A stretch of DNA of 64,000 nucleotides from Sphaerolaimus hirsutus (Eukaryota > Nematoda > Chromadorea > Monhysterida > Sphaerolaimidae), in contig OZ038452.1 in assembly GCA_964036195.1 (NCBI GenBank), positions 29,275,785-29,339,784 on the forward strand, in the 5' to 3' direction. Each line of letters starts with the position of its first letter. Position 1 is the first letter of the stretch. A program made the translations under genes and the position numbers. Positions 1 through 64,000 of this stretch are shown piece after piece. The notes beneath the pieces were generated by a model. The model was not told where the DNA came from. It saw only the letters and a list, made by a program, of their open reading frames with translations, and made no database searches.

Positions 1-99
1 CCGCTCAATCAAGCAATCTGTCAAATTGCTCAATCTGTCAAACGCGACCCTCTCTAATTGTGCAACCACCAGAGAAAAACACAAAACAAAAAACCGACG

Positions 100-330
100 T
101 AACAAAGCGATCTAGCTATCTGGAGCGATTTTTCAGAAATTATACCCAATTTTTTTGAAAATCACTTTTTTTCATACCTTTCTATATGTTTTCACCTCCA
201 AAATCACTAGTTCATGAGTCTAGCTGCCTATTTTCAGCTATTTTTAGTTCTGCAGGTTCTTATAAACCTACCGGTAGGTATTTTGTGAAAAATAGCAAAA
301 TAAAATGCGACCCTCCCTATTGACGCGACC
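100..330. repeat. Degenerate copy of the CAGGGGTCTCC (family A) element interior
   Basis: The words CTATCTGGAGCGATTTTTCAG, an AAAATCACTAGTTC stretch and a run resembling the interior of the intact copies at 3760-4262 and 45453-45956 are present. No terminal repeats are visible here, so this is a fragment. The surrounding 1-620 contains no convincing coding exon. Confidence 0.5.
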
Positions 331-626
331 CCTCCAATAGTGTGATCCCTAAAAATGTGGTGAAAACAATAATGTGACAGGCATATTAATAGAGTATTTA
401 CAGTAAATTCTGTAAATACACAAAAAAATCCTGGGGGGCTGGCTATTTCGTGGTGTAGAAGGAAGAATAAAGAGAAAAATTGATAAAAGCAGGTGAAAAA
501 TAGCTTTAAAAAGTATATAGGCAAATATAAAACAAATCCCACCAAAGTCATGAATGTTTGACAAAAGCCGATATACATAATAAGTCGACATAAAACTGAT
601 ATTTTTGTCAGAAATCACCACTTATA

Positions 627-1142
627 ATGCTATCCCATGGCTCCACAGCCATTCTATGGCTATATATAACATCACAAAGTACTGCCACTCGTCTAATATA
701 CCTGTATATGTTGACCCATAACCATATCTGGGAGCTTTTGAAAAAAATGGTTTTATTTTTAAAAAAACCGGTGTTGTTGAAAAAACAGTTTTTTCCACCC
801 CCAGTATTTACATTTACTCAAAAAATCCATATACTTGAGTACTGTGTAAATATGTTTGTTTCCTCTGAAAGAAAGTACCCACACTCACCTTTATGCATAC
901 CTTTTTCAAGTACTCAAGTACAGAAAATATATTTTGGGTAGGCTTATATATTGGCTTCTCACAGCATATAGAAGGGAAAAAGGAAGAAAAAAGCTTAAAG
1001 TAGTGAAAAGACATCAATCTTTTGTATAGCAAATACATATACAGTCAAGAGTAGCTGAAAATTGGCAAACGCAGATAAACAAGTGAATTTAAACGTGAAT
1101 ATGGGCAAAAAGGTATGAAAATTAGCGATTTTGAGTCAAAAT
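627..1142. other. Non-coding region with 'actcaagtac' words, then family A interior
   Basis: No credible gene. Inverted copies of an ACTCAAGTAC-like word lie around 830 and 910, as in the subterminal arrays of family C elements. From about 960 the sequence matches family A interior (AGAAGGGAAAAAGGAAGAAAAA, GCGATTTTGAGT), which is then interrupted by the insertion at 1143. Confidence 0.4.
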
Positions 1143-2787
1143 CAAGGATGTATCCAGCAGAGTTGCAAAAGTGTATTTACACTTACCCAAAATACCTGGG
1201 TAAATGGGTAAACTCGACGGACATTATGGAAGTCAATGCTCTACGGGATTTTCGTACAACTGCGTATATTCGTAGTTGGCACTCGTCCAAGTTACCGTTT
1301 GAGAGAATGTTGCCCAGTATGAAAGATGCAGGATTTCTGTCTGCGTCACCAAAAATGGCTGCGGAATGCGATTAAGCGAACGCAATTGGTCGCTAATGGC
1401 GGCGCACACACGAGTTGACACACATGTTGATTAAATTGGATACCGCGGTCATTTTCGTTGACGAGAGCGGAAATCTAGCGTCTTTTACCTCATTCGTATT
1501 CAACGCAAAGGTAACTTGGACACACTGGGAAGTTCATACGTTCTTTTTTGAAGGAATTCGTCGAGACTGCGACGATAAGATCCGACCTAAGACCTTACAA
1601 TCTGACTTTCTATAACGATTTGTCTATCAAACTCATCTCGTTCTCGCATAAAAAGTTGGATTGAATCAAAAGTATCGTGAACCGAATGGAATCCGTCCAT
1701 TCAAGTTCGAATTAAAAAAGATACGTCATTGGTAACCAAGGGCCGAATACCTGATTCGTTTCATGTCTGCCGAGTTTATTTATATTTACACTTACACTTA
1801 CACTTTCATAAAATACCTGTACACTTTTTTTACACTTTTCTGGGCAAAATACCCGGGTACAGAAAGTGTATTTTTTTCATTCAGATGGCCCCGTTTTATG
1901 CTTTTGAGAAAGCATAAAACAGGTTCATGTACCAAAAAAAACTGCACAGTGCACATATGCAGTTATGCATTGAATGTAGAAAATATGGCGAATGTGTAAA
2001 CTAGCACTATCTCTGACCTTTGAACAGTACTCATAGTATTCTACAGTTTCATCATACTTGTGTAAAAAGGACAATATCAATTTTAATTCACCAGCTGGAC
2101 ACAAAGTCGACTGTCTTTTGCATTGATATTTGCTGCATGTACATTCTTGCATTTAAACAGTGTGTATCACATTGCTTTATCAGTAAAATATCAACAATGA
2201 AAAAGTGCCATTATTAGGCAACTTCATACCACTAAATTTGTTACAGTCTGAAATGTTTCATAATTGGCAGTAAAATGTGAAATAATGAATGACAATGATA
2301 GATGAATTTATCTAAAGGTGAAAACAGCGGTGTTTTCTAATGCTCAACAGTGAGAGCTCTTTCTAAAAAAAATTTTACACTTACACTTTTTTACACTTTC
2401 CTGGGTATTTTAAAAATACCTTACACTTTTGGTATCCATACTTAAAATTTGAAAGTGTATTTATGCTTACACTTACACTTTCCAAAAATACCAGTATTTG
2501 AACAACTCTGGTATCCAGGGGGTTGGCACGGGGGCTGCAGCCTCCCCCTGTTCCCAGGGTTGGACCTGAAAAACACAGGGAAAATCAACTTTTGGTAGCA
2601 ATTTTCAAGGTGTGATGTAAAAATTTTTGCATCCAAGTGCACATTTTTCCATCACACAGAGGTACAAAAATCAGCCCTGTAATCCCAATTCTCCATCACA
2701 TTATAGGTAAAATTTTAGTGGGGGCTTAGCCCCCCCCCCCCGTTCACTGGGCTCCATACACAAGCAGCCCCCAATAAAAAATCCTGC
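1143..2787. mobile_element. hAT-like family B element (CAAGGAYGTAGCC), carrying a nested family C element
   Basis: The left end CAAGGATGTATCCAG matches the ends of complete family B copies at 41685 and 46370. The right part (2511-2787) has their G-rich/C-rich interior. Flanking octamers GTCAAAAT (1135-1142) and ATCAAAAT (2788-2795) look like an 8-bp TSD inside a family A copy, whose sequence resumes after 2795. The right terminal repeat is degenerate, so the end is less certain than the left. Confidence 0.55.
1158..2510. mobile_element. hAT-like family C element (CAGAGTTG...CAACTCTG), 1353 bp
   Basis: It begins CAGAGTTGCAAAAGTG and ends with the inverse CAACTCTG. It is flanked by a perfect 8-bp duplication GTATCCAG (1150-1157 and 2511-2518), so both ends are firm. 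Subterminal regions are arrays of TTTACACTTACAC words in opposite orientations. Small ORFs inside (for example 1415-1615 on the plus strand) show no recognisable domain, so it is taken as non-autonomous. Confidence 0.9.
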
Positions 2788-2795
2788 ATCAAAAT

Positions 2796-3500
2796 TCAGG
2801 CAAAATTTCTCAAATACTCACTTTTATGTTTTCAGGCAAAAAAAAGTATTTTTCTCATGTTTGAGTAAATGAATAAAATTCTACTTTACATTTTCTGTAC
2901 TCAGGGGGGAGTAAAAATTAAATACTTTAAATACACATTTACTTCAGTACTTTTAACAAAAACTTTTAAACTCTGAAAAAAGTGCAGTACTTTTAAGAAC
3001 TCTGTATTGACTCTGTAAGAATTGACAGCTGGCTGATTTGGAAGGTGCAGGTGAAAGTAGCCGAAAATTTACTTTAAGGATAGATAGCTGACCAGCCTCC
3101 AGGAGGAAGAGATAGCTGGAGCATTTGGGGGAAATGGGGGTTGTATACGGAGCCAAGTGGATGGGGGGAGCACCCTCCTCACATTTAGCCCTATAAAAGC
3201 AGAATGGTGTTATGGTGCTGGTGCCATGTGTAGGTGCTGCGCCGTGGATGGATTGGCATTGGTGCCAAAATGCGCTTATTTATGAATTTCAGGGGTATCC
3301 CACTGGGGCTGGGGAGGGGGCTAACCCCCCCTCCCAAATCCACCAGCTATCTATCTGTTCTGGAGGCCGCTCAGCTATCTGTCTATCCCAGAGGCAAAAG
3401 TTTTGGCTACTATCCCCTAATCCACCCCCCACCAAATCGTCCAGCTATCTATCTATCTGATCCCCTTTTCACTCAAAATCGTTGATTTTCATATCATTTT
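2796..3500. repeat. Family A interior with embedded family C fragment
   Basis: 2820-3003 resembles the reverse complement of the family C element at 15657-16162 and ends AGTACTTTTAAGAACTCTG. 3030-3500 is family A interior (GATAGATAGCTGACC, then CTATCTATCTGTTCTGG in the other orientation). No gene seen. Confidence 0.45.
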
Positions 3501-3565
3501 GTAGTGTTACACCTTCAAAATCGCAGATTTTGCCTATATGCCTGTTTATATACCATTCTCGAAAT

Positions 3566-4400
3566 AACCCCCCCCCCCCAGTTGAGTGTACAGAGAATGT
3601 ACATGGCAAAACTGCGGTTTGTGACCTGGCAATGCAGAATATATGTTAAAAACAATGACTGTGTTATGTTAGAACAGGGTTTACACAATCTACATACTAA
3701 AATGTGTATAGACTCTTATACATGGTGCTTATTGTTGCATTTTTTAGGTCTGTGTACGTCAGTGGTATTCTAGTTTTCGGCCCTCCGGGGGGTTGGATAG
3801 ATAGCGAATCGCTCCTCCGGAGGGATAGATAGCTGAAAATTTTTGCTGGGGGGGTTTGGCTTAAGGGGGGGGGGTTCGCGGGGGTTCAATATATAGGCAT
3901 AGAAGGGAGAAAAAGAAGAAAAATCACTAAAAGTAGGTGAAAAATGGCTAAAATTGGGTATATAAGGACATATAGTACTAAAAATAGCTCAAAATAGGCA
4001 GTTAGATGCACGAACTAGTGATTTTGGAGGTGCAAATCTATATATAGGTATGAAAAATAGCGATTTTGAGTGAAAATTGGGGTATAGTTTCACAAAAATC
4101 ACTCCAGATAGGTAGATAGCTGGCCGATTTGGGGGGGGTTTAGGGGATAGTAGCCTAAAATTTTGCCTCCAGGATAGATAAATAGCTGAGAGCGGCCTCT
4201 GGGATAGATAGATAGCTGGGCGATTTGGGGGGGGGTAACCCCCCCCCCCTTTCCTACCCCTGGTGTATGTTACAAACAACAAATTAGTACTGTCAGTGCG
4301 AAAAATTTCTGGTGAAGTAATAAGCCCCCCCCGCTCAAATAACCCCCCTCAAAATTTCAACTATGAAAAAATAAACCCCCTGGGGGTATTTTGAGGAAAT
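3566..4400. mobile_element. TA-flanked family G element, interrupted by a family A element
   Basis: The two halves (3566-3759 and 4263-4400) together give the standard family G interior: GTTTGTGACCTGGCAATGCAG, then a GTGTTATGTTAGAACAGGG stretch, a TTATTGTTGCAT stretch, then C-rich words ending GGGGGTATTTTGAGGAAATA. Other copies occur at 15553, 27000, 28942, 38744 and 59934. Confidence 0.7.
3760..4262. mobile_element. hAT-like family A element, 503 bp
   Basis: The left end CAGTGGTATTCTAGTTTT is a decayed CAGGGGTCTCC-type terminus and the right end is CCTACCCCTG. It is flanked by GTGTACGT (3752-3759) and GTGTATGT (4263-4270), a 7/8 8-bp duplication. The interior holds inverted GATAGATAGCTG / CTATCTATC words and G-runs. 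No coding capacity. Confidence 0.85.
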
Positions 4401-4559
4401 ATGGTGTAGTTATCTCTTATTTTAATTGAAAATTGCTCAATAAACTTTACTATGTGTTATATGTTTCTGTATTCTCCAATAAAAAAACTTAGTTTTGAGT
4501 TTTTGAGTTTCTGTGTAAAACAAATTTAAAATTTAAAATTTTGTGTTTTTGCCATTGTT

Positions 4560-5072
4560 GAGCATGGTCAAAAACGTGTGTCGAAGTCTCGGCTTACATC
4601 AGCTTAACGAGTTCAGCCATCATAAATCCGACAGCAAAAATGGAATCTACAGGAATTCCTGATCATTACAAGTGTTCAATGGATCAAATCGGTTGAGAAA
4701 TGAGTGAGATGTGGATCACAAAAAAAATTGTCGGAGTCATGAAAATCGGCCTCTGTAGCGAGGCTGATCTGCAAAACTCCGACAAACTTGAACTTCACTT
4801 ACAGGCGTGACTCAAATTTGTCGTCACAAGCTGTGAACGAGCTATGCTTGTGACGACATTCTATAAGTGACGTCACCTATTTACATGTAAAATGTTTACA
4901 AAATTTGCATTATTGTATATCAAAATTTATCGAGGCTGATTTTACATGTGTGACAACCAAATTTATCGAGGCCGATTGGTCGTCACACATATAAAATTAC
5001 CAATTTTTGTCAAAAAATGTCTGTGACGACACAAAATTTTGGTCTGCACCAAAAATCCGTGTAAACAGGGCC
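4560..5072. repeat. Non-coding repeat with palindromic GTCGTCACA words; terminal-like GTGTAAACAGGGCC
   Basis: Contains inverted TTGTCGGAG...CTCCGAC, repeated TTTATCGAGGC and GACGACA words, and ends GTGTAAACAGGGCC directly at the start of the left inverted repeat of the RT unit. A similar GTGTAGTGTAAAAGGGGCC lies just outside the right repeat (15263-15293). It may be an older DNA-transposon end into which, or beside which, the RT unit sits. Confidence 0.45.
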
Positions 5073-5228
5073 TAATATATAATTCAATTCCTTAATCGTG
5101 TCCAATACTGAGTGTTATCAGCCACAACTAGAGCGAATTGAAAAATTCAATTTTTATCATTTCACGTCATCATCATTTCACGTCACAGTGTCAGGGAACA
5201 AATTTGACATTTCACGTCAGACTATTGC
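5073..5228 (+). repeat. Left terminal inverted repeat of the RT unit
   Basis: Matches 15099-15242 in reverse complement: TAATATATAATTCAATT is a diverged outer part, followed by an identical 58-bp core, then TTTCACGTCA-type repeats, ending GTCAGACTATTGC. An ORF starting with GTG runs out of this repeat at both ends of the unit, which is why two different predicted proteins share a first stretch. I regard it as untranslated. Confidence 0.85.
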
Positions 5229-5269
5229 TTGCAATACAATACAATACAATACAAGATTTTATTTTGGAG

Positions 5270-6298
5270 TGAGATCACATGCTTTTGTCGATTTCTACCT
5301 CTCGCTTCGCATGAGTTTTCTCTGCGGCCCGGCATTTTCAGTTGCACGCCGCTCCTGCTGTAAAGGAAATATAACATGCATAAAAGGTTTTTATGTTTAC
5401 CGTGCTGAAATTGAACGCGTAAGGTAAAACATGCCCATATTCAAAGTACGAAAAGATAAGCCCCATTAAGTTTACTGCTAGGTTCAATTGTGAGGACACC
5501 TGTTCTCACCTCTCGCACCTATTCACAATATATTTTACTCGCACTGTTTGTTACCTCGAAAAACTTCCTCAAAATGCTGCCTTTATACCGCATTACACCA
5601 GTTTTTTCTGGCTATGCCCCTAAGGTTCATAATTTTACTGTCGATTACCTCAAAAATGAATGTCGCCTTGAGATTTTAATTTCGGAACCGATCAATGATG
5701 TGTTTGTTCCATCAGGGATAGAGATTCACGGAAATTGCACGCAGTCTGTATTTTTACATGTCTCTCTTGTAAATCCTTACTGAAACCCACTTACCACCCA
5801 GCGCACAGGTAGTGATGTATACAGCTCGCGGTACCCACGTTGGATGTGTTGTTGAGCATGCAGAGCTCGCGCAGGACGTTCAAGCTGCCAGCAGTCTGCA
5901 GGTATACGAAAGAATATATATCATTTTTTGATGCTAAAAAATAATACATGTCGACATTTGGCATAAAATGTTTTATTTCATTTAAAAAGTGTGTTACGTA
6001 GATAAGTTTAATGTTTTGAATTTTTTTAAGTGATATTTTATCTTATCATATTTTCCTCCCACAGATGCCACCTGCTCAAATAAGCAGCCCGATATATGGT
6101 ACGCATGACCGCGTGGCATACGTAGGTCACCTTTTGCTAATTATGTTGCTAGCTTAAAATATCTAATCGATCTCACCCCAGGGTACACATGTCATGGCTC
6201 CATATATGCTGTTTTCTCCTCGCACTATCTACCCAGTAGTTTGCCGCGCCGTCCCACTGAAACGCGTCGCCGAAACTGTAAAGACATATGACGGATAA
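5270..6298 (+). CDS. Unrecognised small intron-containing gene of the RT unit, convergent to the RT gene
   Basis: I do not recognise the product. Exon-like pieces with splice signals are: an exon ending CGTAAG at 5423 (donor GTAAAAC); an exon from about 5482 to 5768 encoding MLPLYRITPVFSGYAP and ISEPINDVFVPSGIEI-like sequence; a 40-nt intron (5769-5808, GTAAAT...CACAG); an exon 5809-5901 encoding ARGTHVGCVVEHAELAQ; an intron 5902-6064; a short exon 6065-6098; an intron 6099-6181; and a last exon to about 6291 or 6298 depending on frame. Phases agree for the middle exons but not between the first two, and these introns do contain stops, unlike those of the opposing gene. It starts just inside the left inverted repeat, mirroring the gene that starts at the right one. 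Confidence 0.4.
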
Positions 6299-6559
6299 AT
6301 CGTAAATGTTGGTGTTACACAAGAATGTGTGTCAATTTTTTAGTGTTTAACGAAAATTACCGCCTGTCACGTCACGCCTAGTTTTGCTCAAGTGAACATG
6401 CCAGCTGAAGCTTCACAGGAACATATATATTGAGCGATCAAGTGTATCTGGAAAGTTGTCCAGATTTCCCAATAATCACCCATAATTTCCCGTATATATC
6501 TCACACCTGACATATTTCACAACAGCAAAGCTATCCATGTTGCGACTGGTAATTTGTAT
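6299..6559. other. Convergent intergenic segment inside the RT unit
   Basis: Lies between the 3' ends of the plus-strand gene and the minus-strand RT ORF. No AATAAA on the relevant strands, no repeat and no ORF of interest seen. Confidence 0.4.
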
Positions 6560-9500
6560 TCACACATTCACGTTTTCCACCAACCAAGACAACCCAATCA
6601 GAAACATGTCATTTATCATCACTTTATGTTTGTTACAAATTTTGGAACTCAGCCAATTTTTGGAATTCACGCAGTTATATACACATTTTGTATCTAAAAT
6701 TTTTTTTCTATGTGTATCAAGATGTTTACATATGTATAGGGTATGTAAAACCCCCCCTATAACCTTAACTGGAAACTCGCTGCATTTCTCACATATTTTT
6801 TTACCATTCGCTCCATATTGTCTTATCGCATTGTGTCTTGCTCCAAACCACGTTAGGGCATTGTATGGTAGATTAATTGGGTGAAGTTGCTCACCAATGT
6901 CATCTCTAAGTGAGGCAATTTTTTGATGTTTTACTTCTTGAACGCATTTAGCATGTCTACGTTTTCTAATTGATAATTTTATATTTATCTTGGATAGCAT
7001 TCTAAGTGCGGTCACTGTTGTATCTGTATAACCGGCACTCTCAATGTATCGCCTACAGATCCTGTTTAGCCCCCCCAGCTTAGAAACATTATTTAAATTA
7101 TTCTCCACAGTAAGGGCCCTTTTTATCAGTCTTGTATCACTTAACCTTGTCACATAATTGTAGTAGGTAAGTGTCATCTGATGATATCTATCTGAAGGTA
7201 ACTCCCCACCTAGATCTATCAACAGGCTCGATGTGCTTGTACTACATGGTAAATGTAGACACTTTTTGATTGTTTGCCAATATATTCTATCCAGTTCAAC
7301 TAGCTGTTTTAGGCTCGCCCCTGTCACTTCTAGACCGTACATGGATGCTGGCTCTATATAGCTTTTAAATGCCATTTTACTATACAGAGCTGGTTTGGTG
7401 GTATTAGATGAGGACAACACAGCTAAGGAGCTGTGACGTAGCATTTTAGACAGAGCCATCTTTCGATGCTTTTCGAATGGATCAATCTCAGATGTCAGAG
7501 TTATCCCTAAATATTTAGTTTCATTTTCTTCTATTATATTTTGAATTTTTTTCTCACTTGTAAAGCCAAGTCCCCACAATTTACTGGTCGCTTGGACCCC
7601 CCAGCGCAATATATGAGATTTATCCTTATTTATAGATACATTCCAATCCCATGCCCAATGGGTGAATGTATCCATAAGATGTTGCAAATCTCTATCATTA
7701 TTTGCTAGTAAAACTATGTCATCTGCAAAAAAAAGCCCTGGCAATCTAGGTTGTGACAGACCTAATTTTGCACCTCGGCCCGTTTCAAGTAGCTTGCCTG
7801 CCAAATCATGCATGTATATTGCATATAAGGTTGGACTTAAAGCACAACCTTGTGCCACCCCTATCGGGTATTCCATTTCGTCGGATACAAAATCATCATA
7901 AGTCATTTTAACTGAGATGTTCTGGTATGCCGATGTTACGGCTGTAACAAATTTAGTTGGAATACCCATACTTCGCATTTTATACCACAATTTTTCTCTA
8001 TCAACTCTATCAAATGCCTTAACCGCATCTACAAAACATGTCACAAATTTGTTGCCATTGCATAAGGCATAGTGGTGACAACAGCGAAGTATCTGTACGT
8101 TGTCACACGTACGTCTATGAGGCCTAAACCCCCCTTGAAGTTCTGTAAAAACATCCAAATTTTCACAAATATGCATTAGTCTGTCATTGAGCATTGACAT
8201 GTAGAGTTTTTTAACGTTACAACTTATACCTAGTGTCCGATAATTTTTCATGTCTGATTTACTCCCCTTTTTGTGTAAAAGAACCATTTTACATATTTTA
8301 GCCTCATTTGGTATTTCAGTTCCTGACAGCCAGGTGTTGTAAATTGCAAGAAGTGCCTCCCTACCTGATAGAGGCAAGTGTTTTAACATTTCATGATAAA
8401 TGTCTGTTGTTCCTGGGGATTTATTGTTTTTTAGTTGTTTAAGACATTTCTCAAGTTCACACATGCTAAATGGTTCAACAAGTGCCTCAGTATCCAGATC
8501 CGGAATTACATTTGATACAGAGGGAAGTTCTGTTGCTCCTGGGTTTGGAGCAATCACAATATCCCAAACACTGCGCATTTCGATATTCATTTTTTCCTGA
8601 GTATCCACTTCATTGCCAGCACTGTCTTTTATCTGTGCGGGGGCTGATTTTTCATGCCAGTTTTTATTGATATGTTTGTACACTGTAATCAATTCCTTAC
8701 CCTTATGTTCATTTAGTTTCTCAATAAGGGCATCTTTTCTTTTTTTATTTAACGACCTTTTTTCCTTATTTAGTTGCCATTTCAATTTATCAATTTCCCC
8801 CCGAATGTTAATACAGTTATTCCCACCTAGCTTACGGCGGAGTTTACTTATTTTCCGGTGAATTTTTTTTATCACCCTTGGAATAGCTACTTTAGGCACT
8901 TGTACACATAATCTATCCTTTGTTGCATTTTCTGCAGCTATTTTTACCCCAGATAAAAAGTCATGATAATTCGACATATTGGTATCATTAATGATTTTTG
9001 TAAAGATACCCCACTCTTCTCCTCGAGGTTTTTTTAGCCTAGATTGAATAACCTTAGGTTCGGGGTATTTATTTACATGAATCATCATTGCATGATGGTC
9101 TGAGATCAATGGACAGGCACTTCCATATGTATCAATTTCCCCCCAGATACTGTCGCCGTAAATATTAGTAAAACACAAATCAATTATAGTTTTACAATTT
9201 TTCCTTTCAAAAGTCCACGGAGAGGCAAAGTATCTGTTTAGTAGTATTGGATCTCTCGCTGCTATCCAGTCTCGAATAATTTTGCCATTTGCATTGATCT
9301 CAGATGTATTTCCCGCTATACCAAACAAATCATTACCAATGTGGCCGTTGAAATCCCCCATGATTATGATATTTTCGTGATTTCGCGTACACTTATCATA
9401 CAATTTGCCTAGTTCTGTCAGTATTTCTATATTTTTTCTCAAGATTAGCCGAGATTTACGCACTTTGGAGTTATTTTCCAAATAACATGTAACCAGGTAA

Positions 9501-9565
9501 TATTTACACCCTCCGGTTTCAATAATAGTACCCTTGATATTTGATGAGTACTCAAAGGTAACCAA
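6560..9565 (-). CDS. Non-LTR (LINE-type) endonuclease-reverse transcriptase, main ORF
   Basis: The 1001-residue ORF holds the C-terminal part of an exonuclease/endonuclease/phosphatase domain (IIIMGDFNGHIG at 66-77, PLISDHHAM at 152-160, with the expected Asp/Asn and Asp-His). A complete RT follows: KGSKSDMKNYRTLG (433-446), QGGFRPHRRTCDN (477-489), motif A FVDAVKAFDRV (511-521), motif B GVAQGCALSP (569-578), motif C LFFADDIVLL (611-620) with both catalytic Asp, and SINKDKSHIL (644-653). A Cys/His cluster (ICEKC, YICKH, DTH) near the C terminus resembles the LINE ORF2 zinc knuckle. The listed start is internal: the endonuclease N terminus lies in another frame at 9586-9926, separated by a one-base shift near 9600. 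RT catalytic residues are intact. The product would copy RNA at a nicked chromosomal target. Confidence 0.92.
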   Translation of the reverse strand: MVTFEYSSNIKGTIIETGGCKYYLVTCYLENNSKVRKSRLILRKNIEILTELGKLYDKCTRNHENIIIMGDFNGHIGNDLFGIAGNTSEINANGKIIRDWIAARDPILLNRYFASPWTFERKNCKTIIDLCFTNIYGDSIWGEIDTYGSACPLISDHHAMMIHVNKYPEPKVIQSRLKKPRGEEWGIFTKIINDTNMSNYHDFLSGVKIAAENATKDRLCVQVPKVAIPRVIKKIHRKISKLRRKLGGNNCINIRGEIDKLKWQLNKEKRSLNKKRKDALIEKLNEHKGKELITVYKHINKNWHEKSAPAQIKDSAGNEVDTQEKMNIEMRSVWDIVIAPNPGATELPSVSNVIPDLDTEALVEPFSMCELEKCLKQLKNNKSPGTTDIYHEMLKHLPLSGREALLAIYNTWLSGTEIPNEAKICKMVLLHKKGSKSDMKNYRTLGISCNVKKLYMSMLNDRLMHICENLDVFTELQGGFRPHRRTCDNVQILRCCHHYALCNGNKFVTCFVDAVKAFDRVDREKLWYKMRSMGIPTKFVTAVTSAYQNISVKMTYDDFVSDEMEYPIGVAQGCALSPTLYAIYMHDLAGKLLETGRGAKLGLSQPRLPGLFFADDIVLLANNDRDLQHLMDTFTHWAWDWNVSINKDKSHILRWGVQATSKLWGLGFTSEKKIQNIIEENETKYLGITLTSEIDPFEKHRKMALSKMLRHSSLAVLSSSNTTKPALYSKMAFKSYIEPASMYGLEVTGASLKQLVELDRIYWQTIKKCLHLPCSTSTSSLLIDLGGELPSDRYHQMTLTYYNYVTRLSDTRLIKRALTVENNLNNVSKLGGLNRICRRYIESAGYTDTTVTALRMLSKINIKLSIRKRRHAKCVQEVKHQKIASLRDDIGEQLHPINLPYNALTWFGARHNAIRQYGANGKKICEKCSEFPVKVIGGVLHTLYICKHLDTHRKKILDTKCVYNCVNSKNWLSSKICNKHKVMINDMFLIGLSWLVENVNV

Positions 9566-9585
9566 TTTGTATTTTATATCCCTTT

Positions 9586-9938
9586 TTATATAAATCGAGA
9601 TGCCTCCACACCTGTTTTGTAGCTGTGTGACGATTCGTATCCGGGAATTTCTATAGCATCTGTTGCGCAGCGGAAGTGAGTCTCAACGAAACATAAAATA
9701 GCACATTTAGTATTTTGGACAGCTGCCAAAACCTCTTCACATTTCCATCTCAAATGTCTAGCGTTTTGGTAAAGTATTGTTAAGGGAATTGTTAACCCTG
9801 CTGTAGGTATTGGTTCGAGATTATCAAACAATCCATCGCCTGTATTTATTCCGCGTGTTTCTCCAAACAGTATAAAAAAAATGGCTAGAAAGAGCCACAA
9901 ACGCAAACCCGAAGTGCACCCTGTGTAACGACCGAAGG
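9586..9938 (-). CDS. N-terminal part of the APE-type endonuclease, frameshifted from the RT ORF
   Basis: Encodes LTILYQNARHLRWKCEEV, a short hydrophobic helix and CAILCFVETHF, the first strands of the EEP fold including the catalytic Glu in VETHF. It ends after SYKTG. The next residues of the domain, CGGISIYIKRDIKYKL, are read one frame back and run straight into the downstream ORF. One missing base in the GGTGTGG stretch (9600-9612) would explain it. A splice acceptor (TTACACAG at about 9922-9929) precedes this frame, so it is probably the 5' part of an exon. A hydrophobic FLAIFFILFG stretch precedes the catalytic domain. Confidence 0.75.
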
Positions 9939-10600
9939 ATTACTGCGTGCTACAAAACCACAAAACTTACACACGAAAACAGCCATACAAAGATTCAAGG
10001 GATCTATCTCAAAAGGTTTGAGAATATATATTTGTGCTCCCGAATTATTTTCGCATGCTAGAAAAAAATTAAATATATTAAAGAATGCTCCAAAGACTGA
10101 TGCAACAAATCCCTTTGTATCATTGTATGGCAGTTTAATAACTCGATAAAGTAAGATGACGGTAAAAAAACCCCACAGATAGCACGCATATAAAAATTGG
10201 CTTTGTGCCAACGTTCTAGTAACGGGGTTCACTGCTGGCGGGCAAAGTGCTGGCTCAGTGGTAGCGTGTTTGCGGGGGTCCGTTGCACACTGCTTGGGGG
10301 TCCTGTCACGCGTCCGCCTCGATTTCCCTGTAAGATGAGTAATATATCTAGATGTATGGGGAGGTTGTGAAGGTGATTTAGTAACCCACATTTTCAACAA
10401 CTCTTTGCGGATCAGGTAGCTTATCACAGAGTTGCCCACACGAGATGTATGGAGCCCATCGCGGCATAACATTTGCAAAAATGCATCAGTTTCTGTGTCA
10501 CAAAACATGTCATCATGGTGCTCACGCAAAAACAACATTAATGGCAAAATGACAAAATCACAGAACGATTCCGCCACCAAATCATTCAACGCACACTCCA
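9927..10600 (-). CDS. C-terminal part of the SGNH-hydrolase domain (after a -1 shift) and linker
   Basis: This frame is entered from the upstream ORF by a -1 step at 10601-10607. It encodes LNDLVAESFCDFVILPL and then RDGLHTSRVGNSVISYL, a typical SGNH block V (Asp-x-x-His) with its trailing helix. SGNH esterase domains are known in ORF1 proteins of CR1- and L2-type LINEs. The distal part (about 9930-10300) is AT-rich and hydrophobic. It ends at the TTACACAG acceptor, so part of it is probably intron; I could not place the donor with confidence. Confidence 0.6.
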
Positions 10601-13600
10601 GTTTAAAAAAAAGTCAAACGTTTCCACAAGCAATTCCCTACTCCAGCCATTTTTTATGTTGCGAGGTAATGTCGGACCAATTAAGCTAAGAATCACCTTT
10701 CCCGAGGGTTGCAATGATACCCCCGCGGCATTTTGAATTTCCAGTAAACATTGTGAGACACCATGTACAAAGTACTTATCTACGACGTCGACACCATGTC
10801 CAGCCGAGAAAATGTTCTCGGCATCACAGGCATTTAGCACACAGCGAATTATCAAAGCGTCATACGAGCTCGCAAGGGTAAGTTCACTGATTGCAGCTGC
10901 GATTGTGGGCAGCCTTTTGCCACTAAATAGTGTCTTCGATGAATGCACAATTAGTGGCAAATTTGACTTAGCACAATCGCGTGAAAGCATAGTATTCAAT
11001 GAACTCCCCGTGCTGTTGCCGATCAACAGAACGGTGTAAAAATAGTCATACGGGCGATCATTATCGATGGGAAACGCTGGGGGTTCAATTCTAATCGCGC
11101 ACGTGTGATCTATATCTCTCCAGTCACAGGTTGGGCCCATATTGACCCCATTATTTAACATCCGAATCACGTCAGTCATTTTTCTTGGCTTTTTGCCAAT
11201 CTTCGGATCAATAAGCTGAGTGCCGTCATCCGTCAATTGCGGGCTTTCAACATAATGGCCAAAACTCTTGGCGCATTTCAACCTCGTTGAGTCGGCCAAG
11301 AGGGCGAGCCGGAACGGTTTGCAAATTTTCGTTTTGAGCGACCTCCAGCCAGCACCACGTACCTGTTTGGATAATTTCGCATGTAGTTGTGATGTGCGCA
11401 ATGTGGCCGCAATGCTTGCCTGGGTGTGGCCGGCGTAGGTGCCGTCAACAGGTTGCGCCGCCGTCCCCGACTGTCCAGCCGTCTCACCTCCTATGACGTT
11501 TGATTTTATCGAATAGATATTTCTACAGTCACATAAGTCAGAGACAGAAAAATGTAAGTTTTGTTTACCTTGGAAAACATCATCATCGCCACATAGCACC
11601 ACATCGGCACCATCGCCCTGCTCGGCTACAGCGTGCGACTTGTTCGGATCGGCATTCCCGCCCGCCGGGCCGCCGTACCGAAACATGGTGTCTGAAATCA
11701 ACGTAAATCCATTTAATAAAGTATGAGAGTGTTTCACCACCTCACAATAAAATGTAGTGACTAGCAGTGACACACCTGTTGTTGCCGATTGCGAGTGCGT
11801 CACAATCACTTGTTCACTCTCTATTACCGGCTCTCTGAGCGCCGCCATCACGCGTTGTGTCTTTTGGTACGCTGTTTTTTGTTTCGGCGTCGGGCCACCA
11901 CGACCTGCAATAATCAATGATCTATTCATTTCATTACAGTGATTTGGCACTATTGATAACATAAGTGAGAGAAGTACCCATAGAAGTACCCATAGATATC
12001 CCCCATAGCACGTACCTCGCTGATTTCGAAAATTACCGCGACCACCGGCGCCGCCTCGGGCACCACCACCACGCTGTTGTCCGCCGCCTCTGTTGGATTT
12101 GCCACGATTGCCTGAATTGCCAGCACCGCGCGCATTCGAGGTGCCAGTCGATTGGCCTTTGTTGACCGTTTCAAGGATTGCGGGCATGTAGCCGCGGCGA
12201 AGTGTCGCATTTGTGCGTTGCTGCGAGCAAAAGACTTTTTGTGTTCTATCTTTATTTGTATAAAGATTATTGTTCACCCAGCTATTATTTGTGACTAGTA
12301 GTATGGGTTGACGTAACTGTAGCATCATCTCATTCAAATTTACATGAAAATCTAGAGATAATTTGGCAGTTGTAGTTGGTGGACATTTTTTTCTGGTATA
12401 TCTATAGTTTCCGCCCCTAAAAAACGTAGAAAAGTCAAGTACTAGAACCTTTTCGATATAGTTCTCCGGCGCTACCAAATTTGCCTGCACCGACGCGTAC
12501 ACATTGGCCGTGTCACGGGCATCCCACTGTTTTGCTTCATCGAAGGCCGCAAATAAGCCTTCATCTTCCAGCCGCTCTATTTCGCCATTTTCCGTGCGGT
12601 GGGTGAACGCCGATTCTTCTGTCAAGTTGGCACGTACTTCCGTCCATGCCATGCCGTATAGGTTCATATACGGCGCCAGGTAGAAGGGGCCATGTGACGT
12701 CGGTATAGCGCACTGTATTGGTTGGTAAAACGTGTCGTAAGCAGTATACATAGCAACAAACAAAGCTGCTTCAGGGATTAAGTAAACAAAATGTAGCACT
12801 TGAAAATCGAGTTTTGTTTTCCGTCTTATAACCCAACATACATAACGAATTTGATGTGATACATAACGAATTTGATCTGATTTACATGCCCTTAATTCAT
12901 AATAATAAACCCACACCCGTAAAGGCACCTCGAGTTTTCCTTTTATACCGCCACACATTAATGCGCCCTGCCAGCCAGACGGCGGAAATTCCCCCGCACA
13001 GCGGATGGTTCGGTTTGTTTTGACCCAACCGTTCGGCCCATACGCATTGCCCGATGACCATAGCAGCTGTCTGTGTGCGTACATTTCATATACCAATTTC
13101 ATCAAAAATTTTATTTTAATAACTCTATCGACAGCTATCCAAAATGATGCCATATACATTATTAATATATGACATTTATCAGTCCGGACCATCAATAGGA
13201 CATAGTGTTGTCCAGAGAGCATCATGCTAACGCTCTGGACAACTATTCTAAGACAATGATAATTTTTGTCATTCACTAAAAATACCTTCCAAAACGATAA
13301 AGTTGCCTTAACCCAACTAATTTTGGGTAGTTGTCCAGAGGGTGCCCTGGTTACCCCATGGACAACAGAGATTAGATATTCGTTTTTACCATTATTAGTT
13401 ATATATTTGGTGTCAAACCGTGAATTGTATGCCATCCCTTTTTTTGTGGACTGTTGTCCAGGGAGTATCCTCAATAGCCCCGTGATATTAAGTATTGAAT
13501 TGATAAATAAGTTGACATTCATTGTAATTTCAATGAGGACCAGTTCTATAACTGTTTTCCAATTTTTTTTAGAATGTTGTCTAGAGAGCTTCCTAGTTAA

Positions 13601-15085
13601 CCCCTGGACAACTTGTTGTAAATGAGCTAAAAAGTCTGCAATGATCTTATTTTCAATAAAAGACTGTAAACGACTATCCCATCTATTTACGTAATCTTTC
13701 CTACGGGGAATGTGTGTATCTCGATGGACAAATATTTGTAAATTATCTGTTGTATATCTAGCTATCCTATCCCTATCAAAATTTGATTGTCTTGCGCATT
13801 TCCAGCCAGAAACGTACCTAAAACCCGCATTGTTATCGACGGCACTCTGTATTATTGTTTTCAATGTCGCGTATGCAACTGTGTCCATTGCATATTCCCT
13901 GCAGTCGTACAATTGGCCCGTATCGCTGTCTCTTCCGTCACCAATCTTGAACCACTTTTCTGCCACGTCCAGTTTTAGGGCTTCAACATGGCGGGTCACT
14001 TGCATCCAGACTCGAAATAATTCACGTTTGTATTCGTGAAATTCTGCAGACCACTTGGTGCCATCGTTTGACCCAAATCGCCCGTTTAGCGCCTTGGCCA
14101 TGCTCGACATGTGTGCCGGTGCACATGCCAGGGCTTCCGCCTGAGTAAATTGTAGTATTGTTGTCTCATGTATTAGATCACAAATATCCCAGATTTTAGA
14201 GAGCTCGAATATAAACAATTTATTTTCAATGTATCGTATTTCCATCCCATTTTTCTGTAATTCCATCCGAATTTGCAATATTATTATAATATATTGCGAG
14301 ACTTTTAGTTGAGGAATAACTTTGATTAAAAACACAAATCTAAAAAACAACCTTAAACTCACATATATCATGCCGTTCAAAATGCACTCGAAAACTTCCC
14401 CGTGCACGTGTACTTGCCATGGGTAAAAGCCACTGAAGGGGTCGCTGGGGTCGTCCAGCACAATCACAATGTCAGACATGTTAGGCTTGAACGGTGCCGC
14501 CACCACACCTGACGGTTTTGGCGTAACCATCGGCGTCTGTGTGTAGGTAGAAACATCAGTTAGGGTCGAAACGATAAGGTTATATTTCGCAGAGTTGTAT
14601 ATTATTATGCCAAAAAACTTCTTAAAATTTATTAATCGTATTCCCATCCAGTATCGTGGATAAATATCAACATAAGCACACATTGTATGTACTGTATCAA
14701 ACATCTCAGAAATGGCACGTTGCCAAGTACAATTAAGTAATATGCCCGCCATATCAAAGAAAAATCTCACCTCCGCACCAACGCGCACCGTGTGGACTCG
14801 CTTTGCTTGTGTTGTCGATTGGCCCTGGCTTGGGTCGATGCGCCGCTTTGGAGCTGCAGAGCGGTACAGCGTGCCGGGTTGGCAACTTGCCAAGTTCGCT
14901 GTCTGCCCAGCGCTCGACGATGCCCCCATTGTGTTATCAGCCAATTGTAGTGCCCACAGACGATTTTGACATTGATTCATCAGAACGGCGTGTGCGTCAT
15001 GACTCTGTGAGAAATATAAAGTAGAAGATTTTACTTGAAAAATTCCATCTGTTGTCACCCGTATCAGATAGATGTTTAATTTCAT
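10586..15085 (-). CDS. Gag-like protein with RGG box and SGNH esterase domain; eight in-frame introns
   Basis: One continuous reading frame. GC-rich exon-like blocks are separated by AT-rich segments with splice sites. Exons: 15035-15085 (doubtful), 14771-15004, 14363-14536, 13818-14140, 12949-13070, 12449-12768, 12016-12220, 11776-11904, 11569-11691, 10586-11490. All junction phases agree. The N-terminal half (APAHMSSMAKALNGRFG, MAWTEVRANLTEESAF) is alpha-rich and unrecognised, plausibly nucleocapsid-like. The exon 12016-12220 carries an RGG-rich RNA-binding tract (GGGQQRGGGARGGAGGRG). The last exon starts an SGNH domain (VLLIGNSTGSS block I, IRCVLNACDAEN block III) that is cut by a stop at 10586-10588 before block V. 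The first Met in frame after the inverted repeat is at 15085; a GTG further out lies in the repeat and is not credible. Expected role: binding of the element's RNA, as for LINE ORF1p. Confidence 0.75.
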   Translation of the reverse strand: MKLNIYLIRVTTDGIFQVKSSTLYFSQSHDAHAVLMNQCQNRLWALQLADNTMGASSSAGQTANLASCQPGTLYRSAAPKRRIDPSQGQSTTQAKRVHTVRVGAEVRFFFDMAGILLNCTWQRAISEMFDTVHTMCAYVDIYPRYWMGIRLINFKKFFGIIIYNSAKYNLIVSTLTDVSTYTQTPMVTPKPSGVVAAPFKPNMSDIVIVLDDPSDPFSGFYPWQVHVHGEVFECILNGMIYVSLRLFFRFVFLIKVIPQLKVSQYIIIILQIRMELQKNGMEIRYIENKLFIFELSKIWDICDLIHETTILQFTQAEALACAPAHMSSMAKALNGRFGSNDGTKWSAEFHEYKRELFRVWMQVTRHVEALKLDVAEKWFKIGDGRDSDTGQLYDCREYAMDTVAYATLKTIIQSAVDNNAGFRYVSGWKCARQSNFDRDRIARYTTDNLQIFVHRDTHIPRRKDYVNRWDSRLQSFIENKIIADFLAHLQQVVQGLTRKLSRQHSKKNWKTVIELVLIEITMNVNLFINSILNITGLLRILPGQQSTKKGMAYNSRFDTKYITNNGKNEYLISVVHGVTRAPSGQLPKISWVKATLSFWKVFLVNDKNYHCLRIVVQSVSMMLSGQHYVLLMVRTDKCHILIMYMASFWIAVDRVIKIKFLMKLVYEMYAHRQLLWSSGNAYGPNGWVKTNRTIRCAGEFPPSGWQGALMCGGIKGKLEVPLRVWVYYYELRACKSDQIRYVSHQIRYVCWVIRRKTKLDFQVLHFVYLIPEAALFVAMYTAYDTFYQPIQCAIPTSHGPFYLAPYMNLYGMAWTEVRANLTEESAFTHRTENGEIERLEDEGLFAAFDEAKQWDARDTANVYASVQANLVAPENYIEKVLVLDFSTFFRGGNYRYTRKKCPPTTTAKLSLDFHVNLNEMMLQLRQPILLVTNNSWVNNNLYTNKDRTQKVFCSQQRTNATLRRGYMPAILETVNKGQSTGTSNARGAGNSGNRGKSNRGGGQQRGGGARGGAGGRGNFRNQRGTCYGGYLWVLLWVLLSLMLSIVPNHCNEMNRSLIIAGRGGPTPKQKTAYQKTQRVMAALREPVIESEQVIVTHSQSATTGVSLLVTTFYCEVVKHSHTLLNGFTLISDTMFRYGGPAGGNADPNKSHAVAEQGDGADVVLCGDDDVFQGKQNLHFSVSDLCDCRNIYSIKSNVIGGETAGQSGTAAQPVDGTYAGHTQASIAATLRTSQLHAKLSKQVRGAGWRSLKTKICKPFRLALLADSTRLKCAKSFGHYVESPQLTDDGTQLIDPKIGKKPRKMTDVIRMLNNGVNMGPTCDWRDIDHTCAIRIEPPAFPIDNDRPYDYFYTVLLIGNSTGSSLNTMLSRDCAKSNLPLIVHSSKTLFSGKRLPTIAAAISELTLASSYDALIIRCVLNACDAENIFSAGHGVDVVDKYFVHGVSQCLLEIQNAAGVSLQPSGKVILSLIGPTLPRNIKNGWSRELLVETFDFFLNWSVR
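10601..10607 (-). promoter_or_regulatory. Candidate -1 ribosomal frameshift heptamer T TTA AAC
   Basis: On the minus strand the codons read TTT TTA AAC, the canonical X XXY YYZ slippery pattern in the zero frame, five codons before the TGA at 10586-10588. A -1 slip enters the overlapping frame that supplies SGNH block V. The run of eight T also makes a one-base deletion, in the genome or the assembly, an equally good explanation. I did not identify a convincing downstream pseudoknot by eye. Confidence 0.45.
11491..11568 (-). other. Intron 8 of the gag/SGNH gene: 78 nt, stop-free
   Basis: Donor TTCCAAG|GTAAACAAAAC, acceptor AAACGTCATAG|GAGG, phase 1, 26 codons without stop. Confidence 0.75.
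11692..11775 (-). other. Intron 7 of the gag/SGNH gene: 84 nt, stop-free
   Basis: Donor ACAACAG|GTGTGTCACT, acceptor GTTGATTTCAG|ACACC, phase 1, 28 codons without stop. Confidence 0.75.
11905..12015 (-). other. Intron 6 of the gag/SGNH gene: 111 nt, stop-free
   Basis: Donor CGAG|GTACGTGC, acceptor ATTATTGCAG|GTCG, phase 1, 37 codons without stop. It lies directly after the RGG tract. Confidence 0.75.
12221..12448 (-). other. Intron 5 of the gag/SGNH gene: 228 nt, stop-free
   Basis: Donor AAAAG|GTTCTAGTAC, acceptor TTTGCTCGCAG|CAACG, phase 0, 76 codons without stop. Confidence 0.65.
12766..12948 (-). other. Intron 4 of the gag/SGNH gene: 180 or 183 nt, stop-free
   Basis: Donor GGCG|GTATAAAAGG, phase 1. 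Tandem acceptors CCTGAAG|CAG|CT (NAGNAG type) end at 12769 or 12766, and both keep frame. Confidence 0.65.
13071..13817 (-). other. Intron 3 of the gag/SGNH gene: 747 nt, stop-free, with internal TTGTCCAGAG repeats
   Basis: Donor TTTTAG|GTACGTTTC, acceptor GTACGCACACAG|ACAG, phase 2 on both sides, 249 codons without stop. Inside, a TTGTCCAGAG-like word recurs in both orientations about every 120-130 nt (13205-13230, 13330-13370, 13440-13480, 13570-13615). This suggests a structured RNA or array. Confidence 0.75.
14141..14362 (-). other. Intron 2 of the gag/SGNH gene: 222 nt, stop-free
   Basis: Donor TAT|GTGAGTTTAAGG, acceptor CAATTTACTCAG|GCG, phase 0, 74 codons without stop. Confidence 0.75.
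14537..14770 (-). other. Intron 1 of the gag/SGNH gene: 234 nt, stop-free
   Basis: Donor GAG|GTGAGATTTTT, acceptor CTACACACAG|ACG, phase 0, 78 codons with no stop in the gene's frame. The inferred peptide is rich in F, I, Y and N, as expected of translated AT-rich intron. Confidence 0.75.
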
Positions 15086-15098
15086 AGTTATGCCCCAT

Positions 15099-15242
15099 GC
15101 AATAGTCTGACGTGAAATGTCGAGTTGTTCTCTGACGTAAAATGATGACGTGGAATGATAAAAATTTAATTTTTCAATTCGCTCTAGTTGTGGCTGATAA
15201 CACTCAGTATTGGACACGATTAAGGTATTGATTCATAGATTA
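15099..15242 (-). repeat. Right terminal inverted repeat of the RT unit
   Basis: Reverse complement of 5073-5228 with the 58-bp identical core. The minus-strand gene begins immediately inside it, so the repeat may hold the promoter, as its left copy may for the plus-strand gene. Confidence 0.85.
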
Positions 15243-15552
15243 TCCTTAGAAAATTGTATTGTCGTCACACGAGTGTAGTGTAAAAGGGGCCTTATTTTGC
15301 TGTTTTGTTTGGCTGAATGTTGATTGCACTAATACATACAATGTTAATGAAGAGCTATTGTTACCGTGTTAACGTTATAAGTCATAAATACTATTTATGT
15401 GTTTCAATTTTTCCATGTATAGCATTGACCTGACCCCCATAGGCCCCCATTGACCTAACACCCAGGTGTTATACAAGTTTTAAAAAAGTTCACTGAAAAT
15501 TGCTCCAATCTTATATAACCCCTGCATGTTATAAACGGATAAATACATTAAA
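15243..15552. other. Non-coding flank of the RT unit
   Basis: Contains GTCGTCACACGAGTGTAGTG and AAAAGGGGCC (15263-15293), resembling the segment outside the left repeat. The rest shows no gene or clear repeat. Confidence 0.35.
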
Positions 15553-15625
15553 CAACAAATACTACAGTTTGTAATCCGGGCAATGCAAAACAGACAGTAA
15601 AACAATGACTGTGTTATGTTAGAAC

Positions 15626-16362
15626 TAGTGATGACAAAAAGCGCCAACGTTTTGGCCAGAGTTGTTAAAAGTACTGAACTTTTTTCAAAGTATACGTAAA
15701 CATAAAGTATTTATTTTTTACTCACCCCCTGAGTACAGAAAACGTAAAGTATTTTTTTTACTTTTACTCGAGTAAACTCTGAGTGAATGAGTGAAATACT
15801 CTGCCCCTCAGAAAACGTATTTTTGAGTATGTTTTGGAAAATTTGCGCACAATTTTCACTTAAAATTACTCAATTTCATAGTTTTTTTTTACCATTCTGA
15901 CCTTCAAATTCACAAGTACATGTGTTATGTTAGTATTTTTAGCAATTTTTTTCCTATTTTCGCTTTTTCACCCCCTTTTTTCCCATCTATGCCTGGAAAA
16001 AGCCTATAAAAACCCTATCTGAAATACGTATCCTGTACTCGAGTACTTTCAAAAAGTATACGCAAGTACAGCTACTTTTTTCAAAGTGTACGTAAACGTA
16101 TTTACTCAGTACTTGAGTAATCGTACTTTTTGAGTAAACGTAAATATGTTTAAACAACTATGGTTTTGGCACCAAGCACCAAAAGCGCCATGGCGCTTTT
16201 CCGTCCCCCAGCGCCAAGCGCCGATGGCACCAGAGCAATTTATGGCACCAGAGCGTCAAGTGCCCCAATGGTGCCAGAGGAATTGAGCGCCAAGCGCCAA
16301 GAGCGCCATGGCGCATTTTGCTTTGTCACTAGCGCCAGCGCCATGGCGCTTTTCCAGCACTA
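15626..16362. mobile_element. hAT-like family D element (TAGTGATG) with GGCGCC words, split by family C
   Basis: The left end TAGTGATGACAAAAAGCGCC and right end GGCGCTTTTCCAGCACTA are inverted. Flanks GTTAGAAC and GGTTGAAC agree at 6/8. The subterminal array of GCGCCATGGCGCTTTT words spans 16184-16350. A family C element is nested at 15657-16162. Confidence 0.75.
15657..16162. mobile_element. hAT-like family C element, 506 bp, nested in family D
   Basis: CAGAGTTGTTAAAAGTACTG at the left and CAACTATG at the right, with a perfect 8-bp duplication GTTTTGGC (15649-15656 and 16163-16170). The interior is built from ACGTAAA and ACTCGAGTA words in both orientations. Confidence 0.9.
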
Positions 16363-16393
16363 GGTTGAACCTGTTTTATACCATCTACATATT

Positions 16394-16828
16394 GGCCTGT
16401 CGGGAAAGTTTCTTTCCGTTTCCGGCTCGCCGCCCCTTGTATCGGCGTGGGTTGTGAGCTTTCAGTTGGCGTATGTAAGCTGGAATTTCAGCTCAACGTA
16501 AAATTCCAAATAAAAAATTTACCGTGAAATTGATTACATTAAAGTGAATGATAATAGATGTTGTCTCCAACTTTGAGTTGCCGCCCGACCAATTTTACAC
16601 CGCAATTTCATTGCAAAAATCAAAAACTCCGGAAACGGTGCACCGTGGGTTTTGGATATTATTACAAGATGTGTTAGTATTGGGTGCAGTTTTATGTAAT
16701 CAATTTCGCCGTAAAATTTCACGCTGGAATAATTCCCACTTGAATGCACCAGTGGAAGCCACTAGGATCGTCCAGGACGGTCCAACGCGAGACAATCGGG
16801 AAACGGAACGAAACTTTCCCGACAGCCC
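16394..16828. mobile_element. GGCCTGTCGGGAAAG inverted-repeat element, 435 bp
   Basis: GGCCTGTCGGGAAAGTTTC at the left and GAAACTTTCCCGACAGCCC at the right form long inverted repeats. It is inserted in a family G copy. No TSD is clear (ATT before, GAC after). An ORF crosses it (16548-16841, plus) with no recognisable domain. Confidence 0.75.
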
Positions 16829-17047
16829 GACACTTACGTAAGTCTATAGACTCTCATACATGCGTTTATTGTTGCATTTTTCCACGTCTGCATACGTTAC
16901 AAACAACAAATTAGTACCGGGAGTTCAAAATATTTCTGGCGAAATTATAAGCCCCCCCCTCGAAATACCCCCACTCTTTAAACCCCTCTCAAAATTCTCA
17001 CTCTGAAACAATCACCCCCAGGAGGTATTTCGAAAAAACGGTAGTTG

Positions 17048-17346
17048 AATATGATTCTCAATCAACTTGTTATTTTTACTTGGCTTTTGCATTTCAATGC
17101 CACTCGCCTGTGATTGTGCACTTGCGGAACTGGCTGCTGGATGCGCGAACAATTCCCCTTGCCATTTCCTAATGTAAATTCAGACCGACACTTTATATTT
17201 TGAATAAGTTGACACTGGGTGGTTGGATGAAAGTAAGTTTAAGAACGAGTGACGTTTTACATGACATTTGACACTTTGCAGTGTCTGGGACTGCCGCAGG
17301 GCACATTCAATGGGAATGTGGGCCGCACGTAAGGCCACCGAAAAAC
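17048..17346. other. Non-coding segment
   Basis: No gene or repeat boundary recognised. A short TTTGACACTTTGCAG then CTGGGACTGCCGCAGGG at 17267-17300 resembles the end of a fold-back family E element. Confidence 0.3.
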
Positions 17347-17549
17347 TGTATACTCCGGTTACTTTACACCCTGCACGCGTGGTTCCCGCTGGAAGTGTGC
17401 CAACGATGGTTAACGCGTGCGAGTTTCATAAAAAGATGACAAAATTGATTGTTGTTATAATGTGTTTCATTAACATATTCACATCGATGAATTTTTTAAA
17501 TCTTTTTACGGAAATCGCATGATTCAATAATCACTGGCACACTTCCAAC

Positions 17550-19018
17550 CAACGATGGGTAAGTTCTCAAAAAAACAAACACTTTCTGTGTTTTGAGTTT
17601 TTCAAAAATGAATACCTGTGTTTTGAGTTTTTTTCTTGAAAAAAACTTGAGTAACTCTGTTTTTATTTCTGTGTTTTTTGTAAAAACTCGAGTTTTTTTG
17701 AGTTTTTTCTAAAAAAACTCGAGTTTTTTTTCCAAAAAAATCGAGTTTTCCCCCAATTTTTTTTTGATTTACAGCATTTCAGTCAGGAAACAGTGGTTTT
17801 CTTATAAAATATTGGTTTTGCGCATGTTTTAACCCCACATAACATTTGTGTATTCATTCAAGTGTCAAAAAAGTCCATAAAAATGTCCACAATGAGGACA
17901 TCAACATCACAACACCAGCAACAAAATCCCCAGAAACGACAATTTACACAGTACTCCAAAATTCTTACATGGATGTGCACTGTATGGAAGACTACGGAAT
18001 TGATTTGAACTACAACTACCATATTACCTCGAAATACCCCCATGGGCATTATTATTTCGTCAGAAAGTTTTGTAAGGATCATGGAAAATAGTAGGCATTT
18101 ACATACCCAAAACAGGTTATAAATGCGTACAAACAGGATGTATTTGAAATAAACATGTAGATAGCTACACAACCTAGTACAGTCTATGTGTAGCTGCGAT
18201 GCAAATTAGCAGTAATAAATACATCATGTAAACACCTTCCCAGTCACGTCCGGCACCCATTTTTTGATTTTACTTCTCACATCCTATACCCAGTTCTAGG
18301 GTGCCGCATAGGCTGAAACTTGGGGGAGATATTGGCGCAACCCCCCTCTACCTTGCATGAATTAGGGGGGTCGCGGCGACCCCTCTAATTCATGCGAGGT
18401 AGAGGGGGGTTGCGCCAATATCTCCCCCAAGTTTCAGCTTCTGGCGCGCCCTAGAACTGGAGATAGGGTGTCACAAGTACGATCAAAAATAGTGTGCCGG
18501 ACGTGACCGGGAAGGTGTTTACATTGGATACATAATGTACATCATCCCGAAGGGGGGTATTTCGAGAGGGGCGGGTCTTAATATTTCACCAGTCCATTTT
18601 GAGGGGAGTTCATTCAAGGGGGGGGGGGGTAATTCAAGGTAATAAGGTATACTTAAATGTCAAAACTTAAATTGTCAAATCCACCATGCGATGTGCATGC
18701 CATCTTGAATTTCTTTTTTGTACCATTATAAAATATGAATACATTATGTATTTACATATTTACATACTATAGATGCTTATCTTATCTCGTTTAGTTTAAC
18801 TGAATTAATGTGCATTCAACCGCTTCGCTGAAAAAAACACAAAAACTCAAAAAACTTTTCTGTGTTTCCGTGTTTCTGTGTTTCTGTGTTCTCCAAAAAA
18901 AAACTCATTTGAGTTTTGAGTTTTTCAAAATTTATGAGTTTCCGTGTTTCTGTGTAAAACAAAAACACAGAAACTCAATGAGTTTCTGTGTTCAATTTCT
19001 GTGTTTTTTCCATCGTTG
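17550..19018. mobile_element. hAT-like family J element (CAACGATGG...CCATCGTTG), 1469 bp
   Basis: Perfect 8-bp duplication CTTCCAAC at 17542-17549 and 19019-19026. Subterminal arrays consist of TTTCTGTGTTTTGAGTTTTT-like words at 17570-17750 and 18820-19000. The interior contains a fold-back (18228-18523) and family G pieces (17995-18065, 18552-18640). Confidence 0.85.
18228..18523. mobile_element. Fold-back element with a near-perfect central hairpin
   Basis: Outer TGTAAACACCTTCCC and GGGAAGGTGTTTACA are inverted. The centre around 18370 reads AATTAGGGGGGTCGCGGCGACCCCTCTAATT with long matching arms containing GCGCAACCCCCCTCTACC and its complement. No ORF. Confidence 0.8.
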
Positions 19019-19166
19019 CTTCCAACACGAGACATAAATCAGTGCGAGGGCAGAGTATCATGTACGCCGAGTATACGGCTGGCGGAACCACGGTCACGCT
19101 CGCAGAACAACAAAGTCCGTCGCGGGATGAAATCGATTTGAATCCATTCGAGGAAATACTGTTGTG

Positions 19167-20160
19167 TAGTGATGGAAAAGCGCCATTGCGCTGGCGCCTG
19201 GCGCTAGCGCCAAAGCAAAAAGCGCCATGGCGCTTTTGGCGCTTGGCGCTAAAACGCTCTGGCGCCATTGGCGCTTGGCGCCGGGATCTGAGAAAGCGCC
19301 ATGGCGCTTTTGGCGCTTGGCGCCATTTTCTGGTGGCGCTATTGGCGCCTGGCGCCGGCTTTTTGAATGGCGCCAAAGAAGCGCCAACCATGATTATAAA
19401 AATTGTGATAATAAAGTGAAATTCGACAATCCAGTTGATCAATTTTGAGAACAACTTAATAAATATTGAGAAATACAAGGGTGTTAGGGGACATTAATAG
19501 TATTTTGGGACAAATGTATTTACCATATTTCCTCAAATTATCTCTCCCTTGAATGAATAAAGTAGTTTGTACTTTGTATATGTGTATAGGTATGCATATA
19601 CATCCAAATATATCCGGTTTGATCACGTAAATTACTGGTTTTGGGTATGTAAAAGTCTGTTCTATACTATAATTGTACAGGAAAATTTCTGATGTGATAA
19701 TAAAGCTCCACCCCCTCGAATAAGTCCGTCCCTCTAATTAACCCCCTCAAAGTTTGCTGACGAAATAATAAACCCCATGGGGGTATTTTGAGGAAATACG
19801 GTAGTTATTCGCCTTCGCCCTTATTTATTTTAAGCCTCAACTGATAAACGTTGATAACTAAAAGTTTATTGTAAGAAAACGGGATTTTATGTCTTCTACT
19901 ATGGTGCGGCACAGTTATGAATTCATCATACTATAAACGAATTGCAGAGAAAAATTTGGCGCTGGCGCTATTGGCGCTTGGCGCCATTACCCTCTGGCGC
20001 CATTGGCGCTTGGCGCTGGGGTTCAGAAAAGCGCCATGGCGCTTTTGGCGCTTGGCGCTATTTTGCTCTGGCGCCATTGGCGCTTGGCGCGGGGGGTCCG
20101 AAAAGCGCCATGGCGCTTTTGGCGCTTGGCGCCAAAAGTCTGCCGCTTTTTCCATCACTA
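19167..20160. mobile_element. hAT-like family D element, 994 bp, interrupted
   Basis: TAGTGATGGAAAAGCGCC at the left, GCGGCTTTTTCCATCACTA type right end, and a perfect 8-bp duplication CTGTTGTG (19159-19166, 20161-20168). GGCGCC/GCGCCATGGCGC arrays occupy 19180-19390 and 19955-20140. The middle (19390-19955) is other sequence including a short family G-like piece (19690-19803). ORFs read through the arrays are artefacts of the word. Confidence 0.85.
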
Positions 20161-20263
20161 CTGTTGTGGTATAATATACCACGATAGGGAAAAAAAAACA
20201 TAAAAATCGCCTAAAATGTCAAGTAAATATACAAAAAAATGACGAGAAAAAAACTGTTGTGTG

Positions 20264-20463
20264 NNNNNNNNNNNNNNNNNNNNNNNNNNNNNNNNNNNNN
20301 NNNNNNNNNNNNNNNNNNNNNNNNNNNNNNNNNNNNNNNNNNNNNNNNNNNNNNNNNNNNNNNNNNNNNNNNNNNNNNNNNNNNNNNNNNNNNNNNNNNN
20401 NNNNNNNNNNNNNNNNNNNNNNNNNNNNNNNNNNNNNNNNNNNNNNNNNNNNNNNNNNNNNNN
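20264..20463. other. Scaffold gap (200 N)
   Basis: Exactly 200 unknown bases. Family A sequence abuts its right side. Confidence 0.99.
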
Positions 20464-20495
20464 CCCCGCGAGGGCCAAAATCCTGGAGACCCCTG
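20464..20495. mobile_element. Right end of a family A element emerging from the gap
   Basis: CCCCGCGAGGGCCAAAATCC and GAGACCCCTG are the reverse complement of the family A start at 44254. The rest lies in the gap. Confidence 0.8.
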
Positions 20496-20825
20496 ATTGT
20501 TGTGTTGCTGATCTCCATCAATTTTATAAACTGTTTTTACATTTCCCCCTTTGGTAAATCTTGTGTGCGATTTTTCACTGAAATATCATTTTTTTGCGTT
20601 TTCAATTAACACCGGTAGCGGGCGGCTGAGGCAGGCTAAAGTTTCAATCAGTTTTACCCAATAAATCGTCAAAAATCAAAGGTTAATTAAGTTTTTTGCA
20701 AAAAAAATTCCAAACACATATATCCATCCTTGTAAAACTGAAACACAGAACGTGTTTTTTTAAACTTGAACCATCTAACCATAATAGCATTGCATTGAGA
20801 AATCTTGTTTCTGTGCACAATGATA
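20496..20825. other. Non-coding segment
   Basis: Nothing recognised beyond AT-rich sequence. Confidence 0.35.
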
Positions 20826-21383
20826 CAGGGTGCGGCAATTTAGACCTGCGCTCTAGATTTCGAATAACTCGTCACTGGGTGGTCGGATTAACGTTAAATT
20901 TTAGGTCAACATTAACAACTAGATAGGAAAAGATCGCTGAAAATATGGCTGCGATAGCACAACTCGTTCTCAAGTTATTGATGTAAACGCGTAATTGTCA
21001 CTTTACACCACCCCGTGATAGGTTTCAAACGGGATCCACTTTTAGGGACCCGGATCGGGATTGGGATTGTTTTTTTCTGTGTTTTTATTATCTCTTTTTT
21101 CGCAGCGGCATGCCAAAATGTGTTCGCGCGTGCCACTAATCCGCCTTACTGATAAGGAAATCGGCAGACGCTTGCGTAATTGGTTGTAAAGCAAGGTGGT
21201 AGTAAAGCGACAATTACGCGTTTGCATGAATAACTTGAGAACGAGTGGAGCTATCGCAGCCATGTTTTCGGGGTTCCTTTCCTATTTAGTCGTAAATGTT
21301 GATCCCACAATTTGACGTTAATCCGACCACCCAGTGACGAGTTATTCGAAATCTAGAGCGCAGGTCTAAAGTGCCGCACCCTG
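20826..21383. mobile_element. Tc1/mariner-like non-autonomous element, 558 bp
   Basis: Inverted repeats approaching 200 bp starting CAGGGTGCGGCAATTTAGAC, ending with its inverse GCCGCACCCTG, flanked by TA on both sides. A fragment starting TAGGTTTCAAACGGGATCC (family I) is nested near 21024. No transposase ORF. Confidence 0.85.
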
Positions 21384-22008
21384 TATACTATGTTAAATCC
21401 TTGCTATGATAATAATTCACCATAATGTTTGACATCAATGATCATATTATTTACATTTACTTCATTGAATTAATCGGTATTTAGTCAATAAAAAAACCTT
21501 CAATGACACATTTCATGGACAGATCGAAAACAAGACGGTCAAAGTGTTGCATTTTTGTAAACAATCACTTATCCAATGTTGCTCAACGTAGAGCAGATTA
21601 GCATGTTGAAAACAACCAAAATTAGACAATTGTGATAATTACTATTAAAAAAATTGCTATTAATCAGTTTCATTGCAAAACTTTGTCATAGCACAACAAG
21701 GAAATGGCTTGGTGCTTAAGTACAAGGGTAGAAAGTAGGAATGTAGCAAACGAGAATAGGTAGCTTAATTTGTGGGTTTTTGCTCAGTATGTAAATGTAA
21801 AATTACATTTTCACGCTTACATATACCTAGTACCTACCTATATATTTATCTGAATATTTTTATATTATAGACCTAAATGTCTACGTTTCTAAGCAGTAGA
21901 ATTGTGCATTACAAACACTGACAAATTTACCACGCCCACTAGTTGGCAGCCGGTCAACTGAGTCAGCTGTCACAGTAAACACTGTTTTAATCATATTTCA
22001 GTTCACAA
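21384..22008. other. Non-coding AT-rich segment
   Basis: No exon with splice sites or repeat termini recognised. The missing last exon of the Hsc70 gene could lie in this direction but I did not find it. Confidence 0.35.
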
Positions 22009-22501
22009 TTGAGGCGTCTAAGTCGACAAGTCCACAAAATGCGATTTACTCAAAATCGCATTTTAAGATTCATTTCCAATTCCAGGTCCGTGGTGCGTTT
22101 CCAATGGGGCTCTCTAATGCTCAACATTAAGTTCCGAATATTAACAATAAAGTGTCGAATTTTCAGCCCCTGCTCTAGTTTCGGGGAGGGAAATGGACTT
22201 GTCGATTTCTTGCACTCTAGAACATTTTTGTTCCTGGGGAGGAAGCGGCCGCCTTATAGGAAATTTATGGACTTGTAGACTTTTAGCCCAAAACTAAGTG
22301 GACTTGTCGACTTCTTGCCCAAATTTTTTGCGTTTTTCCCAAAAATGTCAAATTTGGCACTTTGCCGTATGGGCATTTGAGGTCAATGAATTTATGGAAA
22401 ATTATGAAAAATGTGCGGGAGTAGCTCCAGATGGCGGTTACGGCCCTAACTCAAAACTTTCATATTTTGGACTTGTCGACTTTTAGAATTGGACGCTTCA
22501 A
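22009..22501. mobile_element. TTGARGCGTC inverted-repeat element, 493 bp
   Basis: TTGAGGCGTCTAAGTCGACA at the left and GGACTTGTCGACTTTTAG then GGACGCTTCAA at the right. GACTTGTCGAC words recur inside. No TSD determined. Confidence 0.7.
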
Positions 22502-22745
22502 TTATAAGGCTGTTACTTGTGTGCGTGTGTGTAAATATTTACGTATTTACTACGTAGCCTTTATAAACACTAATAATAAATATTATATTCATTCATTTCA
22601 GTTGAAAAATCATCAGCATAACTCTATCTAAATCTATCAGTGTGGTAAACTTTCCAACTCGGCTTTCTGCAAAAAAAATTCGAGATTAAATACAGTTTGG
22701 CATTTCACCAAAAATTGGCACTTTTCCAACAAACAAAAAACTTAC

Positions 22746-34155
<11,410 letters not shown>

Positions 34156-34279
34156 GGCTGCATAAATTTCTTCAGTCGAATATTCAGAATGATTGTGCTT
34201 ATGTTATGCCATTTAAATGAGCCACGCACGATTTGTTGACTTCATTGAAGGCTTTTGGTAAAACGACCTGAAAGCCAAT

Positions 34280-34602
34280 GCTGTATTTAATTGAGATTAT
34301 TCAAAGTAACACGGAATTGGGATTTATTTTGAGTGGGGGTCAACGTATAGTTTTTACAATGTTTGGAAAACAAAAAAGCGAGAGAATAGGTGAGAAATAG
34401 CTGGAAATAGGTATATAAATATGTATATATTAAGTCAGCTAAAAAGTCAAAAATAGGCATGAAGGTGCATGAATTTCCATGAACAAGGTGCATGAATTTC
34501 CAAGGTAAAGGAAATATGGAAAAGTATTTAAAAAATTCAGTTTTGTGTGAAAATTGGGACAAGATTACTAAAAAAATTCTCAAAATTTTCTCCACAAAAT
34601 AG
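34280..34602. repeat. Family A interior fragment upstream of Hsc70
   Basis: AGAGAATAGGTGAGAAATAG, repeated AAGGTGCATGAATTTCC (tandem, 34466-34505) and GTGTGAAAATTGGGACAAG. No promoter element could be assigned for Hsc70 in 34156-34602. Confidence 0.4.
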
Positions 34603-35213
34603 CACCGTAATTCCGCGAGATTCCGCGCGAGATTATCTTCTCATAGTGGAAATTTTGAGGGGGGTATTCCGAGGGGATTTATTCGAGGAAGGGGGTTGGT
34701 ATTATTAGTCAGAAATTTTCGTGAAATTTATAGTAAAGAGTACGCTTTTATTTACTAAAAAACAACAATCAATGTGTCCAAAAAGGGTATATTTGGACAT
34801 ATCAACGTGCATCGATACACGAACTAGAATATTAGCTACGATGCAAACTGCGAGGAAGGTATTTACACATCATGTACATTGCATAGATGATGTACATAAT
34901 TCCAGACGGGGGTATTTCGAGGGGCGGTTATTTTTTCCCCAGCTCGAAAAGATCTGGGGGTCTTTCGAGGGAGGTCAATTCAAGGGGGGTCTTTCGAGGG
35001 AGGTTAATTCAAGGGGGGTCTTTCGAGGGAGGTTAATTCAAGGGGGGTCTTTCGAGGGAGGTTAATTCAAGGGGGGTCTTTCGAGGGAGGTTAATTCAAG
35101 GGGGTCTTTCGAGGGAGGTTAATTCAAGGGGGGTCTTTCGAGGGAGGTTAATTCAAGGGGGGTATTTCGAGGGAGGTAAATTCAAGGGGGGTATTTCGAG
35201 GACATACGGTAGA
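34603..35213. mobile_element. Family G element expanded by a 29-bp tandem array
   Basis: Ends CACCGTA and TACGGTA. Between 34970 and 35200 a unit of the form GGTCTTTCGAGGGAGGTTAATTCAAGGGG repeats about eight times. The right-arm homologue (63594-64000) has far fewer units. Confidence 0.75.
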
Positions 35214-35285
35214 TAGATAGGCAATGGGGCGTGGTACGTGGGGTATGTTAGGGTAAACGAGTCAAAAAGTTGCACATGGTGTATA

Positions 35286-35968
35286 TGAAGGGTGTGCTTC
35301 TAAAAGTACCGATCTACAAATTTTTCAAATTTGAGTTAGGACCATTTTTGGGGTCCCCATAAACATGCGCTTCAAAAAAATATATAATATGTGGGGGGTG
35401 CGAAATTCAATTTTGAGATATGGGGGGTCGAAAAAAGCAAAAAAATGCAAAATACGGTTTTTGAAATTTTAAAAGTACCGATCTACAAGCTTTTTCAGCT
35501 TTTGTGTCTTTAAAAGTACCGATCTACACACTTTTTTCGAAATTGTTCTTTTAAATGTACCGATCTGCACATTATTTTTTGTGCTTCTAAAAGTACCGAT
35601 GTCAGATCAGCGTCCGATTCAGCAAAAACTCATTTTGTGCTTTTTTATTATGGGTAAAAGTACCGATCTACAGCTGTCTGATTTTGTGCTTTAAAAAATA
35701 CCGATCTACATGCTATTACCAATTTGTTCCTTTAAAATGTACTGTACTACAAAAATATAATTCACTAAATTTTTTATAGCTAGTGTTATGTGTATAATCA
35801 ATGATTATACCCATGCATGTGGATACCCAACAATATGGCCAAAATACCCATACCCAAAATTCCCATACCCAATACCCATGTATGGGTATTGCATACTCCA
35901 AACTTTCAATTGCGATTATCTCAAAATCGATTTTTTGTAGATCGGTACTTTTAGAAGCACACCCTTCA
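35286..35968. mobile_element. TA-inserted element with a perfect 32-bp inverted repeat, 683 bp
   Basis: TGAAGGGTGTGCTTCTAAAA at the left and TTTTAGAAGCACACCCTTCA at the right, both extending into GTACCGATCTAC and its inverse. TA flanks. AAAAGTACCGATCTACA words recur at intervals inside. Absent from the right arm. Confidence 0.85.
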
Positions 35969-35970
35969 TA

Positions 35971-36528
35971 CAGGGGTGGGCATCTTCAGTTACCGCTGGA
36001 AAAATGCGATAGCTCGAGCTACAGTTGAGCTATCACAATGACATTTTAGCACAATAGAGTAGACTCCATAGGACACCTATTCTGAAGTTTGCAACCCAAA
36101 CGGCCACATTTTGGGTGAGTTGTGGAACACACTGTTTTTAGTGTAATTTTGACCCCCCTTATCTCGGGACTGGGGACTATTCGAGAGAACAAAAAAGAAT
36201 TTGGTTTTAGCCCCGACCCCAAACCCCAACCTACTCAAAGGGCATCAAAATCGGCCAATGTACGACAGAAAGGCACCACACCAAAGACCGGTGACCCCCT
36301 CCCCTAAAATACCACACACGATTTATCCTATGGATGATGCCAAGTCACAAAATTACACTACAAACCGTGTGTTCCTCAACTCACCCAAAATGTGGCCGTT
36401 TGGGTTGCAAACTTCAGAATAGGTGTCCTATGGAGTCTACTCCATTGTGTTAAAATTTCATTGTGATAGCTCAACTGTAGCTCAAGCTATCGCGTTTTTC
36501 CAGCGGTAACTGAAGATGCCCACCCCTG
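35971..36528. mobile_element. TA-inserted element with about 200-bp inverted repeats, 558 bp
   Basis: CAGGGGTGGGCATCTTCAGT at the left and ACTGAAGATGCCCACCCCTG at the right, TA on both sides, long fold-back arms. It abuts the previous element, sharing a TA. Absent from the right arm. Confidence 0.85.
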
Positions 36529-36741
36529 TATTTACCTAGATATGAATACCTAGCTGGGTGGTGGTGACTGTCTGACATCAACAAAACGATAGCTGAAGCC
36601 CGACGAAAACCTTGCTGGATGCGCGTGTGTGAATCATGTTAAACACGCCGTACAAATGATAATATTTAGCTGCTCATGCTCATTGTCAAAAACGGGCGTG
36701 TTCAAAAGTCAAAAGAAGTGTCAAACGAGCAACCGGCAATT

Positions 36742-36909
36742 GTGCCCACACACACTAGTTGACATCGACACCAAATGTCAACTGGTGCCGATCCCGATTC
36801 AAAGCTTGCTGACGAGTGGACGAACGACGTTCAAACGCAATCTTTGAATTGGGAACGGAACCAGTTGACATTTGGTGTCGATGTCAACTAGCGTAGCGTG
36901 TGTGGCACC
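36742..36909. mobile_element. Family F hairpin element, 168 bp, ATT duplication with verified empty site
   Basis: GTGCCCACACACACTAGTTG at the left and CTAGCG then GTGTGTGGCACC at the right, ATT at 36739-36741 and 36910-36912. The right arm near 62797 (reverse strand) reads GGCAATTAGCAGAAAC, the uninterrupted site with a single ATT. Confidence 0.93.
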
Positions 36910-37659
36910 ATTAGCAGAAACAAATCTCTGCCACACAAGAAAGGATGGCAGACCTATTGGAACAAAGGAGTTTAAATTTAAAGTGTTTTTCTTAATTGAC
37001 TTTTTGAATTTCGAAATTTTTATAAAAATAGTTTTAGAATATTTTTCAAATACTTTTCGAACTTTCGATTTTTTTCTCCACTAAATTATCGCATGTCCAC
37101 TAAATTATCGCAATTTTTTCTCCGACGGTACAAATTCGTGAGAAATCGATGTTTCGTATTGTGTTTTTGCATTTTTTGTGAATTTTCAACCAAGGTATGG
37201 GAAAAAATCGAAAAGTTTTCGAATTTTACCAGAAAAAAAATCAATTTTAAAGTGTTCTTTTTCAAGTGGTGAAATAAAAATTCGAATGTCCATTTGCCAT
37301 CATTAAATGCGGCGGCACCGCACCGGCAATTCACCGTCGCACAGCTCTAACTATCGCGGAAGAAACTTCCAAACTCCGGAAGAAACGTTACACTTTAGTA
37401 GCGATATATTGACAAAGACATGTTTGCATCCGTCAGTGGTCCGAAAGTACCGGACCCTATGCAAACGTCAACAGTTTGTTTCATGCCTACTACTTTCATG
37501 AAAAGTTTACTAGCCACCATGAGCACTTCACGTACACGATGATCACAGAGTAAACTGGACAGACAAATCGCTATACAATGAATGCTACCATATTTTGATG
37601 AATAAGGTCACGCGGAAAACTGCACCGAAATTAACCATAGTAGAAGCAATGGCCCTGAG

Positions 37660-37845
37660 CACACTAGTTTTCACATGAAATTTCGAAAACGCATAAGCTT
37701 TGAACGTGTTTGAGTTTTCCACAATGAGTCATTTTGAATCTCCGTCAACTGTAGTTGACAGCCAACTCATTGTAGAAAACTCAAATGCGTTCTAAGCTGA
37801 TTTGTGAGTTTTCGAAAATTCGTGTGGAAACTAGTGGCGCAGGCA
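37660..37845. mobile_element. Hairpin element present in both arms
   Basis: CACACTAGTTTTCACATG and its partner GTGTGGAAACTAGTGG, with AACTCATTGTAGAAAACTC and its inverse. The homologue in the right arm is at 60930-61110, so this insertion predates the arm duplication or split. Confidence 0.65.
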
Positions 37846-38743
37846 CAACGTGGTAAATATGATAAGAAAACTTTTATCTTACTTACCCTAAATCCTCGAA
37901 TAAGACCCCAGGGGAGTTATTTTTTCGTCAGATGTTTTGTAGGGGGGACTTATTCAAGGGGGGAGTTATTCGAGGGGGGGAGTTATTCGAGGGGGGGTCT
38001 TATTCGAGGATTTGCGGTATTTTATTCAGCTGGGTTATGGTAGATTTCATTGTAAAGTCTAATACCGCCGGACTTCACCCATGCAGACTATAGTTGGTGT
38101 GGCATTTTATCACATGGAATTACCTAGGTCCATTCAAACCGGATGGGCGAGCGCATGCATCGGCGTCAGATAAGTTATCATTATTGCATGCATTTGCAAG
38201 CAGGCTCTGATCAGCATTCTGTAGGGGTCACTCTAATTTTCATGCATTCAAAATAAAGGCCGCCTTACCGGAGCGCATGATCCCGGGTGAACTATTGTCG
38301 AATTGAAGCGTTTCTGTTATAATGCCAGTGTGGATAAATATTTATGTATGTAGTCGGGACGTATTTAATTCTGATTAACGCACAAAATTTTCAGGTATTT
38401 TTTGATGGACATTTCATACTGCCAGGGGTCGCCAGGATTTTGTCCGTGTATCCTCAAATTAAAATATGTACTCACGCCGGAAAAAAATTGAGGGGGTTTA
38501 ATTCGAGGGGGTGATACCGGGTACGGTAATTGGCACTTTCGCCTCCGGTTAAATTCCCCTATGAGGAATTTAACCGGGGGGAATGTGACCAGACTTGGAT
38601 CCACTAGGATAAAAATTACTAAATACTATGATAAACTGGTGGAAAATATAAATGGGAATTTCAGAAAACTATATTTTCAAAATCCTACAGGCAAGCTGTC
38701 AGGCTGTCATTTTGTGTAAGGGAGTCCCCAAGTATTTACTATA

Positions 38744-38984
38744 CCGTATTTCCTCGAAATACCCCCCTCAAAATGGGCAATATGAATTTGTGGTCTGGGA
38801 AATGCATAACAGACGTTCAAAACACTAACTGTGTTATGTTAGAACATCGTTTATACCATCCACATCCATATATCAGGCTGTAAAAACTTCTAAATGGTGG
38901 TTATTGTTGCATTTTTCACGTTTTTCTCTCAAAATTTTCACTCTGAAAAAATAAACCCCCAGGGGGTTATTTGAGGAAATACGG
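38744..38984. mobile_element. Family G element, TA duplication
   Basis: CCGTATTTCCTCGAAATAC at the left and TTGAGGAAATACGG at the right. The right-arm homologue lies at 59934-60168. Confidence 0.75.
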
Positions 38985-39688
38985 TATATACCCATGGGGG
39001 CACTCCCCTCAACCCTTCATTTGTGCTGAAAATCAATTTTATTCACTTAATTTTATTTCTTTTTTTTCTGGAAAATATAAATGGGAAATTCATACAAATT
39101 TTTGTTCCTGATGAAATTTAAATTTTTAATAAATTTTTTTCAGGATATTTGAGACCAAAAAGTTTTTTTGACATTGGTAGATTGTAAGTATGTGCAACTT
39201 TTCTACCCCCTCAGCCCCCCCCCCCAGAAGCCCCACACAATGATGGCATTGTTGATCAAACTTTAAATTTTTTTTGATAAAAACATAGGTTGGAAAGACT
39301 GTTTCATCTATTGTCCCAGGACCTTCATGCAGCACATAGTGGCCAGAATTGCCTTCATCAGGTCCATGCGGGACAAATGGCTGGTTTTGAGCCACGTTTT
39401 TGCACTATGTATTTTTTTATGGCCCCCGGTGAAAATGCCATTGTTTTCACATTGCATACCTGTGACAGTGTGTCCGACACCTGCAATGTCGGGCCACAAA
39501 TGAAAGAATTTTTTTTGCTCATTGAATGTGGGCAGTAATTGTCTCTTAAAAGCTACAGGGCTCCAACAGCAGTGTACCCTGTAGCTTTTGTAAATGGGCC
39601 AGAGAAGGTAGGACATCAGCCCAGAGAGTGGAAAAATGAAGTTATTTTCATTTAAAATCATGTTTTTGATGATAAATCATGATGACAT

Positions 39689-40067
39689 GATGATCACAGC
39701 AAAAAATGGATCCGTGAAGCGTGTGGAAGCGGGCTGGATGCGGGTGAAGCGGCGCGCTTCCACACGCTTCCACCAACATCACGAGATTCTGTGTGAAGTG
39801 TCTTCCACACGCTTCAGCTAGCTTCACCGCGCGCTTCACGCGCATCCAAACATGTGGAAGACACTTCACGGCGCTGGCGCTTCCACACGCTTCCCTCGCG
39901 TATACATTTGCGTGGGGGCGCCATATTAAGAAGCGTGAAGTGCCTTCACACAGATTTTCGTGATGTGTGTGGAAGCGCTGGCAGCTTGGTGAAGCGTTCG
40001 GGAAGTGTTGGTGTGAAGACACTTCCCGACGCTTCACCGCGCATCCACACACCCATTTTTTGCTGTG
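39689..40067. mobile_element. Word-array element (CACAGCAAAAAATGG) with CTTCACACGCTTCC words, 8-bp duplication
   Basis: CACAGCAAAAAATGG near the left end and CCATTTTTTGCTGTG at the right, flanked by GATGACAT (39681-39688 and 40068-40075). The body is a dense array of GAAGCG/CGCTTC words in both orientations. The right arm lacks it. ORFs crossing it are artefacts of the word. Confidence 0.7.
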
Positions 40068-40103
40068 GATGACATGGTTTAGTGGCTCATATCTGCATGT
40101 CAC

Positions 40104-40884
40104 AGCAAAAAATAGGTGTGTGATGCGTCGTGAAGCTTTTTGAAGTGCCTTCACGGTTCGCTTCCCGACGCTTCACGACGCTGGTCCGCGCTTCCCGACG
40201 CTTCACAAAAATAGTTGTGAAGACACTTCACATAGCAAAAATGCTTCACAAAACTGCACAATGTTGGTGAAGAGTCTTCACTTCTGACGTCCCACTGTGA
40301 TGTGTCTTCACAATGTCATAGCTGTAGTGAAGGCCCTTCACATGAAAAACGTGTGGTAATTTTAGTATTAATAGGCTGATTGACTTCAGAACTTTATTAT
40401 GAGGATGCGACAAATTGAGCGAAAAACTCACATTCAAACAAGAAAGCTGGCACCAAATGAAAGTGAACGTATTTGTGCAAAATTTTTGTCAGTAAAGCGT
40501 CATAAAATACTTGTTGTGATAGCCGTTGTTGAGTTTTTGTTTCAATAAACATCCTTGGCATTTGAATAATTTTTTTGCAGTAAAATACAATTGGAAGTGT
40601 CTTCACTGTGATTATTTTATGTGAAGTGCCGTCAAAAATCTCTTTTTTTCTGAAGTGGCTTCACCAAGTGTCACAACGCTTCCACTGGAACTCGGCATCA
40701 GTTTGATGCGTGTGGAAGCCTCAGCGTCGGGAAGTGCGCTTCACGAAATTACAAGCTTCGTGAAGCTAGGTGAAGTGAGTGGAAGACACTTCACCGAAAA
40801 CTTCGTGAAGTGTGTGGAAGTGAGTGGAAGCGCCTTCACAGAGCGCGCTTCCACACACTTCACGAACTTATTTTTTGCTGTGTT
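40104..40884. mobile_element. Second CACAGCAAAAAATAGG word-array element
   Basis: CACAGCAAAAAATAGGTGTG at the left and TTATTTTTTGCTGTG at the right. GTGAAGTGTGTGGAAG-type words at 40125-40345 and 40600-40860 surround AT-rich DNA. The right arm is uninterrupted here. No TSD found. Confidence 0.65.
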
Positions 40885-41684
40885 TGGAGGCCATTTTTTT
40901 GTTGGGAGAAGATATGTGGGCATAAATATACCCCAAACTAGCCAGTGGTCAGAATATGGCCATGGAGAAATGATTAAGGATTTTAATTGTTCAAAAAAGC
41001 AAGAGCACAAGGATTGCCCATTGCTTGTATTGGCAGCACACCAAAAAATGGCTGTGCACTTTCTCGTGTTTATATTTTCCAGGAAAAAAATTATGTATTT
41101 TTCTCCAGCGGCAGAACAGAGGGGTGCCAGGGGGTGCCACTTTACAGTAATGTAGGCAAATGTTGGGGGCACCCCCACAACAAATGGCAGCCAAGTCAAG
41201 CCACCCGTGCGATTACATTGAAGAATGGGTACACCAATTTCCCATTGAAATGTTCCACCAGTTTACTATTTCACCTGGATGCAATTTTTTGTTTCTAACA
41301 TTCAAAACACAGGCCCAAGTTCAATCATGTAATCCCGATGACTACCGTACTGAACTGTGAATTATATTTACTTGGTAAGTAAGTACTTAATGATTGGTAA
41401 GTGATTTTAAAAATGTTTACATCAGTCAAAAGTAGAAAATGGAAGAAAAACATGATGAATCAAAGTGTATCAGGCAAACAACAATTGGTAGATATTACAG
41501 TTCATACCTATTACCGAAGTGCTTAATGCATGTTGCAAAAAATAGCATATCAGCATTTTGTGGCTTGAAATTTAGCACTCCAACAAAAAAGACAATATAA
41601 ATATTGTACTTTATCATCAAATAAAATAATATAAGCAGATCAGATCAATCACAAACATCTCTAAATGGAAATAATAACTTAATT

Positions 41685-42135
41685 CAGGGACGTAGCCAGG
41701 ATTTTTGAGCGGGGGGGCCGATTGTATACAGAGCCCGGCGAACGGGGGAAGGGCGGCGCCCCCCCCTAAAATTTCACCCCTTTAGTAGGGGAATGGCGCC
41801 ATGGCGCTGGCGCCATTCGTAGGCGCCACGCCATGGCGCCACTGGCGTTGGCATTGGCGCCAAAACGCCAGTATACGTCTGTTTTTTTACAGATATTTAC
41901 AGGAATTGGGTCCATTTTCACTGACTTTGAAGCCGCGGAGACCAGTCAGCCGAAAATGCGCGAAGGGAATGCAGTGTGAAGGGAAAATGCGCGCTTGCGC
42001 ACAAAATTTTTTCAAACTGTGGACAAAATCGTCCTCTGGAAGTGCCATTTCTGGCACATTTTTTGGTCCGGCCCGGGAAGGGGAGGGGGCGGCCGCCCCC
42101 CCCCCCCCCGCCCGCCCCCCCTGGCTACGTCCTTG
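41685..42135. mobile_element. hAT-like family B element, 451 bp
   Basis: CAGGGACGTAGCCAGG at the left and CCTGGCTACGTCCTTG at the right, with a perfect 8-bp duplication ACTTAATT (41677-41684, 42136-42143). GGCGCC words and a C-run lie inside. The right arm (about 52440) has the empty site. Confidence 0.93.
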
Positions 42136-42169
42136 ACTTAATTCAGGAACACAATACAGGTTTGATATA

Positions 42170-42304
42170 TTGAAAAAATGGTCGCTACTTCGCTATTTTT
42201 TCAAAATTTTCGATATCGATATTCGATATTTTTTCAAAATTTTTGATATCGATATTCGATATAAAAATAGTAGATAGCCGATACGATACATCGTTTGAAC
42301 CCTA
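42170..42304. mobile_element. End of a family I element with GATATCGATATTCGATA words
   Basis: Ends ATCGTTTGAACCCTA, the inverse of the TAGGGTTCAAACGAT start at 42459. Its right-arm homologue begins at 52293 (TAGGGTTAAAACGATG). The other end of this copy was not located. Confidence 0.6.
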
Positions 42305-42458
42305 GCTTGATTATTCACGGTCCGTGGAGTAAGTGAACAGAAAAAGTACAAAACGTTGGAACTTGAAACGTTTCTAACAATTTCCGGATAACGCAGTTTG
42401 TACAGTTATCCACGTAATTATCACGCAATTGGATAACTGAATATATGAACCCCCCTTC

Positions 42459-43223
42459 TAGGGTTCAAACGATATGATTTTTCGATATCGATATTCGATA
42501 TTTTTTTCTGAAACTCGATATCGATATTCGATATTCGATATATTTTTCTGAAACTCGGTATTTGATATCGATACGATATGGAACCTCGATATCGATATTC
42601 GATATTAAAAAATGTTTGATATTCGATATTTCGATATTTTCAATATTCGATAATGCGATTTGCTTTTGATATAGCAAGGCATATTTCAAGTGACATATTG
42701 TATTTTCATGTGGTTGCACGCATGGTTAATCATCTCTTTAGTTAAATGTGAATGGTACAAGTGATTTTAACAAGGTTTACATCACTCAAAAGTAGAATAT
42801 GTAGGAAAAAACATGATGAATCAATGTGTATCAGACAAATAACAATTGGTAGATATTACAGTTCATACTGATAACCTGATTGCTAAGGGCATGTCGCAAA
42901 AATAGAAAATCAGCATTTTCTGGCTTCAAATTTAGCACTCCAACAAAAATGACATTATAAGTACTGTAATTTTACTCATCTTATACAATTCTCAGATCAG
43001 ATCAAGCACATCAGATCAATCATAAATATCTCAAAATGATAATGATAATTTTTTTCAGGGACACAATATATGTTCGATATATCGAAAAAATGGTCGATAT
43101 TCGATATCGATATTTTTTCAAAATTTTCGATATCGATATTTTTTCAACATTTTCAATATCGATATTCGATATTAAAAAATGGTCGATATCCGATATTCGA
43201 TACGATATATTGTTTGAACTCTA
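42459..43223. mobile_element. hAT-like family I element with GATATCGAT words, 765 bp
   Basis: TAGGGTTCAAACGATATG at the left and ATATTGTTTGAACTCTA at the right, with a perfect 8-bp duplication CCCCCTTC (42451-42458, 43224-43231). TCGATATCGATATTCGATA arrays sit at both ends. The middle resembles 41380-41680. Missing from the right arm. Confidence 0.92.
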
Positions 43224-43231
43224 CCCCCTTC

Positions 43232-44240
43232 GCTGAAAACGTACGCAGTCCGTCAGACTTCAGCCATTCCAGCGATTCCTGCAACCTCCGAAAATGCAAA
43301 TGATTCATTTCGAAATTGTTTAGACACGGCTATGTCATATGTCTTGGCTCTGCGCCAATTCGTTCCCAGTGTTTCCGATAAGTTCCCTCAAGCCATTTCG
43401 CCAAGAAATAAATTCGGCTTTTGCACGCATATTTCTATCAAACGTGTAGAATAAAAATATACAAATTTGTGTCCTGGAAGACGCCGTTTCACCGATTTTC
43501 TAACCTACCACCATTCGTGTTTTTGTACAACTCTAAGATCACGCCACCTTTATTTTTGGCCAGACCGTTCAATTTCGCAAGAAAAATAAAAAGAAAAAGG
43601 TGTGAACGTGCCGTATTTTCTCCTTTGTGGCGGCGTAATTCTAAAAATGGGTCTGACGACGCTCGTGGCCACCTGGCTATCCGTCCCGAAAGATGGGCTG
43701 TGCATTCTTTTCGCCATTCTACTGTGTGAGTTTGCAAGGAAATGGGTGCTTTTAAGCAGCCTCGTGTGACGACTGAAAATTTGAGTGAAAAAGTTCCATA
43801 ATTCCGGATAAAGTTCCACATCTCCTAGGAAAGAACCCACAAAGTGAAGTATACCCACTAGTTTAGTACACATATGCTTCACTACCTTTTCCTGCAGATA
43901 AGGAACCTTATTCTGGAGTTGTGGTACTTTTTACTCATTTTTTTTTGTCGGCCCGAGACTCAATTCTTTTTGTCGGCAGTGTATCCGCCGCTGTGCAAAT
44001 TTTTGTCGCTTTTGTCGTCGTTGAAATGTCGGATCGCATTTTGCAGCCTATCCCGTCGCCGCCGTATATCGGTCGTACGTTTACAAACGCAGCAAAGATG
44101 AACAGTATTTATATTTCGCCGTGACTGGCGCGACAATCGTTTTGTACGTTTGCCGTGAGTACACATTTCCAAATGTTATTTTTTGTTTTCGGATTTTAGG
44201 TTCTTTAAAAAGTTAGGTTTAGGCGAAATGATGTCACAGC
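43232..44240. other. Single-copy-like segment shared by both arms
   Basis: Several over-lapping ORFs occur on both strands (for example 43550-43882 minus, 43921-44124 plus), but none shows a domain and frames are not consistently kept in the right-arm copy. An upstream exon of the acyltransferase gene could lie here; I could not identify one. Confidence 0.35.
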
Positions 44241-44253
44241 TAGGGATGGAAAC

Positions 44254-44549
44254 CAGGGGTCTCCAGGATTTTGGCCCTCGCGGGGGCTGAATAGATAGCA
44301 AATCGCTCCTCCGGAGGGATATACAGCTGAAAAAAAATTGTTGGGGGGGGCTCGCGGGGGCAAAATATATAAGCTTTTTCAGTGCATAGAAGGCCGAAAG
44401 CGGAAAAAATCGCTAATAATCTGTTAAAAGTGGCCAAAAGTAGGTTTAAAATGGCTAAAAACAGGCATATAACCATGCATATAGCCGGAGAGCACGATTT
44501 TGAAGGTGAAAAACTATGTCCGCCCCCCCCCCCCCCTAGGAGACCCCTG
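44254..44549. mobile_element. hAT-like family A element, 296 bp
   Basis: CAGGGGTCTCCAGGATTTTG at the left and CCTAGGAGACCCCTG at the right. Flanks ATGGAAAC and ATTGAAAC match 7/8. A shorter internal-deletion form of the copy at 45453. Confidence 0.88.
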
Positions 44550-44893
44550 ATTGAAACAAACTTTTAACGACCCGGTTTTTTAAAAAACGTGATTTCTTTT
44601 AAGCGAATTTTTATTTTAAAAATCATAATAAAAAAGAATTGCAGCACCTGATCCGATGGAAAAAAATCGCTAGCATTTTTTATTAGTAGTCATGCAGTCG
44701 CATTGAGTAAAATGAAAAAATGGTAACAAAATACCCAGTGCATGCTGCATAAGTACAAAAAATTTTGGCTGTTTTATTAAAAACGGTTTCGATGTCTGCA
44801 TTTTTCATAAAAAAACGTGGTTTAAAAAACCCTTTGAAAAAGCACCAGCCACCCCTATTCAGAATCCTTTTCATCACCCTTGTCCTATTCCAG

Positions 44894-47800
44894 GTTGGAA
44901 TATGTTCCACAGCATGATTTCGATCGCTATAGCTTACCTGTTGTGCAAATATCTACCAGGAAAAAGTGAAAGTATTGCCTTGGCACACGGCATATTTATG
45001 GTTCGTTCAGTTCTAGAACAATCTAACACACACTGGAGATTTTGGTTCTATGTTCAATCTACATATTGGCGCACCGCACACTGAAATTTTGCGTTCAGCG
45101 TCCGAACGTTTTTGCACGCTGAACTACAAACGCTGAAATCAAAATCTAATGGACACAAGGTTTTTGAAGCGTAAAAATTTGGAATTTGTAATTCTTCGCG
45201 TAATTAACGTTCGAGCCAAACAAATTTACGCTTCAAAAACGCTGTGTTCTTTAGATTTTGATTTCAGCGTTTGTAGTTCAGCGTGCGAAAACGTTCGAAC
45301 GCTGAACGCAAAATTTCAGTGTGTGGTGCGCCATTGAAAAATAGTTGACACTTCAATTGTTTGGGAATTGAGGGGTAACATTTTAGGGGGATCCGCCAGT
45401 GTTGAAATGCGGTAACAACTTTTACTGCAATTATAATATGTTTGGGTTTGTGCAGGGGTCTCCAGGATTTTGGCCCTCTCGGGGGCTGGATAGATAGCAA
45501 ATCGCTCCTCCGTAGGGATAGATAGCTGAAAAAATTTTCTGGGGGGGGGGCTCGCGGGGGCAAAATATATAGGCTTTTTCAGTGCATAGAAGGCCGAAAG
45601 GGGAAAAAATCGCTAATAATCAGTAAAAAGTGGCCAAAAGTAGGTTTAAAATGGCTAAAAACAGGCATATAACCAATGCATATAGCGGGAGAGCACGATT
45701 TTGAAGGTGAAAAACTATAAAAAGGTGCAAAAATTAGAGATTTTGAGCGAAAATTGGGGCAAAATTTCTCAAAAACCACTCCAGATAGATAGATAGCTGA
45801 GCGATTTGGGGGGGGGGTCTTTGGGGGTAGTAGGCAAAATTTTCGCCTCAGGATAGATAGATAGCTGAGCGGCCTCCGGGATAGATAGATAGCTGGCGGA
45901 TTTGGGGGGGGGGCAGCCCCCCCCCAGCCCCCCCCCCCCCCCCTAGGAGACCCCTGGGTTTGTGTGGGGGCTCTTACTAAATGGTTTTCTTCCAGTACTT
46001 ACATAAAGGGGGTCTATAAGGAGAACACAATCTGTTTTGATGGCCACTTAAGCAAGCTGAATTTTTAAGTTGAGCATCAAATTCAGCTTACTTAAGTAGC
46101 TGTCCAAGCTTCAGTGTTTTATAAACCCCCCTTTTTTAGAACTGGGGGATTATTCAGGAAAAATAAAACATTTGGTAAGAGCCGCTCCACAAGCCCAGAC
46201 ATACTAGAATTGCAGCAAAATTTGTTATCGCATTTCAGAATGGGAATACACAAAACACTGACAGGTCTCCCTAAAATGGCAAAATACGTTCCGACGCATA
46301 ATTCAAAATAGATTTTTTTCGAACCCTAGTCGAAAATACGGCATGAAAAACCCGCCCGTTTGCCAGTACCAAGGACGTAGGTAGGGGGGGGACGGCCGAC
46401 CCCCCCCCCTCCCCTTCACGGGTCAGACAAAAAATATGCCAGGAAATGGCACATTTCTATACCCATTTTGTAGGTCGGTTGCAAAAATTTCGCACATTAC
46501 AATATCTCTTATATTTATGTATGTTTCAGGAGCTTCAATAGGGCCACAAATTAGATAATGCAGTGCAAAATTTTTAAAGTGCGGTATATTGAAGACATTG
46601 GCGTCAACGCCAACGCCATCCTACAAATGGCGCGAACGCCATAAACCTATTATGCCATTCTAGCGGCCAAATTTTAGGGGGGGGGGGGTGCGCCCCCCCC
46701 CCCTGTTCGCCGGGCTCCGTATACAATCCGCCCCCGCTCAAAAATCCTGGCTTTGTCCCTGGCCAGTACCGAATCTTGCAGCGTACAGTGCCGCACCCTG
46801 TAAATATTTCTCACAAAAAGTAGCCGGTCATACCAGGGCCATCTATTGATCGGCTACTGGTTCGCCGAGTCTGACGAGTACGACATGACCTGGACCACGC
46901 CGCAGTGCATCCTCACCCTGAGACTCATACAGCTCGTCTCCGACGTGTATGATGGCCGACAGGAGAAGGTTTGGTTAATAGTGCCTGTGTTTCTTTGAAT
47001 ACCTGGTCCCCCCTGGTGGCAATCCAAAGCCCTGTGAATAGGGCTCGAACTCGACTCGACTCGAATCGACTCGACTCGTGACTCGAGGGTAAAATAGGGT
47101 ACCGACTCGACTCGGCCGATTCGACCGGAAAAATATCGCCCTGACTCGAGACTCGAGGTTTTTGCCCGACTCGACTCGAAGTTTTGGCAAATTTCGAGCA
47201 GGGTTCTCCATTCAATCATGTCAAAAATATCAATTTTGACATGATTTTTTAAACATATTTTTTGAAAATTTTGCGCGCAAATGCACATTTCCACACCACA
47301 TTCATGATTAATCAGCAATTGGCTTGGCATATGTATTCAATGATAAATAACTAGGATGTTGTTTTCCATTCCTTGCCTGAAATTGTAATTTGCTAGCTGA
47401 TTGAGGGATGGCATTTTTTCCTGGTTTTTATTTTAAAATGTTGTTTTATTATAAAAACCAAGTAATTAAAATATGTCATTTTTCTATCCCTAGGCTGTTG
47501 TTATTTATGGCAATATCAAGAAAGTGAACTTGTGTGACAAAAGGTTATTATTTTTGCTTTATCTTTATCTAACTTGATATTAAAATGAAATGTTGGCTTT
47601 TTACTTCATCAAGTGTGTGGGAAAACATTGGTAAAGAAACCAGTATCTAAAATTTTCACAAGCATCCTACCAGAAGATAATACATCCGACTCGACTCGAG
47701 ACTCGACATTTATGCCTGACTCGACTCGATTTTTCACTGACTCGTCCGACTCGACTCGCCGACTCGACCGGAAAAATTTTGGGGCCCTGACTCGAACTCG

Positions 47801-50345
47801 AGTTTGAAAAAAATCGAGTTTCGAGCCCTACCTGTGAAGTGTAAAGTGTCAAATGCGAAGTCAAATGTAAAGTAAAGTGTCAAGTGTAAAGTCAAATGCA
47901 AAGTCAAATGTCAATTGTCATGCAAAGTGTCAATTGTGTATCCAAATCTTATGTCGAAAAGTAAGATTTGATAGAATAACATAAGATTTGGATACGAAGA
48001 AAGATTTGGATACACATTTGACACTTGACTTTACACAGTTGGGACCGCCCCTGGAATACTTCCCCCAGTACAACGCGTGACGAAAAAATAATCCCCCCTT
48101 TCGGGATATGATAAATTTGTTTTGTTCAATTTGAACTAAAATGGCCTGTTATTTTGTGAATATAGCATATTTTGTGAAAATGAGTTGATAGAAACACGCT
48201 CAAATTATTCTTACTGGATAACTATACCCCCCTTTGAATAATTCCCCCTCCCTTTGAAAAATTTCCCCCTCCCTTTGAATAATTCCCCCTTGCAGAACGT
48301 GTTGAACAAGGATTTTCTAGTTACGCGCATAATGGACAGTCCCTCGCTGCTGGAAATTGTTGCCTATGCATACTACCCTGGTGGAGCTTTGGTCGGGCCT
48401 CAGGTAGGCATGTTTTTTTCGTGATGTGTGTAAAAATATGTAAAATTTGGCTTATGCGTTTAAACTATTTTTGGCAATGTATTAATGCCTAACTAGAAGT
48501 GCGTTCGAAATTTTTTTATTTATGAAAAAAGTCCGCCATACAGATTTTTGAACCGTTTGATCGATTTGAGTTCCGATTTTTTTTGTTTTAGTTATGCGTC
48601 CATACTTTGCCAAAAATCTTTCGAACGCATAACCCAAATTTTCAGTGCGCGATGTGTGTAAAGTGTGTGTGTATCTAGGGTTCAAACGGGATAAACTTTT
48701 TGGGATCGGGGTTTCTTTATCGGGATCGGGATTGGTATTTTGAGATTTCGGGATCGGGATCGGGATTGGCCGGGATTGCACGCAAAAATGTCATTTTTTC
48801 ACTTTTATAATTTCCACTATTTTTTCCGGGATCGGGATCCCGGACTTGGGAGATTATCGGGATCGGGATCGGGATTGGTATTTTTGGATTTCGGGATCGA
48901 GATCGGGATTATGGTTGCGGGATCGGGATCGGGACTGCTAAATCCCGGGACTGCTAGATCGGGATCCCGCTTGAAACCTATGTGTATCTGGTAAAAGTTT
49001 CGAAGAAAAAAACAATTTTTTTGATCAAACACCAGTTAAATATCTCTCAGTATCCACTGGTGAGACTGCGCTCATTGGTTAACGGGGAAATGAATGACCC
49101 AAAAACGAATGCGCCCAGGGATTCGTTAGTTTTTTGCAACGTTTTATCGTTATTGCGATGGGGCAAGCGTGTCGTCCTTCAAAAAAATTCATTTCAGTGA
49201 TGTATTTATTTACTATATTTCATAAAAGTGTGAAAATTGGCAAAAATTGTAGGAAAATTAGCCATATTGAACGGAATTTTGGGTAAATTCCCCAAAAATT
49301 TCAAGGTCGATTGATGGATGGCACGAATTGGGGGGGGAGGGGGTTCAGGGGTGGGAAATAATTCATGTCCCGGCCCGGAAAAGTGTTTCTTATACACATT
49401 ACATATATATCTTGTGTTTAGAAATGTTTGAGCCATCGCAAGATAGTTTTCGAGCTAACCGGTTACTTTCTTTTCTATTACTGCAAATGCAAAATTCAGT
49501 GTGCTTGAACGGTGCAATCGTATGGCAATCGGCTTCGTTTACCTCATTGTTCACCTGATCGGAACCGGAGTATTACCCATCGGAACTTATGTACTCTGAT
49601 CAGTTTGTGGTTGGTTCGACATTGAATAATTGACGGTTCGCACACTAGTTGACACACGTGTGTCAACTGGTCTGTGTCAACTCAGATTTCGGCTTACGTG
49701 TCTATAGAGCGATCTCCAAGTGCATTCTCCATAATATGTATTTACTTAGTTTTTAAACATTGCCGCATGTGCATTTGGAGTATCGCTCTGGCTCGTGAAG
49801 CAAAATCTGAGTGACACAGTAGTTGACACACTTGTGTCAACTACTGTGCGGGCCACCATTAACGTACAATATCGTATTTCGTCTGATTCAACCTCCAATT
49901 GAACGTACCTCCATAGAACGGCAGGTAGGAATAATGTTGGAGCGTGCCAAAGAGCGTGCCAAAACACCATAATGAATCAAAAATGGTTGGTGATAACATG
50001 CAAAGCATTCAAATAGGTGTTAAATCTGAAATTGATGCTCTGATATTAAGATATTCCTCAAGCTTCATCAAAAATAAAACTATTTTGAAATGAGAAATGT
50101 GTGAAAAAAGCGGTGAAAAAATAGAACGACATACCTCCAATAGAACGGCACCTCCAATAGAACGGCAGGTAAAACAGTTGACGAAAAAAAATAGAACGGC
50201 GCCCTTCTATTAGAAGAAATACGGTAACATCATTTTTAATATTTTTCCTACGCAGTCTCACCCTTCGATGTTGACGCGTTACTGGTGGTGTTTCATGTGG
50301 TTCCGCATCATCATTTGTCGTTACTTTGCCGCTTGGCTGATCAAT
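44894..50345 (+). CDS. Lysophospholipid acyltransferase of the MBOAT family (LPCAT3-like), partial, six exons
   Basis: ER membrane enzyme that re-acylates lysophospholipids. Exons: 44894-45000, 46837-46968, 48296-48403, 49051-49124, 49500-49590 (end uncertain) and 50256-50345, in compatible phases. Diagnostic stretches: WNMFHSMISIAIAYLL, IGYWFAESDEYDMTWTTPQC (the Trp-Thr-x-Pro-x-Cys segment of LPCAT3-type proteins), LTLRLIQLVSDVYDG, SLLEIVAYAYYPGGALVGPQ and CNRMAIGFVYLIVHLIGTG. Hydrophobic segments fit a multi-pass protein. Upstream exons and the C-terminal part with the catalytic His are not in this span; the gap at 50946 follows. The fifth exon is 3-10 residues shorter than expected: after IGTY a YSDQF-like stretch continues one frame over, so a small indel or a missed exon is possible. 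Confidence 0.8.
45068..45332. mobile_element. Family F-type hairpin element, 265 bp, ATT duplication
   Basis: GGCGCACCGCACACTGAAAT at the left and ATTTCAGTGTGTGGTGCGCC at the right. Arms of about 110 bp fold back nearly perfectly (CAAAATCTAATGG against TTTAGATTTTG). ATT on both sides. Lies in the first acyltransferase intron. Confidence 0.9.
45453..45956. mobile_element. hAT-like family A element, 504 bp (best copy)
   Basis: CAGGGGTCTCCAGGATTTTG at the left and CCTAGGAGACCCCTG at the right, perfect 8-bp duplication GGTTTGTG (45445-45452, 45957-45964). Inverted GATAGATAGCTGA words and long G/C runs. Reference copy for this family. Confidence 0.95.
46370..46761. mobile_element. hAT-like family B element, 392 bp
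   Basis: CAAGGACGTAGGTAGG at the left and CCTGGCTTTGTCCCTG at the right, perfect 8-bp duplication GCCAGTAC (46362-46369, 46762-46769). A GGCGTCAACGCC-type word sits in the middle. Located 75 bp upstream of an acyltransferase exon. Confidence 0.94.
47016..48051 (+). mobile_element. Family E element split by a family I element, CTG duplication
   Basis: GTGGCAATCCAAAGCCCTGT at the left and TTTACACAGTTGGGACCGCC at the right, CTG at 47013-47015 and 48052-48054. AAGTGTCAAATG words at 47840-48035. Lies in the intron between acyltransferase exons at 46968 and 48296. Confidence 0.8.
47039..47830. mobile_element. hAT-like family I element with GACTCGACTCG words, 792 bp
   Basis: TAGGGCTCGAACTCGACTCG at the left and GAGTTTCGAGCCCTA at the right, perfect 8-bp duplication CCTGTGAA (47031-47038, 47831-47838). 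GACTCG arrays at 47050-47190 and 47685-47800, AT-rich centre. Confidence 0.94.
48676..48980. mobile_element. hAT-like family I element with GGGATCGGGAT words, 305 bp
   Basis: TAGGGTTCAAACGGGAT at the left and ATCCCGCTTGAAACCTA at the right, perfect 8-bp duplication TGTGTATC (48668-48675, 48981-48988). Nearly the whole element is GGGATCGGGATTGG words. In an acyltransferase intron. Confidence 0.94.
49632..49857. mobile_element. Family F-like hairpin element, ATT duplication
   Basis: GACGGTTCGCACACTAGTTG at the left and CAACTACTGTGCGGGCCACC at the right, ATT on both sides. TTGACACACGTGTGTCAACT is an internal palindrome. Confidence 0.75.
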
Positions 50346-50491
50346 GTTTGTTTGTTTTGGGGTTTTTTTTGTTCCAGGTTATTTTGAGTAGGCAGGGGTC
50401 GCGGGTGGGTGATATTGTGAGCGGGCCCAAATTCGTAACCATCTGCTGACATTTTATAAATATTTAGGGTGGCAAACGGTACGGCTTTGCG

Positions 50492-50642
50492 TAAGGTTCA
50501 AACGGGATCCCGAATCCCGAAATATTTCGGGATTTTGCAGTCCGATCGCGATCCCAAAACCCCAATCCCGATTCCGAATCCCGAAATAAAATTAAAAAAC
50601 GAATCCGATCACGAAAAGTCAATCCCGTTTGATCGAACCCTA
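50492..50642. mobile_element. hAT-like family I element with GGGATC words, 151 bp
   Basis: TAAGGTTCAAACGGGATCCC at the left and CCCGTTTGATCGAACCCTA at the right, perfect 8-bp duplication GCTTTGCG (50484-50491, 50643-50650). Confidence 0.93.
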
Positions 50643-50666
50643 GCTTTGCGGTACACTATGCGGTAT

Positions 50667-50945
50667 CAGGGGTCTCGAATGGGGGGGGGGGTTACCCCCC
50701 CCCCAAACCGCCCAGCTATCTATCTATCCCGGAGGCCGCTCAGCTATCTATCTATCCCGGAGGCCGCTCAGCTATCTATCTATCCCGGAGGCAAAATTTT
50801 GGGCTACTACCCCCTAAACCCCCCCCAAATCGCTCAGCTATCTACCTATCTGGAACAATTTTTCAGAAACTATACCCCAATTTTCGCTCAAAATCGCTAT
50901 TTTTCATACCTATATATAGATTTCCACCTTCAAAATCACTGGTTC
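50667..50945. mobile_element. Left part of a family A element running into the gap
   Basis: CAGGGGTCTCGAATGGGG start, then inverted CTATCTATCCCGGAGGC words repeated three times. The right end is in the gap. Confidence 0.8.
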
Positions 50946-51145
50946 NNNNNNNNNNNNNNNNNNNNNNNNNNNNNNNNNNNNNNNNNNNNNNNNNNNNNNN
51001 NNNNNNNNNNNNNNNNNNNNNNNNNNNNNNNNNNNNNNNNNNNNNNNNNNNNNNNNNNNNNNNNNNNNNNNNNNNNNNNNNNNNNNNNNNNNNNNNNNNN
51101 NNNNNNNNNNNNNNNNNNNNNNNNNNNNNNNNNNNNNNNNNNNNN
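50946..51145. other. Scaffold gap (200 N) at the start of the right arm
   Basis: Exactly 200 unknown bases. The reverse-complement match to the left arm begins on the first known base after it. Confidence 0.99.
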
Positions 51146-54100
51146 GTGACATAATTTCGCCTAAACCTAACCTTTTAAAGAACCTAAAATCCGAAAACAA
51201 AAATTAACAATTGTAAATGTGTACTCACGGCAAACGTACAAAACGATTGTCGCGCCAGTCACGGCGAAATATAAATACTGTTCATCTTTGCTGCGTTTGT
51301 AAACGTACGAACGATATACGGCGGCGACGGGATAGGCTGCAAAATGCGATCCGACATTTCAACGACAAAAGCGACAAAAATTTGCACAACGGCGGATACG
51401 CCGCCGACAAAAAGAATTGAGTGTGCCGACAAAAAAAATGAGTAAAAAGTACCACAACTCCAGAATAAGGTTCCTTATCTGCAGGAAAAGGTAGTGAAGC
51501 ATATGTGTACTAAACTAGTGGGTATACTTCACTTCGTGGGTATCTTTCCTAGGAGATGTGGAACTTTATTCCGGAATTATGGAACTTTTTCACTCAAATT
51601 TTCGGTCGTCACACGAGGCACCCATTTCCTTGCAAACTCACACAGTAGAATGGCGAAAAGAATGCATAGCCCATCTTTCGGGACGGATAGCCAGGTCGCC
51701 ACGAGCGTCGTCAGACCCATTTTTTAAAAATTACGCCGCCACAAAGGACAAAATATGGCACGTTCACACCTTTTTTCTTTTTCTTTTTCTTGCGAAATTG
51801 AACGGTCTGGCCAAAAAAAAAGGTGGCGTGATCTTAGAGTTGTACAAAAACACGAATGGTGGTAGGTTAGAAATTCGGTGAAACGGCGTCTTCCAGAACA
51901 AAAATTTGTATATATTTTTTTCTACACGTTTGATAGAAATATGCGTGCAAGAGCCAAATTTATTTCGTGGCGAAATGGCTTGAGAGAACTTATCGGAACC
52001 ACTGGGAACGAATTGGCGCAGAGCCAAGACATATGCCATAGCCGTGTCTAAACTATTTCGAAATAAATTATTTGCATTTTAGGAAGTTGTAGCAATTGCT
52101 GGAATGGCTGAAGTCTGACGCACTGCGTGCGTTTTCATAGAAGGGGGATTCATATCCAGTTATCCAATTGCGTGATAATTACGTGGATAACTGTACAAAC
52201 TGCGTTGTCCGGAAATTGTTACAAACGTTTCAATTTCTAACGTTTTGTACTTTTTCTGTCTACTTACTCCGCGGACCGTGAATAATCAAGCTAGGGTTAA
52301 AACGATGTATCGTATCGGCTGTCTACTATTTTTATATCGATATCGAAAATTTTGAAAAAATATCGAATATCGATACCAAAAATTTTGAAAAAAATAGCGA
52401 AGTAGACCATTTTTTCAATATATCGAACCTGTATTGTGTCCCTGGATAAAGTTTTTATTTCCATTTAGAGATGTTCGTGATTGATCTGATGTGCTTATAT
52501 TATTTTATTTGTTGATTAAAAGTACAATATTTATAGTGTCTTTTTTGTTGGAGTGCTAAATTTGAAGCCTGAAAATGTTGATATGACATTTTTTGCAACA
52601 TGCATTAAGCACTTCGGTTATAAGTGTGAACTGTAATATCTACCAATTGTTGTTTGCCTGATACACTTTGATTCATCATGTTTTTCTTCCATTTTCTACT
52701 TTTGACTGATGTAAACATTTTTAAAATCACTTACCATTAAGTACTTACTTACCAAGTACAATTCACATTTCAGTACGGTAGTCATCGGGATTACATGATT
52801 TAACTTTGGCCTGTGTTTAGAATGTTAGAAACAAAAAATTGCATCCACGTGAAAAAGTAAACTGGTGGAACATTTCAATGGGAAATTGGTGTACCCATTT
52901 TTCAATGTAATTGCACAGGGCAACGGGTGGCCCGACTTGGCTGCCATTTGTTGTGGGGGTGCCCCCTACATTTGCCTACATTACTGTAAAGTGGCACCCC
53001 CTGGCACCCCTCTGTTCTGCCGCTGGAGATAAATACATCATTTTTTTCATTTTTTTCCTGGAAAATATAAATACGAGAAAGTGCACAGCCATTTTTTGGT
53101 GTGCTGCCAATACAAGCAATGGGCAATGCTTGTGCTGGTGCTTTTTTGAACAATTAAAATCTTTAATCATTTCTCCATGGCCATATTCTGACCACTGGCT
53201 AGTTTGGGGGTATATTTATGCGCACGTATCTCCTCCCAACAAAAAATGGCCTCCAACATGCAGATATGAGCCACTAAACCATGTCAACAATGATTTTGAC
53301 ATGATTTATCATCAAAAACATGATTTTAAATGAAAATAACTTCATTTTTCCACTCTCTGGGCATGATGTCCTACCTTCTCTGGCCCATTTACAAAAGCTA
53401 CAGGGTACACTGCTGTTGGAGCCCTGTAGGTTTTAAGAGACAATTACTGCTCACATTCAATGAGCAAAAAAATTCTTTCATTTGTGGCCCGACGTTGCAG
53501 GTGTCGGACACACTGTCACAGGTATGCAATGTGAAAACTATGGCATTTTCACTGGGGGCCATAAAAAATACATATTCCAAAATGTGGCCCAAAACCAGCC
53601 ATTTGTCTCGCATGGCACTGATGAAGGCAATTCTGACCACTATGTGCTGCATGAAGGTCCTGGGACAATAGATGAAACAGTTTTTCCAACCTATGTTTTG
53701 ATCAAAAAAATTTTATAGTTTGATCAACAATGCCATCATTGTGTGGGGCTTCTGGGGCAGAGTTGCGAAAACGTATTTACGTTTACCTGAAATACCCGGT
53801 TATTCGGGTATTTATACTTACGTTTACGTTTACGCTTTCCAAAAATACCGTTATGCTTTGTTACGTTTTCCTGGCACAATTACCCGGGTACCAGAGAAAA
53901 CGTAAAAATATGCTACACGGAACCGTATTGTTTGACAAATGTAGTGTACTAGCAGGATTCTCTCCGATCTTCTGTCGGGTTTTGTGGTTCTCTACAATTA
54001 ATACCATTGGAGAAAATATGATACTTTAGTTAAGTTTGCCCACATGCTAGGCATGTGTTTTGAAATGCGGTATGTAATCTACCAACAATAACAAGACCAA

Positions 54101-54220
54101 TACCAAAGATGCAATGTTTTGGAATGGATTTTTGTAAACTTCTGTAAAATGGTTGAGCATGAAACTCGGTAGTAAAATGTAGACAGTTTGCGATTTGGTA
54201 TGATGGTGTGCAGTGTGCAA

Positions 54221-55860
54221 TCTGTGTGGTATAGGTTTTGTGATATGATAGTGTGGTTTTTGCAAGGTGTCAAACTTTGTTGTAATCTTCAATTGGTTAC
54301 ATTTGTGCTTTGCTGTTCTTTTTGTGTTTGTAAATCCTTGTGGTATAAATTGTAGAGAACCACAAAACCCAACTGAAGGTTGGAGAGAATCCTGCTATAG
54401 GTACCCACTACTCAGAGGCTTGCAAAAACTGACACCCCAATGGGGACCCCCCTCCAAATGGCACCCCCTGGGGAACCTCCCAAAAGTGGCACCCCCTGGG
54501 AACCGCCCAAAAATGGGACCCCCTAGGGCCCCACAAATATGGCACCCCCTGAGGACCACCAGAAAATGGCACCCCTTAGGGCCCCCCCAAAAATGGCACC
54601 CCCTTGGGACCCCATAAAAATAGCACCCCCTGGGGACCCCCCAAACATGGCACCCCCTAGGAACCCCCACAAAAATGGCACCCCCTGGGGACCCACCCAA
54701 AGTTGGCTCCCCCTGGGGACTCTCCAAAAATGGCACCCCCCTGGGGACCCTGTGCATTCTGTGTGGTATAGGTTTTGTGATATGATAGTGTGGTTTTTGC
54801 AAGGTGTCAAACTTTGTTGTAATCTTCAATTGGTTACATTTGTGCTTTGCTGTTCTTTTTGTGTTTGTAAATCCTTGTGGTATAAATTGTAGAGAACCAC
54901 AAAACCCAACTGAAGGTTGGAGAGAATCCTGCTATAGGTACCCACTACTCAGAGGCTTGCAAAAACTGACACCCCAATGGGGACCCCCCTCCAAATGGCA
55001 CCCCCTGGGGAACCTCCCAAAAGTGGCACCCCCTGGGAACCGCCCAAAAATTGGACCCCCTAGGGCCCCACAAATATGGCACCCCCTGAGGACCAGCAAA
55101 AAATGGCACCCCTTAGGGACCCCCCAAAAATGGCACCCCTTAGGGACCCCCCAAAAATAGCACCCCTGGGGACCCCCCAAACATGGCACCCCCTAGGAAC
55201 CCCCACAAAAATGGCACCCCCTGGGGACCCACCCAAAGTTGGCTCCCCCTGGTGACTCTACAAAACCCAACTGAAGGTTGGAGAGAATCCTGCTTTAGGT
55301 ACCCACTTCTCAGAGGCTTGCAAAAACTGACACCCCAATGGGGACCCCCCTCCAAATGGCACCCCCTGGGGAACCCCCCAAAAGTGGCACCCCCTGGGAA
55401 CCGCCCAAAAATGGGACCCCCTAGGGCCCCACAAATATGGCACCCCCTGAGGACCACCAGAAAATGGCACCCCTTAGGGACCCCCTAAAAATGGCACCCC
55501 CTTGGGACCCCCCAAAAATAGCACCCCCTGGGGACCCCCCAAACATGGCACCCCCTAGGAACCCCCACAAAAATGGCACCCCCTGGGGACCCACCCAAAG
55601 TTGGCTCCCCCTGGGGACTCTCCAAAAATGGCACCCCCCTGGGGACCCCCCCCCTCAAAATGGCACCCCATATGGACCCCCCCGCAAAAAAAAATATAGC
55701 ACCCCCCTGAGGACCACCAAAAAATGGCACCCCTGGGGACCACCCAAAAAATGGCATCCCATGTGGACCCCCTTGAAATGGCACCCCCATATGTACCTCC
55801 AGAAAATGGCACCCCCTGGAGACCCCCCAAAAATGGCACCCCATGGGGACCCCCTCTAAA
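54221..55860 (+). repeat. Tandem array of CCCCTGGGGACCCCCCAAAAATGGCA-like 27-28-bp units
   Basis: A core of GGACCCCCCAAAAATGGCA recurs with small changes about 45 times. A larger block of about 537 bp starting near GTGTGGTATAGGTTTTGTGA occurs at 54221 and 54758, and part of it again at 55258, so the array has a higher-order structure. Long ORFs on both strands are repeat translations. Confidence 0.9.
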
Positions 55861-55919
55861 TCCTGTAAACACAGCCCCTAGTTTGGAAACTCCTGTAAAC
55901 TCAGCCCCTAATTTGGAAA

Positions 55920-58620
55920 ATGGTATGAATATTTCAAAAAATCACTATCATCAATCCACAAATGCATCAATTCACAATTTTCAATTTTTTAGCCCCAGGG
56001 GGTAGACTTAAAAAGTTATGGTAATGTAGAGTAGAAATGGAGTGCACATCTCAAATCAGTGCAATAAAAAACCCACAAATGCATCATTTCACAAATTGAA
56101 AGTTTTTGTGCCCAGGGGTTCATTATCAGGGTTTTAGTAATGTGGTGTCAAAATGGAGTGCATATTTGAAATCGCTACAATCAGAAACCCACAAACACAT
56201 CATTTTATGATTTGAAAATTTTTGGCCCTGGGGGTTCATTTTCAGGGTTATGGTAATGTAGTGTCAAAATGAAGTGCATATTTCAAATCAAGGCAATCAA
56301 AAAGCCACAAATGCATCAGATCACAATTTCTAATTTATTAGCCCCATGGGTTCAATTAAAGGCTTACAGTAATGTAGAGTTGAAATTGAGTCATTTCAAA
56401 TCAGTGCAATTAGAAACCTGCAAAATGCATCATTTCACAATAAGAAATTTTTGGGTCTAGGGGTTCAATTTCAGGGTTTTAGTAATGTAGTGTCAAAATG
56501 GAGTGCATATTTGAAATTGCTACAATCAGAAACCCACAAATGCATCATTTTATGATTTGAAAGTTTTTGGCTTAGGGGGTTCATTTTTATGGTTATGGTA
56601 ATGTAGTGTGAAAATTAAGTGCATATTTCAAATGAGTGAAATCAGAAACCTGAAAATTTATGATTTCACAAATTGAAAGTTTTTGGCTCCAGAGGTTCAT
56701 TTTCAGGGTTATGGTTATGTAGTTTTCAGGGTTTTGTAGTGTCAAAATGGATTGCATATTTCAAATCAGTGCAATTAGAAACCCACATCAAATCATTTCA
56801 CAATTTCTAATTTTTTAAGCCCTGGGCATATTTGAAATTGCTACACTCAGAAACCCACAAATCCATCATTTTATGGTTTGAAAGTTTTTGGCCCAGGGGG
56901 TTCATTTTTAGGGTTATGGTAATGTAGTGTCAAAATGAAGTGCATATTTCAAATGAGTGCTTTCAGAAACCCGAAAATGCATCATTTCTCAAATTGAAAG
57001 TATTTGGCCCCATGGGTTCATTTTTAGGGTTATGGTAATGTAGTGTCAAAATGGAGTGCATATATCAAATTGGTGCAATCAGAGACCCAAATTTGAAATC
57101 AGTGCAATCAGAAACCCAAAAATGAATGATTTCACAAATTGAAAGTTTTTGGCTCCAGAGCTTCATTTTCAGGGTTATGGTTATGTAGTTTTCAGGGTTA
57201 TGTAGTGTCAAAACAGAGTGCATATTTCAAATCAGTGCAATTAGAAACCCACATTGAATCATTTCACAATTTCTAATTTTTTAAGCCCTGGGCATATTTG
57301 AAATCACTACACTCAGAAACCCACAAATCCATCATTTTATGGTTTGAAAGTTTTTGGCCCAGGGGGTTCATTTTAGGGTTATGGTAATGTAGTGTCAAAA
57401 TGAAGTGCATATTTCAAATGAGTGCTATCAGAAACCCAAAAATGCATCATTTCTCAAATTGAAAGTATTTGGCCCCATGGGTTCATTTTTAGGGTTATGG
57501 TAATGTAGTGTCAAAATGGAGTGCATATATCAAATTGGTGCAATCAGAGACCCAAATTTGAAATCAGTGCAATCAGAAACCCAAAAATGAATGATTTCAC
57601 AAATTGAAAGTTTTTGGCTCCAGAGGTTCATTTTCAGGGTTATGGTTATGTAGTTTTCAGGGTTATGTAGTGTAAAAACAGAGTGCATATTTCAAATCAG
57701 TGCAATTAGAAACCCACATTGAATCATTTCACAATTTCTAATTTTTTAAGCCCTGGGCATATTTGAAATCGCTACACTCAGAAACCCACAAATCCATCAT
57801 TTTATGGTTTGAAAGTTTTTGGCCCAGGGGGTTCATTTTAGGGTTATGGTTATGTAGTGTCAAAATGAAGTGCATATTTCAAATGAGTGCAATCAGAAAC
57901 CCGAAAATGCATCATTTCTCAAATTGAAAGTATTTAACCCCATGGGTCCATTTTGAGGGTTATGGTAATGTAGTGTCAAAATGGAGTGCATGTATCAAAT
58001 CAGTGCAATCAGAAACCCAAATTTGAAATCAGTGCAATCAGAAACCCAAAAATGCATCATTTCACAAATTGAAAGTTTTTGGCCCCAGTGGTTCATTTTC
58101 AGGGTTATGGTAATGTAGTGTCAAAATGAAGTGCATATTTCAAATGAGTGCAATCAGAAACCCAAAAATGCATCATTTCTCAAATTGAAAGTATTTGGCC
58201 CCATGGGTTCATTAACGGGTTATGGTAATGTAGTGTCAATGGAGTGCATATATCAAATCAGTGCAATCAGAAACCTAAATTTGAAATCAGTGCAATCAGA
58301 AACCCAAAATTGCATCATTTCACAAATTGAAAGTTTTTGGCCCCAGTGGTTCATTTTCAGGGTTATGGTAATGTAGTGTCAAAATGGAGTGCATTATATA
58401 TCAAATCAGTGCAATTAGAAACCCACAATGCATCATTTCACAATTTGAAAGTTTTGGCCCCATTTTGGGTTCAATTTCAGGGTTATTGTAATGTACTGTC
58501 AGAATGGAGTGCATATTTCAAATCATTGTAATCAGTAACCCACAAATGCATTATATCACAATTTATATTTTTTAGCCCTGGGGGCCTCACTTAAGGATTA
58601 TGGTAATGTTATTGTTAACT
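55920..58620 (+). repeat. Satellite of about 115-120-bp monomers
   Basis: Each monomer contains GTAATGTAGTGTCAAAATG, GTGCATATTTCAAATCAGTG and AGAAACCCACAAATGCATC. About twenty monomers, with a larger period around 430-440 bp (compare 56700-57130 with 57140-57570 and 57620-58020). Confidence 0.9.
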
Positions 58621-59520
58621 CCCATAAACTCAGCCCCTAATTTGGCAAACACCCATCAACTCAACTCCCATAAACTCGGCCTCTAATTTGTGAACTTGTG
58701 TCAACAGCCCCTTATTTTTAAACTTCTGTCAACTCAACCCTAATTTATAAACACCCATCAACTCAACCCTGAATTGTAAACTCAGCCCCTAAAAACTCAA
58801 GTCAACCCCCTATACATGTGCAATTGCATTCTTGGGAAGCAACTTTGCCATCTACTAACCCTGTTTGTCAAGATTGTGGATCGTGTTTGTAAAGGGCATT
58901 TGTACTAATAAATAGTGACTGCATTGTGTGCAAAAACACACACGAATTGGGCACAATGAGGCCTGTGATTGTGCGTCCTATCTTTTACATTAGGCATACC
59001 TAGCACGCAATTCTTTCACAATTGTATATGTTTTGATTATGATTAGTTCAACATGTTCTAAGGTTGAGGAGTTCTAATTCCGCAATTGGAGAACTCAAAC
59101 ACCAATTTGTAAGTGAAAAGTAAAAAGTTGAAGGAAATTTTTTTTGTGAGGGAGAACTGAAATGCAAATAAAAAGTCATTTTGAGTGTTTTCTCATGACT
59201 GGCCATCTGTCTTTTAAGTTGCCATTTCACTTACAAATTTACTTTTCTTTCAATTTTTACTTGCCTTTCAACCTGCCATTACTTCTCACTCATAAATTTT
59301 TTTTAGTTCTCCTGTTACGGAATTAGCACCTTAAGGCCCTACACCCACTAGTTGACAACGATGCAAAATGTCAACTCCAATCCCAATTCAATATCCCGAT
59401 CCCATCATTCTAAATATATATATATATATATATAAAATAGGTAAGCAGAAAATGTCGATGGAGATCATATGAAAATCCATAATGTTGTAAAAAACATTGT
59501 GTTTTTTGTATTCTCTGATA
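58621..59520. other. Non-coding DNA inside the 5.9-kb element
   Basis: Begins with AACTCAGCCCCTAATTTG words (58610-58810). A fold-back with GGTGCTAATTCCGTAAC-type ends spans about 59060-59335, related to family E. An (AT)n run lies at 59417-59434. No gene seen. Confidence 0.45.
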
Positions 59521-61120
59521 GCGGAAGCACTTGATATAATTTTTACGTTTACGTTTTATTTTACGTTTTCCCTGGTATTTTAAAAGTACCTTACGTTTTA
59601 GTATTTATACTTTTGATTTTAAAAAGGTATTTACGTTTACTTTTACATTTTCCAAAAATACCAGTATTTGTACAACTCTGTTCTGGGGGAGCTGAGGGGG
59701 TAGAAAAGTTGCACATACTTACAATCTACCAATGTCAAAAAAAACTTTTTGGTCTTGTATATCCTGAAAAAAATTTATTAAAAATTTAAATTTCATCAGG
59801 AACAAAAATTTGTATGAATTTCCCATAATTATTTTCCAGAAAAAAATAAATTAAATAAAGTGAATAAAATTGATTTTCAACACAAATGAAGGGTTTAGTG
59901 GGGGTGCCCCCATGGGTATATACTGTATTTCCTTGAATAACCCCCCGGGAGTTTATTTTTTCAGAGTGAAAATTTTGAGAGAAAAACATGAAAAATGCAA
60001 CAATAACCACCATTTATAAGTTTTTACAGCCTGATATAAGGATGTAGATGGTATAAACGATGTTCTAACAGAACACAGTTAGTGTTTTGAACGTCTGTTA
60101 TGCATTTCCCGGACCACAAATTCATATTGCCCATTTTGAGGGGGGTATTTCAAGGAAATACGGTATAGTAAATACTTGGGGACACGCTCACACAAAATGA
60201 CAGCCTGACAGCTTGCCTGTAGGATTTTTAAAATATAGTGTTCTGAAATTCCCATTTATATTTTCCACCAGTTTATCGCAGTATTTAGTAATTTTTATCC
60301 TGGTGAATCCAGGTCAGGTCACATTCCCCCCGGTTAAATTCCTCATAGGGGAATTTAACCGGAGGCGAAAGTGCCAATTACCGTACCCGGTATCACACCC
60401 TCGAATTAAAACCCCTCAATTTTTTCCGGCGTGAGTACATAATTTAATTTGAGGATACACGGACAAAATCCTGGCGACCCCTGGCAGTATGAAATGTCCA
60501 TCAAAAAATACCTGAAAATTTTGTGCGTTAATCAGAATTAAATACGTCCCGACTACATACATAAATATCTATCCACACGGGCATTATAACAGAAACGCTT
60601 CAATTCGACAATAGTTCACCCGGGATCATGTGCTCCGGTAAGGCGGCCTTTATTTTGAATGCATGAAAATTAGAGTGACCCCCACAGAATGCTGATCAGA
60701 GCCTGCTTGCAAATGCATGCAATAATGATAACTTATCTGACGCCGGGCACCCACCCATCCGGTTTGAATGGACCTAGGAAATTCCATGTGATAAAATGCC
60801 ACACCAACTATAGTCTGCATGGGTGAAGTCCGGCGATATTAGAATTTACAATGAAATCTACCATAACCCAGCTGAATGTAATAAGTAAGATTAAAGTTGT
60901 CTTATCAGATTTACCACGTTGTGTCTGTCCACACTAGTTTCCACACGAATTTTCGAAAACTCACAAATCAGCTTAGAACGCATTTAAGTTTTCTACAATG
61001 AGTTGGCTGTCAACTACAGTTGACGGAGATTCAAAATGACTCATTGTGGAAAACTCAAACACGTTCAAAGCTCATTTATGAGTTTTCGAAATTTCATGGG
61101 AAAACTAGTGCCATTGCTTC

Positions 61121-61371
61121 TATACTCGGCGGACATGATACTCTGCCCTCGCACTGATTTATGTCTCGTGTTGGAAGCGTGCCAATGATTATTAAATCAT
61201 GCGATTTCCATAAAAAGGTGAAAAAAATCATCGATGTGAATATGTTAATGAACAACATTACAACAACAATCAATTTTGTCATGTTTTGATGAAACTCGCA
61301 CGCGTTAACCATCGTTGGCACACTTCCAGCGGGAACCACGCGTGCAAGGTGTAAAGTAACCGGAGTATACT
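61121..61371. mobile_element. Family K element private to the right arm
   Basis: TATACTCGGCGGACATGATA at the left and CCGGAGTATAC at the right. The left arm near 37640 has the plain site ACCATAGTAGAAGCAATGG. Confidence 0.75.
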
Positions 61372-62114
61372 ATTGTTAAATTTGGTGCAGTTTTCCACGT
61401 GACCTTATTCATCAAAATATGGTAGCATTCATTGTATAGCGATTTGTCTGTCCAGTTTACTCTGTGGTCATCGTGTACGTAGTGCTCATGGTGGCTAGTA
61501 AACTTTTCATGAAAGTAGTAGGCATGAAACAAACTGTTGACGTTTGCATAGGGTCGGTACTTTCGGACCACTGACGGATGCAAACGTGTCTTTGTCAATA
61601 TATCGCTACTAAAGTGTAATGTTTCTTCCGGAGTTGGGAAGTTTCTTCCGCGATAGTTGGAGTTGTGCCACGGTGAATTGCCAGTGCCGCCGCAGTTAAT
61701 GATGGCAAATGAAAATTCGAATTTTTTTTTCAACACTTGAAAAAGAACACTTTAAAATTGATTTTTTTTGTTGGTAATATTCGAAAACGTTTTCGAATTT
61801 TTTCTCATACATTGGTTGAAAATTCCCAAAAAATGCAAAAACACAATACAATACATCGATTTCTCACGAATTTGTACCGTCGGAGAAAAAATTGCGATAA
61901 TTTAGTGGACATGCGATAATTTAGTGGAAAAAATCGAAAATTCGAAAAGTATTTGAAAAATATTCGAAAACTATTTTTATAAAAATTTTGAAATTCAAAA
62001 AGTCAATTGAGAGAAACACTTGAAAATTTAAACTCCTTTGTTCCAATAGGTCGCTACACATGACAACTAGCTACACGTTGTATGCCACCATAAAATCATA
62101 TCATGCTTGCTCAT

Positions 62115-62590
62115 CAAATGCGACACTTTCTTTCCGAAAGGCGCCATGGCGCTTTTGGCGCTTGGCGCTATATTCCGGTGGCGCCATTAGCGCTTGGCGC
62201 TAGCATTTGAAAAAGCGCGAAAAAAGCGCCAGAGAATGAAAAATTTACGCTGCGATAACTGACTGCGAATTTGCGTAAGCTCGATGGCCAATTCATTTTA
62301 TGGCTAATTTTATTCTTATGAATACCTGTCGTAAAAGTCTTAAAAATACTACCTGTCGTAAAAGTCTTGAAAGTCATGTAAAATGCCCTGTAAAATGTGA
62401 AACATGCTTGGCGCCATAGCCTCCTGGCGCCATTGGCGCTTGGCGCCGTGGTCTGGAAAAGCGCCATGGCGCTTTTGGCGCTTGGCGCTATTTTGTCGTG
62501 GCGCCATTGGCGCTTGGCGCTGGACTTTGAAAAGCGCCATGGCGCTTTTGGCGCTTGGCGCTAAAATCCTGGCGCTTTTTACATCACTGG
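62115..62590. mobile_element. Family D GGCGCC-word array, possibly two decayed copies
   Basis: GGCGCCATGGCGCTTTTGGC words at 62140-62235 and 62410-62575, right end GGCGCTTTTTACATCACT. The left terminal TAGTGATG was not found. Absent from the left arm. Confidence 0.65.
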
Positions 62591-62981
62591 TCACTAGCCA
62601 TGTGTTTTTTACTTTTTTACTTCTCAATTCACCTCGCATTTTACTTCTTATTCACTTATAGCACAGTAGCACTTGAAATGAGGCATTTCAGCATACAAAC
62701 TGTGCATTTCCGCGTCATACTAAGTGAGTAGCATACTAAATGATGCACCCCCGTCTGCGATCCTTTCTTGTGTCGCAGAGATTTGTTTCTGCTAATTGCC
62801 GGTTGCTCGTTTGACACTTCTTTTGACTTTTGAACACGCCCGTTTTTGACATTGAGCATGATCAGCTAAATATTATCATTTGTACGGTGTGTTTAACATG
62901 ATTCACACACACGCATCCAGCAAGGTTTTCGTCGGGCTTCAGCTATCGTTTTGTTGATGTCTCATATCCACCACCCACCAG

Positions 62982-63173
62982 GTGCCAATCCCAAGCCCTG
63001 TAAAGTGTAAAGTAAAGTGTCAAATGTAAAGTCAAATGCAAAGTAAAGTGTCAATTGTCATGCAAAGTTCAGTAATAATATCTTTTCTTTTTTGTTTTGA
63101 TTGACACTTGACTTTGCATTTGACTTTACATTTGACACTTTACTTTACACTTTACAGGGCTTGGGACTGCCCC
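62982..63173 (+). mobile_element. Family E element, 192 bp, CAG duplication: a free-standing GT...CAG insertion
   Basis: GTGCCAATCCCAAGCCCTGT to ACAGGGCTTGGGACTGCCCC, with CAG at 62979-62981 and 63174-63176. The left arm has the empty site (reverse strand CCACCCAGCTAGG, near 36545), so the insertion added GTGCC...CCCCAG after an existing CAG, an excisable GT-AG unit. Confidence 0.92.
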
Positions 63174-63194
63174 CAGCTATTCATATCTAGGTAA

Positions 63195-63513
63195 ATACCG
63201 TATTTGCTTGAATAATCCCCCTGGGGATTTCGTCAGACTTTTTTAGGGGGGAACTATTCGAGCGGGGGAATTATTATTTCGTCAAAATTTTCAAGCATGT
63301 TTCTATCAAATCATTTCACAGAATATGCTGCATTTACGCCATAACGTGACATTTTAGATAAAATTGGACACAACAAATTGATCAAATCTTTTAAGGGGCG
63401 GATTATTCAAGGGGGGAATTATTTTTTCCTCACGCATCTTAGAGGGGGGATTATTCGAGGGGGGGGGGGGAGGGGAATTATTCAAGGGGGGAACTATTCA
63501 AGCAAATACGGTA
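63195..63513. mobile_element. Family G element at a TA, private to the right arm
   Basis: CCGTATTTGCTTGAATAATC at the left and ATTCAAGCAAATACGG at the right. In the left arm the corresponding place carries two other TA insertions (35286-36528). Confidence 0.8.
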
Positions 63514-63593
63514 TATAAAATACCATGCGCAACTTTTTGACTCGTTTACCCTCACATACCCCACGTACCACGCCCCATTGCCTATCTATCTAC

Positions 63594-64000
63594 CGTAGGT
63601 CCTCGAAATACCCCCCTTGAATTCACCTCCCTCGAAAGACCCCCAGATCTTTTCGAGCTGGGGAAAAAATAACCGCCCCTCGAAATACCCCCGTCTGGAA
63701 TTATGTACATCATGTATGCAATGTACATGATGTGTAAATATCGTCCTCACAGTTTGCATCGTTAGCTAATATTCTAGTTAGTGTATCGATGCACGTTGAT
63801 ATGTCCAAATATACCCTACTTGGACACATTGATTGTTGGTTTTTAGTAAATAAAAGCGTACTCTTTACTATAAATTTCATGAAAATTTCTGACAAATAAT
63901 ACCAACCCCCTTCCTCGAATAAACCCCCTCGGAATACCCCCCTCAAAATCTCCACTATGCGAAAATAAACCCCCTGAGGGTATCTCGCGGAGATACGGTG
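63594..64000. mobile_element. Family G element, right-arm homologue of 34603-35213
   Basis: TACCGTAGGTCCTCGAAATA at the left, ending AGATACGGTG at the window edge. Confidence 0.75.

Follow-up and report, generated by a model that had tools for sequence, protein, structure and literature searches.

An open reading frame with eight predicted introns

The analyzed window, a 64,000-nt stretch of Sphaerolaimus hirsutus contig OZ038452.1, contains on its minus strand the first open reading frame (ORF1) of a LINE-like element, with candidate ATG start codons at 15085 and 14929 and with eight segments that resemble introns.

10586..15232, minus strand: stop-to-stop open reading frame of 1548 codons, ORF1 including its predicted introns
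14537..14770, minus strand: predicted intron 1, 234 nt, GAG/GTGAGA...ACACAG, top-scoring pair within 60 nt with averaged matrices
14141..14362, minus strand: predicted intron 2, 222 nt, top-scoring pair within 60 nt with averaged matrices
13071..13817, minus strand: predicted intron 3, 747 nt, with an internal diverged tandem array of period 123 nt (41 codons)
12713..12916, minus strand: predicted intron 4, revised borders, 204 nt (12766-12948, 183 nt, in the first-pass annotation)
12221..12448, minus strand: predicted intron 5, 228 nt, strong acceptor and weak donor
11905..12015, minus strand: predicted intron 6, 111 nt, inside an RG/GG-rich stretch and carrying a 12-nt tandem duplication
11692..11775, minus strand: predicted intron 7, 84 nt
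11491..11568, minus strand: predicted intron 8, 78 nt
10586..11490, minus strand: last ORF1 exon, GC 0.48, without a Pfam family

As the first-pass annotation had claimed, each of the eight segments starts with GT, ends with AG and has a length divisible by three (3n; 234, 222, 747, 183, 228, 111, 84 and 78 nt, with segment 4 at its original borders), and none contains a stop codon in the ORF1 frame, the number of whole codons being 624 rather than the approximately 629 first given. The other two sense frames of the segments hold 54 and 63 stops, and the antisense frames, none of which is open, hold 29, 50 and 46. The earlier description of AT-rich segments between GC-rich exons also held, with a GC content of 0.28-0.37 in the segments versus 0.48-0.64 in the pieces between them. 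The 102 codons upstream (15232-14927) are likewise open, with 0 stops versus 11 and 5 in the other frames, and an AT-rich block downstream (10210-9921) is open in the -1 frame, with stops at 0 of 96 codons versus 4 and 8.

In-frame stop expectation and base composition

Order-2 Markov models (2000 simulations each), trained either on introns of the host or on the segments themselves, predict 33.0 (sd 5.6, minimum 16) or 38.1 (sd 6.1, minimum 20) in-frame stops, agreeing with the initial expectation that AT-rich DNA of this length should hold dozens. Since 33-38 stops are expected and none is observed, chance is very unlikely, and we reject it as the cause of the open frame. A two-state hidden Markov model using composition only, run over 9500-15300, called nine AT-rich blocks, six of which overlap the original segments; the 111- and 84-nt segments were uncalled, and three blocks lie outside the segments (15300-15012, 10693-10466 and 10198-9500). 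Polyadenylation hexamers are not avoided in the predicted introns (6 versus 4.8 expected).

Splice-like borders and a host intron control

A host gene in the same window provided the intron control.

22752..34155, minus strand: host HSP70 gene, 13 exon pieces (one weak)

Of the 12 junctions between these pieces, the ones following exons 2 and 10 were excluded because no frame-keeping GT-AG solution was found for them. Two of the 10 resolved introns have a 3n length, and each of the 10 is interrupted by in-frame stops. The mean GC content of host introns is 0.381 (single introns 0.306-0.454).

Borders of the ORF1 segments were scored with a generic matrix, a matrix derived from host introns or the average of both, using 1000 codon shuffles as the null. 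For GT-AG pairs of 3n length within 60 nt, the best scores are 106.5 (generic) and 102.8 (host matrix), compared to shuffle maxima of 100.6 and 82.2 (n=1000). Borders set from the composition-only blocks, which cover 6 of the 8 introns, score 74.7 and 79.0 versus shuffle maxima of 72.5 and 65.1, and all shuffles are exceeded in every case but one, the generic matrix with no 3n requirement (p 0.011). Furthermore, when pairs of any length are allowed, the top one is 3n for all eight segments with averaged matrices at ±60 nt, and for 6-8 of 8 in windows of ±20 to 60 nt across the two matrices and their mean. This 3n excess fades in ±80-nt windows (only 4-6 of 8), which counts against the intron model; in composition-centred windows the best pair is 3n in 3-5 of 6 overall and in 3-4 of 6 at ±80 nt.

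The GT-AG borders of the predicted introns match the host consensus, with introns 4 and 5 weak at their original borders. Segment 4 is 3n with either border pair, but its best-scoring borders lie elsewhere than first annotated: with averaged matrices within 60 nt the top pair is 12916..12713 (204 nt, 3n), lying near the composition block 12909..12726, and the three pairs ranked after it, which score nearly as well, have lengths other than 3n, while the top pair in the composition-centred ±60-nt window spans 173 nt and is not 3n. Intron 4 is thus probably 12713-12916. The acceptor of segment 5 is strong; its donor is weak and uncertain, with higher-scoring donors at 12502, 12490 and 12442 (3n) and at 12494 (not 3n). 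These weak or movable borders also count against the intron model. On balance, the splice-site statistics and the in-window HSP70 control support the interpretation of the segments as introns, rather than mere AT-rich inserts, with a readable unspliced form.

Architecture of the element beyond ORF1

6560..9682, minus strand: ORF2, 1040 codons, endonuclease (PF14529) and reverse transcriptase (PF00078), no intron seen
9885..10613, minus strand: open frame lying between ORF1 and the endonuclease, shifted by -1 from the ORF1 frame
9586..9939, minus strand: open frame, shifted by a further -1; judged by eye, it presumably encodes the N-terminal portion of the endonuclease, with no match in Pfam or PDB
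10601..10612, minus strand: TTTTTTTTAAAC, near the end of the ORF1 frame and the start of its -1 continuation, with the in-frame heptamer T TTA AAC
15096..15242, minus strand: copy of the terminal inverted repeat located at the ORF1 5' end
5073..5231, plus strand: other copy of the terminal inverted repeat, 86% identical to the first and 1.3 kb past ORF2

ORF2 (GC 0.37) matches Exo_endo_phos_2 (PF14529, E 2.4e-8) and RVT_1 (PF00078, E 1.2e-30), and its PDB matches are the R2 and L1 ORF2 reverse transcriptases. The element shares with LINEs (endonuclease-bearing non-LTR elements) an APE-type endonuclease and a reverse transcriptase in a single ORF2 and a separate, RG-rich upstream ORF, for which Pfam and NCBIfam yield no family. 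It differs from them in the eight 3n stop-free introns predicted in that upstream ORF and in the inverted repeats of about 150 bp that bracket the entire 10.2-kb unit. To our knowledge, inverted terminal repeats are not a feature of LINEs, a point against the model proposed below, and because they flank this unit we call the element LINE-like instead of filing it as a LINE. Visual inspection of the repeat ends showed no target duplication, and no transposase family, as a DNA transposon with terminal inverted repeats would carry, was found in the four ORFs scanned with Pfam or the three scanned with NCBIfam. Within the window, tblastn (E up to 1) revealed no second copy. Searches of viral, phage and prokaryote collections with ORF2, three ORF1 exons and one 26-nt inverted-repeat stretch returned no relatives, which says little, because collections of viruses and prokaryotes are an unlikely place to find relatives of a eukaryotic element.

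Three -1 shifts separate ORF1 from the reverse transcriptase ORF, and this copy therefore encodes no single uninterrupted polyprotein; readability stops short of ORF2, which counts against the model proposed below. At 10601-10612, T TTA AAC has what we take to be the form of a -1 frameshift site, but no outstanding fold lies downstream (z -0.39), and by eye the two frames resemble halves of one domain; an indel in the run of T is thus equally likely, and we did not retain ribosomal frameshifting as the explanation. The shift into the 9586..9939 frame could be made by a candidate 50-nt GT-AG intron (9970..9921), and the further -1 shift before ORF2 falls in the endonuclease region, so that the endonuclease is split in this copy. 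The last ORF1 exon may resemble an SGNH/esterase-like ORF1 domain, an identity that we could not uphold, as the ORF1 C-terminus has no Pfam match even when read through; its predicted structure (mean pLDDT 33.2) is too poor for use.

Peptides and repeats inside the predicted introns

Composition tests, which are weak, suggest that the intron peptides resemble random stop-free sequence. The amino-acid test leans largely on base composition, as indicated by held-out ORF2 blocks scoring approximately zero against their own composition. A position-specific composition test, which alone did not decide, gives LRT 10.2 (p 0.08) for the introns, and LRT 12.5 to 27.2 (p 0.016 to 0.066) for three overlapping ORF2 blocks of 624 codons. 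Differences among the diverged repeats of intron 3 are spread about equally over all codon positions, with no third-position excess, and its adjacent linkers differ at 53-57% of sites, again flat across codon positions and with no stop. The tandem duplication units inside the introns are all 3n (21, 12 and 123 nt). The intron 3 cores keep an exact 123-nt spacing, stricter than the frame alone requires, which counts against the model proposed below.

The random-like peptides and flat codon-position differences fit selection for readability instead of selection for a peptide, and functional intron peptides are disfavoured. The first-pass claim that spliced and unspliced RNA both encode a usable protein is hence upheld for the readability of the unspliced form, by the splice statistics and the HSP70 control, and not supported, given the random-like composition (weak test) and the lack of a third-position excess, if taken to mean functional intron peptides.

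A proposed model for the predicted stop-free introns and its alternatives

Copying through spliced RNA should cost retroelements their introns each time. We tentatively propose, with a probability of roughly 0.45, that this LINE-like element carries eight 3n stop-free introns in ORF1 because its unspliced RNA must be translated end to end. The ORF1 gene would be interrupted by eight spliceosomal introns removed from only part of the transcripts; the unspliced transcript would be the template for new copies, since the introns would otherwise vanish at each jump, and would be translated straight through in cis. LINE proteins act mainly on their own encoding RNA, and a stop codon in an intron left in the RNA would cut ORF1 short and leave the transcript open to nonsense-mediated decay; for these reasons, copies gaining an intron stop or frameshift would be purged. 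The intron peptide would be tolerated filler, and the spliced RNA would yield a shorter ORF1 protein. Splicing and selection against stops are here inferred from one sequence. The idea fits the data, and what the sequence shows is the stop-free 3n segments, their host-style splice-like borders, the downstream endonuclease/reverse transcriptase gene and the lack of any sign of intron-peptide conservation. Codons one transition away from a stop are in mild excess (46 versus 31.2, z 2.7), and the remaining codons a single step from a stop show a mild deficit (177 versus 199.6, z -1.9); a steady purge of stops would not by itself predict this skew, which counts against the model.

The main rival, which we judge somewhat unlikely, dispenses with splicing: ORF1 would be an intronless gene of about 1500 codons, with AT-rich, fast-evolving coding inserts between GC-rich pieces and fortuitous GT-AG borders. 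Stop-freedom and 3n length then become trivial, introns are normally absent from LINEs, ORF2 is also AT-rich yet encodes known domains, and two of the eight original borders score poorly. Against it, border scores beat all 1000 codon shuffles, including with the host matrix and with composition-set borders (the p 0.011 exception aside), the best pairs are mostly 3n, the RG-rich stretch continues on both sides of intron 6, and the inserts have a random-like amino-acid composition that ORF2 does not share, in the weak test where held-out ORF2 scores about zero. A fairly improbable alternative is regulated splicing as in the exitrons of Arabidopsis and human, the inserts being functional protein segments and the element making ORF1 isoforms, long and short, that serve different tasks. 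According to the sections of PMC4484396 drawn on here, exitrons have intron-like borders, no stop if retained and often a 3n length that keeps the frame, and a stop-free stretch that carries splice sites within a coding ORF, as predicted here, fits the formal definition. The same sections describe exitrons as GC-richer than constitutive introns, with prevalent synonymous substitutions, whereas our segments (GC 0.28-0.37) fall under the host intron mean of 0.381, their peptides look random in a weak test and the intron 3 repeats are flat across codon positions; moreover, eight are predicted in one mobile-element gene, AT-rich and with no signal of peptide conservation.

Movement as DNA through the inverted repeats, or reverse transcription of antisense RNA, would also keep the introns, leaving stop-freedom to another cause. 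The inverted repeats enclosing the 10.2-kb unit speak for this, as do bdelloid rotifer Penelope-like elements, which, in the portions of PMC3846280 consulted, share inverted terminal repeats and the ability to retain introns; an antisense template is proposed there, an unspliced sense template not being excluded. These elements differ in having a GIY-YIG endonuclease, for which the present element has no Pfam match (its endonuclease is Exo_endo_phos_2), and another kind of reverse transcriptase, and open 3n introns are not described in those portions. Given that the scanned ORFs hold no transposase family, that no target duplication is visible by eye at the repeat ends, that all three antisense frames contain stops and that the absence of sense stops is left unexplained, we consider this route very unlikely. 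Barely credible is an origin by chance, by an assembly artefact or as a very young duplicate of coding sequence turned intron. This is a single copy on a scaffold with two 200-N gaps, but the Markov nulls stand against such an origin, and recent coding-to-intron conversion is disfavoured because the segments are AT-rich (GC 0.28-0.37) with random-like peptides, unlike coding sequence that lately became intron.

Relation to intron biology and silencing

Stop-free 3n introns are rare and counter-selected in all eukaryotes tested, according to the part of PMC4484396 that cites Jaillon et al. 2008, and ORF1 therefore goes against this reported rule: its predicted introns share spliceosomal borders with ordinary 3n introns, and all eight are stop-free. 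Among the matches listed in our literature search, no title or abstract opening describes a retroelement whose introns are 3n and stop-free, and the parts of PMC6431247 and PMC11167929 consulted add nothing further. Excerpts of PMC8770142 report that in human cells introns protect L1 and transgenes, even when unspliced, from HUSH silencing of long intronless transcripts, which offers a reason for a retroelement to gain from unspliced introns, the host here being a different one. By analogy, the element might mimic a host gene, its AT-rich introns evading such silencing while 3n length and stop-freedom keep the template translatable in cis; the introns would then act as camouflage in DNA and RNA and as silent filler in the protein, a reading that we hold to be decidedly improbable. 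Under the template model, eight frame-keeping stop-free introns suggest a way to carry introns and yet use unspliced RNA as both message and template. If confirmed in other copies, they would be a direct genomic signature of the translation of unspliced retroelement RNA, as well as a natural test of intron protection of mobile elements from silencing.

ORF1 and its open AT-rich segments

ORF1 of the LINE-like retroelement extends from stop to stop over 1548 codons as one ORF (15232..10586, minus strand) and holds eight segments, numbered introns 1-8, which the first-pass annotation had described as AT-rich stretches between GC-rich exons, with GT-AG borders, lengths that are multiples of three (3n) and no in-frame stop. 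This description was borne out: all eight segments start with GT, end with AG and are 3n in length, their GC content is 0.28-0.37 versus 0.48-0.64 for the pieces between them, and the ORF1 frame has no stop among their 624 whole codons, compared with 54 and 63 stops in the remaining two sense frames and 29, 50 and 46 in the antisense frames. The expectation of dozens of stops by chance also held, order-2 Markov models (2000 runs each) predicting 33.0 ± 5.6 in-frame stops (minimum 16) when trained on host introns and 38.1 ± 6.1 (minimum 20) when trained on the ORF1 segments. The longest stop-free run in 36.5 kb of the window (15.3-22 and 34.2-64 kb, six frames) was 178 codons.

A host HSP70 gene as control

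34155..22752, minus strand (as ORF1): host HSP70 gene, 13 exon pieces (one weak), long introns

Ten of the 12 HSP70 junctions were placed with GT-AG borders and the frame kept, and the remaining two were left out. At these, after exons 2 and 10, a GT-AG solution keeping the frame was sought and not found, and the gene may therefore be damaged. Two of the ten placed introns are 3n and all ten contain in-frame stops (3 to 43 per intron); ordinary host introns thus show ordinary behavior. The ten introns also make the splice consensus of the host roughly known, and a host splice matrix was built from them. Most of HSP70 intron 2 is occupied by a MITE-like inverted-repeat unit (33283-33453, CAGACCCTGTAAAAAGCCCTGTAAAATG... 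at either end), which starts ~10 nt past the intron's likely donor.

Splice-site evidence

Scored with the host matrix, the annotated donors rank 4th to 63rd of 255 GT for six introns, with weak donors at introns 4 (151st) and 5 (82nd), and the acceptors rank 2nd to 33rd of 208 AG for seven introns and 79th for intron 4 (Mann-Whitney on donor and acceptor ranks, p 8e-4 and 4e-5). Because these borders had been picked in the first-pass annotation, we took the top-scoring GT-AG pair around each border and set it against 1000 codon-shuffled versions, in which composition, codons and openness were kept. For 3n pairs within ±60 nt, the border score was 106.5 with a generic matrix (null 61.4 ± 11.8, maximum 100.6) and 102.8 with the host matrix (null 48.3 ± 12.0, maximum 82.2). 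A composition HMM, used as the sole source of borders, recovered six of the eight segments, three of its nine AT-rich blocks lying outside them; at its borders, 3n pairs scored 74.7 versus a shuffle maximum of 72.5 (generic) and 79.0 versus 65.1 (host), and dropping the 3n demand gave p 0.011 and p 0.001, respectively.

Taking these signals in the sequence together, we estimate at roughly 75% the probability that the ORF1 segments are introns; the main rival reading, in which ORF1 is never spliced, we regard as rather unlikely. When pairs of any length were admitted and the matrices averaged, the best pair within ±60 nt was 3n in all eight segments. With either matrix or their mean, it was 3n in 6-8 of eight at ±20 to 60 nt, in 4-6 of eight at ±80 and in 3-5 of six in composition-centred windows. 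Intron 4 is better set at 12916..12713 (204 nt) than at its annotated borders (12766-12948), although a window centred on its composition block favors 12885..12713, which at 173 nt is not 3n.

What selection may act on

In the ORF1 exons, avoidance of stops does not account for all of the codon-position structure (LRT 38.0, with p at its bootstrap floor, 0.003). In the introns such extra structure is not clear (LRT 10.2, p 0.08), although equal-sized blocks of ORF2, the downstream endonuclease/reverse transcriptase (RT) ORF, are only somewhat stronger (12.5-27.2). The amino-acid composition score of the intron frame, which largely reflects base composition, is -28, compared with -31 ± 7.6 for stop-free random sequence and +31 ± 7.1 for ORF2 resamples. 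Intron 3 consists of diverged tandem repeats (lag-123 identity 0.438 versus a mean of 0.272 over lags 30-399, z 7.4), with four cores carrying the arm CTCTGGACAAC (≤1 mismatch) at exact 123-nt spacing (13207-13612, minus strand); the opposite hairpin arm is present in two of the four, and hairpins form where it is kept. Neighboring linkers in the aligned units contain no stop and have diverged at 53-57% of sites, the differences being near-equal by codon position (13/15/13, 15/17/12 and 13/16/15). Similarity to other units is absent from the stretch past the last core and from the stretch in a core's place ahead of the first. For further tandem duplications inside ORF1 introns, the unit lengths are 21 and 12 nt.

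Taken together, the codon-position, amino-acid, intron 3 repeat and duplication-unit results suggest that the introns have long been diverging under a constraint against stops and frame loss, their peptide lacking conservation. This constraint would not demand a spacing of exactly 123 nt and does not account for it. One further arm related to CTCTGGACAAC lies at 6455-6465.

Proposed mechanism

The element combines openness, frame, splice-like borders and LINE-type enzymes. We propose that its unspliced RNA would be the template, because the introns would otherwise be lost, and that this RNA would need translation all the way through, since LINE proteins favor their own RNA and a stop within a retained intron would cut ORF1 short and invite RNA decay. 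Introns, even unspliced, are reported to protect from HUSH silencing in human cells (PMC8770142); protection of this type would supply a reason for keeping them.

ORF2, frame shifts and element ends

9682..6560, minus strand: ORF2, endonuclease and RT families, downstream of ORF1
10601-10612, minus strand: first -1 shift, around a T8-AAAC run (TTTTTTTTAAAC) near the ORF1 end
Between 9939 and 9885, minus strand: second -1 shift
Within 9586-9682, minus strand: third -1 shift, endonuclease region

In PDB, R2 and L1 ORF2 chains are among the matches of the ORF2 RT. From ORF1 to ORF2 the frame moves three times, each by -1, so ORF2 of the present copy may be damaged, or the element may rely on frameshifting; a predicted 50-nt intron (9970..9921) could account for the second shift. 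In form, the run at 10601-10612 resembles a -1 ribosomal frameshift site, and the open frame carries on in -1. Downstream of ORF1, the AT-rich stretch 9921-10210 has no stop among 96 codons in the -1 frame, versus 4 and 8 in the others, and may represent a ninth intron whose length is not 3n.

The whole unit is bounded by two inverted repeats, each about 150 bp long and 86% identical to one another (15096-15242, directly ahead of the first ATG of ORF1, and 5073-5231), an unusual arrangement for LINEs. No target duplication was seen by eye at the repeat ends; scans of viral, prokaryote-genome and phage collections found no relative, and there was none elsewhere in the 64-kb window. An (AATAC)n-like run lies inward of the left repeat. 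Between that repeat and ORF2, a GC-rich stretch of ~100 bp (5795-5895) with minus-strand splice-like borders (TGCAG|...|GTAAGT) is possibly a captured exon.
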